DNA from: Bacilli bacterium
GTDB taxonomy: Bacteria > Bacillota_I > Bacilli_A > RF39 > UBA660
NCBI GenBank assembly: GCA_017511805.1
Contig: JAFWJA010000015.1
Location: 387,098-451,097, forward strand
Reading direction: 5' to 3'
DNA: 64,000 nt
Both the position numbers and the translations under genes were made by a program. Shown in pieces: positions 1 to 64,000 of this stretch. The notes below the pieces were generated by a model. The model ran no database searches and was not told the DNA's origin. It worked only from the letters and a program-made list of their open reading frames with translations. How positions within the stretch are numbered: the stretch's first letter is position 1; every line of letters begins with the position of its first letter.

Positions 1-2093
1 TCTTTAATTGCAGTATTCTTTGCAGATATCGTTCCTCCATTAGCATTAAATGTACCAGTATTATGAATTAGTTCTTTATCTTTTGTATCAGATATTTCTC
101 CACCAGTCATTGTAATAGTTCCGCTATTTTCTACTGCATATTTATCATTAACATTATGAACTACTGTAGTTCCAGTTACAGTCATATTTCCAGTATTCTT
201 TAATCCATATACTGTACCAGCTCCTAATTCAAAGTTATTGCCAGTATTATATAAACCATAACTATCAGTAGAATTTAACACCGAGTACCCATCCATTGTA
301 ACTGTTCCAGAATTTTCATTCTTAACACCATATCCACCTTTACTTTGGATAGTTGTTTTAGTTAAAGATAAATCTCCATTATTCTTAACTATATCAATAT
401 CCTTAGTAGCGTTAACTGTAATATTATCTATTACTAAGTCACCATCATTTATTATTGATTCAGATACTTTTAATTTACAAGTTTCTGTTGATGTATTTAT
501 TACTTTGAAATAGCCATCATTTGTAACTTCTTCACCAAGTGATACATCAAATCCAGATAAATCAAATATAGCTCTTGAATCATTGCTTACTTCTATTTCA
601 TATGCTGCTTCAAATTCTCTTATTGCATAAACTATATAATCATTATCAGTTAATGAAGGATTAATTCTCTTATTTTGTTCTGCTGCATTAATTGCATCTT
701 GTAAGTTATAGTAATATATTTCTCCATCAGTAGTTGTTTTAGCAACTGCTCTATTTGGATTTCTAATTAAATATACTCTTTGTGTATCTTTATCACTAAC
801 GTGTTCTGCAAATACAAAGTATTTATCTTCTTTATCAGTATAACCACCAACTATACCAACAGTACCTTCTACATATCCATCATAGAAATAGAATTCTCCA
901 ACATTATCATCTGTTTTAACATTTCTAAGTCCAACAGTGTTACCAATTAATTTAACACTATTTTCAGTAAGCATTGGCAATCCTTGTTCACCTAGAATAA
1001 GAACTCCATAGTTAACAACTGCTTCATCATGAGATTGATCTGCTTTTACTGTACCATTAACTATATCAATTGTTCCTGTTTTAGAATTTGTTATTGAACC
1101 AGTTAATGTATAACCTTCTAGATTTAGAGTAAATGCTGCACTTGTATTATTAATTGGATTCTCTGCTACATTTTGAATTAAATGAACTGTATTATCATCC
1201 CATCCATCTCCTGCTGCATCAAATGCTTCTTGAACTGTCTTATAATAAGTGTTCATTATCCTAGCAACATAGTCTCCTTCAATCCATTCAGCTTGTATTT
1301 CTACATCTTCTTGTCCCATAGTTAGTTTATTATTTTCGAATGTGTATGTTCCATCAGATACTGGACTAACTATTGTCCAATATTTAAAGTTATATAAGTT
1401 TCTAGTAGCTTCAGTAAATGTATATTCATCGCCTTCAGATAGATATACTCTTATAGGAGCACTTCTTCCTTGATATACTCCACCATTTGGATTAATGGTT
1501 AATCTATGTTTATTAGAAGGAACTTCTTCACATTCAGTATTTTGTTCATAATTAATCTTAAATGATAAAGTAAGACTAACTCCATCACTAGGATAATCAT
1601 TTATATCTAGTCCTTCTTTAAATTTAACAACTGCTTTAACTAATCTTCTATCATTAGCTTTTAAAACGTCACACCTTTTAATTTCTGAACCATCATCATA
1701 TGTAACATCAAATGTTAAATATTTTGCTTGTTCTTCAGTAAGTTCAGTTTTTTCTATAGAACTAACTGCTGCATCTATAGATCCATCATTTACTGTATAA
1801 ACTGTAAATTCATAGAAGTCTCCAGGATTATTTAAATTCGCAGTAAATTCTATATTAGTTTTTTCTTGATTAGTAATAACAGCTTCTTTAGTAGGATCTT
1901 CATTATGAACTGAGTCAGATGCTATACTTACATCATCAAAATAAATAACCCAACTATTTTTACTTATCTTAGTATTACCATTAATAGTTAGAGTTGTCTT
2001 TAAGAAAGAATAACCTAACGTTAGGAACAATGCTAAGCATAGTACAATAATTGAATATAGTATCTTTTTATTTTTAAATATACTCATTTTCAT
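1..2093 (-). CDS. Large surface protein with InlB-type repeat and beta-helix region (3' end outside window)
   Basis: The reading frame is open from an ATG at 2093 to the left edge, so about 697 residues are seen and the C-terminus is missing. The start has AGGTG seven bases upstream, inside the end of the preceding gene. The N-terminus is a signal/anchor segment (basic stretch, then about 20 hydrophobic residues ending in LTLGYSF). A beta-rich domain follows, then an InlB/Listeria-Bacteroides-type repeat around residues 200-270 (RLTINPNGG, later FKYW and a closing EAEW-like IQAEW). The remainder is a long run of short T/N/G-rich rungs (GTVTM, GNMTVTGTT, GTITMTGGEI), typical of right-handed beta-helix proteins. 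I infer an exported or surface adhesin-like protein; ligand unknown. A sortase signal cannot be checked because the end is outside. Confidence 0.8.
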   Translation of the reverse strand, partial: MKMSIFKNKKILYSIIVLCLALFLTLGYSFLKTTLTINGNTKISKNSWVIYFDDVSIASDSVHNEDPTKEAVITNQEKTNIEFTANLNNPGDFYEFTVYTVNDGSIDAAVSSIEKTELTEEQAKYLTFDVTYDDGSEIKRCDVLKANDRRLVKAVVKFKEGLDINDYPSDGVSLTLSFKINYEQNTECEEVPSNKHRLTINPNGGVYQGRSAPIRVYLSEGDEYTFTEATRNLYNFKYWTIVSPVSDGTYTFENNKLTMGQEDVEIQAEWIEGDYVARIMNTYYKTVQEAFDAAGDGWDDNTVHLIQNVAENPINNTSAAFTLNLEGYTLTGSITNSKTGTIDIVNGTVKADQSHDEAVVNYGVLILGEQGLPMLTENSVKLIGNTVGLRNVKTDDNVGEFYFYDGYVEGTVGIVGGYTDKEDKYFVFAEHVSDKDTQRVYLIRNPNRAVAKTTTDGEIYYYNLQDAINAAEQNKRINPSLTDNDYIVYAIREFEAAYEIEVSNDSRAIFDLSGFDVSLGEEVTNDGYFKVINTSTETCKLKVSESIINDGDLVIDNITVNATKDIDIVKNNGDLSLTKTTIQSKGGYGVKNENSGTVTMDGYSVLNSTDSYGLYNTGNNFELGAGTVYGLKNTGNMTVTGTTVVHNVNDKYAVENSGTITMTGGEISDTKDKELIHNTGTFNANGGTISAKNTAIK

Positions 2094-2097
2094 AATA

Positions 2098-2502
2098 TCA
2101 CCTACTTTCTATCTTATAAACATATATCTTATTCGTTTCTACTAAGAAGATATGTTCATCTTTCTTTTTATAATAAATAATTGGTTTTTTATTTTTAATA
2201 CTTATTTCTTTTAGTTTGTTTATATCTTCTAAATGTTCAAATTTCTTTTTACCAAATTCATACTCGTCTACATAGACAATTAATTCTTTATTTTCTCTTA
2301 AGATTTTATTTATATTAACTTTAGCTGTTTTTGTAATAGCTTTTCGTATAGTATCTACTATTAAATAAATTAAAAGAATATATGACAAAAAAGATAGTAC
2401 ATAGTATGTTTTTGTGTAATCGTTATACTTTAAAATAAGCGACGAAATAAACATAATACCATCTAATATAGACAAAAATAAATTTCTAATATTTAGTCTC
2501 AT
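2098..2502 (-). CDS. Small two-helix membrane protein, function unknown
   Basis: 134 residues. Two hydrophobic segments occupy roughly residues 8-25 and 32-50, followed by a basic cytoplasmic-looking domain of about 80 residues rich in Lys, Ile and Tyr. Its TGA stop lies four bases before the start of the large surface protein, and the ribosome site of that gene (AGGTG) overlaps its last codons, so the two are almost surely co-transcribed. A GGTATAAT -10 element faces it at 2537-2542. I do not recognise the family. The linkage suggests a role in export or assembly of the surface protein, but this rests on position only. Confidence 0.7.
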   Translation of the reverse strand: MRLNIRNLFLSILDGIMFISSLILKYNDYTKTYYVLSFLSYILLIYLIVDTIRKAITKTAKVNINKILRENKELIVYVDEYEFGKKKFEHLEDINKLKEISIKNKKPIIYYKKKDEHIFLVETNKIYVYKIESR

Positions 2503-2572
2503 ACTACACTCTCACTATCTTATTATTACTATAAAAATTATACCATTTTTACGTTGTAAAAAAAAGAGATTT

Positions 2573-2603
2573 TTGTATTTTTTTGTCTTTTTTTTGGTAT
2601 AAT
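2573..2603 (+). promoter_or_regulatory. Probable promoter of the yigZ-like gene, facing a divergent promoter
   Basis: TATAAT at 2598-2603 is preceded by TGG, an extended -10. A mirror-image TGG-TATAAT on the minus strand has its -10 at 2537-2542 for the membrane-protein operon. -35 boxes are weak (TTGTAT at 2573-2578, 19-base spacer). The 120-base gap between the divergent genes holds only this and A/T runs. Confidence 0.5.
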
Positions 2604-2622
2604 TTTTATAGGTGATATTTTT

Positions 2623-2976
2623 ATGTTAAAAAACGAAATTGAAATAAAAAAATCTAGGTTTATAACTTATCTTTATGACCTAGAAAATGAATCTGAAATT
2701 GAAAAAATAATTAGTGAAATAAAAGATGAGCATAAAAAAGCTAGACATGTTGTTTATGTATATAAAATAAACAATAATGGTAAAATAAATGATGATGGTG
2801 AACCAAAAGGAACAGCAGGTATGCCTATTTTTAACGTTATAGAAAAGAATAATTTAGATAATGTGTTAATTGTTGTTGTTAGATATTTTGGAGGAATTAA
2901 ATTAGGTGCTGGTGGTTTATTTAGGGCGTATTCTAAATCTGCATCTGAAATAGTAAAAAAGAAACTAGATAACTAG
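2623..2976 (+). CDS. YigZ/IMPACT family protein, single-domain form
   Basis: 117 residues matching the N-terminal domain of the YigZ/YvyE (UPF0029, IMPACT) family. Visible hallmarks are KKSRFITYL at the N-terminus, KARHVVYVYK, DDGEPKGTAGMP (residues about 57-68) and the glycine-rich VVRYFGGIKLGAGGL (about 84-98). Full-length YigZ proteins are about 200 residues with a second ferredoxin-like domain (DUF1949); that domain is missing here. The family is linked to translation or nucleic-acid binding, with no settled biochemical role in bacteria. The ATG has GGTGATATTTTT upstream. The gene converges on the amidoligase gene, and the two stop codons overlap inside a shared terminator hairpin. Confidence 0.88.
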   Translation: MLKNEIEIKKSRFITYLYDLENESEIEKIISEIKDEHKKARHVVYVYKINNNGKINDDGEPKGTAGMPIFNVIEKNNLDNVLIVVVRYFGGIKLGAGGLFRAYSKSASEIVKKKLDN

Positions 2977-2987
2977 TTTCTTTTTTT
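2955..2987. terminator. Bidirectional terminator containing both stop codons
   Basis: AAAAAAGAAACTAG (2955-2968), loop ATAA, then CTAGTTTCTTTTTT: a 14-bp perfect stem with A/T tracts on both sides, so it works on either strand. Both flanking genes stop inside the 3' arm (2973-2976). Confidence 0.85.
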
Positions 2988-3908
2988 GAACATATATTGT
3001 TTTAAAAATCTTACTTGATCTTCTCTTTTATCAAATACTATTTCTGATAATTCAACTGCTCCTGTTGGATCGAATTCTCCATATCTATCTAATGTATATT
3101 TATTTACATCATATATATCCATACTATAATCAAGTACATCTAAATCTACATGATCTTTTACTATTTGATACATCATATTACCTACAAAATTAACATAATT
3201 TTGAATAGTTGATAAATCAAATGTACCATTAAACATTCTAAATTCTATAGTATCGTTTGATACACTTTTATCTTTATTATGAAAGTTAATTGCATAACTT
3301 TTACATATTAAAATCTTTTGTAATTCTTGTATATGTTCTTCAAATGATTTTGTATAATCATAATTTTGAATATATTTAAATACTAACGGACTAACTGCCT
3401 TTGAATACGTTTCTAAATTTATATTACTCTTCTCTGATTCACCAAAGCCAAATCTAAATATAATATTTTCATATAAAGTAATAATTTTTAATAATGTTAA
3501 CAAATGTCTATTATCATTTTCTAATATAGATAAATCTGTATGTACATGAACACCTTTATTTGGATTTAATGTTACTTTTTTTTCTTTTAATGCATCTAAA
3601 CAATCCTTTAATTCTTCATAGAATTCAGGTGTATCAGTAAATACAGGTGTATTAACTATTAAATGATTATTTGATAAATATTGATTATATATATTTTTAT
3701 TATAAGAATACTCAAATTTATCTTTTGAATTCTTTGAGTAATATCTATTTAATGCTTTAAATATTTTTTCAATATCTTTTATATTTTGGAATTGATAATG
3801 CATATCTAAACCAAAATTTAATGAATCATTTAAATCAGTACTCTCTCTATCCCCATAATCAAAACTTTGAAGATACGCAATTAAGTTTTTTAAATCTGTT
3901 TCTCCCAT
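2973..3908 (-). CDS. Predicted amidoligase (COOH-NH2 ligase) family protein
   Basis: 311 residues resembling the putative amidoligase family (PF12224), glutamine-synthetase-fold enzymes proposed to form amide bonds between a carboxylate and an amine. Visible landmarks: NFGLDMHY (31-38, in place of the FGxExE strand), TPVF (87-90), GVHVHTD with His121 and His123, and a C-terminal IEFRMFNGT (221-229), the strand carrying the conserved Glu/Arg pair. Family members often occur with peptide-tagging or cell-wall modifying genes, but here the neighbours are a YigZ-type gene and smc, so the substrate is open. GAGGG lies 12 bases before the ATG. The first acidic motif is less canonical than usual (GLDMH), so activity is not certain. 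Confidence 0.65.
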   Translation of the reverse strand: MGETDLKNLIAYLQSFDYGDRESTDLNDSLNFGLDMHYQFQNIKDIEKIFKALNRYYSKNSKDKFEYSYNKNIYNQYLSNNHLIVNTPVFTDTPEFYEELKDCLDALKEKKVTLNPNKGVHVHTDLSILENDNRHLLTLLKIITLYENIIFRFGFGESEKSNINLETYSKAVSPLVFKYIQNYDYTKSFEEHIQELQKILICKSYAINFHNKDKSVSNDTIEFRMFNGTFDLSTIQNYVNFVGNMMYQIVKDHVDLDVLDYSMDIYDVNKYTLDRYGEFDPTGAVELSEIVFDKREDQVRFLKQYMFKKRN

Positions 3909-3969
3909 TTCTTCAATCCCTCTTTTAAAGACTAATATTTATATTATTACAAAGTTTTAAAAAAGTCAA

Positions 3970-3994
3970 AAAAAATAGTCATAATGACTATTTT
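3970..3994 (-). terminator. Terminator of smc, stem includes the stop codon
   Basis: On the minus strand AAAATAGTCAT pairs with ATGACTATTTT and runs into T8. The smc stop codon TAG (3988-3990) is in the stem. Confidence 0.75.
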
Positions 3995-6933
3995 AATTCT
4001 TCTAGTTTTACACTTACTAATTTAGAAACACCAGATTCTTGCATTGTAATACCATATAGTACATCTGCATACTCCATAGTCTTCTTCTTATGTGTAATAA
4101 TTATAAATTCAGTTTTATCTTTAAATTCAGATAAATATTTACCAAAATTATCAACATTCACTTCATCAAGTGCAGCTTCTACCTCATCTAATACACAGAA
4201 TGGTACTGGTCTAGTTTTAAGTATTGCAAATAAAAGTGCTATAGCAGTTAAAGTCTTTTCTCCACCTGATAATAATGAAATATGTTGTAATTTCTTACCT
4301 GGAGGAAGTGCTACTATATCGACACCTGTTTCAAGTATATTATTTGGATCAGTAAGTTTTAATTCTGCATCTCCACCACCAAATAACTTCTTAAATGTAT
4401 CTTTAAATTCAACTTGTACTATCTTAAATGTTTCAGTAAATTTCTCTTTCATTACTTCATCCATTTGGCTAATAATACCAAGTAATATATCTTCTGCATG
4501 TAATAAATCATCTTTTTGAGTAGTTAAGAAAGTATATCTTTCATTAACCTTTTCATATTCCTCAATTGATGAAACATTTACTTCACCTAAAGCCTTTATT
4601 TCTCTTTTTAATCTATTTACTTTAGATCTAGCTTCTTCACTATCCATATCTAAGAAATAATTAGCTTTAGCTTTTTCATATGTAATAGAATAATCTTCAC
4701 TTAAAATATTAAGTAAATTATCTAATTTAACATCTAATTTACTAACAATTATCTCGTTCTTTTTAAGTTCATCTTGACACTTATTATAGTCTTGATTATC
4801 TATTTTTAAATTAGTTTCTTTATCTTGTAATTCTGCTTTTGTACTTTCAATATTCTTTAAAACATTACTTATTTCTAATTTTAAAGATTCTTGTTTTTCT
4901 TTTTCTTCATAATACTTTTTAATAATATCTTCTTCTTCATTAGATAAAACATTATTAATTGTATTATTGTTACTATTTAGTTCTAGATTAATAGATGATC
5001 TTCTTATTTCAAGTTCATCTTTCTTATTTTCTCTTTCTTTTAATAATTCACTATTAGAATTAATCATAACTAGTAATTCTTTTCTTTCTCTATCTAACTT
5101 AGCAAAATATTCATCATTTATATTGATACTATCTTCTATTATAGATAAATCTTGTTCTGCCTTTTTAATAGATTTAATTACTTCTTCTAACTCATATTTA
5201 CTAGTTATAATACTAGTTTTTTGTTTTAATGATCCACCTGTAATTGACCCACCCGGATTAACTACATCACCATCTAATGTAACTATTTTATATTTATTAC
5301 TAATTGTTCTAGATATACTGTTTGCTGATGTCAAATCTTTTACTATTATTACATTTCCTAATAAATTTTGTATTACATTCTTATACTTATTATCATATTT
5401 TATAAGATTAGAAGCCACATCCACGAAGGAATCTTCATACTTAATCTTATTATAATTTTCGGTATCAATAGTTCTTGATTTAATAACAGATAAAGGATAA
5501 AAAGTTGCTCTACCTAAGTTATTGTTTTTTAAGTATTCAACTGCATCTTTTGCATTATTCTCATCTGCTGTTACTACGTAACTTATTTGATTACCTAACG
5601 CTACTTCTATTGATTTAGAGTACTTTTCTTCAGTCTCAAATAACTTACCTATTACACCTTCTATTCCCTTTAATTTAGGGTTATTTAGTACACTTCTAAC
5701 TGCGTAAGGCAATAATGAATTATTCTCTATTTCGTTCTCTAAATTCTCTTTTCTATTTTTTAAAATAGATATCTCTTTTAATTTACTATTTGAATTATTA
5801 ACTAATTTCAATTTTTCTTGTTCATTTAAATCTATCTTTTTAGATATATCTGTTAATGATTCAGATAAGCTTTTATTTTCTTCTTTTTCATTATCAATAT
5901 TTTTATTTAATAATTTAATTTCATTTTCAACATTTAGCAATTGTTCTTTTAGTGAAATAATATTATCATGAAGTTTTATATCATTTGCTTCATATTTACT
6001 TCTTTCACTAATTAAATTCTTTTCACCTGCTAATTTTTCTACATTAGTACTAACACTAATTAATTCTTGTTGTTTTTGATATAAACTTCTATTTAAATCA
6101 TCTATTTTATTTTTAATTTCTTCTATTTCAACTTGTTTTGTAGATGTAGTACCTAATACTTTAGATATTTCTTTATTTAATTCATCTATCTTGTTTTTAG
6201 CATCCTGATAAGTAAAATTATATTCATCTATATCATTAACTATTAACGCTACTTCTATATTTTCTAATTCTTCTTTATCTTTAACATATACTTTAGCTTT
6301 TTCACTTTGTTCTTTTAATGGTATTAATCTCTCTTTATTTTCTTCAATAATATCATTAACTCTAACTAAATTATCTTTAGTTTTAGATAATTTTCTTAAT
6401 GCTTCTTCTTTTCTCTTTTTATATTTTAAAACACCTGAAGCATCTTCAAATATTATTCTTCTATCTTCAGCTTTACTAGAAAGTATATTACCTATATCAC
6501 CTTGAGAAATAATATTAAATGACTCTTTAGACGCACCTGTATCAGTAAATAAATCAACAATATCTTTTAGTCTACATTTAACATTATTAATCTCGTATTC
6601 ATTTTCTCCTGATTTATAAATAGTTCTTTTAATAATAACTTCATCTGCTTCCATAGCAAGATATCTATCTTCATTACTAAAAGTTAAAGAAACTGATGCA
6701 TAATTAGATGCTTTTCTACTTTTACTACCAGAGAAAATAACATCACTCATAGAACCGTCTCCTCTAAGTGATTTAACTGATTGTTCTCCTAGTACCCAAC
6801 GTATTGCATCAACTATATTACTTTTACCTGATCCATTTGGACCAACTACTCCAGTAATTTTATCATTAAATTCTATTTCAGTTGGATTAACGAAAGATTT
6901 AAAACCGACCATGTTTAATTTTTTCAAGTACAT
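3988..6933 (-). CDS. smc: Chromosome segregation protein SMC, short-armed
   Basis: 981 residues. The N-terminal ATPase half has Walker A GPNGSGKS at 31-38 and a Q-loop segment ISQGDIGNIL. Coiled coil follows, then a hinge around residues 400-560 containing GGSITGGS, a second coiled coil, and a C-terminal ATPase half with signature LSGGEKTLTAIAL (from 888) and Walker B FCVLDEVEAALDE (from 912). Bacillus SMC has about 1,190 residues, so each coiled-coil arm is roughly 100 residues shorter here. SMC with ScpA/ScpB loads at origin-proximal sites and compacts the chromosome. The gene lies downstream of rnc as in other Bacillota, but two unrelated genes sit between them. It has its own promoter at 6964-6992. 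AGGTGG precedes the ATG. Confidence 0.97.
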   Translation of the reverse strand: MYLKKLNMVGFKSFVNPTEIEFNDKITGVVGPNGSGKSNIVDAIRWVLGEQSVKSLRGDGSMSDVIFSGSKSRKASNYASVSLTFSNEDRYLAMEADEVIIKRTIYKSGENEYEINNVKCRLKDIVDLFTDTGASKESFNIISQGDIGNILSSKAEDRRIIFEDASGVLKYKKRKEEALRKLSKTKDNLVRVNDIIEENKERLIPLKEQSEKAKVYVKDKEELENIEVALIVNDIDEYNFTYQDAKNKIDELNKEISKVLGTTSTKQVEIEEIKNKIDDLNRSLYQKQQELISVSTNVEKLAGEKNLISERSKYEANDIKLHDNIISLKEQLLNVENEIKLLNKNIDNEKEENKSLSESLTDISKKIDLNEQEKLKLVNNSNSKLKEISILKNRKENLENEIENNSLLPYAVRSVLNNPKLKGIEGVIGKLFETEEKYSKSIEVALGNQISYVVTADENNAKDAVEYLKNNNLGRATFYPLSVIKSRTIDTENYNKIKYEDSFVDVASNLIKYDNKYKNVIQNLLGNVIIVKDLTSANSISRTISNKYKIVTLDGDVVNPGGSITGGSLKQKTSIITSKYELEEVIKSIKKAEQDLSIIEDSININDEYFAKLDRERKELLVMINSNSELLKERENKKDELEIRRSSINLELNSNNNTINNVLSNEEEDIIKKYYEEKEKQESLKLEISNVLKNIESTKAELQDKETNLKIDNQDYNKCQDELKKNEIIVSKLDVKLDNLLNILSEDYSITYEKAKANYFLDMDSEEARSKVNRLKREIKALGEVNVSSIEEYEKVNERYTFLTTQKDDLLHAEDILLGIISQMDEVMKEKFTETFKIVQVEFKDTFKKLFGGGDAELKLTDPNNILETGVDIVALPPGKKLQHISLLSGGEKTLTAIALLFAILKTRPVPFCVLDEVEAALDEVNVDNFGKYLSEFKDKTEFIIITHKKKTMEYADVLYGITMQESGVSKLVSVKLEELK

Positions 6934-6963
6934 ACTTCCACCTACTATTTTTTCTACTTAATC

Positions 6964-6992
6964 ATTATACAATAAAAAAAAGGAAATAACAA
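6964..6992 (-). promoter_or_regulatory. Promoter of smc, overlapping the upstream gene's terminator
   Basis: TTGTTA (6987-6992), 17-base spacer, TATAAT (6964-6969). The -35 lies in the 3' arm of a hairpin (AAAAGGAAAA...TTTCCTTTT) that ends the 495-residue gene upstream, so termination and re-initiation share the same bases. Confidence 0.7.
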
Positions 6993-6994
6993 TA

Positions 6995-8482
6995 TTACAA
7001 TCGTTTTCCTTTTTCCTTTTTTAATTTTGTTAATACTTCTATTGCATCAGAAACAGGCATAGTCATACCCTCATTAAAGTCATTAGCATTACCTTCATCA
7101 TCAACAATTTGCGCAATTGCAGTTTCTGCTTCTGGCACTTGTATAGTAGATAATAAATTTATTATTTTTTGTTTTACTTCATCTGATGCAGTTGATGATA
7201 ATATTATCAAGAAGTTTTCATATTCAAGGACAATTGTAGACATACCCTTAGTTCCTAGATAACTAGCTAATAAATATTCATTAACCATCCCATCAGGATA
7301 TTCTATTTTATTCTCCCTACAAAATGCTTTAAAACTCGAAATATGATCTCTACCAGCATCAATATCAAATAATTCACCATTATCATTTATAACCATTATT
7401 TCTTTTGGAAAATTAAACAAAACTATATCAGTTCTACCATCAGGATGTTGTTTAACATTAGTTGAATTTTTATATTCTTCATCATATTTCAATTCTTTTA
7501 TTTCTTCTACTTTCTTTTCTTCCAAATCTGATAAATTATGCATATTTTCTAAACGATTATGTTTAGATAATATGTCTAATTTTTCTTTTAGTGATACTAA
7601 TTTTGAATCATCCAAACTCATTATAGAATCAAATAAAGGTTGATCATAATAAGTTTTACAAAAACTAACTGTTTTTTTAAAATCACCATCAAAAATTAAT
7701 GATTCTAATCTTTTATAATAATCAAACATTTTTTCTTTAACTAAGCACATATATAATAAAGAATGAATTAAAGTACGTGGATACTTTTCTTTATTACTAT
7801 TATTTAAAATAAATTCTAACTCATCGATTTGTTCTGATTTAAGATTATTTTTAATTTTTTTTGTTAGTATAGATTTAAATTTTTTTAATGATTTATTTTT
7901 TATTTTTTCTCCTCTATTACTATTTACATTATACGCATCTTCTAAAAATGAAAATACTTCTGGATTTGATTTTAGTATCACTTCTTCATCTGTAAAATCA
8001 AAAAAGCGAAAACCTTTATGTTCTTTTAATAATTCTAATAAAGTATTTTGAAAAACATCACTATCCATAAGTTTATTCATTATTTTTTTATTTTCACAAA
8101 CAATATCTAGAAATTCATCTCCTAATATTTTATGATTTGTAATATAAATAAAATCCTCTTTAAAGTTCTTTTTTTCAAACATTTTTAATACTTTATTTGT
8201 ATTCTTTTTTATTATATGTTCATAAGAATAATAAATATTGTAACCTTTTTTATTATATTTATTATTTATATAATTATGAAAATTTTCTATTTTATTTTCA
8301 CTTTTCTTTTCATATTTAAAAACCGATACCATTAAATATATCAAGTCTTCATCTTTTAATTTTAAATTATTAAAATCTATATTTGGTATTCTTTTTTGTA
8401 GTTCTTCATCATTATCATTCAATCTACAATAAGTTATTAATTCTTTATCTGTCATCAATGATGGATCTTTTTGTTTCTTCAT
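6995..8482 (-). CDS. Uncharacterised protein between rnc and smc
   Basis: 495 residues, Lys/Asn-rich, no signal peptide or membrane segment, so probably cytoplasmic. The N-terminal 330 residues look all-helical (long K/E/L/I stretches). After a linker near KQHPDGRTD (about 343) comes a C-terminal domain of about 150 residues predicted to mix strand and helix (DIVLFNFPKEIMVI, STIVLEYENFLIILSS). I do not recognise the family. The ATG is preceded by GATAGGAGAACATTT. Its 3' end is a terminator stem that overlaps the smc promoter. Its position between the TPR-like gene and smc may be lineage-specific. Confidence 0.7.
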   Translation of the reverse strand: MKKQKDPSLMTDKELITYCRLNDNDEELQKRIPNIDFNNLKLKDEDLIYLMVSVFKYEKKSENKIENFHNYINNKYNKKGYNIYYSYEHIIKKNTNKVLKMFEKKNFKEDFIYITNHKILGDEFLDIVCENKKIMNKLMDSDVFQNTLLELLKEHKGFRFFDFTDEEVILKSNPEVFSFLEDAYNVNSNRGEKIKNKSLKKFKSILTKKIKNNLKSEQIDELEFILNNSNKEKYPRTLIHSLLYMCLVKEKMFDYYKRLESLIFDGDFKKTVSFCKTYYDQPLFDSIMSLDDSKLVSLKEKLDILSKHNRLENMHNLSDLEEKKVEEIKELKYDEEYKNSTNVKQHPDGRTDIVLFNFPKEIMVINDNGELFDIDAGRDHISSFKAFCRENKIEYPDGMVNEYLLASYLGTKGMSTIVLEYENFLIILSSTASDEVKQKIINLLSTIQVPEAETAIAQIVDDEGNANDFNEGMTMPVSDAIEVLTKLKKEKGKRL

Positions 8483-8550
8483 AAATGTTCTCCTATCTTT
8501 ATAATTTAATTATATATCTTAATAATAAAAAGAACAAGTTTTACTTGCTC

Positions 8551-9243
8551 CTATTGTAATTTTTTCTTATATAAAAGAACTCTTTCTTTTTCTAAAATAG
8601 ATAAATATAATTCAAATATTTTTTTATCTCCTAAATTGTTACTACATAATTGTTTAGCTTCTTTTATTTTTCCTTCATTTATATAATCTAAAATTGAAAA
8701 ATATAATTTTACTTTTGATTCAGCAACTGATTTGACTCTTTTTTGTTCAAGGTCTTTTTTTATATCTGCGAGTACTGGATCATGAGGAATCACATCGCAA
8801 TATTTTATTGCTTTATCAAACTCACCTCTATTAGATAAAGTAATTACATAAGACTTAATTACAAATCTATTATAAGGAAATCTTTTAACTATTTCTTCTA
8901 TTTTTTCGTATTGTCCTTCACGTTCTAAAATCAGAATATGTTGAGGTTCTAAAGAACCATCATCTTCATATTTTTCACATAATCTTCTTGCTTCATCAAA
9001 GTTTTCTTCAGCTATAAGCATATAAACATATTGTGTACGAATAGAAGGATTATCCATATTCTTTAAACAAACAGATTTTGCTTCATCATATTCTTTTTCT
9101 TCCATTAATAATTTTACATATGCAGAAGCCACTCTATTACTATTTATATACTTTTTACAATATTCTTTAGCTTTTTCTATTTTACCTTGTGTTAATAATT
9201 CATTAATTCTAACTAGTCTATCTATATCTGTTATCTTTTCCAT
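8551..9243 (-). CDS. TPR/helical-repeat protein
   Basis: 230 residues from the ATG at 9243, which has GGGGG five bases upstream; an in-frame TTG at 9255 would add four residues but leaves that Shine-Dalgarno inside the gene. At least six degenerate helix-turn-helix units repeat the pattern G/E-x-F/Y/I-x-E/K-A-K/R-x-x-C, for example GKIEKAKEYCKKYI, KEYDEAKSVCLKN, ENFDEARRLCEKY, GEFDKAIKYC and GKIKEAKQLC. This is typical of TPR-like scaffolds that bind partner proteins. No signal peptide. It begins 15 bases after the rnc stop, so it is very likely in one operon with rnc. Partner unknown. Confidence 0.75.
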   Translation of the reverse strand: MEKITDIDRLVRINELLTQGKIEKAKEYCKKYINSNRVASAYVKLLMEEKEYDEAKSVCLKNMDNPSIRTQYVYMLIAEENFDEARRLCEKYEDDGSLEPQHILILEREGQYEKIEEIVKRFPYNRFVIKSYVITLSNRGEFDKAIKYCDVIPHDPVLADIKKDLEQKRVKSVAESKVKLYFSILDYINEGKIKEAKQLCSNNLGDKKIFELYLSILEKERVLLYKKKLQ

Positions 9244-9258
9244 AATAACCCCCAATTG

Positions 9259-9918
9259 TTATTTCATTAACTTACTTAACGCATCCTTTGCTGCCTCTTG
9301 TTCAGCTTCTTTCTTAGAAGTTGCTGTTCCTTTTCCTAATACTACATCATCTACTTTAACTACTGTAGTAAATACTTTATTATTCGCAGGTCCTTCTTCA
9401 TTAATTATTTCATATACAGTAGATTTTTTATCTGTTTGAACAATTTCCTGTAACTTAGTCTTATAATCATGCAAGAATAAATCTTTTTCTTCTTTTATAT
9501 AAGGTATAACTACATCATAAACAATACTCTTTACAATATCAAAACCTTTTGTTAAATAAACTGCTGCTAAAAATGACTCAAAAGTATCCGCAACTATAGA
9601 TGGTTTATCTCTACCACCTGTTAATTCTTCACCTTTACCTAGTCTTAAATATGATGGAAAATCAAGTGATTTAGCATATGTATATAGTGCATTTTCACAT
9701 ACATAACTTGCTCTTAACTTAGTCATTTTTCCTTCATCATAATCATCATTAACATATAAGAACTCACTAACTATAAAGTCTAGAATCTTATCACCTAAAA
9801 ATTCTAATCTTTCATAGTCTTCACCAGTTTTAGCCTCATTTACATAACTAGAATGAGTGAATGCTCTTTTAATTAATTCATTATTTAAATCTATATCATA
9901 TTTTTCAATAATATTCAT
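9259..9918 (-). CDS. rnc: Ribonuclease III
   Basis: 219 residues from the ATG at 9918. Endoribonuclease for double-stranded RNA, acting in rRNA and mRNA maturation. The catalytic signature ERLEFLGDKIL (36-46) is present, with the second acidic cluster DTFESFLAAVY near 113. The C-terminal 70 residues form a double-stranded RNA-binding domain (DYKTKLQEIVQ...AEQEAAKDALSKL). I chose 9918 because GGTG sits six bases upstream, the spacing used by many genes here; ATG 9924 and upstream GTG/TTG codons are alternatives. A TGTTATAAT -10 lies just upstream. It heads the rnc - TPR - unknown - smc series. Confidence 0.96.
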   Translation of the reverse strand: MNIIEKYDIDLNNELIKRAFTHSSYVNEAKTGEDYERLEFLGDKILDFIVSEFLYVNDDYDEGKMTKLRASYVCENALYTYAKSLDFPSYLRLGKGEELTGGRDKPSIVADTFESFLAAVYLTKGFDIVKSIVYDVVIPYIKEEKDLFLHDYKTKLQEIVQTDKKSTVYEIINEEGPANNKVFTTVVKVDDVVLGKGTATSKKEAEQEAAKDALSKLMK

Positions 9919-9980
9919 TTTCATCACCAATATAATTATAACATAATAAGCAATAAAAAAAACTTACTAATGTAAGTTTT

Positions 9981-11021
9981 TTATTCTATACTTGAAATAA
10001 CTTGAATATCACTAATAACATCATCTTTAGCTTTTGTTGTTGGTACAAAAGAGCTAGAAGTATCTGCTTTAGCAGAATTTAATAATTTACTTAGTGTTTG
10101 ATATGCTAAATCTTTACTTGCTGAAGTATAAGCTAGTTCACCTGTAACTAATTTATTACCTAAAATTATAGTTATAAATCTATCGTCATAAACGCTATTA
10201 ATTGTATATGATCCTACAAAATAATTATATCCATTTGAAGAATAATCATTCATACCAATATATACTCCACCAGTACTTTCTACTTTAGTTTTAAATTGAG
10301 CTTCTTCAGCAATTAATGCTTGTTTTACTTCATTAAAATCTTCATCAAAAACTCCTGATATGTATATTGCATAACCATTTGTAGAATCAACTAAAGTAGT
10401 AACACCGTTATTTTCTTTTTTTGTTAATCCTGAAGGGATAGTAAAATCAATTCCATCAACACTTAATTTAGTAGAAGTATCAACTTCAACTGGTTGAGTT
10501 CCTCCTCCAGAGTTTGTACCTGATCCACCACCATTATTTGCAGTTCCTCCTGAACCAGAATCATTTCCACTTAATAATTTAATACCTATAAATGTACCTA
10601 ATCCAGCAATTACTAATACTAAGAATATTACTAATAGAATAAATCCAGTATTTTTCTTTTCTTTTGCTGGTGTTATTTGTGTTTGACTAATTCCAACAGA
10701 TGGATTTACTCCTTGGTTTGGCATAGTATTTTGACTTGGTATAGAAACTGGTGTTGGTTCTATAGGTGCTACTGGTGTAGCAGTTGGTGCTGGTGTTGGC
10801 GCAACTGGTGCTTCAGGTACTACTGGAGCAACAGGAGTTGGTTCAACAGGAGCTACGGGTGGAACAGCTGGTGCTGGTTGAACAGGTTCAACAGGTGCAG
10901 CATTTACTCCACTATTAGGCATTACTGGTTGTTGGTTTACAAAAAATTCATTTGGTTCTCCACAATTAGGACAAACTTGATCTAAACTTGTTATGGCATA
11001 TCCACATTTTTTACAATTCAT
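9981..11021 (-). CDS. Zinc-ribbon, proline-rich, single-pass membrane protein
   Basis: 346 residues. The N-terminus is a zinc ribbon with two CxxC pairs (CKKCGY at 3, CPNCGE at 18). A Pro/Val/Ala/Thr-rich linker follows (about 30-120, repeats such as APVEPTPVAPV), then one transmembrane helix (about 127-149), a Gly/Ser/Asn-rich spacer (SGNDSGSGGTANNGGGSGT) and an extracytoplasmic domain of about 160 residues. The order zinc ribbon - helix - outer domain is common in Bacillota envelope proteins of unknown role. AAGGAGGAAAAAAT leads to the ATG. The gene ends in its own terminator hairpin (AACTTAC...GTAAGTT) and is probably monocistronic. Confidence 0.8.
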   Translation of the reverse strand: MNCKKCGYAITSLDQVCPNCGEPNEFFVNQQPVMPNSGVNAAPVEPVQPAPAVPPVAPVEPTPVAPVVPEAPVAPTPAPTATPVAPIEPTPVSIPSQNTMPNQGVNPSVGISQTQITPAKEKKNTGFILLVIFLVLVIAGLGTFIGIKLLSGNDSGSGGTANNGGGSGTNSGGGTQPVEVDTSTKLSVDGIDFTIPSGLTKKENNGVTTLVDSTNGYAIYISGVFDEDFNEVKQALIAEEAQFKTKVESTGGVYIGMNDYSSNGYNYFVGSYTINSVYDDRFITIILGNKLVTGELAYTSASKDLAYQTLSKLLNSAKADTSSSFVPTTKAKDDVISDIQVISSIE

Positions 11022-11140
11022 ATTTTTTCCTCCTTATTTATCCATTTATATAGTGCTTCTCACTATTCTATTTTCATTATATCACAAATAATTATTTTTT
11101 TATCATTAATTTTTACATATTTTACACAATTAAATTAAGA

Positions 11141-11169
11141 TTGATACTAATTAAAAATTGTGATAAAAT
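11141..11169 (+). promoter_or_regulatory. Promoter of yidD and the following lipoprotein gene
   Basis: TTGATA (11141-11146), 17-base spacer, TAAAAT (11164-11169) with an upstream TGA making an extended -10. Transcription would start near 11176, ten bases before the chosen yidD start. Confidence 0.75.
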
Positions 11170-11185
11170 TATTATGGTGAAGTTA

Positions 11186-11410
11186 ATGTCTAAAGTAATG
11201 ATATTTTTGATAAAATGTTATCAAAAAATACCACTAAGTAGCCATAGTAATTGTAAGTATATACCAACTTGTTCAGAATATTCAAAACAAGCATATATGG
11301 AATATGGTTTTTTTAGAGGAACATACTTAACAATAAAAAGATTATTAAAATGTACGCCATGGAATCATAGTGATATTTATGATCCAGTACCTATTAGGAG
11401 GAAAAAATGA
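11186..11410 (+). CDS. yidD: Membrane protein insertion efficiency factor YidD
   Basis: 74 residues from the ATG at 11186. The small amphipathic YidD family aids YidC-dependent membrane insertion. The family core is present: IFLIKCYQKIPLS, then CKYIPTCSEYSKQAYMEYG and the C-terminal RLLKCTPW...YDPVPIR. The upstream in-frame ATG at 11141 is rejected because it lies in the -35 box; 11186 has GGTGA five bases upstream. The stop overlaps the start of the next gene by four bases (ATGA), so the pair is translationally coupled. YidD usually sits in the rpmH-rnpA-yidD-yidC cluster; here it is elsewhere. Confidence 0.93.
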   Translation: MSKVMIFLIKCYQKIPLSSHSNCKYIPTCSEYSKQAYMEYGFFRGTYLTIKRLLKCTPWNHSDIYDPVPIRRKK

Positions 11411-12261
11411 AAAAAATATTTACTATTTTAGGTTTGGTTGCCTTATCAATAATGTTATCAGGATGTAGAAGTGATTCTATGGAGAATATAGAAATATATA
11501 CTAGTGTTTATCCTATTCAATATGTTACTGAAAGAATATATGGTGACTACTCTACTATACATAATATATATCCTCAAGGAATTGATCCATATGAATATAA
11601 ATTGACAGATAAACAAATAAGTGATTATTCTAATTGTGATTTAATGATTTATAATGGGCAATCTGAAGAAAGAGATTTAATAGTAGAAATGTTAAATAAG
11701 AATAGTTATTTAAAAATAATTGATGCTACTAATAAAATTGATATTCAATATGATGAAGATGAAATATGGATTAACCCATCTAATATGCTTATGATAGCAA
11801 AAAATATAAAAGATGGTCTTAATGAATATGTAGTTAGTGATATTATTAAAAGTAATATAGATAAGAATTATGAAAAATTAAAAATAGAAATATCTAGTTT
11901 AGATGCTTCTTTAAAAGAAATGGCTTTATATGCTAAAGAAAGAAATTTAATTGTATCATCAGATCAATTTAAATTCTTAGAAAAATATGGATTAAATGTT
12001 ATATCATTAGATGATACTACTTTTACTGAAAAAAATTATAGTGATGCTTCTGATGTAGCTGGTGAAATAAAATATATTTTCTTAAAGAAAAATGAAGAAC
12101 CAAATGAAAATATTAAAAGACTAAAAGAACACTATCCAAGTTTAGAATATGTATATATAGATACATTAAATAACATAACAACAAATGATAAAAAAGAAGG
12201 AAATGACTATATTACAATTATGAATGATAATATTGATAAATTAAAACAAGAATTATATTAA
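11407..12261 (+). CDS. ZnuA/TroA-type metal-binding lipoprotein homologue lacking most metal ligands
   Basis: 284 residues with a lipoprotein signal (LSGC, Cys20). The fold matches cluster A-I substrate-binding proteins of Zn/Mn ABC importers: YTSVYPIQYVTERIYGD, CDLMIYNG, IWINPSNMLMIAKNI and KYGLNVISLDD all align with PsaA/ZnuA. However, ligand positions are changed: the His of the DPHEYE motif is Tyr62 (IDPYEY), the His two residues before Trp121 is Glu119, and the third-ligand position is Ser185 (SSDQF). Only the final Asp (Asp252, YIDTLNN) remains. No permease or ATPase gene adjoins it. AGGAGG precedes the ATG within yidD. It may have been repurposed for another ligand. Confidence 0.8.
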   Translation: MKKIFTILGLVALSIMLSGCRSDSMENIEIYTSVYPIQYVTERIYGDYSTIHNIYPQGIDPYEYKLTDKQISDYSNCDLMIYNGQSEERDLIVEMLNKNSYLKIIDATNKIDIQYDEDEIWINPSNMLMIAKNIKDGLNEYVVSDIIKSNIDKNYEKLKIEISSLDASLKEMALYAKERNLIVSSDQFKFLEKYGLNVISLDDTTFTEKNYSDASDVAGEIKYIFLKKNEEPNENIKRLKEHYPSLEYVYIDTLNNITTNDKKEGNDYITIMNDNIDKLKQELY

Positions 12262-12273
12262 TTCTTGTTTTTT
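12243..12273. terminator. Bidirectional terminator
   Basis: AAAACAAGAATTA (12243-12255), loop TAT, TAATTCTTGTTTT followed by more T. It contains the TAA of the lipoprotein gene and abuts the stop of the convergent ylmC-like gene. Confidence 0.8.
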
Positions 12274-12498
12274 TTACATATCTTTTATAAGAATAACATC
12301 TTCTCCTATTTTAACAATTTTATTAAAAGGTACATCTATTTCATCATTAGGTGAAAACAATTTACTAAATCTTTTTTTCTCTAATATTAATGAAGAAACT
12401 ATACCATCTACTTGAATCTTAATATCAATTATATTTCCTACTTTAATTCCTGTTTTTAAATCAATAACATCTTTATCTTGAAGATCAGATAATCTCAT
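12274..12498 (-). CDS. YlmC/YmxH family PRC-barrel protein
   Basis: 74 residues of the YlmC/YmxH family: short PRC-barrel proteins found in spore-forming Bacillota, often beside sigG. Visible are RLSDLQDKDVIDLKTGIKVG at the N-terminus, the DIKI strand, the central FSPNDEIDVPF and the closing VKIGEDVILIK. Function is unknown, with sporulation linkage by context. AGAGGAGAATTGTT precedes the ATG. It starts 25 bases after the sigG stop and is probably co-transcribed, the same neighbourhood as in Bacillus. Confidence 0.87.
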   Translation of the reverse strand: MRLSDLQDKDVIDLKTGIKVGNIIDIKIQVDGIVSSLILEKKRFSKLFSPNDEIDVPFNKIVKIGEDVILIKDM

Positions 12499-12523
12499 AA
12501 CAATTCTCCTCTATTTAATTATA

Positions 12524-13303
12524 TTATCGAACTAATTTCTTTATGTTGGAAATTGCATTCTTCTCTATTCTAGATATTTGTGCCTGACTTATATTTAATT
12601 CTTCGCTTAATTCTATTTGTGTTTTACCAATAATATATCTATCATATAAAATCTTTTTTTCATTAGATTTAAGACCACTTATAGCTTCTTTTAAAGCAAG
12701 TTTATTGCTTAGACTATCTTTATTCTCTCCATTAGATATTTGATCAAATAAATATATTGTTTCTCCACCATCATCATAAATAGGTTCATAATAACTAACT
12801 ATATTCTTAGTAGCTTCCATAGAAAATAATATATCTTGAGGAGAAATATCAATAGATTTACTTATTTCCTCAATACTAGGTTCTTTACCAGAACTCATCA
12901 TATATTCATTCTTAAATTTAATTACTTTATATGCTGTGTCCTTTACACTTCTAGATACTCTAATTGTATTATTATCCCTTAAATACTTTCTTATTTCTCC
13001 TTCAATCATAAGAACTGAATATGTAGAAAACTTTACTCCAAAAGATAAATCAAAATTATCTATAGCTTTAACAAGACCAATACAACCAATTTGAAATAAA
13101 TCATCCATATTCTCATTTCTATTATTATACTTTTTTAATATACTTAAAACTAGTTTTAAATTACCTAGTGTAAGTTTTTCTCTTGATATCTTATCTTTTG
13201 GATCTAATTTTAATTTTTCAAATAACTTAGTCATTTCATCATTACTTATTCTTTTTAATGAAGAAGTATTTATACCAGTTATTTCTACTTTATTATTAGC
13301 CAA
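12524..13303 (-). CDS. sigG: RNA polymerase sporulation sigma factor SigG
   Basis: 259 residues from a TTG start at 13303 with AAAGGAG about eight bases upstream; this gives MANNKVEITGINTSSL, matching the N-terminus of SigG (NKVEICGVDTSKL in Bacillus). Region 2 is seen as NLKLVLS, DDLFQIGCIGLVKAIDNFD and FSTYSVLMIEGEIRKYLRD. Region 3 is followed by region 4 with the helix-turn-helix GKTQIELSEELNISQAQISR. SigG drives late forespore transcription, which implies sporulation ability or recent ancestry. In Bacillus spoIIGA and sigE lie directly upstream; here a 72-residue unknown gene takes that place. SigF is a close paralogue, but the N-terminus favours SigG. Confidence 0.9.
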   Translation of the reverse strand: MANNKVEITGINTSSLKRISNDEMTKLFEKLKLDPKDKISREKLTLGNLKLVLSILKKYNNRNENMDDLFQIGCIGLVKAIDNFDLSFGVKFSTYSVLMIEGEIRKYLRDNNTIRVSRSVKDTAYKVIKFKNEYMMSSGKEPSIEEISKSIDISPQDILFSMEATKNIVSYYEPIYDDGGETIYLFDQISNGENKDSLSNKLALKEAISGLKSNEKKILYDRYIIGKTQIELSEELNISQAQISRIEKNAISNIKKLVR

Positions 13304-13343
13304 ATAAAAATCTCCTTTCAAACCAATAATGGTTCTAAGAAGA

Positions 13344-13562
13344 TTATTTATTCATTTTTAATACCTTTTTCTTTTTATATATTTTTATTATCTCTTTTAC
13401 TTTATCAAAAGTCTTTAAATTTAAATCTTGTTCAGTAATTGTATTAGATAATATCTCTTGATATAAAAAAGAACTAACTAACATTTCTAGTTCTTCATAA
13501 CTAGCATTATCTATATAATCTCTATTTTCAATATATAGTCTTTCTATATGACTTAAACTCAT
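13344..13562 (-). CDS. Small unknown protein upstream of sigG
   Basis: 72 residues, charged and helical, no membrane segment. It starts with ATG after GAGGGATTTGAA and ends about 40 bases before the SigG start codon, so it should be co-transcribed with sigG and the ylmC-like gene. The motif SYEELEMLVSSFLYQEILS suggests an amphipathic helix pair. No family is recognised. Its place in a forespore sigma operon makes a regulatory or sporulation role possible, but nothing in the sequence shows it. Confidence 0.65.
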   Translation of the reverse strand: MSLSHIERLYIENRDYIDNASYEELEMLVSSFLYQEILSNTITEQDLNLKTFDKVKEIIKIYKKKKVLKMNK

Positions 13563-13639
13563 TTCAAATCCCTCAATATAGTATATTCATATATTTATTT
13601 TTAGACACAAAAAAAACCTATTTCTAGGTTATTTTTTAA

Positions 13640-13732
13640 TGGCGGAGCAGGAGGGATTTGAACCCTCGCACCAGGTTACCCCAGTCTACATCCTTAGCAG
13701 GGACGCCTCTTCAGCCTCTTGAGTACTACTCC
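13640..13732 (-). tRNA. tRNA-Ser (GCT)
   Basis: 93 bases with encoded CCA. Acceptor GGAGTAG pairs with CTGCTCC. The anticodon loop reads CTGCTAA giving GCT (Ser AGC/AGU). There is a long variable arm (GACTGGGG...) as expected for serine, and a T arm with GGTTCAAAT. Confidence 0.95.
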
Positions 13733-13818
13733 AAACTGCAATATAATTTTATCATTTATATAGTTTTAGGTCAATAGTAAAAACTATATTTATGTGATAT
13801 AATTACGTTGGTGGTTAT

Positions 13819-14454
13819 ATGAAAAAAGAAACTTATTCTAAAACGTTTCTAATATTATTAGTACTTAATATAGTATGCCTATTATCATCTAATATATTGG
13901 CTGCTAAACAAGTAGAAATACTAGGACTAGTATTTACTTCTAGTACTCTATTATTTCCTGTTAGTTATATATTAAATGATGTTTTTGTAGAAGTATATGG
14001 TTATGAAACATCTAAATTTACTATTGTGATTAGTTTTCTATCTAACTTATTAATGGTATTATTTTTTACTATAGCAATTTATTTACCATATCCGGATTTC
14101 TTTAAGAATCAAGTAGCATTTGAAACAGTTTTATCTACTACTCCAAGACTTCTTTTAGCTAGCCTTCTAGCTTATATATTTGGTAACTTATTTAATTCAA
14201 AAGTTATGACTAAAATGAAGGATAAAAATAAAAAAGGAGTACTATGGCATAGAACAATATTATCTTCTGTAGTTGGTGAATTTATTGATACTTTTATTTT
14301 TATTGCAGTTGCATTTACAGGAGTTATGTCATTTAAAGAACTAGGAACTATGTTTATATCAGTATTTATTATTAAACTATCAGTTGAAATAATATTTACT
14401 CCAGTTCTAGTTAATGTAATTAATAAAATAAAGAAAATAGAAAAAAGAGCTTAG
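13819..14454 (+). CDS. Queuosine precursor transporter, YhhQ/VUT family
   Basis: 211 residues, about six transmembrane helices, normal length for the YhhQ (VUT) family, which imports the queuosine precursors preQ0/preQ1. Family marks are the N-terminal LLSSNILAAKQVEILG, the PVSYILNDVFVEVYGY motif and the conserved C-terminal segment with FIDTFIFIAVAF. A TGA-TATAAT extended -10 lies about 20 bases upstream; the leader is too short for a preQ1 riboswitch. GGTGGTTAT precedes the ATG. It is monocistronic and converges on the GNAT gene, with a four-base overlap and a shared terminator. No queuosine biosynthesis genes are in the window, consistent with salvage. Confidence 0.88.
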   Translation: MKKETYSKTFLILLVLNIVCLLSSNILAAKQVEILGLVFTSSTLLFPVSYILNDVFVEVYGYETSKFTIVISFLSNLLMVLFFTIAIYLPYPDFFKNQVAFETVLSTTPRLLLASLLAYIFGNLFNSKVMTKMKDKNKKGVLWHRTILSSVVGEFIDTFIFIAVAFTGVMSFKELGTMFISVFIIKLSVEIIFTPVLVNVINKIKKIEKRA

Positions 14455-14464
14455 GCTCTTTTTT
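14441..14464. terminator. Bidirectional terminator containing both stop codons
   Basis: AAAAAAGAGC, loop TTAG, GCTCTTTTTT. The stops of the transporter (14452-14454) and the GNAT gene (14451-14453) both fall in the loop. Confidence 0.85.
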
Positions 14465-14996
14465 TTATATATCTTCTAACAATACTCTTAGCAGTTGGAT
14501 GTAACTTAATCCAATACTTTTCCCCTTCTCCTTCAAAGTCATCATCAAATTCTTTTTCAAATACTCCACCATGATTTAATATTATTTTTTGTGAAGCAAT
14601 ATTACCTTTATTACAAGATACACAAACTTCTTTCATACCTCGTTCTTCACATATATCAAGAATTAGTTCTAATATCTTAGATCCATATCCTTTTCTTCTT
14701 TCATTAGGTCTAACTCCATAACCTATATTACCTACATTTAAAAAATCTTCATGAAAATCATATTCTATATCATCAACTAAACTACCATAACCTAGAATAT
14801 AATTCTCATTTTCAGAATCAACTAAAAAATACATATTACGTTCTTCTTCAAATATATATTCAAGATACTTTTCTTTACCATCTTTCACTTTATAAATAGC
14901 ATAATTATTTAAATCATCCCATTTATCATCAAAGGCATTATAATAATCTAAAACACTGTCAAAATTCATATCATAAGCATGTATTAGCTTTAACAT
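14451..14996 (-). CDS. GNAT family N-acetyltransferase
   Basis: 181 residues from the ATG at 14996, which has AAGGGGG seven bases upstream; an in-frame ATG at 15017 lacks a ribosome site. The GNAT core is visible: a strand ending in NIGYGVRPNERRKGYGSKIL (acetyl-CoA pyrophosphate loop RRKGYGS), then LDICEERGMKEVCVSCNKGN and the classical NIASQKIILNHGG segment, closing with KYWIKL. Such proteins transfer an acetyl group from acetyl-CoA to an amine; the acceptor cannot be inferred. The C-terminus ends in a basic RRYIKKRA tail. Monocistronic. Confidence 0.85.
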   Translation of the reverse strand: MLKLIHAYDMNFDSVLDYYNAFDDKWDDLNNYAIYKVKDGKEKYLEYIFEEERNMYFLVDSENENYILGYGSLVDDIEYDFHEDFLNVGNIGYGVRPNERRKGYGSKILELILDICEERGMKEVCVSCNKGNIASQKIILNHGGVFEKEFDDDFEGEGEKYWIKLHPTAKSIVRRYIKKRA

Positions 14997-15061
14997 ATAA
15001 ATCCCCCTTAAAAACATAAATATTATAACATAAAAAAACAGTTATACAACTGTTATTTTAA

Positions 15062-15137
15062 TGGTGCTAGATATAGGAATTGAACCCATAACCTACTGAT
15101 TACGATTCAGTTGCTCTACCAATTGAGCTAATCTAGC
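15062..15137 (-). tRNA. tRNA-Thr (CGT)
   Basis: 76 bases with encoded CCA. Acceptor GCTAGAT/ATCTAGC, discriminator A, anticodon stem ACTGA/TCAGT with loop ATCGTAA giving anticodon CGT (Thr ACG). It is one base from the next tRNA, so both are likely one transcript. Confidence 0.93.
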
Positions 15138-15138
15138 A

Positions 15139-15214
15139 TGGTTGCCCTTGTAGGATTCGAACCTACGCATGCTGGAGTCAGAGTCCAGAGCCTTACCGCT
15201 TGGCCAAAGGGCAA
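15139..15214 (-). tRNA. tRNA-Gln (CTG)
   Basis: 76 bases with encoded CCA. Acceptor TTGCCCT/AGGGCAA, anticodon stem CTGGA/TCCAG with loop CTCTGAC giving anticodon CTG (Gln CAG). A dedicated CTG tRNA is notable in so AT-rich a genome, where CAA dominates. Confidence 0.92.
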
Positions 15215-15283
15215 TTACATTCTAATTTTATCACAAAAAAACACTTTATAAAAGTAATATAATATGCTATAATTCATTTAGTT

Positions 15284-15371
15284 GCTCTAGTGGCGAAATT
15301 GGTAGACGCGTCAGACTCAAAATCTGGTTTCCTTTAAAGAAGTGTCGGTTCGAGTCCGACCTGGAGCACCA
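15284..15371 (+). tRNA. tRNA-Leu (CAA)
   Basis: 88 bases with encoded CCA. Acceptor GCTCTAG/CTGGAGC, long variable arm (TTTCCTTTAAAGAAG), anticodon loop CTCAAAA giving CAA (Leu UUG). TATAAT lies about ten bases upstream of the gene. Confidence 0.94.
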
Positions 15372-15380
15372 TAAAACAAT

Positions 15381-15405
15381 AAAAGAACTGTATAGTTCTT
15401 TTTTT
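15381..15405 (+). terminator. Terminator of tRNA-Leu
   Basis: AAAAGAACT, loop GTAT, AGTTCTTTTTTT immediately after the tRNA. Confidence 0.8.
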
Positions 15406-15484
15406 CATACCTGTTATTACTAAAAATAATATTTAAAACTTAAATTATGTGTTATAATATTAAATCAGTTGGGATGTGATTTAG

Positions 15485-15997
15485 ATGAAGATAATTACAA
15501 ATGATCATTGTTTTATTAATAAAATTGATATAACTACCTTAATTTTCTATAATTATGATGTTCCAAAAGAAATATATGATAGTGCTTTTCCTAATGGCAT
15601 TCCTATTGTAACGGAATTTAATGAATATGATTTTATAAAAGTAGACATGAAAAAATATATAGATTTTGTTAATACTATAAAAGATATTGATTGGATAATA
15701 GATATTCAAGAATTAAATATTGCTCATAGTAGAGAATTACTTGAAATATATAAAGGATATGAAATACAACGAAGATTAAAAATAAAAAGATTCAAAGAAT
15801 TAACTAGTTCTGAAAAAAGAAAAAGTTATAATATGAAAAAACAATATGATTTTATTGAATATAAAATGAAAGCTATTGGAGATTACTTATACTATAGATT
15901 AGGTCAAATTAAAATTGAAATTCCAGAAGAAGTAAAAGATAAAATCAAAACAAAATCAAAAGCTAAAAAAATTACAGATTTTATTTATAGAAAATAA
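15485..15997 (+). CDS. Unknown cytoplasmic protein
   Basis: 170 residues, Lys/Ile-rich, no signal peptide or membrane helix. The first 65 residues look mixed alpha/beta (THDHCF-like start, TLIFYNYDVPKEIYDSAFP, FIKVDMKKY), the rest is helical and basic with a C-terminal KTKSKAKKITDF tail that could contact nucleic acid. TGT-TATAAT lies about 35 bases upstream; GGGATGTGATTTAG precedes the ATG. Monocistronic, ending in a terminator shared with the L,D-transpeptidase gene. No family recognised. Confidence 0.65.
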   Translation: MKIITNDHCFINKIDITTLIFYNYDVPKEIYDSAFPNGIPIVTEFNEYDFIKVDMKKYIDFVNTIKDIDWIIDIQELNIAHSRELLEIYKGYEIQRRLKIKRFKELTSSEKRKSYNMKKQYDFIEYKMKAIGDYLYYRLGQIKIEIPEEVKDKIKTKSKAKKITDFIYRK

Positions 15998-16025
15998 AAA
16001 AGAACTAACAATTGTTAGTTCTTTT
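15998..16025. terminator. Bidirectional terminator
   Basis: AAAAGAACTAAC, loop AATT, GTTAGTTCTTTT: perfect 12-bp stem between convergent genes. The 3' arm covers the stop of the L,D-transpeptidase gene. Confidence 0.85.
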
Positions 16026-17007
16026 AATGTACTATATGAACTGGTGTACCTATTTCTACTATTTGATACATTTCATACGCTTTATCAGCAGGTAAATTAA
16101 TACATCCATGAGTAGGATTATATGTCCATACATTACCACCAAATTCTGTTCTCCAAGAAGAATCATGGAAACCGTGTGAACTACTTATAAATGGCATCCA
16201 CCAATTTACATAACAGTCCCATTCATTATTAGGTCCTACAAGTCTTGCTCTTGGCATTTTATTGTTAATAGCAAAATCACCAAGTGGTGTATCATAATCA
16301 TTACCGGTAACTACTGGTGAACTAAATACTAACACACCCTTTTCATAATAATATAGCATTTGTTCCGATTTAACTACTAAAATATATGTATTTTTCCATT
16401 TATCTTCTACAATTACTTTTATTTCTCTTTTTATTGTATTTTTACTTGAATCTTCTACTGAGAAAGTTAAAGTATATTCCCCTTCTTCATCAGTATTTAC
16501 TGTACCATCTATCTTAATCTTATCTGTAATATCACCATCTATATTATCAGATGCTGAATGACCAGGCAATTCGAATCCTTCTCCTAAATTCCAATAAATA
16601 GTATCTTCACAATCAACATTTAATTCAGGAGGTATATTATCTACGACAGATACCTTTCTTACTAATTTCTTTTCTATATTAAGATAATTAATCTTTAAGG
16701 TATATTTGACTTCATAATCACCTATTTTTTCATAATCAATATTTTCATCAACTATAACTTCTTTTGAAATATCTTTTCCAAACAACTCTGCGACAAAACC
16801 AGACTCTTTATAATTCTCACCTAATTTAAGTTCAATTGTTTTTTCACCCTTTAAGTAAAAATTAGTTGGAATAACGTTTTTCTTAAAACAAAATAACGCT
16901 AATATGACTAAAACTAGAAATAAGATAACTAGTTTAATAATAAATCTAGTTTTTTTATTTTTAGCCATCATTTCTTCAAAAGGAATTTCACTAAAATCTT
17001 TTCCCAT
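16024..17007 (-). CDS. L,D-transpeptidase (YkuD) with Ig-like domains
   Basis: 327 residues. A short cytoplasmic start, one transmembrane anchor at about 22-41, two extracytoplasmic beta-sandwich (DUF5011/Ig-like) domains (about 52-120 and 125-200, with NIPPELNVD and SASDNIDGDIT), and a C-terminal YkuD domain from about 205. The catalytic motif THGCINLP places Cys302 and His300, and an upstream HGFHDSSW supplies the second conserved His. The family forms 3-3 peptidoglycan cross-links or attaches proteins to the wall. Here it is membrane-anchored with spacer domains that would hold the catalytic domain in the wall. TAGGGATAATT precedes the ATG; a TGA-TATAAT -10 is just upstream. Monocistronic. 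Confidence 0.92.
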   Translation of the reverse strand: MGKDFSEIPFEEMMAKNKKTRFIIKLVILFLVLVILALFCFKKNVIPTNFYLKGEKTIELKLGENYKESGFVAELFGKDISKEVIVDENIDYEKIGDYEVKYTLKINYLNIEKKLVRKVSVVDNIPPELNVDCEDTIYWNLGEGFELPGHSASDNIDGDITDKIKIDGTVNTDEEGEYTLTFSVEDSSKNTIKREIKVIVEDKWKNTYILVVKSEQMLYYYEKGVLVFSSPVVTGNDYDTPLGDFAINNKMPRARLVGPNNEWDCYVNWWMPFISSSHGFHDSSWRTEFGGNVWTYNPTHGCINLPADKAYEMYQIVEIGTPVHIVH

Positions 17008-17057
17008 AATTATCCCTACATCCTAAAATAATTATATCATAATTTTTAATAAATCTA

Positions 17058-17948
17058 CTATTTATTTCTAATTTTTGATAGATATTTTTCTTGATTAACT
17101 TGTAAGTTTAACATATACTCATTTGAGTCTCTTAATGCCTTTAATCCTTCTAGATCTTCATTATCTAAATCCATATATAATAAACAACATGAAAACATTA
17201 AATTAACTACTCTTTTATCTAGTTTATCATAGTTTTCATCATGAATAATATCACTAGCTAGTTTAAAAGAACCATCTTCATTAAAGAACATTTTTAATAC
17301 TTTATTATCAGGCACTTTTCTTTTATTTACTACATCTATAATTAAATCATTTACAAAGAAGTATGCGTTATATAAATAATAATTATCTATTGTTCTTTTT
17401 TTCATTCCTTCAATAAAAGCCTTTTCTTTTTCATACACTGCAGGATATACTGTCTTCATTTTATGTATAGTTTTAGTAATTGCATATAAATCCGCACCTA
17501 TTTCAAATGAATATAAATCATGGTTATCTACATAATGATCAACATTTTTTTCTCTATAAATATCTTCTATATCATATAAAAACTTTTCATAACTATAATC
17601 TTTAAACCCTTTTTGAATAGCATGTCTGACTTCATGATAACATGAAAATATTGTAACAAATAATTGTTTTTCAAGAGTTTTATATTTTCTTATTCTATCT
17701 GTAAAAAATATTATTCCTTTATTTCCTTCTGAATGGTATGCGATAGTATTAGAACCTAATGATTTAATAAAATCATTTTGTTCTTTTCTTGTATTTTTTT
17801 TATTAGATCTAACAGCTTTCTTAAAATCACTAAATGTTCCTACAGCAAAAACATAGTCTAAATCATTTGCCATAAATTCCATACCTAGAACTGATATTAC
17901 TATTTCTTTAATCTCTTCATCAGTAAAACTTTGTCTTGTTTCTTTCAT
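17058..17948 (-). CDS. Unknown protein with HExxH motif
   Basis: 296 residues from the ATG at 17948 (GAGGT five bases upstream). A longer frame to 18008 only reads back through the gatB terminator. There is no signal peptide. The central TIFSCYHEVRHAIQ carries HEVRH (105-109), the zincin metalloprotease signature, followed by SFEIGADLYAI whose Glu149 could be the third zinc ligand. Around it the protein is helical and rich in Lys and Tyr. A cytoplasmic zinc peptidase-like fold is inferred; substrate unknown. A second HExxH protein without signal peptide is at 37524-38513. Transcribed after gatB, but a hairpin separates them. Confidence 0.65.
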   Translation of the reverse strand: MKETRQSFTDEEIKEIVISVLGMEFMANDLDYVFAVGTFSDFKKAVRSNKKNTRKEQNDFIKSLGSNTIAYHSEGNKGIIFFTDRIRKYKTLEKQLFVTIFSCYHEVRHAIQKGFKDYSYEKFLYDIEDIYREKNVDHYVDNHDLYSFEIGADLYAITKTIHKMKTVYPAVYEKEKAFIEGMKKRTIDNYYLYNAYFFVNDLIIDVVNKRKVPDNKVLKMFFNEDGSFKLASDIIHDENYDKLDKRVVNLMFSCCLLYMDLDNEDLEGLKALRDSNEYMLNLQVNQEKYLSKIRNK

Positions 17949-18010
17949 ATCATACCTCACAAGTAAATATGCTAACACAAACAAAATAAAAATGCAATTG
18001 AATTGCACTT

Positions 18011-19477
18011 TTATTTCTTCATATTATCTAGTTTTTCTTTCATCATCTTATAAGCCATACCAGGGTTAGCTTTACCTCTAGTTTTTTTCATTACTTGACC
18101 TATAAAGAAGTCTAATGCTTTTGGATTTTCTGGATCATAAGTTTCAATTGCTTTTGGATTTTCAGCAAGTACTTCATCTACTATATCTTCTATAGCACCA
18201 GTATCTGTTATTTGCATCATGCCTTCATCTTTAACTACTTGCAATGGTTCTTTTTTATCTTCTAGAACTTTTGCAAATACATCTTTACCTTGTTTACTAG
18301 ATATTGTCTTATCATCAATTAACTTAATTAAATCATGAAGCATATCTGGTGTCATATAAAATTCATCTATTGTTATCATATGATAATTTAAATATGATAA
18401 AATCATACCATTAACCCAGTTACATGCTTCTTTTGGATCAGTACCAAGTTTAACTGTATCTTCAAAGAAATCACTTATTTTCTTTTCTTTAACTAAGATA
18501 TTTGAATCATATTCAGATAATCCATAATCATTCATATATCTTTTCTTTCTATCATAAGCTAGTTCTGGAATAGATGCACGTATTTCATCTAACCATTCTT
18601 TAGTTAATTTATATTTTGGAATATTTGGTTCAACGAAATATTTATAATCAACTGCATCTACTTTACTTCTCATCGCAATAGTAGTTCCAGTTTCTTCATC
18701 CCATCTTCTTGTTTCTTGAATTACTTCAGTGTCATATGTACCATTTTCTTTGGCCTTAGTCTGTCTTTTAATTTCATATTTTATACAATCTCTAACTCCA
18801 CCAAAAGAGTTAACATTCTTCATCTCTACTTTTGTTCCCCAATTTTTAGGATCTTCAGGATCTAAGTTTTCATCCATAATAGAAACGTTTACATCACATC
18901 TAATATGACCTTTTTTAGTATCACATTCAGATACTCCTAAATATTGGTAAACTGTTCTCATGTGTTCAAGAAATGCCATAGCTTCTTCACCTGTTCTAAA
19001 ATCAGGTTCTGTAACAAGTTCTAAAAGTGGATTGGCTGCTCTATTATAATCGATAACAGTTGTATCATATAAGTGATCAGATGATGCAGCATCTTCTTCT
19101 AAGTGAATATTATTTACTCTTACTCTTTTTTCAACTCCATCACATTCATAATCTACATAACCATAAATACCTACTGGAATTGGTTTTGTTTCTTGAGTAA
19201 TTTGATAATTTTTAGGCATATCTGGATAATAATAATTCTTTCTTTCAAAATACATATACTCAGGTTGTTTACAATTTAATACCATTGATGTTTTAATCGC
19301 AAATTCAACTGCCTTTTTATTAACAACAGGAAGAACTCCAGGAAACCCCATATCATATGGTCTTATATTTTCATTTGGAGTTACTGAATATGTGTTTCTA
19401 GCAGAAGAGAATACTTTTGAATTAGTTTCAGATGCTTCACAGTGCATCTCAAGTCCTATCATTGCTATATAACCCAT
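18011..19477 (-). CDS. gatB: Aspartyl/glutamyl-tRNA amidotransferase subunit B
   Basis: 488 residues, full length. GatB with GatA and GatC converts Asp-tRNA(Asn) and/or Glu-tRNA(Gln) to the amide form. Visible are the N-terminal IGLEMHCE, the zinc/kinase-like cradle region with YYPDMPKNYQITQ, NRAANPLLELVTEPD, RCDVNVS and the C-terminal YqeY-like helical tail ending RGKANPGMAYKMM. The C-terminal tail binds the tRNA elbow. The gene starts one base after gatA and ends in a terminator hairpin (TGCAAT/ATTGCA). It is last in the aspS-gatC-gatA-gatB operon controlled by a T-box. Confidence 0.97.
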   Translation of the reverse strand: MGYIAMIGLEMHCEASETNSKVFSSARNTYSVTPNENIRPYDMGFPGVLPVVNKKAVEFAIKTSMVLNCKQPEYMYFERKNYYYPDMPKNYQITQETKPIPVGIYGYVDYECDGVEKRVRVNNIHLEEDAASSDHLYDTTVIDYNRAANPLLELVTEPDFRTGEEAMAFLEHMRTVYQYLGVSECDTKKGHIRCDVNVSIMDENLDPEDPKNWGTKVEMKNVNSFGGVRDCIKYEIKRQTKAKENGTYDTEVIQETRRWDEETGTTIAMRSKVDAVDYKYFVEPNIPKYKLTKEWLDEIRASIPELAYDRKKRYMNDYGLSEYDSNILVKEKKISDFFEDTVKLGTDPKEACNWVNGMILSYLNYHMITIDEFYMTPDMLHDLIKLIDDKTISSKQGKDVFAKVLEDKKEPLQVVKDEGMMQITDTGAIEDIVDEVLAENPKAIETYDPENPKALDFFIGQVMKKTRGKANPGMAYKMMKEKLDNMKK

Positions 19478-19478
19478 A

Positions 19479-20936
19479 TTACTTTACCTCCTTTGCTATT
19501 TGACCTTTATAATCCATTGCACCCTCTAATGCATATGCAATATTAAGTACATTTTCATCATCATAACAATTACCTGTTATATTTAGTGCTACAGGAAGAT
19601 TATTTATAAATCCATCTGGAATAGTAATTGATGGAAATCCACCAAAGTTACCAACTTGTAGATGTTCTTCTAAAGTAACTGTTTCTTTTGAAAGCATATC
19701 ATTATCACCTTCAAAATGTTTAGCAGGTCCAGATCCCACTGGTAATATAACTGCATCATATTTCTTAAATAAATCTTTCCATGCATCTACTAATAATCTT
19801 CTTACTCTTTGTGCATTTCTAAAATATCTTTCTTGATTTTTAGCTTGAAGAACATAAGAACCAATTACAAATCTTCTTTTAATTAAAGATGAGAATCCTT
19901 TAGTTCTATAATCTTTAACTTGTTCATCCCAAGTTTTACCTTCTCCTCTTGGACCAAAGATAATACCAGTTAAGTTAGACATATTAGATGTTGCTTCTGC
20001 ACATGATATAACTACGTATACTGATGCTAAAGCATTAAGAAGTGTTCTATTAATAGATACTTCTTCTACTTCCATACCTAATTCTTTACATTTTTCTATT
20101 GCTTTAAAGAAATTATTAAAGTGTTCCTTTAATTCATCTGATGGATTTTCATATTCAGAAATATCACATATTTCCTTTATATAACATAATTTTTTACCTT
20201 TAACATTACCTGTTAAAGAATCTGCTAAATGAATCTTAGATGAATCCCAAGAAGTCATATCGTTTTTATCAATACCTTTCATGTTATCAACTACAATTGC
20301 AGCATCTTTAACACTTCTAGTTAAAACTCCTAAGTGATCTAAAGAAGATGCAAATGGGAATAATCCATATCTAGATATCATTCCATATGTTGGTTTATAT
20401 CCTACTATACCGCAGTATGCTGCTGGTTTTCTAATAGAGTCTCCTGTATCAGAGCCAGTTGCATAAGGATAAACACCTGCTGCTACTGCACATGCTGAAC
20501 CAGCGGAAGATCCTGCACACATTCTAGTTTTATCCCATGGATTTAAAACTATACCAGTATGACCAGTAGTTCCTGTTCCACCCATACCAAATTCATCCAT
20601 AACAGTTTTATTTACCATTATTGCTCCTGCTTCCTTTAATTTTGCATATGCAGTTGCATCAAAGAATGGTACATAATCTTTTAATGTATTACTACTACCA
20701 GTAGAAAGAATTCCTCTAGTAGAATAATTATCTTTAATACCACAAGGTATACCAGATAAAATATTATCAGTTATCTTAACACCTTTAGCATCATCTAATA
20801 TAGTAACAAATGCATTATATTTTTCTTGTACTTCATGTGATAGTTCTAAAGATTCTTTTATTAATTCATCAGAAGTAACTTCACCATTTTTTAACATTTT
20901 ATGAAGTTCTTCAAGTGATTTATTCATATATTTCAT
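19479..20936 (-). CDS. gatA: Aspartyl/glutamyl-tRNA amidotransferase subunit A
   Basis: 485 residues, usual length. Amidase-signature subunit that releases ammonia from glutamine or asparagine. The Ser-cisSer-Lys triad region is seen as IPCGIKDNYS (Lys), AGSSAGSACAVAAG (glycine/serine-rich amidase signature) and GSDTGDSIRKPAAYCG (nucleophile region). Both catalytic elements are intact. It lies one base from gatC and one from gatB. AAGATG overlap suggests tight translational coupling in the operon. Confidence 0.97.
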   Translation of the reverse strand: MKYMNKSLEELHKMLKNGEVTSDELIKESLELSHEVQEKYNAFVTILDDAKGVKITDNILSGIPCGIKDNYSTRGILSTGSSNTLKDYVPFFDATAYAKLKEAGAIMVNKTVMDEFGMGGTGTTGHTGIVLNPWDKTRMCAGSSAGSACAVAAGVYPYATGSDTGDSIRKPAAYCGIVGYKPTYGMISRYGLFPFASSLDHLGVLTRSVKDAAIVVDNMKGIDKNDMTSWDSSKIHLADSLTGNVKGKKLCYIKEICDISEYENPSDELKEHFNNFFKAIEKCKELGMEVEEVSINRTLLNALASVYVVISCAEATSNMSNLTGIIFGPRGEGKTWDEQVKDYRTKGFSSLIKRRFVIGSYVLQAKNQERYFRNAQRVRRLLVDAWKDLFKKYDAVILPVGSGPAKHFEGDNDMLSKETVTLEEHLQVGNFGGFPSITIPDGFINNLPVALNITGNCYDDENVLNIAYALEGAMDYKGQIAKEVK

Positions 20937-20937
20937 C

Positions 20938-21237
20938 TTAACCCACCACCTTTGGTACTTGTACTTCTCTTGCAGTACTATCTTTACAGTTTTGAAGTAA
21001 TTCCTCTATTGGAATAGATTCTTCTACCTCATCTTCTCTTAATTCAAATTCAAAATCATCAAGAGCATGAGTCATTGGTTCGACTTTTTCTATTCCAGGA
21101 ATATCATTAATAATATTTATTTGTTCATCGATAATATCAAATTCATCTAAAACCATTTTGTTTTCTTCAGGTGTTAGACCAATTAATAGTTTATCTGCGT
21201 AATCATCAACCATTTCTTTAGTAAATTTCTCACTCAT
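20938..21237 (-). CDS. gatC: Aspartyl/glutamyl-tRNA amidotransferase subunit C
   Basis: 99 residues. Small stapling subunit that binds GatA and GatB. It shows the family layout: N-terminal helices KEMVDDYADKLLIGLTPEE, then the central IDEQINIINDIPGIEKVEPM and the extended C-terminal segment with REDEVEESIP. Starts two bases after the aspS stop. Confidence 0.95.
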   Translation of the reverse strand: MSEKFTKEMVDDYADKLLIGLTPEENKMVLDEFDIIDEQINIINDIPGIEKVEPMTHALDDFEFELREDEVEESIPIEELLQNCKDSTAREVQVPKVVG

Positions 21238-21239
21238 AA

Positions 21240-22994
21240 TTATTCCTCCTCAACTATTTTAATACCTAATTCTTCTAATTGTTTAGGATCAAGTACACTA
21301 GGTGAACCCATCATTTGATCTTGACCAGTTGATGAAGTTGGGAATGTTTGAACTTCTCTTAAGTTTGGTTCATCTAATATAATCATAAGTATTCTATCTA
21401 TACCAGGTGCCATTCCTCCATGTGGTGGAACTCCATACTTAAATGCTGTAAACATAGAATTAAATCTCTTTTCAATTACTTCTTCTGGATATCCAATTTT
21501 TACAAATCCTTTTGTTATTAAATCTAAATCTGTATTTCTAATAGCTCCTGATGCCATTTCAAAACCATTACATACAAAGTCAAATTGATGAGCAATTATT
21601 TCTTCTAGATCATCAAATTTATCATAGTCTTTATATTCATCATATGGTTTAGAGAATGGATTATGACAGAATTCATATTTCTTTTCTTTTTCATCATATT
21701 CAAACATTGGGAAGTCTTTAATAATACATAGTTCAATTTTATTTTCATCAATTAAACCAATTTTTCTTCCTAATTCATCTCTTATTTGACCTGCAAACTT
21801 TTGAGCAACCTTTTTATTTTTATTTGCGATAAAGAACATAACTGAATTTGTTTTCATATCAAATTCCTTAATTAAGTTTGCTCTTTCTTCTTCACTTAAG
21901 AATTTATCAATAGGTCCTTTTAAAGTACCATCTTCCATTAATGTAATATAACCAATACCAGGCATACCAATAGAACTAGCAAAATCTACTATTTCATTAA
22001 ACCAACTATTAGGTTTAGTACCTATTTCATCCACTACTATAACTTTAATAGTACTATTTGCGAATGGTTTAAATGTAGTATGTAATAAAGTTTCTGAAGC
22101 ATCTTTAATAATTAAAGGGTTTCTTAAATCTGGTTTATCAGTACCATACATATCCATTGCGTCTTTATATGCAATTTGTCTAAATGGTTTTGGACTTACT
22201 TTTTTATCACTAAATTTACTAAATACATCATAGAATACATCTTCTCCAACACTAATTATATCTTCTTCAGTTGGGAAACTCATTTCAAAGTCTAATTGAT
22301 AAAATTCAAGTGTTCTATCTTTTCTAGCATCTTCATCTCTAAAACAAGGTGCTACTTGGAAATATTTGTTTAATCCACCAACCATTAATAATTGTTTATA
22401 TATTTGTGGTGCTTGTGGTAATGCATAAAACTTTCCTTTAAATATTCTAGATGGAACAACAAAGTCTCTAGCTCCTTCAGGAGAACTAGCAGTCAAAATA
22501 GGAGTTTGAACTTCTGTAAATCCTAAATCATACATCTTATTTCTAAGAAAATGAAGAACATCACTTCTTAATTTAATATTTTTAGATACTTTAGAATTTC
22601 TCATATCAATATATCTATATTTTAATCTAGTTTCTTCTTTAACTTCTTTACTAGTTTCTATTTCAAAAGGTATATTTTGAGCATGAGATAATACATCTAA
22701 AGTTTTAGTTTCTATTTCTATTAAACCAGTTTTAATCTTTTCGTTAATAGTTTCTTCATCTCTTTTAATAACTTTTCCTGAAACAGTTATTACAGATTCT
22801 TTAGATACTCCTTTTAATAAATTTTCATCATGAACAACTACTTGAGTTACTCCTTCACCATCTCTTAGGTCTACAAATAATACTCCACCATGGTCTCTTA
22901 TACTACCTACAAAACCAGAAAGTACTACTTCTTTACCTAAATCATCAATTGTTAACTCATTACATGTATGAGTTCTATACTTATTTGCTTCCAT
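21240..22994 (-). CDS. aspS: Aspartyl-tRNA synthetase, probably non-discriminating
   Basis: 584 residues, bacterial type: anticodon-binding OB domain, class II catalytic core with motif 2 FRDEDARKDRTLEFYQLD, inserted GAD domain, and motif 3 GMAPGIDRILMI near the C-terminus. In the OB domain the loop reads RDHGG, with His35 where E. coli AspRS (strictly Asp-specific) has Leu. A His here is associated with enzymes that also charge tRNA-Asn. Joined to gatCAB below a T-box, this fits an enzyme making Asp-tRNA(Asn) for amidation. AAGGAGGAAAGAAT precedes the ATG. Confidence 0.96.
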   Translation of the reverse strand: MEANKYRTHTCNELTIDDLGKEVVLSGFVGSIRDHGGVLFVDLRDGEGVTQVVVHDENLLKGVSKESVITVSGKVIKRDEETINEKIKTGLIEIETKTLDVLSHAQNIPFEIETSKEVKEETRLKYRYIDMRNSKVSKNIKLRSDVLHFLRNKMYDLGFTEVQTPILTASSPEGARDFVVPSRIFKGKFYALPQAPQIYKQLLMVGGLNKYFQVAPCFRDEDARKDRTLEFYQLDFEMSFPTEEDIISVGEDVFYDVFSKFSDKKVSPKPFRQIAYKDAMDMYGTDKPDLRNPLIIKDASETLLHTTFKPFANSTIKVIVVDEIGTKPNSWFNEIVDFASSIGMPGIGYITLMEDGTLKGPIDKFLSEEERANLIKEFDMKTNSVMFFIANKNKKVAQKFAGQIRDELGRKIGLIDENKIELCIIKDFPMFEYDEKEKKYEFCHNPFSKPYDEYKDYDKFDDLEEIIAHQFDFVCNGFEMASGAIRNTDLDLITKGFVKIGYPEEVIEKRFNSMFTAFKYGVPPHGGMAPGIDRILMIILDEPNLREVQTFPTSSTGQDQMMGSPSVLDPKQLEELGIKIVEEE

Positions 22995-23013
22995 ATTCTT
23001 TCCTCCTTAAGTA

Positions 23014-23248
23014 TAAAAAAACAGTTATTATCCCCAAAGGGACGAATAACTGTTAAATCCGTGGTACCACCCAAATTCACCATATAAATATGGCCTTTGA
23101 CTATTAACGCAAGTTAACGTATTAATTTACTTTGTTCAATTAATAAACTCCAAGGTGTTCTTTCATAAAACTATCATTATCCATTCTCACCATCTAGGAC
23201 TCTCTTGAATGACTCGTTAAATTACTCGTCCTTTTCTTCGTTTTTGAC
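23014..23248 (-). promoter_or_regulatory. T-box riboswitch of the aspS-gatCAB operon
   Basis: On the minus strand the order is typical: AGTA (Stem I), AGAGAG, a GGTGAGA distal element, CACCTTGGAG, the T-box core GGGTGGTACCACGG (rc of 23059-23072), then a terminator AACAGTTATT...AATAACTGTT with T7 (23014-23054). Uncharged tRNA pairing stabilises the antiterminator and lets transcription continue. The candidate specifier stretch between GGAG and GAAC (23134-23148) contains AAU (23139-23141) and AAC (23134-23136), both Asn, but no Asp codon. Exact specifier position is my inference from family layout. Confidence 0.92.
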
Positions 23249-23254
23249 AAACTT

Positions 23255-23283
23255 ATATTAACACAAACACTATATAAAGTCAA
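23255..23283 (-). promoter_or_regulatory. Promoter of the T-box transcript
   Basis: TTGACT (23278-23283), 17-base spacer, TAATAT (23255-23260), with start expected near 23248. Confidence 0.75.
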
Positions 23284-23321
23284 TGATATCGCTTTATTTT
23301 ACATTTGGTTTTTAACAAAAT

Positions 23322-23343
23322 AAAAAAGAACCGAAGTTCTTCT
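23322..23343 (-). terminator. Terminator of tRNA-Asn
   Basis: Minus strand AAGAAC, loop TTCG, GTTCTTTTTT just after the tRNA. It separates tRNA-Asn from the T-box promoter. Confidence 0.8.
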
Positions 23344-23353
23344 ATTATCAAAA

Positions 23354-23429
23354 TGGCGCTTGATGTAGGACTCGAACCTACGACCTGTCGGTTAACAGCC
23401 GAATGCTCTACCAACTGAGCTAATCAAGC
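23354..23429 (-). tRNA. tRNA-Asn (GTT)
   Basis: 76 bases with encoded CCA, discriminator G. Acceptor GCTTGAT/ATCAAGC, anticodon loop CTGTTAA giving GTT. It lies directly upstream, on the same strand, of the T-box-aspS-gatCAB operon that appears to sense this very tRNA. Confidence 0.95.
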
Positions 23430-23529
23430 ATCCCTCATTGACAATATCAATTTTATCATTACTAAAATTATTTGTCAATAAGTTTTTTTAATAAAAAAGC
23501 AAAACTATTTTTTAGTTTTGCCTTTAATA

Positions 23530-24558
23530 TTATTCTTCTTTTTTAGATTCTTCTTTAGTTGCTTCTTCTTCAGCAGGTTTTTCAGTTTCAGTAGGTTCTT
23601 CTACTGGAGCTTGTGTTGGTTCTTCAGCTTTTGTTGGATGTATTTCTGGATTTTTGAAAGCTGCTGCTGATTGTGAAACTGGTGAAGCTGGTATTGGGTT
23701 TTTAGTACTCTTTCTAGCAAATATTATAATTAAGATAGAAATTAATGCTAAACCTAATACGCTACATACAATTATTAATATTAATGTTGTAGTTGACATT
23801 CCACCTTCATCTTTATTAGATACTACTTTATTATCATCAGTAGTTGTAGTTGTTTTTGTATCTGTTGTTGTTTTAGGATCTTTTGTAGTATTTGTTCCTG
23901 TTCCATCAAACTTAAATGAGAAATCTAATGATTTTGAAACACCTTTACTTAAATCCCAAGTAAGTGTTAATCCATCACTTGAAACTTCATCAGCATTATT
24001 GCTTATTGGTTTATTTGGTAATGTTACTTCAAATGTTACACTGAATGCACTCATTTGATCTCTATATTGGCTATAATCCATACCAGTATCAGACATTTGA
24101 TATTCAAAGTTAGATGAATATACATCATCATTTAATTTAAATAATGAATCTAATCTACTTTCACCTATTGAAGCTAAATTAACTTTTTCAGCTGTATCTA
24201 AAGCAACAAATTCTGAAATATCTTTAGAAGTTACTTTTAAAACTGCTCCTTTGTAATTTCCTTCTGTAACAGTTTCACAAGTATAATCTTCTTCTGATGT
24301 TGTACTTGTGCATAGATTATCTTTAAAGTAATTCCATCTTTCTTCATCTGTATATGTTTTTGAATTACCTGAATCATCTAATCCACCATCTGACATTGAT
24401 AACATTGTATCAATTAATTCATCATCCATTAAGATTTTTATTTCAAAAGATACTTTCTTATCATTAGAAATAATTAATCCTACTTTTTCTTTCATTCCAC
24501 AACCAACAAGTAGAATTACTGCGAATATCGCAACTAACAAACTTTTAACTTTTTTCAT
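23530..24558 (-). CDS. LppM-like lipoprotein with C-terminal membrane helix
   Basis: 342 residues from the ATG at 24558 (AGGAGG five bases upstream). Lipobox LVGC after a hydrophobic stretch. The mature domain (about 25-215) resembles the LppM/DUF3153 family: an opening two-strand unit with alternating residues, and a closing segment SSDGLTLTWDLSKG. A Thr/Asp-rich linker (DPKTTTDTKTTTTT), one transmembrane helix (about 255-278) and a cytoplasmic Pro/Glu/Lys tail follow. A lipid anchor at one end and a helix at the other is unusual and would tie both ends to the membrane. Monocistronic, with a terminator hairpin over the stop region. Function unknown. Confidence 0.75.
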   Translation of the reverse strand: MKKVKSLLVAIFAVILLVGCGMKEKVGLIISNDKKVSFEIKILMDDELIDTMLSMSDGGLDDSGNSKTYTDEERWNYFKDNLCTSTTSEEDYTCETVTEGNYKGAVLKVTSKDISEFVALDTAEKVNLASIGESRLDSLFKLNDDVYSSNFEYQMSDTGMDYSQYRDQMSAFSVTFEVTLPNKPISNNADEVSSDGLTLTWDLSKGVSKSLDFSFKFDGTGTNTTKDPKTTTDTKTTTTTDDNKVVSNKDEGGMSTTTLILIIVCSVLGLALISILIIIFARKSTKNPIPASPVSQSAAAFKNPEIHPTKAEEPTQAPVEEPTETEKPAEEEATKEESKKEE

Positions 24559-24657
24559 TTTTCCTCCTATTTCTTTCATTATTAATTATATAATGAAAAT
24601 AATTATAATATCAATGTTTTTTTTATAATTTGTATAAGTAATGTAAAAAAAAGGATT

Positions 24658-25578
24658 TTATAATCCTTTTTTTGACGTCATAGATTTTTCTAATTCTTTT
24701 TTCTTTTTTACCCAATTTTCTTTTTCTTCTTCTAAAGTTGTTTCATAGAATTGTTTTAAATCATCCATTTTCTTTATAAAATCTTTATCTTTTTCTTCAG
24801 TAGTTAAATCAATAATACTTTCTACTCTATCTATTTGCCCTTTTAATAATAAAATTATATTTAATTCTTGTTCTCTATTTTCATGCATTTCACTATATTC
24901 AGTGCTAGTTATATCTAATTCTTCTAAATCAGCAGAAATATCTTCTTGAGGATATTTTTTTTCATTTAATAAATTAGATGCTTCTATTTCATATTGATAC
25001 ATAGTATCTTTTGAATCAGAAGCATTGTGAAATTCTTTCATAAAATCATCAATAATGGTATTATTAGCATTCTTTAAATCAATAACTTTTTCTAATAAAG
25101 TTATTCTACTACTTAATAATAAAATTCTTTCTCCAAATTCATTTAATTTTCTATTTTCATAAAACAATTGTAAATTTAAATCTTCTAATAAAAATTCAAA
25201 ATGATAATCTTTGGTTTTTCTTTTTTCAGCAATTTCTTCACATTCTTTATATGACAATTCAAGCATACTACTATTTAATAATAATAAATGTCTATTTTTA
25301 TGTAACTCAAATTTTAAATATTCAACTTTTTTCTTATTACTAATGAACATTTTTTTTAAATTAGGTTTTACTAAATCATATTCTTTTAATGAATCTAATT
25401 CAGTTTTTATAGTCTCACCTGAAATATATTTGCTTTTTAAAAATCTTTTTTTATAATATCTTTTAATTTTTATCCTATCGTATGTATAACCCAAATCATC
25501 TAGGTCTTTGCATACTCCATCTACCCACTCAGTCGATAAACTTTTAAAAGATTTCATGAATTTTTTGATTCTTCCCAT
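24658..25578 (-). CDS. Coiled-coil protein, unknown
   Basis: 306 residues, nearly all helical, rich in Lys, Glu and Leu, without signal peptide or membrane segment. Long heptad-like stretches are visible (for example RILLLSSRITLLEKVIDLKN and the C-terminal FYETTLEEEKENWVKKKKEL). The N-terminal 60 residues (STEWVDGVCKDLDDLGYTY) look globular. AGAGGGGG lies just before the ATG. The stop falls in the loop of an AAAAAAGGATT/AATCCTTTTTT terminator. No family recognised. Confidence 0.65.
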   Translation of the reverse strand: MGRIKKFMKSFKSLSTEWVDGVCKDLDDLGYTYDRIKIKRYYKKRFLKSKYISGETIKTELDSLKEYDLVKPNLKKMFISNKKKVEYLKFELHKNRHLLLLNSSMLELSYKECEEIAEKRKTKDYHFEFLLEDLNLQLFYENRKLNEFGERILLLSSRITLLEKVIDLKNANNTIIDDFMKEFHNASDSKDTMYQYEIEASNLLNEKKYPQEDISADLEELDITSTEYSEMHENREQELNIILLLKGQIDRVESIIDLTTEEKDKDFIKKMDDLKQFYETTLEEEKENWVKKKKELEKSMTSKKGL

Positions 25579-25689
25579 AAAACCCCCTCTTTAAGTAATA
25601 AATATTATACACTTTTACAAATAATTGTCAAAGTAAAAAGAAGATTTCATTTTTAATGTAAAATATGGTAAAATTAAATTGGTGATTAT

Positions 25690-26685
25690 ATGAGAAAAAT
25701 TAAATATTTATTTAGAACTATTAGAAAAATGGATTTCAAGAATATGTTTAGAATTGCTAAACAAGTATCAAAAAAGGCTCATAAACCATATTTATATATA
25801 TTATTTGATATTATAAGATGTGGTTTAAAATATCAAGCTGGTTATTATGATTATCAGGAATTTGAATTTTATTTACTTAATAAAGAAGAAAGAAAAACAT
25901 ATTTAACAAGAGGAATAAATAATTCACTAGTAAAAAAATATAATAATAAAGAATACTGGCATTTACTTCAAGATAAAATAGAATTTAATACTAAATTTAA
26001 TAAATATTTAAAAAGAGATTGGATAGATTTAAAAAATACTGATTTAAAAGATTTTGAAAATTTCTTAAAAGGAAAAGAATATGTCATTGCAAAAGAATTA
26101 GATAATTGTGGCGGAAAAGGAATTACTAAAATAAAAGTAACTAAAGACATAAAAAAAATAAGAGATGAATTAATTAAAAACAAACAATTTTTAGTTGAAG
26201 AAATAATAGTTCAAAATAAAAAAATAGCTAAACTATATGATGGTTCAGTTAATACACTTAGATTCTTTACTTTCTTTGATGGTAAAGAAACACATATACT
26301 AAATTCAATATTTAAAATTGGAAATAATGGATTTGTTGATAACTTCTCTTCTGGTGGTATGTACACATTCTTAAACAAAGAAGGAAAAGTTATATGTCCT
26401 GCGATAGATCAAGCAGATAATAAAATAGAAATACATCCTAGTACAAAAGAACAAATATTAGGATTTGAAATACCAAACTTTGATAAAGCATGTGAAATAG
26501 TTAAAGAAGCATCTAAAGAAATAAAAGAAATACAATATATTGGTTGGGATGTTGCTATACTAGAAAAAGATGCATGTTTAGTAGAAGGAAATGAATTTCC
26601 TGGAGTATTTCAAATTAAACCAAGTTTTGATAATGGTAAGCATGAAGGAATTTTAACAGAATATAAAAAATATATGGATATTTAA
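25690..26685 (+). CDS. Sugar-transfer-associated ATP-grasp protein
   Basis: 331 residues matching the sugar-transfer-associated ATP-grasp family (PF14397), enzymes found in surface polysaccharide loci and predicted to ligate a carboxylate to an amine or sugar. Visible ATP-grasp elements: EYVIAKELDNCGGKGITKIK (nucleotide-binding strand and glycine loop), QFLVEEIIVQN, NTLRFFTFFDG, the VDNFSSGGMY loop typical of the family, and the metal-binding VEGNEFPG. Here it stands alone, flanked by unrelated genes, 27 kb from the polysaccharide operon. A TGG-TAAAAT -10 lies just upstream and GGTGATTAT precedes the ATG. Substrate unknown. Confidence 0.82.
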   Translation: MRKIKYLFRTIRKMDFKNMFRIAKQVSKKAHKPYLYILFDIIRCGLKYQAGYYDYQEFEFYLLNKEERKTYLTRGINNSLVKKYNNKEYWHLLQDKIEFNTKFNKYLKRDWIDLKNTDLKDFENFLKGKEYVIAKELDNCGGKGITKIKVTKDIKKIRDELIKNKQFLVEEIIVQNKKIAKLYDGSVNTLRFFTFFDGKETHILNSIFKIGNNGFVDNFSSGGMYTFLNKEGKVICPAIDQADNKIEIHPSTKEQILGFEIPNFDKACEIVKEASKEIKEIQYIGWDVAILEKDACLVEGNEFPGVFQIKPSFDNGKHEGILTEYKKYMDI

Positions 26686-26703
26686 ATCCATATATTTTTT
26701 TAT
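26665..26703. terminator. Bidirectional terminator
   Basis: AAAAAATATATGGAT...ATCCATATATTTTTT, 15-bp stem with the ATP-grasp stop codon near the loop. Confidence 0.8.
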
Positions 26704-28763
26704 TTTGCTATATGTGCTCCAAATAATGTTTTATTATCTGAGAACTTCTTAGTAATAATTAATACGTTTTTATCAGATGTATAATTAACACTATCTATTT
26801 CAGCATTATCTATTGTTTTAATAGTTTTACCACCTGAATTAACTACTTTAACTTTCTTATCTACACTATTATTAATAAACAAAGCTCCTCTATATGGTGG
26901 TATTAAATCACCAGAACCATCATTCATCTTTTCATTTTCACCTAATTTATAAGAACCTGTACTTCCTGTTGCTCCATTTAACATATTAACTTTACTATCT
27001 TCTATATAAATTATTAATCTATCACTATACATTAAATCATTTGATGAAGCAGTACTTAATACTTCTTTACCATTTTCATCTGTTATTATAATCTTATCAC
27101 CAGTTGAATATTTAAAGTATTTTTTATCAGCAATAGTAATTCTTGAAGCTAAGTTATTATCATCATTTAGTACTTTATTATCTTTAGCTGAATATAGAAT
27201 TAATGAAGAATTAGCTGAACTTCCAATTAATTGTTTTTTATCAATTACAACTATTCTATTATCATTAACTGATATTTCATTATTATCTTTATCTAATAAT
27301 ACTGTTTTACCTTTATATTTTTCATTACTTGAAGAATATGAATACTTAACTACTTTATATCCATCTTCATATTGATAATAATTAGTAATATTTAGTGAAT
27401 TATCTTCTAAACTATATGCCGCTGTACCTTTATTTAAATCAAATACGTAGAATAATGGAGTATCACAAGAATATGTTGAACAAGAAACTTGGAAATAACC
27501 ATTTTCTTTCTTATTACTATCACTTAAAGAATAAACACTAGAATATCCACTTGTTCCTTCTTTGTATGAGAATAATTTCTTATATTCTTTTGATGATAAT
27601 TCATATACACCAAATGAATTTTCAACTAAGTTATCTACAAATACATATTTTTGATCTTTATCAAATACACTTGTAGAATATAAACTATATGTATTTGAAT
27701 CAAAATCTTTCTTTATTTTATTAACTATTTCAGATTGAGTAACTTCATCACCTATCTTAGTTTGATCACCATCTGTTGATAAAGTATAATTTACAATCTT
27801 ATTATTTATTTTTTTACTAATTGTTAAAGTCTTATCATCATTTTCAATATAGTTTTGGAAACTATCTCCAACTATCTTTTTACTATCTATACTGAAATAA
27901 TAATATGCATTATTCTTTGAATCTTTAGCAAGTAAATATAATGTTTCACCATCTTCATCTACTATTTCTTTAGATATATAATAATTAGTTACTAATAGAT
28001 TTCCTTCTCCATCTATTATTTCTTTAGTTCCTTTAACTTCTGCAGATATAATGCTTCCATCTGCATATGTGTCTATTTCATTAACACTATTAAATAATAT
28101 TTTACCAGATGAATTTAATATAGAATAAGCATCAATACCTTTATCAGCTTCTGTCATTAATATTAATTCATCATTAATTGCACTTAATTTATTTTCAGTA
28201 CTATATACTTCTTCACCATATTTATTTGCTATTGAATAACCAATTTCTTTTTTACTTTCATTATCTGTTTTTCTATAAATAAACCAGTTATCTCCAATTG
28301 CTGATGGAGTTTTAGTAACTTTATCTTCTGCATTATATTTAGTAGTATACTTTGCAACTTTAGTACCATCACTCTTTACTATAGTTATTGTACTTTCTTT
28401 AGCAGGATCTCCAGATGCAGCTACTATACCATCACAATTAGCATCTAAACATTCAATACTATAATAATCTTCTTGTAGTATTCTTTCTACTTTAGTAATT
28501 TCTTCACTCTTTCCAGTGTTTCTAAACACAAAGAATGCTATTAAGAAAATAAATACTATAAATCCTAGAATAAATAAAACTTTTTTATTTATAAAGTTTA
28601 ATTTATCTTTTAAAGATGTTTTCTTTTCTTCACTAAACATTTCATCTTTATCTTCATTAACTTTCTTTTCTACATTCTTTTCTTTTTTCTTGCTAGTATT
28701 ATTCTTTTCATCCCTAGAAACTTCTTCTGTAGTTTCTACTTCAGTTTTCTTTTTTTCTTCCAT
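26700..28763 (-). CDS. Membrane-anchored extracellular protein, beta-propeller-like
   Basis: 687 residues: a highly charged Lys/Glu cytoplasmic tail (1-58), one transmembrane helix (about 62-82), then about 600 extracytoplasmic residues. The outer part has repeating strand blocks in which an aromatic or hydrophobic strand is followed by a D/N/S/G turn (for example NKYGEEVYSTENK, NSSGKILFNSVNE, DGEGNLLVTNYY, DENGKEVLSTASS). These echo WG-type or propeller repeats, but too loosely to name a family. Two Cys lie close together (ECLDANC), possibly disulphide-bonded. GAGGTTT precedes the ATG. Probably monocistronic; surface or sensor role is guesswork. Confidence 0.75.
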   Translation of the reverse strand: MEEKKKTEVETTEEVSRDEKNNTSKKKEKNVEKKVNEDKDEMFSEEKKTSLKDKLNFINKKVLFILGFIVFIFLIAFFVFRNTGKSEEITKVERILQEDYYSIECLDANCDGIVAASGDPAKESTITIVKSDGTKVAKYTTKYNAEDKVTKTPSAIGDNWFIYRKTDNESKKEIGYSIANKYGEEVYSTENKLSAINDELILMTEADKGIDAYSILNSSGKILFNSVNEIDTYADGSIISAEVKGTKEIIDGEGNLLVTNYYISKEIVDEDGETLYLLAKDSKNNAYYYFSIDSKKIVGDSFQNYIENDDKTLTISKKINNKIVNYTLSTDGDQTKIGDEVTQSEIVNKIKKDFDSNTYSLYSTSVFDKDQKYVFVDNLVENSFGVYELSSKEYKKLFSYKEGTSGYSSVYSLSDSNKKENGYFQVSCSTYSCDTPLFYVFDLNKGTAAYSLEDNSLNITNYYQYEDGYKVVKYSYSSSNEKYKGKTVLLDKDNNEISVNDNRIVVIDKKQLIGSSANSSLILYSAKDNKVLNDDNNLASRITIADKKYFKYSTGDKIIITDENGKEVLSTASSNDLMYSDRLIIYIEDSKVNMLNGATGSTGSYKLGENEKMNDGSGDLIPPYRGALFINNSVDKKVKVVNSGGKTIKTIDNAEIDSVNYTSDKNVLIITKKFSDNKTLFGAHIAK

Positions 28764-28845
28764 AAACCTCTACCTTCCTATTTTTCTATAATTATTTTAC
28801 TATATTTATGTTTTTTTATCAATAAAAAAAGATAAAAATTTTATT

Positions 28846-29454
28846 TTATCTTAGTTTATTAATTGCTTCTTGATAATCTTCACTACTAGTAACATAACTA
28901 CCTGCTACTACAATGTCTACATATTTATCAACAAGTTTAAATGTTTCATCATTAATTCCACCATCTACTGATACTAAATATTTATTGTTTTTAATACTTT
29001 TTAATTTATCAATAGTTTCCGGAATAAACTTTTGTCCACCCTTACCTGGAACAACACTCATTACTAGTAATAAATCTATTTTATCTTCATAATCTTTAAC
29101 AGCAGCTATACTTGTTTCTGGATTAATAGATAAACCTACTTTTATATTATATTTTTTTATAAGATTAATATATTTATCTACATCTTTTGTTGCTTCTACA
29201 TGAAATGTAATATATTCAGGATCTAATTTAATAGCTTCCTTTATTTGATAATCTAGATTTGTACTCATAATATGTACATCAAACTTTTTTCTAGTATTAA
29301 TAGTTAAAAAGTCACTTAATTCAAAAGAATAGCTATCTGTATATGTATTATCCATTATATCAATGTGAATATAATCACAATCAGTTCTACTTAATTTTTT
29401 AACTGTTTCTTCAATATTATCTTTTTCTTTTAAAATCGATACTGATACTTCCAT
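28846..29454 (-). CDS. rpe: Ribulose-phosphate 3-epimerase
   Basis: 202 residues from the ATG at 29454, which has AGGAG seven bases upstream; it overlaps the end of rsgA by 38 bases. TIM-barrel enzyme interconverting ribulose-5-phosphate and xylulose-5-phosphate. Metal and catalytic positions are seen: YIHIDIMDN (His, Asp), FDVHIMS (His), SVVPGKGGQKFI (phosphate loop) and VSVDGGIN (catalytic Asp). The DMDG motif is changed to DIMDN and the loop VNPGFGG to VVPGKGG, so it is a divergent member. Gene order with rsgA and prkC is as in Bacillus. Confidence 0.88.
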   Translation of the reverse strand: MEVSVSILKEKDNIEETVKKLSRTDCDYIHIDIMDNTYTDSYSFELSDFLTINTRKKFDVHIMSTNLDYQIKEAIKLDPEYITFHVEATKDVDKYINLIKKYNIKVGLSINPETSIAAVKDYEDKIDLLLVMSVVPGKGGQKFIPETIDKLKSIKNNKYLVSVDGGINDETFKLVDKYVDIVVAGSYVTSSEDYQEAINKLR

Positions 29455-30277
29455 TTTCTTTCTCCTTAATAAAACTAACATAGTTTTCATATCTATCTTC
29501 TAGTATTTTTGTTCCAACTAAGTTTCTTATTTCACATTCATCTTCTTTTATATGCATGCAATCTCTATATTTACAATTATCTCTATATTTATTAAATTCT
29601 ATAAAATTATCTCTTATTTCTTCTTTTGACATATCATCAAAATTAAGTGAAGAAAAACCAGGTGTATCTGCGATTAAACTATTGCCCATTTCATAAAACT
29701 CAATTGCTCTTGTTGTATGTTTACCTCTTCCTAAAGCCATAGATATTTCATCTGTTTTAAGGTTAAGATTAGAATCTAATCTATTTAATAAACTAGATTT
29801 ACCTGCACCACTTTGACCAGTTAATATAACTGTATTATTATCAATTATTTTTAATAACTCATCTATTTCTGTATTTAGTAAAACATTATAACCTATGTTC
29901 TTATAATAATTTATATATTCTTTTATCTTATCAGTAAATGATAAATCACTTTTTGATATACAAATAATTGGTTTAATATTATTAAACTCTATTATATCTA
30001 TCATTTTATCTAGTAGTGTTGTAGAAAAATCAGGTTCTACTGTACTCATTACTATAATAGCATAATCTATGTTAGATACTGGTGGTCTTTTTAACTCATT
30101 TTTTCTATCTAAAATATCAGTAATTAATTTATTATCTACATCAAAAAGACAATAGTCCCCAGCAAGAGGAGTAATATTTCTATTTCTAAATACTCCTCTT
30201 GCTTTACAAACTATTTTCTTATCTTCATATTTAACTGTATAATCATTACTAATTACTTTTACTATTTGACCTTTCAT
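29417..30277 (-). CDS. rsgA: Ribosome small-subunit biogenesis GTPase RsgA
   Basis: 286 residues. Circularly permuted GTPase that checks 30S maturation. N-terminal OB domain, then G4 (CISKSDL), G1 (GQSGAGKSSLLN), G3 (DTPGF) in permuted order, and a C-terminal zinc knuckle with Cys and His (CKYRDCMHIKEDECEI). Its ATG shares the A of the prkC stop (TAATG), so the two are translationally coupled. Confidence 0.96.
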   Translation of the reverse strand: MKGQIVKVISNDYTVKYEDKKIVCKARGVFRNRNITPLAGDYCLFDVDNKLITDILDRKNELKRPPVSNIDYAIIVMSTVEPDFSTTLLDKMIDIIEFNNIKPIICISKSDLSFTDKIKEYINYYKNIGYNVLLNTEIDELLKIIDNNTVILTGQSGAGKSSLLNRLDSNLNLKTDEISMALGRGKHTTRAIEFYEMGNSLIADTPGFSSLNFDDMSKEEIRDNFIEFNKYRDNCKYRDCMHIKEDECEIRNLVGTKILEDRYENYVSFIKEKENGSISIDFKRKR

Positions 30278-32094
30278 TATTCCCCACTTGTATTATTACT
30301 ATTATTAGTATTACTATTACTATTGTTATTATTATTTGTTCCATTAGCATCCTCTATTGGTACTAAATGTTCATCTTCTGTTTTTTTCTTAGCAACTTTT
30401 ATAGTAAGATTAGCATTTGTTACTATCTTAGAATCTGCTGCTCTACTTTGTGAAATTATTGTACCTTCTGCATAATCATTTGTTGATTCATATTCAACTG
30501 AAAGATTAATACTATTTTCTTGGCAGAATGTTTCAACTTCTTGAACAGTCCATTTTTCTCCAACAAAGTCTGGATAGCCTTTACTTAAATTTGGTACATA
30601 AAGTATTATTGTATCTCCTTCTGTTAATGTTCCTTCTTTAGGAGATTGATCTACTATAATCTTTTCTTTACCTTCATAATCTTTCTTATTTTCAACATCT
30701 TTCTTTTCAATACTTACATTTATATTACGTTTTTCAAGAGTTTTTCTAATCTCATCACTATCTTTACCTGTATAATCTTCAATTGTTACATTCTTACTTC
30801 CCATTGATTTATATAATGTTACAGTAGAATGTTTCTTAACTTTTTCACCAGCTTTTGGTTCAGATTTAGATATTAACCCCTTTTCTACACTTTCAGTATA
30901 ATCTTCTTTTATTTCTGTATTTATTTCTAATCCAACATCTTCTAATTTCTTTTTAGCATCCGCTACTGCTAATCCTGATACATTAGGTACTTTTACTTCA
31001 GGAGTAGTACTAATTGAAGGTATTATAATGAATACCGCAAATAATGCTGATACCATTACTCCAACTAATGCTATTAAAATCTTAGTAAATTTACTTAATC
31101 TTTTTTCTTTATAATCTTCAACATCAAGTTCTTTTACTTCTGGTTCTGACTTTTTCTTTTGTTTTGGAGTCTCTTTTATATCATCTTTAATAGATTTTAC
31201 TACTTTAGTATCTTCATTATCATATTCATTTTCTGGATATTTAAATACTATTCTTTCTTCATCCATTTTAGATTTATCTTGACATGTTTTTAGATCATCA
31301 TATAATTCTCTAACATTATTATATCTATTCTTAGGATTCTTTGCTGTTGCTTTTAATATAATATTTTCAACAGATTGAGGTACTGTTTCATTTGCTTTAA
31401 TAACACTAGGCATTGGATTTTTTAAATGCTTCATTGCTATTTCAACAGCAGTTTCTCCTCTATATGGCATAACACCAGCAAGCATTTCATACATCATTAT
31501 ACCTAATGAATATATATCACTTTTTATAGTTGATCCTTTACCTGATGCTTGTTCTGGTGGTAAATAATGTACTGAACCCATAACTGAATTAGTTTGAGTT
31601 AAATCAGAAGCATTAATTGCCATTGCTATACCAAAGTCTGTAATCTTAACCATACCATCATCAAGTATCATAATATTTTGAGGTTTAATATCTCTATGTA
31701 TGATATAAGAATCATGGGCATGAGCAAGACCATCTGTTAATTGTGACATTATATCTACAGTTTCAGGAACTGATAGTTTACCACGTTTCTTTATTAATTG
31801 TTTTAAAGTTTGTCCTTTTATATATTCCATTACTATATAAAAGTTTCCATCATCTTCACCAACATCATATATTTGAACTATATTAGGATGATTAAGAAGT
31901 GATGCACTTTGAGCTTCTCTTCTAAATCTTCTAACAAACTTTTCATCATCTGCTAGATCACCTCTAAGAACTTTAATCGCAACATCTCTTTCTAAGATAG
32001 TATCATATCCTAGATAAACGTTTGCCATTCCACCTTCGCCAATTAATTTTCTAACTTCATATCTATCGTTAATTTTTTGCCCCTTAACTATCAT
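30277..32094 (-). CDS. prkC: PASTA-domain Ser/Thr protein kinase
   Basis: 605 residues. Cytoplasmic Hanks-type kinase: glycine loop GEGGMANVYLG (19-29), Lys41, HRDIKPQN with catalytic Asp135, DFG at 153-155. One transmembrane helix near 335-357, then three PASTA domains (about 364-435, 436-505, 506-575) that sense muropeptides or lipid II in the wall, and a short Asn/Ser-rich tail. These kinases control growth, cell-wall synthesis and spore germination. The gene overlaps the phosphatase stop by TAATG and is followed by rsgA and rpe, a conserved block. Confidence 0.96.
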   Translation of the reverse strand: MIVKGQKINDRYEVRKLIGEGGMANVYLGYDTILERDVAIKVLRGDLADDEKFVRRFRREAQSASLLNHPNIVQIYDVGEDDGNFYIVMEYIKGQTLKQLIKKRGKLSVPETVDIMSQLTDGLAHAHDSYIIHRDIKPQNIMILDDGMVKITDFGIAMAINASDLTQTNSVMGSVHYLPPEQASGKGSTIKSDIYSLGIMMYEMLAGVMPYRGETAVEIAMKHLKNPMPSVIKANETVPQSVENIILKATAKNPKNRYNNVRELYDDLKTCQDKSKMDEERIVFKYPENEYDNEDTKVVKSIKDDIKETPKQKKKSEPEVKELDVEDYKEKRLSKFTKILIALVGVMVSALFAVFIIIPSISTTPEVKVPNVSGLAVADAKKKLEDVGLEINTEIKEDYTESVEKGLISKSEPKAGEKVKKHSTVTLYKSMGSKNVTIEDYTGKDSDEIRKTLEKRNINVSIEKKDVENKKDYEGKEKIIVDQSPKEGTLTEGDTIILYVPNLSKGYPDFVGEKWTVQEVETFCQENSINLSVEYESTNDYAEGTIISQSRAADSKIVTNANLTIKVAKKKTEDEHLVPIEDANGTNNNNNSNSNTNNSNNTSGE

Positions 32095-32837
32095 TATTCT
32101 TCACCTTCTTTAGTAAATAAACATGCAATCGAAATGTTGTCAGTTCCCCCTCTTACATTACTCTTTCTAATTAATTTTATTACTTTTTCTTCTAATGTAG
32201 CATTTTCAGCAAGAATTACTTTTTCTATTTGTGTATTATTAAGCATAGATGTTAATCCATCTGAGGAAAGTAATATTCCTGTAACACTATTTTCTACATC
32301 AAATATATCTATTTCAATGGGATTATTAGCTCCTAATGCTCTCATAAGTATATTCTTTTTAGGATGGTTCTTAGCTTCTTCAGCAGTTAATTCTCCATTC
32401 TTAACAAGTAAATTAACTAATGTATGATCATGAGTTATTTTAAATAATTCATTATTCTTTATTACAAAACCAGAACTATCTCCTATATTACCAAATAATA
32501 AATAATCTTTTGTATATATAGCAAGTACTAATGTACTACCCATCCCTTTACTTTCTGGATGAGATGCTGTATATTCAAATATTTCATTATTTATTTGTTC
32601 TACTTCTTCTCTAATCCAATTAACAGCTGCTGCTTTATCACCAATAGAATCTAATCTATTAAAATTTTCAGTCAAGTGATTAATTGTAATACTAGATGCA
32701 ACTTCTCCTGCCTTATGTCCACCCATTCCATCAGCAACTGCAAGTAAATATTCATCATTTACATTCTTTAAGATAGTAACACTGTCTTCATTATGTTCTC
32801 TTACTCTTCCCGTATCGGTTAAAAAATAACTCTCCAT
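32094..32837 (-). CDS. prpC: PP2C-type Ser/Thr phosphatase
   Basis: 247 residues. Metal-dependent phosphatase that reverses the partner kinase. PPM motifs are present: GRVREHNEDS, AVADGMGGHKAGEVAS, SRMGSTL-like GMGSTLVLA, LFGNIGDSSGFV, LLSSDGLTSML and GGTDNISIA. Ends on the prkC start and begins three bases after rlmN. Confidence 0.95.
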   Translation of the reverse strand: MESYFLTDTGRVREHNEDSVTILKNVNDEYLLAVADGMGGHKAGEVASSITINHLTENFNRLDSIGDKAAAVNWIREEVEQINNEIFEYTASHPESKGMGSTLVLAIYTKDYLLFGNIGDSSGFVIKNNELFKITHDHTLVNLLVKNGELTAEEAKNHPKKNILMRALGANNPIEIDIFDVENSVTGILLSSDGLTSMLNNTQIEKVILAENATLEEKVIKLIRKSNVRGGTDNISIACLFTKEGEE

Positions 32838-32840
32838 AGA

Positions 32841-33866
32841 CTACTCTCCTTTTAAATTTTCAGCTCTTAATTGTCCACATGCGGCAGACACATTAGAACC
32901 AAATTCTTTTCTTATTGTAACATTTATACTATTCTTTTTAAGTATATCATAAAATATACCTATTTGAGAAGATGTACTTCTCTTAAATTCAATATTTTCT
33001 GTTTCATTATACGGAATTAAATTTACATAGCAGTTAATTCCTCTTAATAATGTACTTAATTCTTTCGCACATTCTTCTGTATCATTAACACCTTTTAATA
33101 ATATATATTCAAAAGTAACTCTCCTATTTGTCTTTGAAATATAATACTTAACGGCATCCATTACTTCTTCAATTTTGTATGCATTATTAATCTTCATTAT
33201 CTTACTTCTTAGTTCATTGTTAGGTGCATGTAAACTTATTGCCAAGTTTACACCAGTTTCTTCATCCGCAAATTCTCTAATTTTAGGTACTATACCACAA
33301 GTAGAAACAGTTATATGTCTTTGACCTATTGCTAATGAATATGGATCATTAACTATTCTGATAAAGTCCATAAAATTATCATAGTTATCAAATGGCTCAC
33401 CTATACCCATAATAACAACATGACTTATTCTTTGACCTAAATCTTTTTCTACCGACATAACCTGTAATAACATTTCATCCACTTCAAGGTTTCTTATTTT
33501 TTTAAGTCTACCACTTTGACAAAATGCACATCCCATATTACATCCTATTTGAGATGATATACAAATACTAAAACCATAATCATGTTCCATTAAAACAGAT
33601 TCTATTCTATGACCATCACTTAGTTCAAATAAGTACTTCTTAACTAGTTCATCTTCTTGTTTAGTAACTAGTTTTAACTCATTAAAACAAAAGTCCTCTT
33701 TTAACTTAGATATAGTGTCTTTTGATAAATTAGTCATATCATCAAAACTTCTAACATCTTTTCTATATATCCACTCAAAAACTTGAGTTGCTTTAAACTT
33801 CTTTTCTCCAATACTTAAAAAGTATTCTTCCAATTTACTTCTAGTGATACTAAAAATACTTCTCAT
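32841..33866 (-). CDS. rlmN: 23S rRNA (adenine-2503-C2) methyltransferase RlmN
   Basis: 341 residues. Radical-SAM enzyme methylating A2503 of 23S rRNA (and A37 of some tRNAs). The 4Fe-4S cluster motif is CNMGCAFC (Cys109, 113, 116); the C-terminal resolving Cys330 is in AACGQLR and the second catalytic Cys lies earlier in the RlmN pattern. Other marks: VVIMGIGEPF, ISLHAPN and EYILLKGVND. It is the first gene of the rlmN-prpC-prkC-rsgA-rpe operon. Confidence 0.96.
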   Translation of the reverse strand: MRSIFSITRSKLEEYFLSIGEKKFKATQVFEWIYRKDVRSFDDMTNLSKDTISKLKEDFCFNELKLVTKQEDELVKKYLFELSDGHRIESVLMEHDYGFSICISSQIGCNMGCAFCQSGRLKKIRNLEVDEMLLQVMSVEKDLGQRISHVVIMGIGEPFDNYDNFMDFIRIVNDPYSLAIGQRHITVSTCGIVPKIREFADEETGVNLAISLHAPNNELRSKIMKINNAYKIEEVMDAVKYYISKTNRRVTFEYILLKGVNDTEECAKELSTLLRGINCYVNLIPYNETENIEFKRSTSSQIGIFYDILKKNSINVTIRKEFGSNVSAACGQLRAENLKGE

Positions 33867-33933
33867 TATCTCAACTCCACATTAAATTATACCATTTTAA
33901 ACGAAAAAAGACTATACTTAGTAGTCTTTTCCT

Positions 33934-34536
33934 TTATAATTTATAAACTAATGTATTAATTCTAGTATGTGATTCTTTTATAGGTGAATTAATTCCTTCA
34001 TCTTCATTAAAAATTTCATCATCTAATAGTTTACGAGCTTTATCTAAAACAGTTGCTATTTGTTTTTTACATTCTTCCATCATTTTTATATTTCTAGGTT
34101 TTGTTTTATCAAATATTTCTTCAACAAACATTTTTTCTGGAACTAATTCATATTTAGAACCTAATTTTTCATCAAGTTCATCAATTAAATTATCATCTCT
34201 TTCAAGAGTGCCCCAGTTAAATGAACTTAATTCTGAATAAACTAAATGTATATCTCCATTATTAAAGAAATATATTCTAGCGTATTCACAAGGTTCTCTA
34301 TCATCTGAACTTGTAACATGAATATCAAATACAACACCATTTTCTCTTACAGAAATTTCATCTATAAAATCTAAATCTCTATCACATAAAGTACAAGTTG
34401 GAGAAGTTAAATTCTCCACAATTGTATCTTTTTGATAAATAATACTATCTACATAAGTTTCATCAATTCGTTTAAAGAAACAATCTGTAATTCCTGGTGC
34501 TCCTTTTGCTCTATATCCATATTCTTTAATAGCCAT
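33934..34536 (-). CDS. Unknown protein downstream of the riboswitch-controlled lipoprotein
   Basis: 200 residues, acidic, no signal peptide or helix. It contains a CTLCDRDLDF segment with a CxxC pair and another isolated Cys nearby, and ends in a helical region (KMMEECKKQIATVLDKARKLL). The N-terminal half is beta-rich. It begins 15 bases after the lipoprotein stop (GGAGGGATAATATG leads in), so it should be in the Mn-type riboswitch transcript. No family is recognised. An RlmN terminator hairpin does not intervene; instead a hairpin AGACTAC...GTAGTCT follows its own stop. Confidence 0.65.
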   Translation of the reverse strand: MAIKEYGYRAKGAPGITDCFFKRIDETYVDSIIYQKDTIVENLTSPTCTLCDRDLDFIDEISVRENGVVFDIHVTSSDDREPCEYARIYFFNNGDIHLVYSELSSFNWGTLERDDNLIDELDEKLGSKYELVPEKMFVEEIFDKTKPRNIKMMEECKKQIATVLDKARKLLDDEIFNEDEGINSPIKESHTRINTLVYKL

Positions 34537-34551
34537 ATTATCCCTCCTTAA

Positions 34552-35301
34552 TTAGTGTTCCTCTTTATCAGATGGAACTAACTCTAATTTTTTGCTATCG
34601 CCATTTGTTTTTTCTAATTCAATTGGTTCTCCAAATTCAGTAAAATGAGTTTCCTCATTTTCATCTACTGACCCAATACATTTTACAGGAACTATATTCT
34701 TGTATAACAATACACCACCACCATAGCAATTACTATATGCTCCTCCAGTTCCAATTGAAGTTAATGCTATTCCAACAACTTCATATCCTTCGTGATATTC
34801 ATATTGATAATAATTATATCTAATATCTTCATTCAATTGTTCTTCCTTTATAGGAATAGAAATAATATGTTGGCCTACATTAAATTCCTTAATATTGTCA
34901 CTTGAAACACATTCCTGCTCAATATGCAAAGGTGTACCAAATTCTAAATATTTTTCATTATTATCAACAGATACGCATTCAACTTCTTCAACATTGGAAT
35001 ATAATATTCCACCACCAGCATAAAAATTTCCATATTGTCCAACCGCAGTTAATGCTATTCCAATTGGCTCATAACCAGGATGATAATCATATTGAACATT
35101 ACTATATCTAACATCATTTTCTATTGGAACAGATATAATATGTTGGCCTATACCAAAATGCGTAGTTGTCATTTCACTTACTATTTCTTGATTTGACTCA
35201 GTACTATTACTTTCAATTTCACAACCTGTTAAACTTGTGCTTGTTAATGCAAAAGTTCCTGCTAATAGCATTGCTTTTAACCTAATATATTTATCTTTCA
35301 T
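34552..35301 (-). CDS. Lipoprotein with duplicated unknown domain, under a Mn-type riboswitch
   Basis: 249 residues. Type II signal peptide with lipobox LTGC (Cys27). The mature part is a tandem duplication: residues 49-124 and 140-226 share GQHIIS(V/I)PI, then a Tyr-rich YDYHPGYEPIGIALT or YEYHEGYEVVGIALT, a glycine-rich AGGGILYSNV or YGGGVLLYKN, and a closing FG(T/E)P. A short acidic C-terminus follows (PSDKEEH). I do not recognise the domain. Conserved His, Tyr, Glu and Asp positions could bind metal. GGAGG lies upstream of the ATG. Transcription is governed by a consensus promoter and a yybP-ykoY-type aptamer, so the product is expected when Mn2+ is high. Confidence 0.8.
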   Translation of the reverse strand: MKDKYIRLKAMLLAGTFALTSTSLTGCEIESNSTESNQEIVSEMTTTHFGIGQHIISVPIENDVRYSNVQYDYHPGYEPIGIALTAVGQYGNFYAGGGILYSNVEEVECVSVDNNEKYLEFGTPLHIEQECVSSDNIKEFNVGQHIISIPIKEEQLNEDIRYNYYQYEYHEGYEVVGIALTSIGTGGAYSNCYGGGVLLYKNIVPVKCIGSVDENEETHFTEFGEPIELEKTNGDSKKLELVPSDKEEH

Positions 35302-35336
35302 TTTCCTTTTTCCTCCTTTATTTATGTGGAGATATA

Positions 35337-35457
35337 CAAAAAGACCTCCACATAATAAAAATTATGTGAAAGTCTTATTCTTTTAATATTTAATCCGAAT
35401 ATAAAATATTGTGATGACGAATTAAATCACTTCTAAGAAGTAGAACTACTCCCTTTC
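35337..35457 (-). promoter_or_regulatory. yybP-ykoY-type manganese riboswitch with terminator
   Basis: Minus strand from 35457: GAAAGGGAGTAG, then TTCGTCATC (aligns with the CGTCAA of L1/L3 in the Lactococcus yybP-ykoY aptamer), TTCGGATTAAAT (aligns with the CCGGCUUU part), and AATAAGACTTTC closing P1 (GAAAG/CTTTC) at 35368. Directly after comes a long hairpin AAGACTTTCACATAAT...ATTATGTGGAGGTCTTTTT (35337-35376). The terminator uses the P1 3' strand, so ligand binding (P1 formed) should prevent termination: an ON switch. Confidence 0.78.
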
Positions 35458-35467
35458 AACGATTTAA

Positions 35468-35496
35468 ATTATACCATAAAATGCCATTTTTGTCAA
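35468..35496 (-). promoter_or_regulatory. Consensus sigma-A promoter of the riboswitch transcript
   Basis: TTGACA (35491-35496), 17-base spacer ending TGG, TATAAT (35468-35473): full consensus with extended -10. Transcription starts near 35461, four bases before the aptamer. Confidence 0.88.
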
Positions 35497-35591
35497 ATTA
35501 TACAACGGATAAGCAACCAAACAAAACTTATTTTTTTATATAAAGGATAGAAATATTTATATATTTTTGATAAAATAATAATGGTGATAAA

Positions 35592-36701
35592 ATGCAAAAA
35601 GTAGGAATAATATGTGAATATAATCCATTTCATAATGGACATCTATATCACATTGAAAAGATAAAACAAATATTTGATGATCCAACTATTGTTTTAGTAA
35701 TGTCATCTCACTATACAGAAAGAGGTAATCTATCTATATTAAATAAATGGGATAAAACAGAAATAGCTTTAAATAATGGTGTTGATTTAGTTGTGGAACT
35801 TCCATTTGAGTTCTCTACACAATCTAGTGATATATTTGCTAAAGGCGCTATTGCATTATTAAATGCACTTGGTGTGGAATATATAGTATTTGGATCTGAA
35901 TCAAATGATATAGTTAAATTAAATGAACTAGCTTCTATTCAAAATAGTATTGAATACAATTTAGAAGTTAAAAAGTTTATGAAAAAAGGAATTAGTTATC
36001 CAAAGGCAGCATCTAATGCATTAAAACATCTACATGGTGAAGAAGTAGATACTCCAAATGATATACTTGCTCTATCTTATATTAAAGAGATTAAAAGAAT
36101 AAAAAGCGAAATAACTCCTCTATCAATAAAAAGAACTAATGATTTTAACGCTAGTAATATTCAAGGTAATATAATTAGTGCTAATTTAATTAGAAATAAT
36201 ATTGATAAGATTGAAATTTCTAACTATGTTCCTAAAAACGCAATTAAAAATTACTATAAGACAGACTATTTTGAATTATTAAAATATAAAATACTATCTG
36301 ATAACAACTTATCTAGTTATCAAACAGTAGATGAAGGTATTGAAAACAAATTAAAGAAAAGTATTGATGAAGCACACACTTTAAATGATTTAGTACTAAG
36401 TATTAAATCTAAAAGATATACTTATAATAAAATAAATAGAATGTTTATACATATACTTACTTCTTTTACTAAAGAAGAAGCTAAAAAAAGAAAAGAAATT
36501 AAATATATAAGAGTACTTGGTTTTAATAAAAAAGGAAGAGAATATTTAAATAAAGCTAAAAAACAAACTAAGTTACCTATTTATACTAATTTTAATAAAG
36601 AGTTAGAACTAGAATTAAAAGTAACTAAAATATATTCTTTAATAGTAAATGATCCTAGTTTAATAAAAAAAGAAATAAAAAATATAATAATAAAAAAATG
36701 A
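35592..36701 (+). CDS. tmcAL: tRNA(Met) cytidine acetate ligase TmcAL
   Basis: 369 residues of the TmcAL/YlbM family, which makes N4-acetylcytidine at the wobble base of elongator tRNA-Met using ATP and acetate. N-terminal nucleotidyltransferase-like domain with GIICEYNPFHNGHLYHI (ATP-binding HxGH), VMSSHYTERGNLSILNKW, and GVDLVVELPFEFSTQ. The C-terminal helical domain is shorter than in Bacillus (about 415 residues in total there). GGTGATAAAATG start. Monocistronic. Confidence 0.92.
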   Translation: MQKVGIICEYNPFHNGHLYHIEKIKQIFDDPTIVLVMSSHYTERGNLSILNKWDKTEIALNNGVDLVVELPFEFSTQSSDIFAKGAIALLNALGVEYIVFGSESNDIVKLNELASIQNSIEYNLEVKKFMKKGISYPKAASNALKHLHGEEVDTPNDILALSYIKEIKRIKSEITPLSIKRTNDFNASNIQGNIISANLIRNNIDKIEISNYVPKNAIKNYYKTDYFELLKYKILSDNNLSSYQTVDEGIENKLKKSIDEAHTLNDLVLSIKSKRYTYNKINRMFIHILTSFTKEEAKKRKEIKYIRVLGFNKKGREYLNKAKKQTKLPIYTNFNKELELELKVTKIYSLIVNDPSLIKKEIKNIIIKK

Positions 36702-36722
36702 CAATTAATTGTCATTTTTATT
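36695..36722. terminator. Bidirectional terminator
   Basis: AAAATGACAATT/AATTGTCATTTT, near-palindromic, between convergent tmcAL and the macrodomain gene; covers both stops. Confidence 0.8.
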
Positions 36723-37458
36723 TTTCAAAATATTTACTATAAATATTATAATCATCTAGTGTAAATACATTAAATAGTATTTTATCAAAAGAATCATCTA
36801 CAGTATATCTTTTAATTGTATCTATTGTTACTCTAGCAACATCTTCTTTTAAATCACTACTTACATTAATATTAGGTACACAAATAGTTTTAATATTATT
36901 ATTAATTGCTAGTTCAAATACATTAGTATAAAACTTTTCAACTAATTCTAAGTTTTCATCTGTTAATTCATCAAATTCTGGTTTTACTGCATGTATAATT
37001 TGATTACAAGGTAAATTATAGGCATCTGTTAAAATAACTTTACAAGTTTCTATTTCAGCCCCCTTAGTTATTTCCTTACATTTTAATCTTAAACTAACTC
37101 CTGCATAAGTATGAATCTTATTACTTACACAATTATGATTTGGTTTAAAACAACCTAATAACTTGTTATTAGAAGGATTAACTATCGCATCACATTTAAC
37201 ATTAGTTATATCTCCTTGATATAAAGAAAACTTATCTTCTATAGTATCTATATCAACAATTTCTTTTTGTTCTAATTCTAATCTTAATAATTCATTCTCT
37301 TTTTCTATAATCTCAGGTGGTAACCCCTTTGCCTCTCTTACATTCATTAATCCCCTTAAAAATTCTCTTTTATTAACATAATTTGTAGGTATATCAATTA
37401 CTGGATGAGAAGCTTCTTCTAAAAAGAATTTAATTAGTTCATTAACTAATTGTTCCAT
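36718..37458 (-). CDS. Zinc-type macrodomain protein (protein-ADP-ribose hydrolase family), altered loop
   Basis: 246 residues from the ATG at 37458 (GGTG six bases upstream). N-terminal helical extension (1-70), then a macrodomain of the zinc-containing class: LYQGDIT (79-85), CDAIVNPSNN, LLGCFKPNHNCVSNKIH with zinc ligands Cys103, His108, Cys110, then AYNLP. These enzymes remove ADP-ribose from protein. However, the phosphate-binding loop normally reading GVFGFP is replaced by NINVSSDLKED, and the HTVGP motif by HAVKP. So ADP-ribose binding or catalysis may be lost or changed. Not linked to a sirtuin operon. Confidence 0.82.
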   Translation of the reverse strand: MEQLVNELIKFFLEEASHPVIDIPTNYVNKREFLRGLMNVREAKGLPPEIIEKENELLRLELEQKEIVDIDTIEDKFSLYQGDITNVKCDAIVNPSNNKLLGCFKPNHNCVSNKIHTYAGVSLRLKCKEITKGAEIETCKVILTDAYNLPCNQIIHAVKPEFDELTDENLELVEKFYTNVFELAINNNIKTICVPNINVSSDLKEDVARVTIDTIKRYTVDDSFDKILFNVFTLDDYNIYSKYFEK

Positions 37459-37523
37459 TTCCATCACCTAATAATATTATATTATAAAGTTTAAAAAAAG
37501 AAAATATTCTTAGTTATTTTCTT

Positions 37524-38513
37524 TTATTTTAATTCATTACTAGAAACTGGTAATGTTTTTTGTTTTTTAAATGCATTCGCATAAACTTCTAATAATTCTT
37601 TATATTTTGGATCATCTAAATCTTTACCATAAGATTCCATCAATACAGGTGCTAATTCTAAAGCAACTTTTTTTAATTCTTTATATTTAGATAATAATTG
37701 TTTATATTCTTCATCTGCTTCCTTACCTTCATATCTTTTTAAAGACCATAACGCCTCGTTACTTTTATCTAGATATCCTAATATTCTTATTAAATTATTT
37801 TCATTAACAAAAGTACTTAATTCTTTATTGCTATCATATTTTTTAATTGAAAAATCAAATAGTTTTCCATCCATTATATAATCAAACAATTCAAAACAAG
37901 CTCTATATTCATCATATACTCTAGATGGGAATAGTCTTTCATCCTTATAAATATAGTCTTTAAGATCATAACCTGCTAGTAATAATTCTTCTCTAAATTC
38001 TTTTGATTCAAATATTTTAGAACAAATTGATTCTAAAAATCCATCTGACATTCTAAAGCCAAAGAAATAATTTGCTTCAAGTTTACCTTCTTCATTATAT
38101 CTACATTTTAAATAAACAGCATTAGTTCTTTTAGCAACTGGATAAAATCCATCCTCACCAATAGAACAAGGTTTATATTCAGTCATAACATGACCTAATT
38201 CATGAGTTAGTATGGTTATTAATTTAATATAATTTGAGGATATAATATATTCCACTTTATGAAAAATATTACATTTATCATCATAATCAGTAGTTGTCAT
38301 AGCAAAATAATTATTTTCTGTTCTAAAATCTTTATCATCTTCATCTTTTTTAACAAATTCTGTATTACATAAATTATATATACCTTCTAAAGGTAGTTTA
38401 CCTTCAGTCTCTCTCATATAACCTCTTGCGACTGCTTCTACAATAGGTTTTATATCATCAGGTATATTTGATTCTTTAATTATATTACTAACTTGTTTTA
38501 ATAATTCGTCCAT
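37524..38513 (-). CDS. HELGH zincin-like protein, unknown
   Basis: 329 residues, no signal peptide. A central LITILTHELGHVMTEY places HELGH at 104-108, followed by a Cys/Gly-rich and a Phe-rich region (EANYFFGFRMSDGFLESI), where a downstream Glu could be the third ligand. The rest is helical, Lys/Glu/Leu-rich. The layout (helical N-domain, HExxH, long helical C-domain) resembles the protein at 17058-17948, though overall identity is low. GGTGATTTA precedes the ATG. Substrate and process unknown. Confidence 0.68.
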   Translation of the reverse strand: MDELLKQVSNIIKESNIPDDIKPIVEAVARGYMRETEGKLPLEGIYNLCNTEFVKKDEDDKDFRTENNYFAMTTTDYDDKCNIFHKVEYIISSNYIKLITILTHELGHVMTEYKPCSIGEDGFYPVAKRTNAVYLKCRYNEEGKLEANYFFGFRMSDGFLESICSKIFESKEFREELLLAGYDLKDYIYKDERLFPSRVYDEYRACFELFDYIMDGKLFDFSIKKYDSNKELSTFVNENNLIRILGYLDKSNEALWSLKRYEGKEADEEYKQLLSKYKELKKVALELAPVLMESYGKDLDDPKYKELLEVYANAFKKQKTLPVSSNELK

Positions 38514-38558
38514 TAAATCACCAACATCATTATATCATAAAAAAGAAAATAACCTTAG

Positions 38559-39599
38559 TTATTTTCTTTTAAATAATATTCTAATCATTAGACCTATACC
38601 AATTCCTATTGTACAAATAGCTACTACTATTTTTACAAAAGGTATTAGTTTTAATAAATAGATTATTAATAATGATACAGTTAATAATAAATATTTATTT
38701 TTAATCTTTTTAGATAATATTATATTTCCTAAATAATATGATGTGAATAATGTAGATAGATATAACATAACAATTAAGAAGTCAAGTAATAATAATGATG
38801 TACTTATACCTACCATAGTTATTAATAACATTATTGCTGCGATAGGTATCGCTAATGTCGCTAATAAACCTATTCCTAAGTTACTTAATATACTCTCTTT
38901 TCCATATGTCTTTATCTTTTCAAATATCTTTGGTACTAATAACATTAATATTAAACCTAATACTAACATATTTAAGAATGAGAAAATACTATCTAAGAAG
39001 TCTGATTTTAATTTAGCGAAGAATGATTTAGTACTTAATTTAACTTTTTCAGTTGCATTAACAGTAGCATTTTCACTAATAGTTACTTTAGTATCTTCAT
39101 CATATCTAAGAACACCTTTAATAACTGCTCCATCTTTTACTTCAATAGTACCACAATATGCTTCTACATCTCCATTGATTGTTCCTGTAATTACAAGTGT
39201 ACCTGATGCTACTCTAACATCTCTTCCTATAGTAGAAGATAATCTAACAGTTGATGCTGCTACATATAAATCTCTTTCTACTATACTATCTGTTATTTCT
39301 ACAGAACTACCTGCTATAAAACCATCTCTAAATGATGCATTTTCTATTTTTACATCATTACCTGCTGCAAATAAATAATCACTTGAAGAATTTATGTCTA
39401 CATTATTACCTGCAACAAATGATATACCATCTACTTTGTTTTTAGTAGTTACATCATTACCTGCTACAAATGTAGTTCCTGACTTTTCTTCTGTTTCTGT
39501 TACACTGTCTTCTGCTACAAATAAGTTATTACTAGATGCATAAACAGGAGTAACTAATACTAATAATAGTATCAATAATAATCTAAGTTTTCTTTTCAT
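38559..39599 (-). CDS. Exported beta-solenoid (bactofilin-like) membrane protein
   Basis: 346 residues. Signal peptide (1-21, ending VYAS). Residues 25-170 are short repeating rungs of about 17-20 residues with hydrophobic G-N-D-V steps (FVAGNDVTTKNKVDG, FVAGNNVDINSSSD, LFAAGNDVKIENAS, VAASTVRLSS, TINGDVEAYCGT), typical of polymer-forming cytoskeletal/bactofilin-like solenoids, here on the outside. Four or five transmembrane helices follow (about 195-340). The family pattern (solenoid plus TM, sometimes annotated polymer-forming) is widespread in Bacillota without known role. Monocistronic; hairpin at the end includes the stop. Confidence 0.8.
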   Translation of the reverse strand: MKRKLRLLLILLLVLVTPVYASSNNLFVAEDSVTETEEKSGTTFVAGNDVTTKNKVDGISFVAGNNVDINSSSDYLFAAGNDVKIENASFRDGFIAGSSVEITDSIVERDLYVAASTVRLSSTIGRDVRVASGTLVITGTINGDVEAYCGTIEVKDGAVIKGVLRYDEDTKVTISENATVNATEKVKLSTKSFFAKLKSDFLDSIFSFLNMLVLGLILMLLVPKIFEKIKTYGKESILSNLGIGLLATLAIPIAAIMLLITMVGISTSLLLLDFLIVMLYLSTLFTSYYLGNIILSKKIKNKYLLLTVSLLIIYLLKLIPFVKIVVAICTIGIGIGLMIRILFKRK

Positions 39600-39652
39600 T
39601 TATTTCACCTTCCTAGTTTAATTATTGCACATTTTAACACTGTTTGTAAACT

Positions 39653-40477
39653 TTATTTATATTCATCTGTAAAGTTATGTTTTTCGCCATCTTTTTTATA
39701 TCCTAAAACACAATTTAGATTAATATTTGATAAAGCTATGAATATATTTTCATCTACATTTTTATTAGTCTTTTTAAGTTTTTTAATAAGTTCTTTTATT
39801 TCTTTTCTTTTACTCTTACCATCATCAATAAGTGAACATCCTTCTAAAAGAGGACATGCACAGTTTATAAATGTTAATTCATTATAATTCTTCCATGAAA
39901 TAATATCATCTTCTTTAACTAGATACATTGGTCTAATTAACTCTATTCCTTCAAAGTTATCACTATGAAGTTTTGGTACCATAGTTTTAACTTCTGATGA
40001 ATAAAGAATAGATAACATTGATGTTTCTATTACATCATTAAAGTGATGACCAAGTGCTATTTTATTACAACCTAGTTCTTGTGCCTTACTATATAAATAT
40101 CCTCTTCTCATTCTAGCGCACATATAACATGGTTCATTTGGTGTTATTTTTTTAATAACATCAAATATATCACTTTCAAATATTTCTATGGGTATATCCA
40201 TTAACTTGGCATTATCTTTAATATATTGTAAATTGTAGTCATTGTAACCTGGATTCATACAAACAAATCTAGCTTCAAATTTAAACTTACCATGTCTTAT
40301 TAACTCTTGAATACATTTAGCCATTAAGAATGAATCTTTACCACCAGAAATACATACCATTACTTTATCATTTTCTTTTATTAGTTTATATTCTTGAACA
40401 CCCTTTACAAATTTAGACCATATTTCTTTTCTAAATTTAGTAATAATACTTCTTTCTATTTCTTTACTTTTTTCCAT
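39653..40477 (-). CDS. TtcA/TilS-type PP-loop ATPase, tRNA thiolation
   Basis: 274 residues. PP-loop ATP pyrophosphatase: SGGKDS at 44-49. A CYMCARMRRGYLYSKA motif with two Cys plus a later Cys (NCACPL) could hold a Fe-S cluster, as in TtcA, which makes 2-thiocytidine at position 32 of tRNA. LGHHFNDVIET is the family's second motif. It overlaps the cysteine desulfurase end by 14 bases, a natural sulfur donor partner. GAGGAATATA precedes the ATG. Closest call is TtcA; a related tRNA thiolase is possible. Confidence 0.82.
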   Translation of the reverse strand: MEKSKEIERSIITKFRKEIWSKFVKGVQEYKLIKENDKVMVCISGGKDSFLMAKCIQELIRHGKFKFEARFVCMNPGYNDYNLQYIKDNAKLMDIPIEIFESDIFDVIKKITPNEPCYMCARMRRGYLYSKAQELGCNKIALGHHFNDVIETSMLSILYSSEVKTMVPKLHSDNFEGIELIRPMYLVKEDDIISWKNYNELTFINCACPLLEGCSLIDDGKSKRKEIKELIKKLKKTNKNVDENIFIALSNINLNCVLGYKKDGEKHNFTDEYK

Positions 40478-41588
40478 TATATTCCTCTAAAGTTTCATCA
40501 AATATTTTAAAGAACTCATCTATTTCTTTAGAAGTAGTCATATGAGATAAACTAATTCTCATTGATGATAAAGCAAGACTCTTATCATTAGTTAATGCAT
40601 ATATACTCTTTGATGGAGTATTTTCTGGACAACAAGATGTTTTAGATGATATAAATACATCTTTTTCTCCAAGCATCTTAACAAAATCACTTGATATAAC
40701 ACCTTTAACACTAAAATTAATAGTATTAGGTATAGAATTTGGAGTGCTGTTTATTATAAAGTTTCTCTTTTTTAATTCATCAATTACTTTATCATGTAAC
40801 TTTGTTATTATTTCTTTTCTTTCATCTAATTTACTAATAGCTAGTTCTAATGCTTTAGCTGTTGCTATAATAGATGCGGTTACTGGTGTACCAGATCTAT
40901 ATATAGTGGTACTTTTACCTCCATATATAATTGGTTTTAAACTAACATTCTTTTTCTTAATTAATACACCAAATCCATTTATACCATAGAACTTATGTGG
41001 TGCCATAGTAACTAAATCTACATCAGTAAAATCAATATGATCTTTACCTATAATCTGAGATGCATCTGTATGAAAGAATGTATTTGGATACTTTTTTAAT
41101 AGTTTACCTATTTCTTCAATAGGTTGTCTAATACCTAATTCACTATCAACAGAAGTAATACTAACAAGTATAGTATCATCTCTAATTAATCCTTGAAGTT
41201 CATCTATATCAATAATCCCATCTTTATTCGGTGAAACCATATCTATCTCAAATCCTAGTTCTTGCATTCTTTGACATGGTGCGACAATTGAATTATGTTC
41301 AAGTTTACTAATTATAATATGTTTACCATTATTTTTATATCTTTCTGATAATCCTTGTATAACTAAGTTATTACTTTCAGAAGCACCTGATGTATAAATT
41401 ATTTCATCTTCATCTACTCCTAAATACTTAGCAATATTTTTACTAGCTTTATCTATTGCTTCTTTAGCTTCTAAACCTAGTTTATGAGTACTATTTGGAT
41501 TAGCAAAATATTTTTTAGTAGCTTTTACATATGCATCTAGTACTTCACCATCTACTGGAGCATTAGCAGCATAATCTAAATATATCAT
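40464..41588 (-). CDS. Cysteine desulfurase
   Basis: 374 residues from the ATG at 41588 (MIYLDYAANAPVD, the usual N-terminus); an earlier in-frame ATG at 41615 would overlap gpmA and has no ribosome site. PLP enzyme, NifS/IscS family: HTDASQIIG, the PLP Lys in MAPHKFYGINGFG, and the Cys loop SSKTSCCPENTPSK. It releases sulfur from cysteine as persulfide for tRNA thiolation or Fe-S assembly. Co-transcribed with the TtcA-like gene. Confidence 0.92.
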   Translation of the reverse strand: MIYLDYAANAPVDGEVLDAYVKATKKYFANPNSTHKLGLEAKEAIDKASKNIAKYLGVDEDEIIYTSGASESNNLVIQGLSERYKNNGKHIIISKLEHNSIVAPCQRMQELGFEIDMVSPNKDGIIDIDELQGLIRDDTILVSITSVDSELGIRQPIEEIGKLLKKYPNTFFHTDASQIIGKDHIDFTDVDLVTMAPHKFYGINGFGVLIKKKNVSLKPIIYGGKSTTIYRSGTPVTASIIATAKALELAISKLDERKEIITKLHDKVIDELKKRNFIINSTPNSIPNTINFSVKGVISSDFVKMLGEKDVFISSKTSCCPENTPSKSIYALTNDKSLALSSMRISLSHMTTSKEIDEFFKIFDETLEEYNGKK

Positions 41589-41604
41589 TTTATTCACTTC
41601 TTTC

Positions 41605-42291
41605 TTATTCTTCATCTACATAATAATGTCTAATTGGTTTTAAATCATCATCTAATTCATAACATATTGGTCTACCTGTTGCTATTTCAAGAGCAAGTAC
41701 TTCTTCTTCATTTAAGTTATCTAAATACTTCATTAACGCTCTTAAACTATTACCATGAGCCGCAATTATTATCTTTCTTCCATTTATTAATTCTTTTTTG
41801 ATTTCATTTTCATAATAATCTACTACTCTGACAATAGTATCATTTAAGTTTTCAGTTACTGGTAGATCTTCTATACCTTCATATTTAGGATCATTACCTG
41901 GATATCTAGGATCATCTTTTGATAATTCAGGTGGTCTTACATCACTACTTCTTCTCCATAATTTAACTTGGTCTGCGCCATACTTTTCTGCAGTTTCAGC
42001 TTTATTTAATCCTTGTAATGCTCCATAGTGTCTTTCATTTAACTTATAACTTCTTCTTATTTCTATATCTTCATTCATTTCTTTTAAAATTATATCTAGA
42101 GTATTCATTGCTCTTGTTAATACTGAAGTATAACCTAAATCAAATTCATAACCTTTATCCTTTAATAAAATTCCAGCTTCTTTTGCTTCTTCTCTTCCTT
42201 TATCAGATAGATCTACATCTGTCCATCCTGTAAACTTATTTTCTAAATTCCATGCACTTTGTCCGTGTCTAACTATAACTAATTTAATCAT
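41605..42291 (-). CDS. gpmA: 2,3-bisphosphoglycerate-dependent phosphoglycerate mutase
   Basis: 228 residues. Converts 3- to 2-phosphoglycerate in glycolysis. Active-site motifs: VRHGQSAWN (phosphoacceptor His), [27 protein letters not shown] (Glu), and [10 protein letters not shown] (second His). It precedes the desulfurase gene by 16 bases and is preceded by the GH5 gene by nine bases, so several genes may share one transcript. Confidence 0.95.
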
Positions 42292-42300
42292 ATTTTCCTC

Positions 42301-43317
42301 CTAATAATTCTTAAATACTTCTTTTAAGTATTTACCTGCTTCTGTTAAGTTATCATCATTTACTATACTAGTACTTTCTTTTAATATAGCACTAGATTCA
42401 TTTTTATTAGCTAAACTCCAACTAATAATACTAATTTTATTTTCTTTTAAGAAACTAATCCATTTGTCTGTTTCATCTAAGAATACTCCACCATTACCTG
42501 ATGCATCTGATACACCAAATTCAGATACTATAATTGGTATATTATTTGATAATGCTGTTCTTACTTTATCTCTTAAGTATTCAGTATGTGTTCCTGAATA
42601 AAAATGAAGAGAGTATAATATATTATCAAATCCTAATTTATTTACTTTGTCTACATCTTGTGACCAAGTTGGTGTTCCCACTATAATTAATGACTTTGGA
42701 CTATTATTTCTAATAACTGGTATAACTTCATTAGCGTATGTAGTTATATCATCAAAAGTAGTACCACCATTTGGTTCATTACATATTTCATATATAACAT
42801 TAGGTTTATCTTTATATTTAGAACTTATTTCATTAAAGAACTCTTTTGATTCATTTGTATACATAGTTGGATTATTATCACTTAATATATGCCAATCTAC
42901 TATTACATACATATCTAGATCAATTAAATTATCTATTAAACTGATTACTTTTTCTTTAACACTAGAATCATCTATATATCCACCTTCTTTAGTATACATA
43001 GCTATTCTAAATACATTAGTATTCCAATCTTCTTTTAGTAGTTTTAAATTATCTTTTGTATATAGATTACCAAACCATTGAATACCATGAGAACTAACTC
43101 CTTTTAGTATAAATTCTTCTCCCTTTTCATTAACTAGTTTAGTTCCATCTACTTTAAGAAATCCATTATAAGAAGGATAATTATTCTTTTCTACCACTTT
43201 CTCTTCTTGTTTTGGTTTTGTTTCTTTCTTTTTAGGAGTATCATCTTTATTTGATGTGCAGCCTATTACAGAAACAAATATCAGTAATAATAAAAACAGT
43301 TTTAAATACTTTTTCAT
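42301..43317 (-). CDS. GH5 glycoside hydrolase lipoprotein
   Basis: 338 residues with a lipobox (VIGC, Cys20) and a charged Lys/Glu linker (22-50). The catalytic domain is GH5 (cellulase-like TIM barrel): GVSSHGIQWFG, WNTNVFRIAMY, VIVDWHIL, general acid IYEICNEPNG and nucleophile IVSEFGVS. The domain typically cleaves beta-1,4-glucan or mannan. Surface attachment implies use of plant or host glycans. No carbohydrate transporter adjoins it. The stop is close to the gpmA start; the start follows tag with a one-base shared A (TAATG type). Confidence 0.88.
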   Translation of the reverse strand: MKKYLKLFLLLLIFVSVIGCTSNKDDTPKKKETKPKQEEKVVEKNNYPSYNGFLKVDGTKLVNEKGEEFILKGVSSHGIQWFGNLYTKDNLKLLKEDWNTNVFRIAMYTKEGGYIDDSSVKEKVISLIDNLIDLDMYVIVDWHILSDNNPTMYTNESKEFFNEISSKYKDKPNVIYEICNEPNGGTTFDDITTYANEVIPVIRNNSPKSLIIVGTPTWSQDVDKVNKLGFDNILYSLHFYSGTHTEYLRDKVRTALSNNIPIIVSEFGVSDASGNGGVFLDETDKWISFLKENKISIISWSLANKNESSAILKESTSIVNDDNLTEAGKYLKEVFKNY

Positions 43318-43859
43318 TATCTCACTCCTTTAAAGCAATCTTTATGATGTGAATTAATTATACCTATTGCTTGTAAATATGAATATATTATTGTTGTACC
43401 AACAAATCTCATACCTCTTTTTATTAAATCTTTTGATATTTTATCTGATAATTCATTACTAGTAATATCATAATCTAAATATAAAACTTTATTATTAGTA
43501 AATGACCAAATATATTTATCAAATGATCCATATTCTTTTTGAATAGATTTATATATCTTACTGTTATTAATAGATGATTTAATCTTTAATTTATTTCTAA
43601 TAATATCTTTATTATTAATTAGTTCATTAAATTTAGATTCATCATACATAATAACTTTATCTATATCAAAATTATCATATGCTTTTCTAAATGCTTCTCT
43701 TTTATTAAGAACACATTCCCAAGAAAGACCTGCTTGAAATGATTCTAGAATTAATAATTCATATAATTCTTTATCATTATGTTTAGGTTCACACCATTCT
43801 TCATCATGATACTTAATATATATAGGATTTTTCATATTAACCCATTTACATCTATTCAT
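43317..43859 (-). CDS. tag: DNA-3-methyladenine glycosylase I
   Basis: 180 residues from the ATG at 43859. Base-excision repair enzyme removing 3-methyladenine. Zinc-snap and base pocket residues are seen: MNRCKWV, YHDEEWCEP, LILESFQAGLSW, the RGMRFVGTTIIYSYLQAIG segment and the final NSHHKDC. Full length. GGTG lies four bases before the ATG, within a longer GTG-initiated frame. Confidence 0.93.
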   Translation of the reverse strand: MNRCKWVNMKNPIYIKYHDEEWCEPKHNDKELYELLILESFQAGLSWECVLNKREAFRKAYDNFDIDKVIMYDESKFNELINNKDIIRNKLKIKSSINNSKIYKSIQKEYGSFDKYIWSFTNNKVLYLDYDITSNELSDKISKDLIKRGMRFVGTTIIYSYLQAIGIINSHHKDCFKGVR

Positions 43860-43911
43860 AAACACCACATATAAATTATACCAAAAAAAAGATAAATCTT
43901 AAATGATTTAT

Positions 43912-44607
43912 CTATTTATTTATTCTTTCTAAACATAATTTTTTAAAATATCCATTTACTTTTTGTTCTGGTTTATATTCATTTCTTTTTATTACTTCTA
44001 AAAAGTAATCTTTTAATAATGGAAATATCTCTTTTAATTTTTCTCTTTCTTTATTTGTTAGTTTTAAATATCTATCAAATACTACTCTTGTAAAGTAATA
44101 ATTCATTTCATCTATATTATAATCATATAAAGAATCTGGATATGATTTTTCACTAAAATGATATTCACCTGGATCTGTAATATAAATACCATCTTGAGTC
44201 ATTAATAATCCACCATAATTTAAATCTTGTATTTTAACTAAGTTATTAGATAATAATTTAATATCTTCTTTAATAAGTTCTAATTCTTTAACTAAGTCTT
44301 TCATTCTAAGAAGACCTATTCTTTCTTTAGGTGCTTCTATTTTAAACTCTGTTGTATAACCTATATATTTCTTATCTTTATCATATACTGGTTTTCTAGG
44401 TAGTAAAATTCTTTTAGTATTTATTTCACTTAGTTTTAATACATCTTCTTCTTGTAATCTTCTTTTATAAATCATCTTATCAGAATAAAACTTAACTGCT
44501 TCTTTTTTATATTGATATACATTACCTTCTTCACCATGATTTATATATCTATCTCTTAACTCTTGTTCTGATAATTCTACTTTTTCATCACCAATAAAAA
44601 AAATCAT
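43912..44607 (-). CDS. Divergent protein-kinase-fold protein, unknown
   Basis: 231 residues, no membrane segment. Kinase-like landmarks in order: NHGEEGNVYQY (24-33, like a glycine loop), EAVKFYS with Lys39, RMKDLVKELELIKEDI (helical), IQDLNYGGLLM (128-135, like a catalytic loop with Asp and Asn), and YITDPGEYH (142-150, DPG in place of DFG). The region before the Asp lacks the usual HRD. This is weak but ordered, suggesting a pseudokinase or small-molecule kinase fold. A promoter at 44636-44664 drives it; the leader shares an element with the adjacent 28-codon gene. Confidence 0.6.
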   Translation of the reverse strand: MIFFIGDEKVELSEQELRDRYINHGEEGNVYQYKKEAVKFYSDKMIYKRRLQEEDVLKLSEINTKRILLPRKPVYDKDKKYIGYTTEFKIEAPKERIGLLRMKDLVKELELIKEDIKLLSNNLVKIQDLNYGGLLMTQDGIYITDPGEYHFSEKSYPDSLYDYNIDEMNYYFTRVVFDRYLKLTNKEREKLKEIFPLLKDYFLEVIKRNEYKPEQKVNGYFKKLCLERINK

Positions 44608-44620
44608 AGAAATCCCTTCT

Positions 44621-44632
44621 TTTTTGACGAGT
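44621..44632. repeat. Leader motif TTTTTGACGAGT, copy 1
   Basis: Twelve bases repeated exactly at 44805-44816. On the minus strand both read ACTCGTCAAAAA just after the -10, at the start of the two transcripts. Confidence 0.7.
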
Positions 44633-44635
44633 TAT

Positions 44636-44664
44636 AATATACCATAAAACTATATTTAAGTCAA
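44636..44664 (-). promoter_or_regulatory. Promoter of the kinase-fold-like gene
   Basis: TTGACT (44659-44664), 17-base spacer, TATATT (44636-44641). Confidence 0.7.
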
Positions 44665-44703
44665 AAAAAAAGACTATTAATTAATAGTCAGTTTTTCCTT
44701 TAT

Positions 44704-44790
44704 TTAACAATTTGTACCTTCTATTTTATCGTTAGTACCTAATATCTTTTTAAATGTTTTCTTTATAAGGAATATACCTAATAAAGTCAT
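44704..44790 (-). CDS. 28-residue small protein with its own promoter and terminator
   Basis: ATG at 44790 to TAA at 44704, 28 codons. The product begins MTLLGIFLIKKTFKKILG: a hydrophobic start followed by basic residues, ending TNC. GGGGG is nine bases before the ATG. It has a full-consensus promoter (44820-44848) and is followed by a terminator AGTC hairpin (GACTATTA/TAATAGTC with T9, about 44664-44692), so a complete transcription unit surrounds a single tiny reading frame. A small membrane-active peptide or type I toxin-like peptide is possible; neither is shown. Alternatively the transcript is an sRNA. Confidence 0.5.
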   Translation of the reverse strand: MTLLGIFLIKKTFKKILGTNDKIEGTNC

Positions 44791-44804
44791 AGCCAAAATC
44801 CCCC

Positions 44805-44816
44805 TTTTTGACGAGT
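44805..44816. repeat. Leader motif TTTTTGACGAGT, copy 2
   Basis: Exact copy of 44621-44632, placed equivalently below the -10 of the small-protein promoter. Confidence 0.7.
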
Positions 44817-44819
44817 AAT

Positions 44820-44848
44820 ATTATAGCATATTTTACACTTTTTGTCAA
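44820..44848 (-). promoter_or_regulatory. Consensus promoter of the 28-codon gene
   Basis: TTGACA (44843-44848), 17-base spacer, TATAAT (44820-44825): perfect consensus, among the strongest in the window. Confidence 0.85.
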
Positions 44849-44890
44849 AAAATCCAGGTGTTTTGTGTTATTATGAATATAGGTGATATT

Positions 44891-45610
44891 ATGGATAAAA
44901 TAAAAGAACTAAATAGAATAATTAGTGAAAGTAATAATATTGTTTTCTTTGGAGGAGCTGGGGTATCTACTGAAAGTGGTATTCCTGACTTTAGATCTGT
45001 TGATGGTTTATATAATCAAAAATATGATTATCCACCAGAATTAATACTATCTCATGATTTCTTCTTTTCTAAAAATGATGAATTCTATAAGTTTTATTAT
45101 GACAAATTGATTAATCCTGATATATTACCAAATGATTGTCATAAAAAACTTAAAGAATTAGAAGACTCTGGTAAATTAAAAGCAATTATAACTCAAAATA
45201 TAGATGGTCTTCATGAAATGGCTGGATCTAAAGAAGTAATCACATTACATGGCACTATATATAGAAATTATTGCACTAAATGTAATAAAAAATATGATCT
45301 AAATTATATGATTAAATTTAAAGATAAAGTTCCTACATGTACTTGTGGTGGTCTTATTAAACCTGATGTAGTTCTATATAATGAACCTTTAAATAGTGAT
45401 AATATGTATAAAGCAATTGATTATATATCTAATGCTGATACTTTAATCGTGGGAGGTACTTCTTTAACTGTTTATCCTGCAGCAGGATTAGTTAATTATT
45501 TTAATGGAAAGAATCTAATAATAATTAATAAAGATCCAATACATGCATATTGTACTTTACAAATAAATGAACCTATTGGAGAAGTATTTAAAAATATAGA
45601 AATAAAATAA
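44891..45610 (+). CDS. Sirtuin-type NAD-dependent deacylase
   Basis: 239 residues from the ATG at 44891 (AGGTG six bases upstream); an in-frame ATG at 44858 lies in the promoter region. NAD-dependent lysine deacylase of the Sir2 family. NAD pocket FFGGAGVSTESGIPDFRS, catalytic His in TQNIDGLHEMAG...ITLHGT, zinc ligands CTKC and CTCG, and closing GGTSLTVYPAAGLV. All catalytic residues are intact. Monocistronic, convergent with dltC. It is divergent from the small gene. Confidence 0.93.
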   Translation: MDKIKELNRIISESNNIVFFGGAGVSTESGIPDFRSVDGLYNQKYDYPPELILSHDFFFSKNDEFYKFYYDKLINPDILPNDCHKKLKELEDSGKLKAIITQNIDGLHEMAGSKEVITLHGTIYRNYCTKCNKKYDLNYMIKFKDKVPTCTCGGLIKPDVVLYNEPLNSDNMYKAIDYISNADTLIVGGTSLTVYPAAGLVNYFNGKNLIIINKDPIHAYCTLQINEPIGEVFKNIEIK

Positions 45611-45611
45611 A

Positions 45612-45640
45612 AAAGCAAGAATTAAGATTCTTGTTTTTTT
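45612..45640. terminator. Bidirectional terminator
   Basis: CAAGAAT, loop TAAG, ATTCTTG flanked by A5 and T7, between convergent sirtuin and dltC genes; the dltC stop is in the hairpin. Confidence 0.75.
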
Positions 45641-45858
45641 ATATAACTTTCTACTAACTCTTCTATTCCTTTAACAGTTCTAAGTTTCTTTCTATCTATT
45701 CTAGTTGGTTGAATTATAATTCCATAATCTTCTAGTCTTGAAAATAATTCTATAAATGCATATGAATCCATTAAACCAGTTTCATACAGATCTATATTCT
45801 CATCTAAAACTCTTTCATCATCTATTATTTCTAATAGTAATTTTTTTACATCTATCAT
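45622..45858 (-). CDS. DltC-like D-alanyl carrier protein
   Basis: 78 residues, all-helical carrier protein. The phosphopantetheine site is the Ser32 in ETGLMDSYAFIELF (GLxDS pattern of DltC rather than the DSL of fatty-acid ACP). Its ATG overlaps the dltA stop by four bases (ATGA), giving tight coupling. In the Dlt system the carrier passes D-Ala to DltB for export onto teichoic acids. No dltB or dltD follows; the transcript ends here. Confidence 0.88.
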   Translation of the reverse strand: MIDVKKLLLEIIDDERVLDENIDLYETGLMDSYAFIELFSRLEDYGIIIQPTRIDRKKLRTVKGIEELVESYIKKQES

Positions 45859-47252
45859 AATTTACTTAATTCCTTTCTATCTGTTTTACCATTTTTATTA
45901 ATAGGAAATCTTTTCATAAATACAAATGATTTAGGTATCATATAATAAGGTAAAGATTTAATTAATTCTTTTTTTATTTCTTCTTCTGTTAATCTTGATA
46001 TAACATATGCCTTAATAGTAGTTATTACACCAAGATCATTTTGTTTTGATATAACAACCGCATCTTTTACTTTATTAATATTCTTAATTTGATTTTCTAT
46101 TTCTCCTAATTCTATTCTAAATCCTTTATATTTTACTTGATTATCTTTTCTACCTAAACAATATAGTTCATTATCATCTATATATCCAATATCACCAGTT
46201 TTATAACAATTAACATTATCTTCTTTATAATGTTTACTGCTTTTTATACCAAGGTATCCATCAAAAACACTTTTACCTTTTAATATAATTTCTTTTGATT
46301 TGATTTCTATTTCTGTAGCACTCTTATCTACTTCTCCAACTGGTAAATATTCTTTATCTAACATATTCTTTTTAATTCTTATCATAGATACCGCAGATGT
46401 TGCTTCTGTAGGTCCATAAGCATTTAATATTTTTATTTTAGGAAAAGCACTAATTAATTTATTTACTAAATTCTTATCTAATTGTTCTCCGCAAAAATAT
46501 AAACATTCCAAATGAGGATAGTTTTTAGAATTAAAACCAGGATTTAATAATGTTAATTTAGCTACTGTAGGAGTTAATACTGAAAATACTATTCTTTCTT
46601 TTTTATATACTTCAAATATCTTATCATAATCTTTAACAACATTAAAACTATATGTTACTAATGTATGTCCATTACATAATGAATAGAATAAATCCGCTAC
46701 ACTTAAATCAAAACTGAAACTAGCATTATTTAATACTTTAATTCCTTTATACTTTGATAAAGTACTATTATGACTAATCCATTTTACAAAATTATCTAGG
46801 TTTTCTTTTGAAATAGGTACTCCTTTTGGAACACCTGTTGATCCTGATGTAAAAATTATATAAACAGTATTATTATTACTCTCAATTATAGGTTTATCTT
46901 TATAATTATCTAATGTACTAAATCTTGTAGTTTTTATATTCTCTATTCTATGATTAGTTAATACTAATGAAGCATCCGCTATTTTCATTATTTCTTTTAT
47001 TCTTTCAGATGGAGTTCCTATTTCTACAGGTATATAAGTTCTATTTGCTAGAACACAAGAAATAATACCAATTATCATATTTATTTCTTTATGTCCATAC
47101 AAAATTACTGGTTTACTTCCCTCTCTTTTTAATAAATCAGAATAGTATAATGATTTAGAATATAATTCTTTATAAGTGATTTTCTCATCGTCAACCTTAT
47201 AAGCAATCTTATAAGGATTATCTCTAGCACTCTTTAATAATTTCTCTATCAT
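45855..47252 (-). CDS. DltA-like amino acid adenylating enzyme
   Basis: 465 residues from the ATG at 47252 (AGGA nine bases upstream); the ATG at 47261 is too close to that site. ANL superfamily: P-loop FTSGSTGVPKG (134-144), NAYGPTEAT, GDIGYIDDNELYCLGRKD, and C-terminal Lys in PINKNGKTDRK. Substrate-pocket marks of DltA are kept: ASFSFDLSVADL (Asp182) and CLYFCGEQLD with Cys254, the position that favours D-alanine in Bacillus DltA. So it probably makes D-alanyl-AMP and loads the adjacent carrier. Preceded by vanW in the same operon. Confidence 0.88.
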   Translation of the reverse strand: MIEKLLKSARDNPYKIAYKVDDEKITYKELYSKSLYYSDLLKREGSKPVILYGHKEINMIIGIISCVLANRTYIPVEIGTPSERIKEIMKIADASLVLTNHRIENIKTTRFSTLDNYKDKPIIESNNNTVYIIFTSGSTGVPKGVPISKENLDNFVKWISHNSTLSKYKGIKVLNNASFSFDLSVADLFYSLCNGHTLVTYSFNVVKDYDKIFEVYKKERIVFSVLTPTVAKLTLLNPGFNSKNYPHLECLYFCGEQLDKNLVNKLISAFPKIKILNAYGPTEATSAVSMIRIKKNMLDKEYLPVGEVDKSATEIEIKSKEIILKGKSVFDGYLGIKSSKHYKEDNVNCYKTGDIGYIDDNELYCLGRKDNQVKYKGFRIELGEIENQIKNINKVKDAVVISKQNDLGVITTIKAYVISRLTEEEIKKELIKSLPYYMIPKSFVFMKRFPINKNGKTDRKELSKL

Positions 47253-47253
47253 A

Positions 47254-48084
47254 TTAGTCATTCCTAATTTGTTCTTTTGGAATTAAACTATAATCATATA
47301 ATACTTCTGAATGATTATCTAGGATTAATTCTTTCTTTATTTCTTTATTAGTCTTTTTATCTATAACAATTCTATATACTTGAGAAATTCTATAATACTT
47401 GTCCCCTTCTTTTCTAAAATGATGATTCTCTTCAACTAGTTTATATCTATATGGGAAATCTTTTTCACTTCTTAATTCTCCACATAATTCACCATCAGAT
47501 ATCCATACTAGTATTTGTATATTCTGATCTGTATTATTTCTAAATCTATAATCTAAAATATTATAACTAACTGATGTCCCTGTACCAAATGGTACTCTTC
47601 TTCTTTCATCAGGGAATATAGCATCTGTATGATGATGAAGTTCAGTAACCTCTAATGAACTATTTAATACAAGCCAGTGTATCATATTAGCCATTTGGCA
47701 TAATCCTCCACCTATCCCAGGCATTAATCCATAATTCTTACCTATTACTAATCCTTCTTTATATCCTCTTCTTTTTGAAGTTCTACCTATTGTTTTCCAA
47801 AAAGAAAAAGTTTCTCCTGGTTTAATAATTATTCCATTTACCTTCTTACAAGCTAAAGCAATATTTGTTACTTTATTTTCTTGTAATCTCATATCAACTC
47901 CTTCTAGTTTTCTAAGTAAAATAGAACTATGGCTTTTAACTATACAAGGTAATTCTTTATCAGAATGAGTTTTTGCTATTTTATCAGAACAAAACAAATC
48001 CTTAATATTTCTTTTAACTATCTCCTTTTGTTCAGATATTTTATAGCATGTTGGGCTCAATTCACAAAATAATCTTCTACTCAT
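47254..48084 (-). CDS. VanW family protein, VanB-cluster-like short form
   Basis: 276 residues, no signal peptide or membrane helix. Matches the short VanW of vanB-type clusters: VDMRLQENKVTNIALACKKV, NGIIIKPGETFSFWKTIG, PGIGGGLCQMANMIHWLVL and a following TELHHHTD. A conserved Cys (GLCQ) and the His cluster resemble a catalytic pair. VanW has no assigned reaction. It heads the operon vanW-dltA-dltC; its stop is two bases from the DltA start and AGGA lies within its last codons. An extended -10 (TGT-TATAAT, 48109-48114) precedes it. Neighbours link it to D-alanine activation. Confidence 0.9.
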   Translation of the reverse strand: MSRRLFCELSPTCYKISEQKEIVKRNIKDLFCSDKIAKTHSDKELPCIVKSHSSILLRKLEGVDMRLQENKVTNIALACKKVNGIIIKPGETFSFWKTIGRTSKRRGYKEGLVIGKNYGLMPGIGGGLCQMANMIHWLVLNSSLEVTELHHHTDAIFPDERRRVPFGTGTSVSYNILDYRFRNNTDQNIQILVWISDGELCGELRSEKDFPYRYKLVEENHHFRKEGDKYYRISQVYRIVIDKKTNKEIKKELILDNHSEVLYDYSLIPKEQIRND

Positions 48085-48137
48085 TTTCCTCTACCTACCT
48101 TTATATTTATTATAACACGTATATTAATTATTAATTT

Positions 48138-48166
48138 TTGATTTTACAAATTATATATAGTATAAT
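48138..48166 (+). promoter_or_regulatory. Promoter of the phosphopantetheinyl transferase gene
   Basis: TTGATT (48138-48143), 17-base spacer, TATAAT (48161-48166). The divergent vanW promoter has TATAAT on the minus strand at 48109-48114, so both genes fire from a 99-base gap. Confidence 0.8.
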
Positions 48167-48183
48167 GTCTAGTAGGTGTTAAT

Positions 48184-48753
48184 ATGAAGTATTTAGTAAA
48201 GAATATAAATGATTATAGTGATGATTTCATCTTTTCGTTCTATGAATTAATATATAAAGAGAAAAGAAATAAAATAGACAAATTATTAGATTTTTCCGAA
48301 AAGAAAAAAAGTATTATAGCAGAAATAATGTTAAAAGATTTATTACTTGATTATGATATTGAATATGAACAATGTAGTTTTAAAGTTAGTGATAATGGAA
48401 AACCATATATAAGCAATTATGATATATATTTCAGTATATCTCATTCAAAGAATTATATTGCGGTTTGTGTTTCTAAAAATAATATAGGAATAGATATTGA
48501 AGACCAAAAAGAGATTGATAATAGTATTCTAGACTATATAAGTACAAAAGAAGAAAAAAAATTTATTAAATCAAACAATTCATTTTTAATTCTTTTCACT
48601 TTAAAAGAAGCTTATATTAAATTAAATGATTTAAATATAACTGGTTTAAAAGATATTAGTGTAGTTAAAGATAATAGATTATTCATAGATAATTGTAATA
48701 TTTATAATATGATTAATAATAATTATTGTCTTAGTATATGTGAAAAAAAATAG
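48184..48753 (+). CDS. Sfp-type 4'-phosphopantetheinyl transferase
   Basis: 189 residues. Transfers phosphopantetheine from CoA to a carrier Ser. Signature motifs: NGKPYISNYDIYFSISHS, GIDIED (102-107, Mg2+ ligands) and KEAYIKL (141-147). Slightly shorter than Sfp (224) and closer to compact forms. Divergent from vanW, with shared upstream region; it very likely primes the DltC-like protein. TAGGTGTTAAT precedes the ATG. Confidence 0.92.
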   Translation: MKYLVKNINDYSDDFIFSFYELIYKEKRNKIDKLLDFSEKKKSIIAEIMLKDLLLDYDIEYEQCSFKVSDNGKPYISNYDIYFSISHSKNYIAVCVSKNNIGIDIEDQKEIDNSILDYISTKEEKKFIKSNNSFLILFTLKEAYIKLNDLNITGLKDISVVKDNRLFIDNCNIYNMINNNYCLSICEKK

Positions 48754-48775
48754 AAGTATAAACTTCTATTTTTTA
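48743..48775. terminator. Bidirectional terminator
   Basis: AAAAAATAGAAGT, loop ATAA, ACTTCTATTTTTT. Both stops (48751-48753 and 48766-48768) lie in the stem. Confidence 0.85.
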
Positions 48776-49152
48776 TATTTTAATTTCTTTTCTTTATTAT
48801 TTAAATCTTTAATTTGTTCAAAATCTACAGTTAATATATTATCTTCTTTTGTATATGCTGGCATCATTCTATTAAAACAAGCATCTTTCTTTTCTTCAAG
48901 TTCTTCTTTCATTCTTTCTAATTCTTCTAATTTACTATACTCTTGTTTTTCTAATTGTGATTTACCATAAGCATTAGCACATAATAAAGCTCCTGTTGAA
49001 GTAGTTACAGTCATTGCAGAAACCATAAAAGGAGCCATATCTATATCCATTAAAAAGTAACTTATACTAACACCTAAACCACCTAATAAAGCAGTAATAA
49101 TACTAGCATCCATTATTTGTAAATGTAATTTCTTTTTACCTTGTTTTCTCAT
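48766..49152 (-). CDS. Small membrane protein with coiled coil, unknown
   Basis: 128 residues. Basic N-terminus, two hydrophobic segments (about 15-34 and 42-62, with GGLGVSISYFL and AMTVTTSTGALLCANAYG), then a coiled-coil helix KLEELERMKEELEEKKD and a short tail. No family recognised. A ribosome site GAGGGGTTTTT precedes the ATG. Monocistronic, between two terminators. Confidence 0.65.
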   Translation of the reverse strand: MRKQGKKKLHLQIMDASIITALLGGLGVSISYFLMDIDMAPFMVSAMTVTTSTGALLCANAYGKSQLEKQEYSKLEELERMKEELEEKKDACFNRMMPAYTKEDNILTVDFEQIKDLNNKEKKLKYKK

Positions 49153-49245
49153 AAAAACCCCTCTTCACAAGTGCAATATATTATCATAAAACCTTTATTT
49201 AGTCAAATTTCTAAGAGGTTTTAAAAAAGTACATTTCTGTACTTT

Positions 49246-49353
49246 TTATTGATTTGAAACATTAACAAAACCTAAACTATCTGGTTCATTTATAAAACTA
49301 GTTAATTTTGTTACTTCATCCTTAATTAGATCTATTTTTTGAAGTATCATCAT
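49246..49353 (-). CDS. 35-codon frame overlapping the next gene's end; possible frameshifted C-terminus
   Basis: ATG at 49353 to TAA at 49246, +1 relative to the 187-residue gene ending at 49322. It begins MMILQKIDLIKDEVTKLT and ends GFVNVSNQ directly before a terminator hairpin (AAAGTACAGAAATGTACTTT), as real gene ends do here, while the upstream gene stops 75 bases short of it. The frames would join if one A of the A6 run (minus strand; T6 at 49335-49340) were absent. So this may be the C-terminus of the upstream gene split by a one-base indel, slippage, or a separate small gene. Confidence 0.4.
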   Translation of the reverse strand: MMILQKIDLIKDEVTKLTSFINEPDSLGFVNVSNQ

Positions 49354-49885
49354 TCTTTATAGTACAATTATCATATATATTATCATGTAATTTTTTAGGC
49401 ATATCTTTAATATCTAATTTATTTATTTCATCTAAAATACAATTCCCATATTCATTATAAGTTTTATCTTTACTATCTATAAATGATATAGCTCTAACTA
49501 ATTGAGCAGAAGCATACCATTTACCATCTTCAAAATCAATATCTGGTTCAATATATAATATATATCCATCCTTTGTTTCATCAATCTTTTTTGAAATAGA
49601 ATAAATCTTATCCATTGTACTAGCACTAAATGTACCACTATAATCAGTATCCTTTTCTTCTATACCAGTTGATAAAGCTGCTGAAAAGTGTTCATTCATT
49701 TTATAATTACCATCTTTATCAATATTTAAAGTATAAGTTGACCCAGGATCATTACCATCATTTACTTTAACGTAATATACTCCTTCTACTCTTTTATTTT
49801 TTGGTAACAATAGCATGATTATTACTGTTAGAACTATTATTAATAAAATTATACTTGTTATTAAAATTGTTTTCTTTTTATTCAT
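49322..49885 (-). CDS. Membrane-anchored extracytoplasmic protein, unknown
   Basis: 187 residues: N-terminal transmembrane anchor (about 5-28, IILLIIVLTVIIMLLLP), then a beta-rich outer domain with VYYVKVNDGNDPGSTYTLNI and TDYSGTFSASTMDKIYSIS, resembling lipocalin-like or small stress-domain proteins but unassigned. It ends with an Asp/Asn/Ser-rich tail that may be a frameshifted end (see 49246-49353). AGGAGGATATAAT leads to the ATG. The upstream gene (49908-50534) has the same architecture and is 22 bases away, so they are probably co-transcribed. Confidence 0.68.
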   Translation of the reverse strand: MNKKKTILITSIILLIIVLTVIIMLLLPKNKRVEGVYYVKVNDGNDPGSTYTLNIDKDGNYKMNEHFSAALSTGIEEKDTDYSGTFSASTMDKIYSISKKIDETKDGYILYIEPDIDFEDGKWYASAQLVRAISFIDSKDKTYNEYGNCILDEINKLDIKDMPKKLHDNIYDNCTIKNDDTSKNRSN

Positions 49886-49907
49886 ATTATATCCTCCTAT
49901 TTAATTA

Positions 49908-50534
49908 TTATTCTAATGACTTAAAAAATGATTTAAGATCAGATTCTAGTTTTGATAATTCAGTTGATTTTGTTCCATATGTACTTATAGATAATGTTTT
50001 AAAATCACCATAAATAGCAAATATTCCAAAGCTATATCCATCTAGTACTTCGTTATTATTTTCACCTATATTATTATATTTATATGCTTTATTATCATTT
50101 AATATTTTTTCTAATTTAGATAAATCACTTGATGTTATTTCTTTTTTTACATCTAAATCTATACCATTAGTACCTTTTGCTTCAAAAGTAATTTTATTAT
50201 TATCTTTTTCTATTTTATAATCATAATATCCATTATTATAACTACCATAAGCACATTCAAAAGAAGTAATACCAGTTATCGCATTTTTATCTGGGTTTTC
50301 TCTATCTACTTCTTTAGTTGTATCTTTAAATGTAATACCTAATATTGTTAATTTTTCTCCAACAAATAGTTTATTATCAGGATGATAGGCATTATATTTA
50401 GTATAAGACCATGTTACTGCTTCATACTTAATTGTTCCTCCATCTGTTAAATGATACTTCTTAGGTATAGATAAAATACCTAGTACTATAACTACTACTC
50501 CTATTATTGAAATAATTATTATCTTCTTTTTCAT
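49908..50534 (-). CDS. Membrane-anchored extracytoplasmic protein, unknown
   Basis: 208 residues: N-terminal anchor (about 4-22, IIIISIIGVVVIVLGIL), then a Tyr/Lys/Asp-rich outer domain (TDGGTIKYEAVTWSYTKYN, VGEKLTILGITF). C-terminal sections look helical with a Ser/Lys/Asp end. AGGAGGATATAAT precedes the ATG. Same layout as the following gene; no family recognised. A hairpin region and the typA terminator lie upstream. Confidence 0.65.
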   Translation of the reverse strand: MKKKIIIISIIGVVVIVLGILSIPKKYHLTDGGTIKYEAVTWSYTKYNAYHPDNKLFVGEKLTILGITFKDTTKEVDRENPDKNAITGITSFECAYGSYNNGYYDYKIEKDNNKITFEAKGTNGIDLDVKKEITSSDLSKLEKILNDNKAYKYNNIGENNNEVLDGYSFGIFAIYGDFKTLSISTYGTKSTELSKLESDLKSFFKSLE

Positions 50535-50602
50535 ATTATATCCTCCTTATAATTATTATAAATAAATAACTTGATTCAAGTCAAAAAAAAAAGAAGTGTA
50601 CT

Positions 50603-52435
50603 TTACACTTCTTGCTTTTTACTTTCTCTTATTTTAGCGTCGTATTTTTTTCTTTCTTCTGTATTAAGAATCTTCTTTCTTAATCTATAATTTAATGGTG
50701 TAACTTCTACAAGCTCATCATTATTAATATATTCTAATGCTGCTTCTAAAGATAATGCTTTAGTCTTTTTAAGAACTACTGTATGATCTTTACCAGCACT
50801 TCTTGTATTAGTTAATTGTTTACCTTTTACAACATTTACAGCTAAATCTGCATCTTTATTAGCTTCACCAACTATCATACCTTCATATACTTCTTCACCT
50901 GGTTCAATGAACATAACTCCTCTATCTTCTAGCGCACCAAGTGAATATGCAGTTGCTTTACCATTTTCCATAGAAACTAATACACCAAGTTTTCTTTCAC
51001 CAACATCTGCTTGTGTTTTTGGTAAATATTCTTTAAATGTATGATTTAATATACCAAACCCTTTTGTCATAGTCATAAAGTCAGTTGTAAAACCAATTAA
51101 ACCTCTTGATGGTACAGTATAATTTAATCTTACTATACCAGGTAAATTAGTCATAGTTTCCATAGTTCCACCTCTTTTACCAAGAGCTTCAATAACTGGA
51201 CCTACTGTATCTTCTGGACATTCAATTTGTACATCTTCATATGGTTCACACATAACACCATTTACTTCTTTTTCTATTACTTTAGGTTTTGATACTTCTA
51301 ATTCAAATCCTTCTCTTCTCATATTTTCAATAAGAATAGATAGATGTAATTCACCACGACCAGAAACTATAAAACTTTCTTGATCATTTTGTTCAACTTT
51401 TAAACTAACATCTGCTTCTGCTTGTTTTCTTAACCTTTCTTCTATTTTAGATGCAGTAACTATTTTACCTTCTTTACCTACAAATGGTGAAGAATTAGTA
51501 CCAAAAGTCATTTGAAGTGTTGGTTCATCTATTCTAAGTTTAGGAAGTGCTTCTTCTTTACCTTCATTACAAATAGTTTCACCTACTTCAATATCAGGAA
51601 GACCAGCAATAGCAATAACATCTCCTGCATAAGCTTCTTCTATTTCTATTCTCTTTAACCCAAAATAACCAAATAGTTTTTGTATTCTAAATTTCTTAAT
51701 AGTACCATCTAATCTAACACATGAAACCATTTCATTAACTTTAATAGTACCATTCGCAACTGTACCTATACCAATTCTACCTACATAATCATTATAATCT
51801 AATAATGCTGGTTGGAATTGTAAGTGATTATCTTTATTACCAGTTGGTTCAGGTATTTCATTAACTATTAATTCAAATATTGGATCCATTGTATGTTCTT
51901 GAGTACTTAAATCATCAGAAAGTGATGAAGTTCCATTAATCGCTGATGTATAAACAACTGGAAATTCTAATTGTTCTTCATCTGCTTCAAGTTCAATTAA
52001 TAAATCTAATACTTCATCAATAACTTCTTTTGGTCTTGCAGTATCTTTATCTATTTTATTAACAATAACAATTGGTTTATGACCTGCTTCTAAAGCTTTC
52101 TTTAATACAAACTTAGTTTGTGGCATAACACCTTCATAAGCATCAACAAGTAATAATACACCATCAACCATGTGCATTATTCTTTCTACTTCTCCACCAA
52201 AGTCAGCATGTCCTGGAGTATCTAAGATATTAATTTTATAATCTTTATATTTAATAGAAGTTGGTTTAGCAAGTATTGTTATACCTCTTTCTCTTTCAAT
52301 ATCATTAGAATCCATTGCTCTTTCAGCTACATTTTCATTTTCTCTAAATGTACCTGATTGTTTTAATAATTGGTCTACTAAAGTAGTTTTACCATGGTCA
52401 ACGTGCGCAATAATAGCAATATTTCTTGTATTCAT
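50603..52435 (-). CDS. typA: Translational GTPase TypA/BipA
   Basis: 610 residues, full length. Ribosome-associated GTPase, EF-G-like, with G1 AHVDHGKTTLVDQL, effector ERGITI, G3 DTPGHADFG, G4 NKIDKD, then domain II, EF-G C-terminal domains and the BipA-specific C-terminal region (GFGILNHTFKEYLP, NTRSAGKDHTV). It supports 50S maturation at low temperature and stress responses. AAGGGGATGTAGTAA precedes the ATG. Ends in a terminator (GAAGTGTA/TACACTTC, T-rich) after the stop. Confidence 0.97.
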   Translation of the reverse strand: MNTRNIAIIAHVDHGKTTLVDQLLKQSGTFRENENVAERAMDSNDIERERGITILAKPTSIKYKDYKINILDTPGHADFGGEVERIMHMVDGVLLLVDAYEGVMPQTKFVLKKALEAGHKPIVIVNKIDKDTARPKEVIDEVLDLLIELEADEEQLEFPVVYTSAINGTSSLSDDLSTQEHTMDPIFELIVNEIPEPTGNKDNHLQFQPALLDYNDYVGRIGIGTVANGTIKVNEMVSCVRLDGTIKKFRIQKLFGYFGLKRIEIEEAYAGDVIAIAGLPDIEVGETICNEGKEEALPKLRIDEPTLQMTFGTNSSPFVGKEGKIVTASKIEERLRKQAEADVSLKVEQNDQESFIVSGRGELHLSILIENMRREGFELEVSKPKVIEKEVNGVMCEPYEDVQIECPEDTVGPVIEALGKRGGTMETMTNLPGIVRLNYTVPSRGLIGFTTDFMTMTKGFGILNHTFKEYLPKTQADVGERKLGVLVSMENGKATAYSLGALEDRGVMFIEPGEEVYEGMIVGEANKDADLAVNVVKGKQLTNTRSAGKDHTVVLKKTKALSLEAALEYINNDELVEVTPLNYRLRKKILNTEERKKYDAKIRESKKQEV

Positions 52436-52546
52436 TTACTACATCCCCTTTGTTTTTAACCTCAAGTATTATAGCATATTTTTAAAAAAATACAAATAAT
52501 TAATCAATATAAGTGTAAATTAATTGAAAAATAAAAAAAAGATAAA

Positions 52547-53560
52547 TTATTTATTTATCTTTTTATATGCTTTTTTATATTCACCAGATTCTATATTATC
52601 AATCCAGTCTTTATGATTTTTATACCAATCGATTGTTTCAGCCATACCTTGTTCAAAAGTATAACTTCTATCCCAACCAAGTTCTGTTTCAGCCTTAGTT
52701 GAATCAATTGCGTATCTTAAATCATGTCCTTTTCTATCTTCTACAAAAGTAATAAGACTTTCATCTTTACCTAGTTGTTTTAATATGTTTTTAACTATAT
52801 AAAGATTATTTCTTTCACTTCTTCCACCTAAGTTATAAACTTCTCCTACTTTACCTTCTCTAACAATCTTATCTACACCAATGTTATGATCATGAACATG
52901 TATCCAGTCTCTAACATTTTCACCAGTACCATATACAGGTATTGGTTCATCATTTAATGCTCTTGCGATAGTCTTAGGTATAAGTTTTTCAGGAAATTGA
53001 TAAGGACCATAGTTATTAGAACATCTACTTATAGTAGTAGGAAGTCCATATGTTCTATGATATGCTTGTACAAATAAATCTGCAGAAGCTTTTGATGATG
53101 AATAAGGACTTGATGTATGAACTGGTGTACTTTCTGTAAATAGTAAATCAGGTCTATCTAATGGTAAATCACCATATACTTCATCAGTAGATACTTGATG
53201 GTATCTCTTTATTCCATATTTATTACAAGCATTCATTAATGTTAATGTACCTAATATATTTGTATCTGCGAATATATTAGGATTCTTTATTGAATTATCT
53301 ACATGTGATTCAGCTGCAAAGTTTATCACAACATCAAATTTTTCTTGTTCAAATAAAGATTCAATGAATTCTTTATCTCTTATATCCCCTTTTACAAATT
53401 TATAATTCTTTTTTCCTTCTAAAGATTTTATATTGTTATAATTTCCTGCATATGTTAAAGCATCTAAACAAACATATTGATCATCTGGATATTCATTAAC
53501 TACATAATGCATAAAATTACTACCTATAAATCCTGCTCCTCCTGTTACTAATATTTTCAT
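52547..53560 (-). CDS. rfbB: dTDP-glucose 4,6-dehydratase
   Basis: 337 residues, second step of dTDP-L-rhamnose synthesis. SDR fold with NAD motif GGAGFIGSNF, INFAAESHVDNSI, HQVSTDEVYGDL (Thr, Asp, Glu active residues) and catalytic YSSSKASADL (Tyr, Lys). It is last in the rhamnose operon; its stop lies in an AAAAGATAAAT/ATTTATCTTTT terminator. Confidence 0.96.
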   Translation of the reverse strand: MKILVTGGAGFIGSNFMHYVVNEYPDDQYVCLDALTYAGNYNNIKSLEGKKNYKFVKGDIRDKEFIESLFEQEKFDVVINFAAESHVDNSIKNPNIFADTNILGTLTLMNACNKYGIKRYHQVSTDEVYGDLPLDRPDLLFTESTPVHTSSPYSSSKASADLFVQAYHRTYGLPTTISRCSNNYGPYQFPEKLIPKTIARALNDEPIPVYGTGENVRDWIHVHDHNIGVDKIVREGKVGEVYNLGGRSERNNLYIVKNILKQLGKDESLITFVEDRKGHDLRYAIDSTKAETELGWDRSYTFEQGMAETIDWYKNHKDWIDNIESGEYKKAYKKINK

Positions 53561-53570
53561 AATTATCTCC

Positions 53571-54497
53571 TTATTTTAATTGTAAAGTTTTAACATTATT
53601 TTCATTATTTAATTCTTTTAATTCTTCTTTATATCTATCAACAGCATCAGTCCAATCTGGTAATAATTCAAAACCAGCATCTACTAAAGCTTGTTTACTT
53701 AATTTAGAATTCTTAGGTCTATATGCTATATGAAGTTCTCTACCTTCTTTTTCTGCTTTAGCATATTGTGGCGCATAATACTCTTTTGTTGTTACATGTT
53801 TTACTTTAGTATCAGTATCTTTTAATATATAATCAGCAAATTCTGCCCAATTACAATAACCACTATTATTAACTTGATATAAACCATATTTATCAGTTTC
53901 AGCCATATCAACTAATCTTTTAGCTAAATCAACTGTATATGTTGGACTACCAAATTGATCTGCTACTACTGTTAATTCTGGATATTTTTCTGATAAGTTT
54001 AACATTGTTTTAACAAAGTTTTTACCATTTTTACCAAAAACCCATGAAGTTCTAACAACATAAGTTTTTGGATTATTTAAAGCAGCTATTTCACCTAATA
54101 ATTTAGTTTTACCATATACATTTTGTGGATTTGGTTCATCAGTCACTTCATATGCTTCATTTAAATCTTTAGTACCATCAAATACATAATCAGTACTAAC
54201 ATATATTAATTTAGAATCTAGTTTTTTACATTCTTCAGAAATTGTTCTAGTAGCACCAGCATTTATAGTATAAGCATTTTGTACATCTTCTTCTGCTTTA
54301 TCTACTGAAGTATATGCTGCACAATGGATTACTACATCTGGTTTATAACTTTCCATAATGGAAATGATACTTTGTTCATCTGATAAATCCATTTCTCTTC
54401 TAGTTGGAGCATAAACAAATTTATGATCTCTAGCATTTAATTCTTTTACTACATCATAACCTAATTGACCAGTTACACCTGTTACTAAAACTCTCAT
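53571..54497 (-). CDS. rfbD: dTDP-4-dehydrorhamnose reductase
   Basis: 308 residues, final step. NADPH Rossmann motif GVTGQLGYDV, VIHCAAYTSVDKAEED, STDYVFDG and catalytic YGKTKLLGE. C-terminus has a short Asn/Lys extension. One base from rfbC and ten bases from rfbB, same operon. Confidence 0.95.
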   Translation of the reverse strand: MRVLVTGVTGQLGYDVVKELNARDHKFVYAPTRREMDLSDEQSIISIMESYKPDVVIHCAAYTSVDKAEEDVQNAYTINAGATRTISEECKKLDSKLIYVSTDYVFDGTKDLNEAYEVTDEPNPQNVYGKTKLLGEIAALNNPKTYVVRTSWVFGKNGKNFVKTMLNLSEKYPELTVVADQFGSPTYTVDLAKRLVDMAETDKYGLYQVNNSGYCNWAEFADYILKDTDTKVKHVTTKEYYAPQYAKAEKEGRELHIAYRPKNSKLSKQALVDAGFELLPDWTDAVDRYKEELKELNNENNVKTLQLK

Positions 54498-54498
54498 A

Positions 54499-55329
54499 TT
54501 AGCACTCTCCTAAATTATTAGAATTTAAAACTAATTTCTTATTTGCCTTATTATTTAATAAACTATCAATATTACTTATTCTTTTTTCTAATTCATATAA
54601 TTTATTTTGACTTTCTTCATTTAAATAATTTGGATTAATGTTCATAATCATATCATGTCTTAACATAATTGCTTCTTCTTTTTCTATTTCTTTTAATCTA
54701 TATAATCCAGGATGTTTTTTATCTTTATCCGAGAAATTTAATTCATCATTACTAATTTCATATGATTCTAGTATAGATTTCCAATCTATATTAACATCCT
54801 CATCGTTATATAATAAACCAGCTTCAGATGGTTTATCATAAGCATTATCAACAAAATATAAAAAACTTGTATTATCTTCAGCAGCTAAATATCCATGAGC
54901 AAATCCTCTTGGAACGAATAATGATTTATCATTTTCAGGAGTTAATTCTACACCTGTCCATTGTCCAAATGTTTCTGAATCTTCTCTTAAATCAATTACT
55001 ACGTCCATTACTTTACCACTAATACATCTTACAACTTTAGTTTGTGCTGAAAATCCTTTTTGTAAGTGCATACCTCTAATAACACCTCTTAATGGGTTGT
55101 CAGATTTAATTATTTTCTTTAATCCTTGGAATCCTAATAATTCAAGAGGTTCAATATCTATTTGCCCTAAAGCACCTCTATTATCTCCAAATTTCTTTGG
55201 TGTCAAAACATAACAATCTTTTAAATTAGTTGCTTGTATACCTAATGTTTTAAATTCTGGTCTTTCTTGTAAAGCTTCTGCTTTTTCAATATAACTCATA
55301 TTTACACTATTACTTCTAATTTCTTCCAT
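54499..55329 (-). CDS. rfbC: dTDP-4-dehydrorhamnose 3,5-epimerase with extra termini
   Basis: 276 residues. Cupin-fold epimerase: FGDNRGALGQ, RGVIRGMHLQKG (His), FVPRGFAHGYLA. Typical RfbC has about 180-190 residues; this copy adds about 27 at the N-terminus and about 65 at the C-terminus, the latter helical (EESQNKLYELEKRISNIDSL) with a Lys/Asn/Cys end. The extra region may drive assembly or protein contacts. AAGGAG precedes the ATG; one base from the HTH-rfbA and rfbD neighbours. Confidence 0.93.
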   Translation of the reverse strand: MEEIRSNSVNMSYIEKAEALQERPEFKTLGIQATNLKDCYVLTPKKFGDNRGALGQIDIEPLELLGFQGLKKIIKSDNPLRGVIRGMHLQKGFSAQTKVVRCISGKVMDVVIDLREDSETFGQWTGVELTPENDKSLFVPRGFAHGYLAAEDNTSFLYFVDNAYDKPSEAGLLYNDEDVNIDWKSILESYEISNDELNFSDKDKKHPGLYRLKEIEKEEAIMLRHDMIMNINPNYLNEESQNKLYELEKRISNIDSLLNNKANKKLVLNSNNLGEC

Positions 55330-55330
55330 A

Positions 55331-56443
55331 TTAATTCTCCTTACTTTCTACAAATTTGTGTAATTTTTCTCCATATCTATTCTTCTTCATTGTACTTGCT
55401 AATTGAAGTAATTCTTCTTTTGTAATCCATCCATTATTATATGCGACTATTTCTGGTGAACATATTATAGAATCTCTATTATTTTCTATTGTTCTAACCA
55501 TATTTGCAGCATCTAATAATGAATCAAAAGTACCTGTATCAAACCATGAATAACCTTCATTTAATAATCTTGCTTTTAATTTTTTATCTTTTAAATAAAT
55601 ATCATTAAGTGTAGTTATTTCTAGTTCTCCTCTATCGGATGGTTTTATAGTTTTTGCAAATTTAGATACACCTGTAGGATAAAAATATAATCCTGTTATA
55701 GCATAATCAGATTTTGGTGAACTTGGTTTTTCTTCAACACTTAGTACATTATTATTTTCATCAAGTTCCATAATACCAAATCTTTCTGGATCCTTAACTT
55801 CATAACCAAATATAGTTGCATTACCATTATTAGCGTTTATTATTGCTTGATTAAGTTCACTTTTTAAACCACTACCATAGAAGATATTATCTCCTAGGAT
55901 CATAGCACAAGGATTATCTCCTATAAACTTTTCACCAATTATAAATGCTTCTGCAAGTCCATTTGGTTTTTCTTGTACTGCATATGATAAATTAATACCA
56001 AATTGTTTACCATCACCTAATAACTTTATAAAATTATCTTGGTCTTCTTTAGTAGTTATTATTAATATATCTTTAATACCTGCAAGCATAAGAGCAGATA
56101 AAGAATAATAAATCATTGGTTTATCATATACTGGAACTAATTGTTTACTTATACCTTTTGTTATAGGGTATAATCTAGTTCCTGATCCACCTGCTAGAAT
56201 AATACCTTTAGCATTAACATTTTCAACAGTTCTTGCAAATAACAAGTCTTCAATATTAATGTTATATAAACTAATAAATAGTTTTATTTCATCTATAGTT
56301 ATTTTTCTAGTACCTTTTTCTATTCTTATGATTGCATCTCTACCTAGACCTAATTTTTCTCCTACTTCTTCTTGTGTGTAACCCAAACTCTCCCTAGAAT
56401 TACGTAATATTTCACCAATATTAATAGTATCTAATCTTTGCAT
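55331..56443 (-). CDS. XRE helix-turn-helix fused to glucose-1-phosphate thymidylyltransferase
   Basis: 370 residues from the ATG at 56443 (GGAGG five bases upstream). Residues 8-70 form a complete XRE/Cro-type helix-turn-helix (GEILRNSRESLGYTQEEVGE, KLGLGRDAIIRIEKGTRKIT). From about 79 it is a full Rfb[68 protein letters not shown] and GYSWFDTGT. Both catalytic and DNA-binding parts look intact. It is the second of two rfbA genes in the operon. A transcription-metabolism link is plausible: the fused protein could regulate in response to dTTP/glucose-1-phosphate or dTDP-rhamnose. Confidence 0.9.
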   Translation of the reverse strand: MQRLDTINIGEILRNSRESLGYTQEEVGEKLGLGRDAIIRIEKGTRKITIDEIKLFISLYNINIEDLLFARTVENVNAKGIILAGGSGTRLYPITKGISKQLVPVYDKPMIYYSLSALMLAGIKDILIITTKEDQDNFIKLLGDGKQFGINLSYAVQEKPNGLAEAFIIGEKFIGDNPCAMILGDNIFYGSGLKSELNQAIINANNGNATIFGYEVKDPERFGIMELDENNNVLSVEEKPSSPKSDYAITGLYFYPTGVSKFAKTIKPSDRGELEITTLNDIYLKDKKLKARLLNEGYSWFDTGTFDSLLDAANMVRTIENNRDSIICSPEIVAYNNGWITKEELLQLASTMKKNRYGEKLHKFVESKEN

Positions 56444-56457
56444 AAAGACCTCCAATA

Positions 56458-57366
56458 TTATTTATTTTCTAAAGTTAATTTTTTATTATTTTTATAATTA
56501 TCAGATACTTTCTTTAAATAAGCACCATAACTATTCTTTTTCATTACATCTGCACTATTATCTAATTGTTCAACACTTAACCAACCATGTTCAAAAGCAA
56601 TTGCTTCTGGACAAGCTATGATTTTATCTTTATTATGTTGTACTGATCTAATTAAATTAGATGCATCATTTAAACTATCGAATAATCCTGCATCAAACCA
56701 AGTAAAACTATTACCTAGTAATTGTGCTTTTAAAACACCTTCTTTTAAATACATATCATTTAAAGAAGTTATTTCTAATTCTCCTCTTTTTGATGGTTTT
56801 ACATTAGCAGCTTTTTCAGCTACTTCCTTAGGATAGAAATATAAACCTGTTATTGCATAATTTGATTTTGGATTTTCTGGTTTTTCTTCAACACTTAGAA
56901 CTTTACCAGTTTCATCAAATTCAACAATACCAAATCTTTTTGGATCATGAACTTCACAACCAAATATAGTTGCATTACCTAATTCAGCTTGCATTGCAGC
57001 CTCATTTAAATAATTTTCAAATCCATCACCAAAGTAAATATTATCTCCTAAAACCATTGCACATTCATCATCTCCGATAAAATCTTTACCTAAAATAAAA
57101 GCTTGTGCAAGTCCATCTGGAGATGGTTGAATGGTATAACTAATGTTAATACCAAAATCACTTCCATCTCCTAATAATCTTTTAAAACCAGGTTGATCAT
57201 CTGGAGTTGTTATAACTAAAATATCTTTAATACCTGCTTGCATTAATGTAGATAAAGGATAATAGATCAAAGGTTTATCGTAAACTGGAAGTAATTGTTT
57301 ACTTACACCTTTAGTTATTGGGTATAATCTAGTACCTGATCCACCAGCAAGAATAATTCCTTTCAT
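56458..57366 (-). CDS. rfbA: Glucose-1-phosphate thymidylyltransferase
   Basis: 302 residues from the ATG at 57366 (GGGAGG seven bases upstream); a longer frame enters the promoter. First enzyme of dTDP-rhamnose synthesis, activating glucose-1-phosphate with dTTP. Motifs: [77 protein letters not shown]. First gene of the operon, single-domain, and the paralogue of the HTH-fused copy downstream. Confidence 0.95.
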
Positions 57367-57385
57367 AAAAAAACCTCCCGAATAC

Positions 57386-57415
57386 ATTATACTACAAAAA
57401 TGTTGCAAAAGTCAA
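57386..57415 (-). promoter_or_regulatory. Promoter of the dTDP-rhamnose operon
   Basis: TTGACT (57410-57415), 18-base spacer, TATAAT (57386-57391). The 45 bases between it and the ATG have no obvious operator; a dyad for the HTH-RfbA protein was not found by eye. Confidence 0.75.
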
Positions 57416-57424
57416 CTTTTTAAG

Positions 57425-57490
57425 CATAAAAAAAAGAGAAATAAACGTAAATTGTATGTTATTTGTTGAAAAACGTTTATTTCTCTACTT
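57425..57490 (-). terminator. Terminator of the glycosyltransferase operon
   Basis: Minus strand AGAGAAATAAACGT pairs with ACGTTTATTTCTCT across a 23-base loop and runs into T8. The stop of the glycosyltransferase (57477-57479) is in the stem. Confidence 0.8.
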
Positions 57491-58655
57491 TTTTAGATTC
57501 TAATAGTTTATTAAATAGTTTTTTATATTTTTTAACTACTATTTCCCATGTATATTCATCCATTATTCTTTGTTTTGCTCTTTTTCCATATTCATTTTGA
57601 TCTTTTATCTTGAACTTTTCTACTGTTTCTATTTGTCTACATAAAGATCCTTCATCACTATTAAAGTATATCGCAGCATTCTCTCCTACTTCTTTATTAT
57701 ATACAGCATTATATAATATATTAACATCTGTAAGGCTTAATGCTTCTAATAATGATGGATTAGTTCCTCCAGCAGAATGTCCATGAATATATGCTTTTGC
57801 ATTCTTTCTAAGTCTAACTAATATATCTTGATCATATACTGATCCAACAAATTTGATTCTATCATCTTTATCAAAATTAGTTTTTTGTTTTAATTTATCA
57901 TAAAACTTATTCTTTTCTACATTAGATACTATAACTAGATCTTTTGTAGTAGAAGATTTCATATATTCTTTTATTATTAATTCATAATTATTTTCAGGAA
58001 CAAATCTTCCTACTATAAGATAGTATTCTCTTTTTTCTATCTTATTCTTATCCATAAAGTCTTTTGTTTTTTTATCTATATCTTTAACATCTTTCATATA
58101 TGCGCCATATGCGATAAATGTAGTTTTACTTTTTGGATATTTTTCTTTTACATATTTTTCAATATTCTTACTATCACAAACTACATAATTAGATGCCTTA
58201 ATCATTGTTTTTTCAGATAATTTAAAATACTTTTTAATCATCCAGTTCCATTTTTCTCTTTTCCATTCAATACCATCTGGATTTATAATGATTTTAACAC
58301 CCATTTTATTTAGTTTTCTATGAATAAAAGTAAATAAAGGTCCTACTCTATAACCTACTACATACATTATTACATTTTTTAAATTATTCTTTTTAATAAA
58401 CTTTTTAAAATATAATACTGCCTTCATAGCAAATATAAACATTGTTATAGAACCACGTTTTGGTACATATATTTGTGGACAAACAACACCATTTCTTACT
58501 TCTGTATTTCTATTATTCTTATTATGATTTAATTCAGGTACATAAAATTTAGTATCTTTATCATTATAATTATTTATTAGATTAGTAACAAAAGTTTCCC
58601 ATCCACCATATTCTTTTTCATATCCTCTTGCGCCTATTATAATTATATTTTTCAT
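57477..58655 (-). CDS. Rhamnosyltransferase, DUF1972/GT4 type
   Basis: 392 residues. The N-terminus matches the DUF1972 family of beta-1,4-rhamnosyltransferases (RgpA/WchF-like): GARGYEKEYGGWETF, then a GT4 Rossmann half with VGRFVPENNYEL (donor loop), KFVGSVYDQDIL and the C-terminal HGHSAGGTNPSLLEAL motif (acceptor/donor Glu). It would add L-rhamnose from dTDP-rhamnose to a lipid-linked or surface glycan. Overlaps the upstream GT2 gene by four bases, last in the assembly operon. Confidence 0.88.
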   Translation of the reverse strand: MKNIIIIGARGYEKEYGGWETFVTNLINNYNDKDTKFYVPELNHNKNNRNTEVRNGVVCPQIYVPKRGSITMFIFAMKAVLYFKKFIKKNNLKNVIMYVVGYRVGPLFTFIHRKLNKMGVKIIINPDGIEWKREKWNWMIKKYFKLSEKTMIKASNYVVCDSKNIEKYVKEKYPKSKTTFIAYGAYMKDVKDIDKKTKDFMDKNKIEKREYYLIVGRFVPENNYELIIKEYMKSSTTKDLVIVSNVEKNKFYDKLKQKTNFDKDDRIKFVGSVYDQDILVRLRKNAKAYIHGHSAGGTNPSLLEALSLTDVNILYNAVYNKEVGENAAIYFNSDEGSLCRQIETVEKFKIKDQNEYGKRAKQRIMDEYTWEIVVKKYKKLFNKLLESKKVEK

Positions 58656-59524
58656 TGCTTTTTTCTCCTTAAATTTCTAAAGAAACATGCTATATACGCA
58701 ATTATTAAACTAATGCGATAAGTAAGCCCAAGTAATATATTAGCAAATATTTTTGATTTTAGATAGTACTTACAATAATATTTTTGACTTCTTTTTAATA
58801 TTTTATATTTATTGATTGAATTATATGACTTATCAACACTTACAGATAAATTATGTGTTACTTCAGCTTCATTATCTATAAATATTTTTTTATCAATTGT
58901 TTTTAATTTTTGACCTATTATATTTTCTTCATAATAAAGGAAAGTTCCTTCATCAAAATTCCCAATTAAACTAAGAATATCTTTTCTAATCATAAAGAAA
59001 CAACCAGATACTACTTCTACTCTTGTTAGATTACCAGAATACTTTTCATCAGAATATCTAAGATTTTCTTCTACTTTTTTATGAAACCAATTAATATTAC
59101 TTAGTATTTCATCTTTAATCTTTGGTAATCTCCAACCTCTTATTTTTTCTTCTAATTGATTAATAACAGGCGCAACTAAAGCAATATCACTATTATTATC
59201 TAAATCTTTAGCTAGTCTCTCTATTGTTTTATCAGTAACACTAATATCAGGATTTGAAATAATAATATAATCTACATCATATTTTTCATTTAAATAATTA
59301 ATTCCAAAATTATTACCATAAGCATAACCTTTATTACTATCTGTTTTAATTATATCTATCTTATCATGCTTCATTTTGCTAAGTTTTTCATAAGAATTAT
59401 CATTACTATTATTATCAACAACAATAATTCTATTTAATGACTTATAATTTTTAATTTTATTTAAATAATCATTAGTTGTCTCATAATCGTTATAATTTAA
59501 AATAATCATTCCTATTTTTGACAT
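58652..59524 (-). CDS. GT2 family glycosyltransferase
   Basis: 290 residues from the ATG at 59524 (GAGGT five bases upstream). GT-A fold, GT2: MIILNYNDYETT, IIVVDNNSNDNSYEKL, YIIISNPDIS (metal-binding DXD-like), GCFFMIRKDI, GNFDEGTFLYYEENIIGQKL (ED catalytic base). One or two C-terminal hydrophobic helices (SLIIAYIACFF) and a basic RRKKQ end. Sugar not predictable; rhamnosyl or galactosyl transfer fits the locus. Confidence 0.88.
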   Translation of the reverse strand: MSKIGMIILNYNDYETTNDYLNKIKNYKSLNRIIVVDNNSNDNSYEKLSKMKHDKIDIIKTDSNKGYAYGNNFGINYLNEKYDVDYIIISNPDISVTDKTIERLAKDLDNNSDIALVAPVINQLEEKIRGWRLPKIKDEILSNINWFHKKVEENLRYSDEKYSGNLTRVEVVSGCFFMIRKDILSLIGNFDEGTFLYYEENIIGQKLKTIDKKIFIDNEAEVTHNLSVSVDKSYNSINKYKILKRSQKYYCKYYLKSKIFANILLGLTYRISLIIAYIACFFRNLRRKKQ

Positions 59525-59538
59525 ATTGTACCTCTTTT

Positions 59539-61206
59539 CTAAAACCATGCTTCATTTATACTTGTGTACACTATTATAAATATAAACAACATATTTAGAA
59601 ATAATATTAGACTATAGTTTATTATATCATATTTTTTGTCTTTTAATATATTTATTCTTTTATTACCTATTATTAAAAGTAATAATAAAATTATTGGATA
59701 CATATACCTAGCTTGATATCCTTCTATATTTAATCTTCCTACGCCTGTATAACCTAAATATAGACCAGTCGATGTAAAGAAGAATAATAATAGTGATGTT
59801 ATTAAAATTAAGATATTAGTCTTCTTACTATAAGTTTCTTCATTTGAACTTAATCCCATATATAATAAGAATAATATATATGGTAAAGTTATATAAGATG
59901 CAAATAAAGGATAAAAATGTGTTCCTAATAATCCTTCGTAGTAACCAGCTGAAAGGAAACAATTTATAAAGTGTCCTCCATATACTTTTACAATATTTAA
60001 TGGTGAACTAAATAAGAATTTAATTTGTTCCATTGGATCAGGTGTACCAGTTACTGATACATCACCAGTATTTAATGCTTCTGGTTTCATTTGTAAATAT
60101 ATTAATACTAAGAATACTATAAAGTATATAGGTATAAACCACTTTTTATTCTTAGGTATCTTTTTATATATAAGAATCAATAATAAGAATATTAAAAAGT
60201 ATGATGCTCCCTTATATAAAGTAATAAGAAGCATTAGAATAGTTATAAATAATACGTTCTTTTTAGTTAAATATTTATCTTTAGATTTATATAGTTTTAG
60301 TATATATGCCACAAATATAAATAATGATAAATTACCAATTGCATCTACATTATATGTAGAACCTAGTAATAAGAAATATGGTGTTGTAACAATTGCTAAA
60401 TAAACATTTTTCTTTTTATCAATTAATTTAAGCAATATGGCAATACCAATAAGAGTAGTTAAAGCATTAAAGAATCTTCCCATATAAAATGTATCCATAA
60501 TTGTTCCATCAAGCAATCTAGATACAGTAATTCCTATAGATGATGGTATATATAGATATTTACATATAGAATATGGTTTATAATTGGTAGTTTTTCCATC
60601 TATAACATCAGCTTTATAATGAACAAATAATTCTTCATTATATTTATAGTTTTTATATTGAGTAATTTTATATAAATTAGAATCTATTTCATAACCATTA
60701 CTCCAATTATAATCAAATTTAGATAAATTATAAGACGATACAAAATGTGTTGTTTCATCAATTGCGTGCTGTGGTGTTACTACCATTGAATAAATAAAAC
60801 AAACACAACAAATCATTATTATATTAAGTTTATAATTACTACTATAAAAGAAGAATAAGAATGCAATATAACATAATAAAGATATTACTATTCCCTGACT
60901 CATTAAATTAGTTTTACCTAATACAATAAATAAAATATCAACAATTATTACAATAGAAAAACAGATTACGAAAAAGAAATCTATTAGGTTTCTTTTCTTT
61001 TCTTTTTCATAATCTAATCTATTATTAATTATTCTATTACTAATCTTATATTCTATAAAGAACAAAAGTGCATAAAGAAAAATTCTGGCAAAAGAAAATA
61101 CATAACCAGATTTTCCCTTTAAAAACAAAGAATTACAAAAGAATAATTCAAATGCAATACATGGTATTAATAATAAAACAAACAATAATATCTTTTTCTT
61201 TTTCAT
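59539..61206 (-). CDS. DUF2142 polytopic membrane protein
   Basis: 555 residues, about 11-12 transmembrane helices. Has the DUF2142 hallmark TPQHAIDETTHFVSSYNL (acidic/His motif in an outer loop) and YIPSSIGITVSRLLDGTIM. The family is common in polysaccharide loci and has GT-C-like features, so a lipid-linked sugar transferase is likely. Located between GT2 and the polymerase-GT4 gene, with 14-base and 3-base gaps. TAGGAGTAATAT precedes the ATG-like start. Confidence 0.87.
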   Translation of the reverse strand: MKKKKILLFVLLLIPCIAFELFFCNSLFLKGKSGYVFSFARIFLYALLFFIEYKISNRIINNRLDYEKEKKRNLIDFFFVICFSIVIIVDILFIVLGKTNLMSQGIVISLLCYIAFLFFFYSSNYKLNIIMICCVCFIYSMVVTPQHAIDETTHFVSSYNLSKFDYNWSNGYEIDSNLYKITQYKNYKYNEELFVHYKADVIDGKTTNYKPYSICKYLYIPSSIGITVSRLLDGTIMDTFYMGRFFNALTTLIGIAILLKLIDKKKNVYLAIVTTPYFLLLGSTYNVDAIGNLSLFIFVAYILKLYKSKDKYLTKKNVLFITILMLLITLYKGASYFLIFLLLILIYKKIPKNKKWFIPIYFIVFLVLIYLQMKPEALNTGDVSVTGTPDPMEQIKFLFSSPLNIVKVYGGHFINCFLSAGYYEGLLGTHFYPLFASYITLPYILFLLYMGLSSNEETYSKKTNILILITSLLLFFFTSTGLYLGYTGVGRLNIEGYQARYMYPIILLLLLIIGNKRINILKDKKYDIINYSLILFLNMLFIFIIVYTSINEAWF

Positions 61207-61209
61207 ATA

Positions 61210-63519
61210 TTACTCCTTAAAAACATTTAGAATTAATTCTTTTGTATTCTTAGAATCATATTTAATTGCTGTTTCCCTAGCTTTCTTCCTCATTTTATTC
61301 TTTTCTTCATTGTTTAATTTCTTCATCTCTAAAATCTTATCAGCTAAATCTTTATAGTCTTTTGGATTAAAGAACTTACCATTTTTATTATCTACAACAT
61401 AGTCAGTAGGTCCATAGTTTTTACTTGCTATTACAAGTACTTCACATGCCATAGCTTCTAGTCCAACTAGACCTAAACTCTCACTTCTTCTATAAGTTGG
61501 AAATACAAATATATCTAAGGAATTATATATATTAATCAATTCTTCTTGAGATACCATATTTCTAACTTCTAGATATTCTCTTACATTTAATTCATCAACA
61601 AGTTTATTAAATTCATCTTCTTCTGAACCTGCTCCTACAACAATAAACTTCTCATCAGATTTTATTTCTTTTCTATCTCTTAATTCATTAATTGCTTTTA
61701 AGAAAACATCATAGCCTTTATCTTTTTCTATTCTAGACACAAAACCAATATACTTATATTTTTTAGGTAGATTAGCTTCAGATAAAGCCTCTTCTCTATC
61801 AATTTTCTTAAATACAGCTGTATTAACTCCTCCAGAAGGATAAACATATACTTTATCTTTTGAAACATTATAATTCTTAACAATTATATCTTTAAAGTAT
61901 TTAGATGGACATACTATCTTATCAGCATTCTTAATATATCTACTACTTCTCTTTATATTCTTTTGATTATCATCATAATCAGAAATAATATCATTACCAT
62001 GTGCATTTAATACTAATTTAGTATTAAAACTTGTTTTTTTAACAAATACTCCACCTAAAGAAGAATGTGAAATAAAATGAACATATATATAGTCATAATT
62101 ATTAAACATACCTTTTAAGATTGTACCTACATGTAAATAGATATATGAGAATAATTTAGCTATCTTTTCATTTTGTTTAGTAATAACTACTTTATCTACA
62201 ACAAATCCATTGTTAGATAATATTTCTTCAGTATTTTTAACAAAAGATCCATAATACTTATATTTTTCGCCAGGATACATATTAGAAACTAATAGTATTC
62301 TTTTCTTTTCCATTTCAACTCTATTTTTAGATAATATATATAAAACTGCTATATAGATTGAAACCATTGGTTTTATTAATACATGACCTGATAATAAAGA
62401 AATAATTATCATCATAACGGCAGCAAACTTATAATTATCATCTAAATAATTAAACTTAATAGTAAATAACATTAAAAGTATATAAATCATAGAACCAAAT
62501 ATACCTATACTATAAAAAATATCAAATATATCTATTTCTATAACACTATTCTTTTCAATTCCTGTTTTACCAATACCATATATGAAAGTTTTAGCCTCAC
62601 CTTTCATATATTCTTTATTTGCTTTACTTAGATTACTTAATCTATTACTAAATATTACATTATCTATAGTTTCAATTTTACCTAAATCACTAAAAGATTT
62701 AATATTATAATAATCTAATGTAGTATTAATATTCTTCATCATAGGTGTTCTTGGAATAATTATAATAAGCGATATTACAAATAATACCGGAATAATAAAC
62801 ATTAGTTTTCTAGATTTTTTATATTTATATACTCTTGAAAACATAAAATATTTTATTAAAAAGTATAATAAAGTTACAATAGTACCTATAAATAATGTTT
62901 TTGTACCTACTAAGAATATACATACAAATAGTTCAGCATAAGTAATTATTTTTAACAAGAAATTATTAGATTTATTAACGTAATTAAGAGCTATAACACC
63001 TAGTATAACTAATGTAGCACTTAATTCATTACCTGCGTAAAATAAGCCAAAATAACCTTCTTTATTAACATAACTATCTGATAAATTATATCCTATTCCA
63101 AAAATGTATGGAACTATTATTAATGTTAAATATAATAAATATATTTTTAAAATTAATTTATCATTTATTTTTTCATTATTGTACTTACTAAAAAATAACA
63201 TTAAAATTGGTAAATAAAATATATATAAAATATTATTTACTTCATTCATTAAATTATTTTTATATAATCCAAAATAATATAAAATAGCTAAAAATACATA
63301 AATAAGAAATATACCTAGTATTCTTTTATTCTTATAATTTTTAATTAACCAAATAAATGCTAATACTAAAAATAATCCTCTAATTATTGATCCAATCGAA
63401 AAAGGAAGATCTAAATTCTTTTTAAATATCCCAGTTAATGCATCTATAAAAGGACTAAATAAAAGAAAGAAATATATAAACTTATTAAAAATAGAATTAT
63501 ATTTTTCACTTTTTAGCAT
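61210..63519 (-). CDS. Wzy/O-antigen ligase-like membrane domain fused to a GT4 glycosyltransferase
   Basis: 769 residues. Residues 1-398 have about 11-12 helices, with GLFYAGNELSATLVIL and FIYGIGKTG...IEIDIFDIFYSIG typical of O-antigen polymerase/ligase proteins. From about 405 there is a full GT4 enzyme: LLVSNMYPGEKYKYYGSFV, HGNDIISDY, GFVSRIEKDKGYDVF, ESLGLVGLEAMACEVLVIA. An internal ATG at 62313 (Met403, GAG five bases upstream) could also start a stand-alone GT4. So either a true fusion of polymerising and transferring steps, or a recently merged gene pair. First gene of the operon. Confidence 0.87.
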   Translation of the reverse strand: MLKSEKYNSIFNKFIYFFLLFSPFIDALTGIFKKNLDLPFSIGSIIRGLFLVLAFIWLIKNYKNKRILGIFLIYVFLAILYYFGLYKNNLMNEVNNILYIFYLPILMLFFSKYNNEKINDKLILKIYLLYLTLIIVPYIFGIGYNLSDSYVNKEGYFGLFYAGNELSATLVILGVIALNYVNKSNNFLLKIITYAELFVCIFLVGTKTLFIGTIVTLLYFLIKYFMFSRVYKYKKSRKLMFIIPVLFVISLIIIIPRTPMMKNINTTLDYYNIKSFSDLGKIETIDNVIFSNRLSNLSKANKEYMKGEAKTFIYGIGKTGIEKNSVIEIDIFDIFYSIGIFGSMIYILLMLFTIKFNYLDDNYKFAAVMMIIISLLSGHVLIKPMVSIYIAVLYILSKNRVEMEKKRILLVSNMYPGEKYKYYGSFVKNTEEILSNNGFVVDKVVITKQNEKIAKLFSYIYLHVGTILKGMFNNYDYIYVHFISHSSLGGVFVKKTSFNTKLVLNAHGNDIISDYDDNQKNIKRSSRYIKNADKIVCPSKYFKDIIVKNYNVSKDKVYVYPSGGVNTAVFKKIDREEALSEANLPKKYKYIGFVSRIEKDKGYDVFLKAINELRDRKEIKSDEKFIVVGAGSEEDEFNKLVDELNVREYLEVRNMVSQEELINIYNSLDIFVFPTYRRSESLGLVGLEAMACEVLVIASKNYGPTDYVVDNKNGKFFNPKDYKDLADKILEMKKLNNEEKNKMRKKARETAIKYDSKNTKELILNVFKE

Positions 63520-63589
63520 TTTTACAACCTCACTTACATACTTTCATTATATCATTTATTAAGAAAAATTAATATAATAAAAAGAAAAA

Positions 63590-63622
63590 AAGAAATAGCA
63601 TCCCGCATATTTCTTTTCTTAC
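63590..63622 (-). terminator. Terminator after the small membrane gene
   Basis: Minus strand AAGAAATA, loop TGCGGGATGC, TATTTCTTTTTTT, about 50-75 bases past the stop at 63665. Confidence 0.7.
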
Positions 63623-63664
63623 ATATCTACTATCATGTATTTATATTATTTACAGTTTTAGCAA

Positions 63665-63874
63665 TTACATACCAGGTAAAAAATCATATCCTGTAAAATA
63701 GCAAATTGCAAAGTATACTGCAACAGCAGTTACTGCTACTAAAAACCAAGATAGTGCAAATACTTGCATACTTTTTACTCTCTCTTTATCTGTTTTATAA
63801 GTTTGTTGTCTAAACTTACTATAAGATAAAATAAACATTGTAACTAATAATACTGCTACTATAATAAAAACCAT
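63665..63874 (-). CDS. Small two-helix membrane protein, unknown
   Basis: 69 residues with two hydrophobic segments (about 2-18 and 42-62, VFALSWFLVAVTAVAVYFAI) joined by a basic loop (KFRQQTYKTDKERVK). AGGAG lies seven bases before the ATG. It begins 15 bases after the stop of the next partial gene and likely shares its transcript. No family recognised. Confidence 0.7.
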   Translation of the reverse strand: MVFIIVAVLLVTMFILSYSKFRQQTYKTDKERVKSMQVFALSWFLVAVTAVAVYFAICYFTGYDFLPGM

Positions 63875-63889
63875 ATTCCTTCTCCTTTC

Positions 63890-64000
63890 CTAATCTAAAA
63901 ACTCTTTACGAGCTTTCTTTAACTCTTCTTTTTCTGCTTTTCTCTTTTGTTTTAATTCTTGTTTTGTTAATGGTTGTTCTTGATAATCTTTTTCCATTTC
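63890..64000 (-). CDS. C-terminal part of a charged, helical protein (5' end outside or at the edge)
   Basis: Frame open from the right edge to a TAG at 63890. From an ATG at 63997 it encodes 35 residues: MEKDYQEQPLTKQELKQKRK, then further Lys/Glu and LD. A start at 63997 is possible but its ribosome site lies beyond the window, so the gene may be longer. Highly charged coil, unassigned. Followed by the small membrane protein. Confidence 0.5.
   Translation of the reverse strand, partial: EMEKDYQEQPLTKQELKQKRKAEKEELKKARKEFLD

Follow-up and report, generated by a model that had tools for sequence, protein, structure and literature searches.

Riboswitches of the yybP-ykoY class sense manganese and normally lie ahead of metal-export genes. 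In the window, a stretch of 64,000 nucleotides of a Bacilli genome that was analysed as a whole, an RNA resembling this class is placed ahead of a lipoprotein gene, and the genes downstream of it, unlike those of the usual Mn2+ exporter operon, encode no cation exporter, a target that is usual for the class but does not define it. Does this leader truly belong to the class, what would it sense, and why would it control a lipoprotein? We favour, with a probability of about 0.8, a single explanation in which a yybP-ykoY-class leader acts as an Mn2+-responsive ON switch ahead of a two-gene operon. The coordinates of the parts are collected in Table 1. Numbers prefixed G and L are our labels for genomes and for leaders or loci, respectively; G000 is the window genome.

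Table 1. The leader and its operon, in window coordinates.
Feature	Coordinates	Strand	Basis
Promoter TTGACA-N17-TATAAT, extended -10 TG	35468..35496	-	12/12 consensus positions matched
Transcript start	~35461	-	inferred
yybP-ykoY-class aptamer	35366..35458	-	R1, 53 bits, E 1.1e-11
P1 switch helix, 5' strand GAAAG	35453..35457	-	sequence; partner CTTTC at 35368-35372
L1 GGAGTA (GGGAGTA motif)	35447..35452	-	invariant in class and family leader alignments
L3 TCGTCA (TCGTCATCAC, with CGG)	35415..35420	-	A35415 = L. lactis A41 by alignment
P3 arm: ATTTAAT/ATTAAAT, L3, distal hairpin AATAT/ATATT, CGG	35388..35427	-	covarying helix
Intrinsic terminator, 16 pairs, -18.8 kcal/mol	35341..35376	-	T run follows at ~35338-35343
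Alternative 'latch' hairpin, 12 pairs, -14.3 kcal/mol	35320..35357	-	folding with P1 enforced
Lipoprotein gene, 249 aa, lipobox LTGC, Cys27, two beta-rich domains	34552..35301	-	ORF, AlphaFold2
Domain copy 1 (GxHII...GY...YxN...FG)	34894..35163	-	sequence repeat
Domain copy 2, 48% identical to copy 1	34606..34890	-	AlphaFold2 model, mean pLDDT 85
Second operon gene, 200 aa, CTLC motif	33934..34536	-	ORF; starts 15 bases past the lipoprotein stop codon
Terminator-like hairpin AAAGACTA...TAGTCTTT, T run	33904..33929	-	by eye; A+T-rich, absent from scan list

The leader, some 160 bases long, lies between the promoter and the lipoprotein gene on the minus strand and reads, in order, GAAAG-GGAGTA, the P2 hairpin, ATTTAAT-TCGTCATCAC-hairpin-CGG-ATTAAAT, AAGACTTTC, the terminator and its T run. 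The L1 bulge GGGAGUA (35452-35447) faces AAGAC (35376-35372) between P1 and the next helix, and the P3 arm carries the L3 motif UCRNCANNNC opposite YGG in a covarying helix. Of the P2 and P4 hairpins that belong to the four-way junction of the class, P2 is present as ACTTC/GAAGT; no clear hairpin can be drawn from the P4 segment, ATTAAAA, of the window copy, whereas sisters such as L047 do have one. The 'full set' of class elements named in the original prediction is therefore slightly overstated, the parts being present in the right order. The P1 helix GAAAG/CTTTC, the consensus promoter and the overlapping terminator it described were all confirmed, the terminator sharing CTTTC with P1. The promoter spacing is identical upstream of most sister leaders.

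This architecture closely follows that of known yybP-ykoY leaders (RF00080; L. lactis yoaB, X. oryzae, B. subtilis, E. coli mntP/alx), with which it shares the promoter-proximal position, the L1 GGGAGUA opposite AAGAC, the P1/P1.1 switch helix overlapping the terminator and the P3 arm whose L3 holds the Mn-contacting A41. It differs in being A+T-rich and below RF00080 detection, in lacking an evident P4, in controlling a lipoprotein, and in an extra strand after the terminator that can form a latch hairpin; some of its sisters in the same bacterial family are without P2, having the linker CCTTAAATG in its place.

A search of the window with RF00080 gave no match, even permissively at E up to 10; the curated threshold is 45 bits. 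The original prediction had named this outcome as grounds for rejection, and on paper it counts against the class. The argument is invalid, however, because RF00080 also misses the exporter-gene leaders of the same bacterial family, and the miss in the window thus reflects low sensitivity of the model rather than a limit of the class. We ran RF00080 on 296 genomes of the same bacterial class and collected matches below the gathering score with E < 0.001. Several of these class-level leaders precede exporter genes (MntP-like, CaCA, P-type ATPase, as read from the sequences), as expected for yybP-ykoY RNAs. We built a covariance model, R1, on 15 class-level leaders, all from outside the window's bacterial family; 14 of them had E < 0.001 with RF00080, and L004, the remaining one, precedes an MntP-like gene although its score was only 11.8 bits. 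R1 therefore provides an independent test of the window leader, which it scored, with filters off, at 53 bits (E 1.1e-11) across the 64-kb window, the runner-up reaching 16 bits. In whole-genome searches the E value was 2.6e-10 with R1 and 4.1e-12 with R2, in which members of the family were added to R1, and this leader was the only one in the window genome. Weak R1 matches below 25 bits (L036-L046) were left out. R1 also recovered the leaders that a pattern search had picked out in further genera of the family, together with the leaders of lipoprotein homologues in G006 and G002 that the pattern had missed. The pattern search itself served for candidates only, since its reversed-pattern control had matches in at least 6 genomes, against ten forward places. 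One candidate, L008, was rejected as a coincidence inside a coding sequence.

Across 386 genomes of the family, R2 found 49 leaders, spread over 36 genomes of 22 genera. In the family alignment (53 leaders, 49 of them distinct), standard pairs fill 96.1% of the pair cells, a figure flattered by the fitting of the alignment to the model. Both-side changes occur in 17 of the 19 pairs among the 49 distinct leaders, none of 500 shuffles was as good and slid structures were also far off; we judge compensatory changes on such a scale to exceed what model fitting alone would yield. Helix 1 (P1) covaries in the 49 family leaders, and helix 3 is paired in 97.5% of cells, with compensatory change in nine of its ten pairs. 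The two types of L3, TCGTCA...CGG and TCAACA...TGG, themselves differ by a compensatory change from G-C to A-U. An ordinary attenuator or terminator hairpin that happens to carry GGGAGTAG...TCGTCA would fit the silence of RF00080, but such a chance resemblance is refuted by the R1 score and by the strong covariation, and the leader recurs in 22 genera; we give it practically no weight. Judging from its sequence, the window leader almost certainly belongs to the yybP-ykoY class, as originally proposed; it has diverged but kept the core.

The window leader is not the lone oddity that it had seemed: many genes of the family other than exporters have the same RNA upstream. Its forms vary: P2 is replaced by a conserved linker of the CCTTAAATG type in L002, L003, L034, L035, L058, L068, L070, L081 and L087. 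In G596 (contig 3), tandem riboswitches L061 and L077 are found in the order leader, 138-aa gene, second leader, Band_7 gene. Identical aptamers occur on separate contigs of G616 (L050 and L073) with different unknown genes downstream, which suggests recent copying of the switch.

A second Rfam model also touches the same stretch. RF02617, SSRC10 (Streptococcus sRNA 10), matches positions 35336-35434 weakly (18.3 bits against a gathering score of 56), and its consensus carries CGUCAAUACGG...CCGG and GAGACCU, corresponding to the L3 and GAGAC signatures. It is curated as an sRNA, yet it matches exporter leaders of the family, L067 with 47 bits; the Mn-riboswitch leaders L067, L125, L054 and L078 are covered by it end to end. 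RF02617 may be a second Rfam entry for the same riboswitch class.

How would the leader act? The 5' arm of the terminator includes the 3' strand of P1, CTTTC, so that aptamer and expression platform are mutually exclusive. Given a real promoter and an overlapping terminator, a transcriptional switch of the ON type is the best reading, and we consider this architecture, including its direction, very likely. Without metal, the terminator would take the 3' strand of P1 and transcription would end. Mn2+ bridging L1 and L3 would stabilise P1 and block the terminator, and the freed 3' arm of the terminator could then pair with the third strand CTCCACATAA, beyond the T run, in a latch hairpin that excludes the terminator. 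Such a latch would hold the ON state after passage of the polymerase, which would continue into the operon to transcribe the genes for the two-domain lipoprotein and then the small cytoplasmic protein. The latch complementarity of the window leader exceeds that of shuffled sequences (p 0.005). Of 52 family leaders, 13 have a significant third strand, against none of the 15 reference leaders; it is thus a feature of some family leaders, not of all.

The identity of the ligand rests on the binding site and on the company that the RNA keeps. In L. lactis, Mn2+ is held by the phosphates of G9, U39, C40, U44 and C45 and by N7 of A41 (PMC9190785), within the L3 run UCA41AUUC (PMC6754395); the Mn-contacting adenosine is A41 in L. 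lactis and A48 in X. oryzae (PMC6754395, PMC9190785). The window has UCA-UCAC at this site, and the equivalents of C40, A41 and C45 are kept. The A41 equivalent is an A in nearly all family leaders, that of the window (35415) included, and is replaced only in L065 and L066 (U) and in L080 (G); C40 is changed to U in L059, L062 and L080. Seven sister leaders in the 386 genomes stand ahead of Ca2+/cation exporters: CaCA exchangers behind L067, L071, L072, L082 and L088, and P-type cation ATPases behind L054 and L078. The exporters of L067, L082 and L078 were checked by Pfam, and the remaining four were read as their homologues. These CaCA/YrbG and P-type ATPase operons, likewise of the window's bacterial family, have leaders of the same RNA class, and the window operon differs from them in having no transporter. 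With the letters of the Mn site kept and exporters behind sister leaders, Mn2+ is the best inference for the window copy and probably its ligand. Had the ligand shifted to a different divalent ion or to some other signal, the mixed gene set with its non-exporter genes would be accounted for; a few leaders do have changed Mn-contact letters (L065, L066, L080, L059, L062), and Sherlock and Breaker raised the possibility that yybP variants respond to a different divalent ion (PMC7266159). We hold such a shift improbable for the window leader, whose L1, A41 and C45 are all Mn-type letters and whose sisters sharing this core stand ahead of CaCA exchangers and P-type ATPases. In so mixed a regulon, part of the leader set may respond to a different divalent ion, and the copies with altered binding sites stand as direct candidates for the kind of ion-switched variant that PMC7266159 predicts. 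Some leaders with altered Mn-contact letters precede an HAH-motif lipoprotein family.

The two CaCA genes of the window genome have no yybP-ykoY leader. A T-box leader followed by a CaCA cation exchanger is found at L130 (G000:C6, about 182,870) and at L125 (1017-2211). In the window genome an isoleucyl-tRNA synthetase-like gene lies directly 3' of this T-box CaCA exchanger, and the ion exporter looks like part of an apparent ileS T-box operon.

With Mn2+ taken as the probable ligand, we turn to the genes that the family leaders control. The domain found in the window protein is present in the lipoproteins or membrane-anchored proteins behind L033, L047, L002, L003, L083, L075, L076 and L125; more distant GTHII-type lipoproteins lie behind L055 and L080, and the separate HAH-motif lipoproteins behind L060, L062, L066 and the sister copy L065. 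In addition, Band_7 proteins are found behind L032, L059 and L077, AdoMet decarboxylase-like proteins behind L052 and L069, nucleoside deoxyribosyltransferase-like proteins behind L034 and L035, and a peptide deformylase behind L056; further leaders precede unknowns. A gene under a metal riboswitch can be predicted to take part in the response to the metal, and the switch points in this way to an undescribed surface-protein family and to several housekeeping-type enzymes; we found no report tying either to manganese. What is new here is the recruitment of the switch class to diverse non-exporter genes in the window's bacterial family, with shortened forms and a latch hairpin. Manganese riboswitches are undercounted, both in extent and in the range of genes they control, since an entire branch of the class escapes RF00080. 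The host bacteria were seen in the analysis solely as metagenome assemblies. A broader reading, in which the aptamer is a general metal switch for lipoproteins, SPFH proteins, AdoMet decarboxylase-like proteins, peptide deformylase and others, comes in P2-less, altered-contact and latch forms and senses in part an ion other than Mn2+, appears unlikely to us.

Is the lipoprotein a regular target of the switch? A profile of its domain has matches in 30 of the 386 family genomes. The leader stands ahead of two-domain proteins in G000, G006, G216, G642 and G596, and also ahead of one single-domain protein of G596, a G002 protein and a protein of a rumen MAG (L125). Six pairs of leader and domain gene were seen where about 0.004 would be expected under independence in the 386 genomes, kinship making the p-values too small, and outside these six, G002 and the rumen MAG also pair the two. 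The leader is commoner on two-domain than on single-domain proteins (Fisher p 0.003, too small given the related genomes). The other single-domain and the three- and four-domain homologues are almost always without it, and there is none before the G526, G625 or partial G483 genes. The leader recurs on two-domain homologues in several genera, but is absent from the closest homologue found (58% identical; L126, the G526 protein). The overlap is far above independence, yet patchy, and the link is thus real but evolutionarily labile.

The repeated domain of the lipoprotein, of about 85 residues, has no significant sequence match in Pfam, NCBIfam, PHROG or PDB. AlphaFold2 predicts a confident beta structure, with a mean pLDDT of 77 for the whole protein and 85 for the single domain. 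In fold searches neither the whole protein nor a single domain found a convincing match, a result that does not make the fold new: the best Foldseek hits were to Fab chains (E 0.01, TM 0.12), and the VIA values were Z 2.7 (rmsd 5.2, 94 residues aligned) and, for the single domain, Z 3.2 (rmsd 6.2, 58 aligned). When 30 domains were compared, only H8, Y36, N65 and V69 were invariant. The two copies of an undescribed domain in the original prediction hold, but the His/Tyr/Glu-rich character is not conserved, as each domain has one invariant His and no conserved His/Glu/Tyr cluster. Many copies have lost the His of the YHEGY motif, among them the two domains of each riboswitch-linked protein, that of G006 and that of G002. 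The metal buffering suggested earlier is unsupported, given one invariant His per domain; a surface protein that itself buffers or chaperones Mn2+ would suit the Mn-type switch upstream and the His and Glu of the YHEGY motifs in some copies, but the four invariant positions and the loss of the YHEGY His make it very doubtful. Our best guess, a tentative one, is a structural or adhesive envelope module within a Mn-stress programme. Surface lipoproteins (L055, L060, L062, L066, L080) and Band_7 (SPFH) proteins (L032, L059, L077) behind the same RNA point in this direction, as do the tandem beta domains, one to four in homologues; against it, the fold searches yielded no known fold or partner. 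The lipoprotein would then serve the cell envelope under high Mn2+ rather than bind the metal.

The CxxC-containing protein that had been noted next is indeed encoded by the adjacent second gene, but it is no conserved partner: the gene is not conserved beside the lipoprotein in relatives, and in 291 genomes its only relatives are two distant paralogues in its own genome and one weak match elsewhere. The paralogues (33% identity) lie at G000:C6:543543-543995 and 530235-530582. Elsewhere in the window, a Macro-domain protein (36718-37467) is encoded beside a 329-aa protein with a HELGHV motif (37524-38513), which matches no Pfam family above cut-off and is a possible metallopeptidase.
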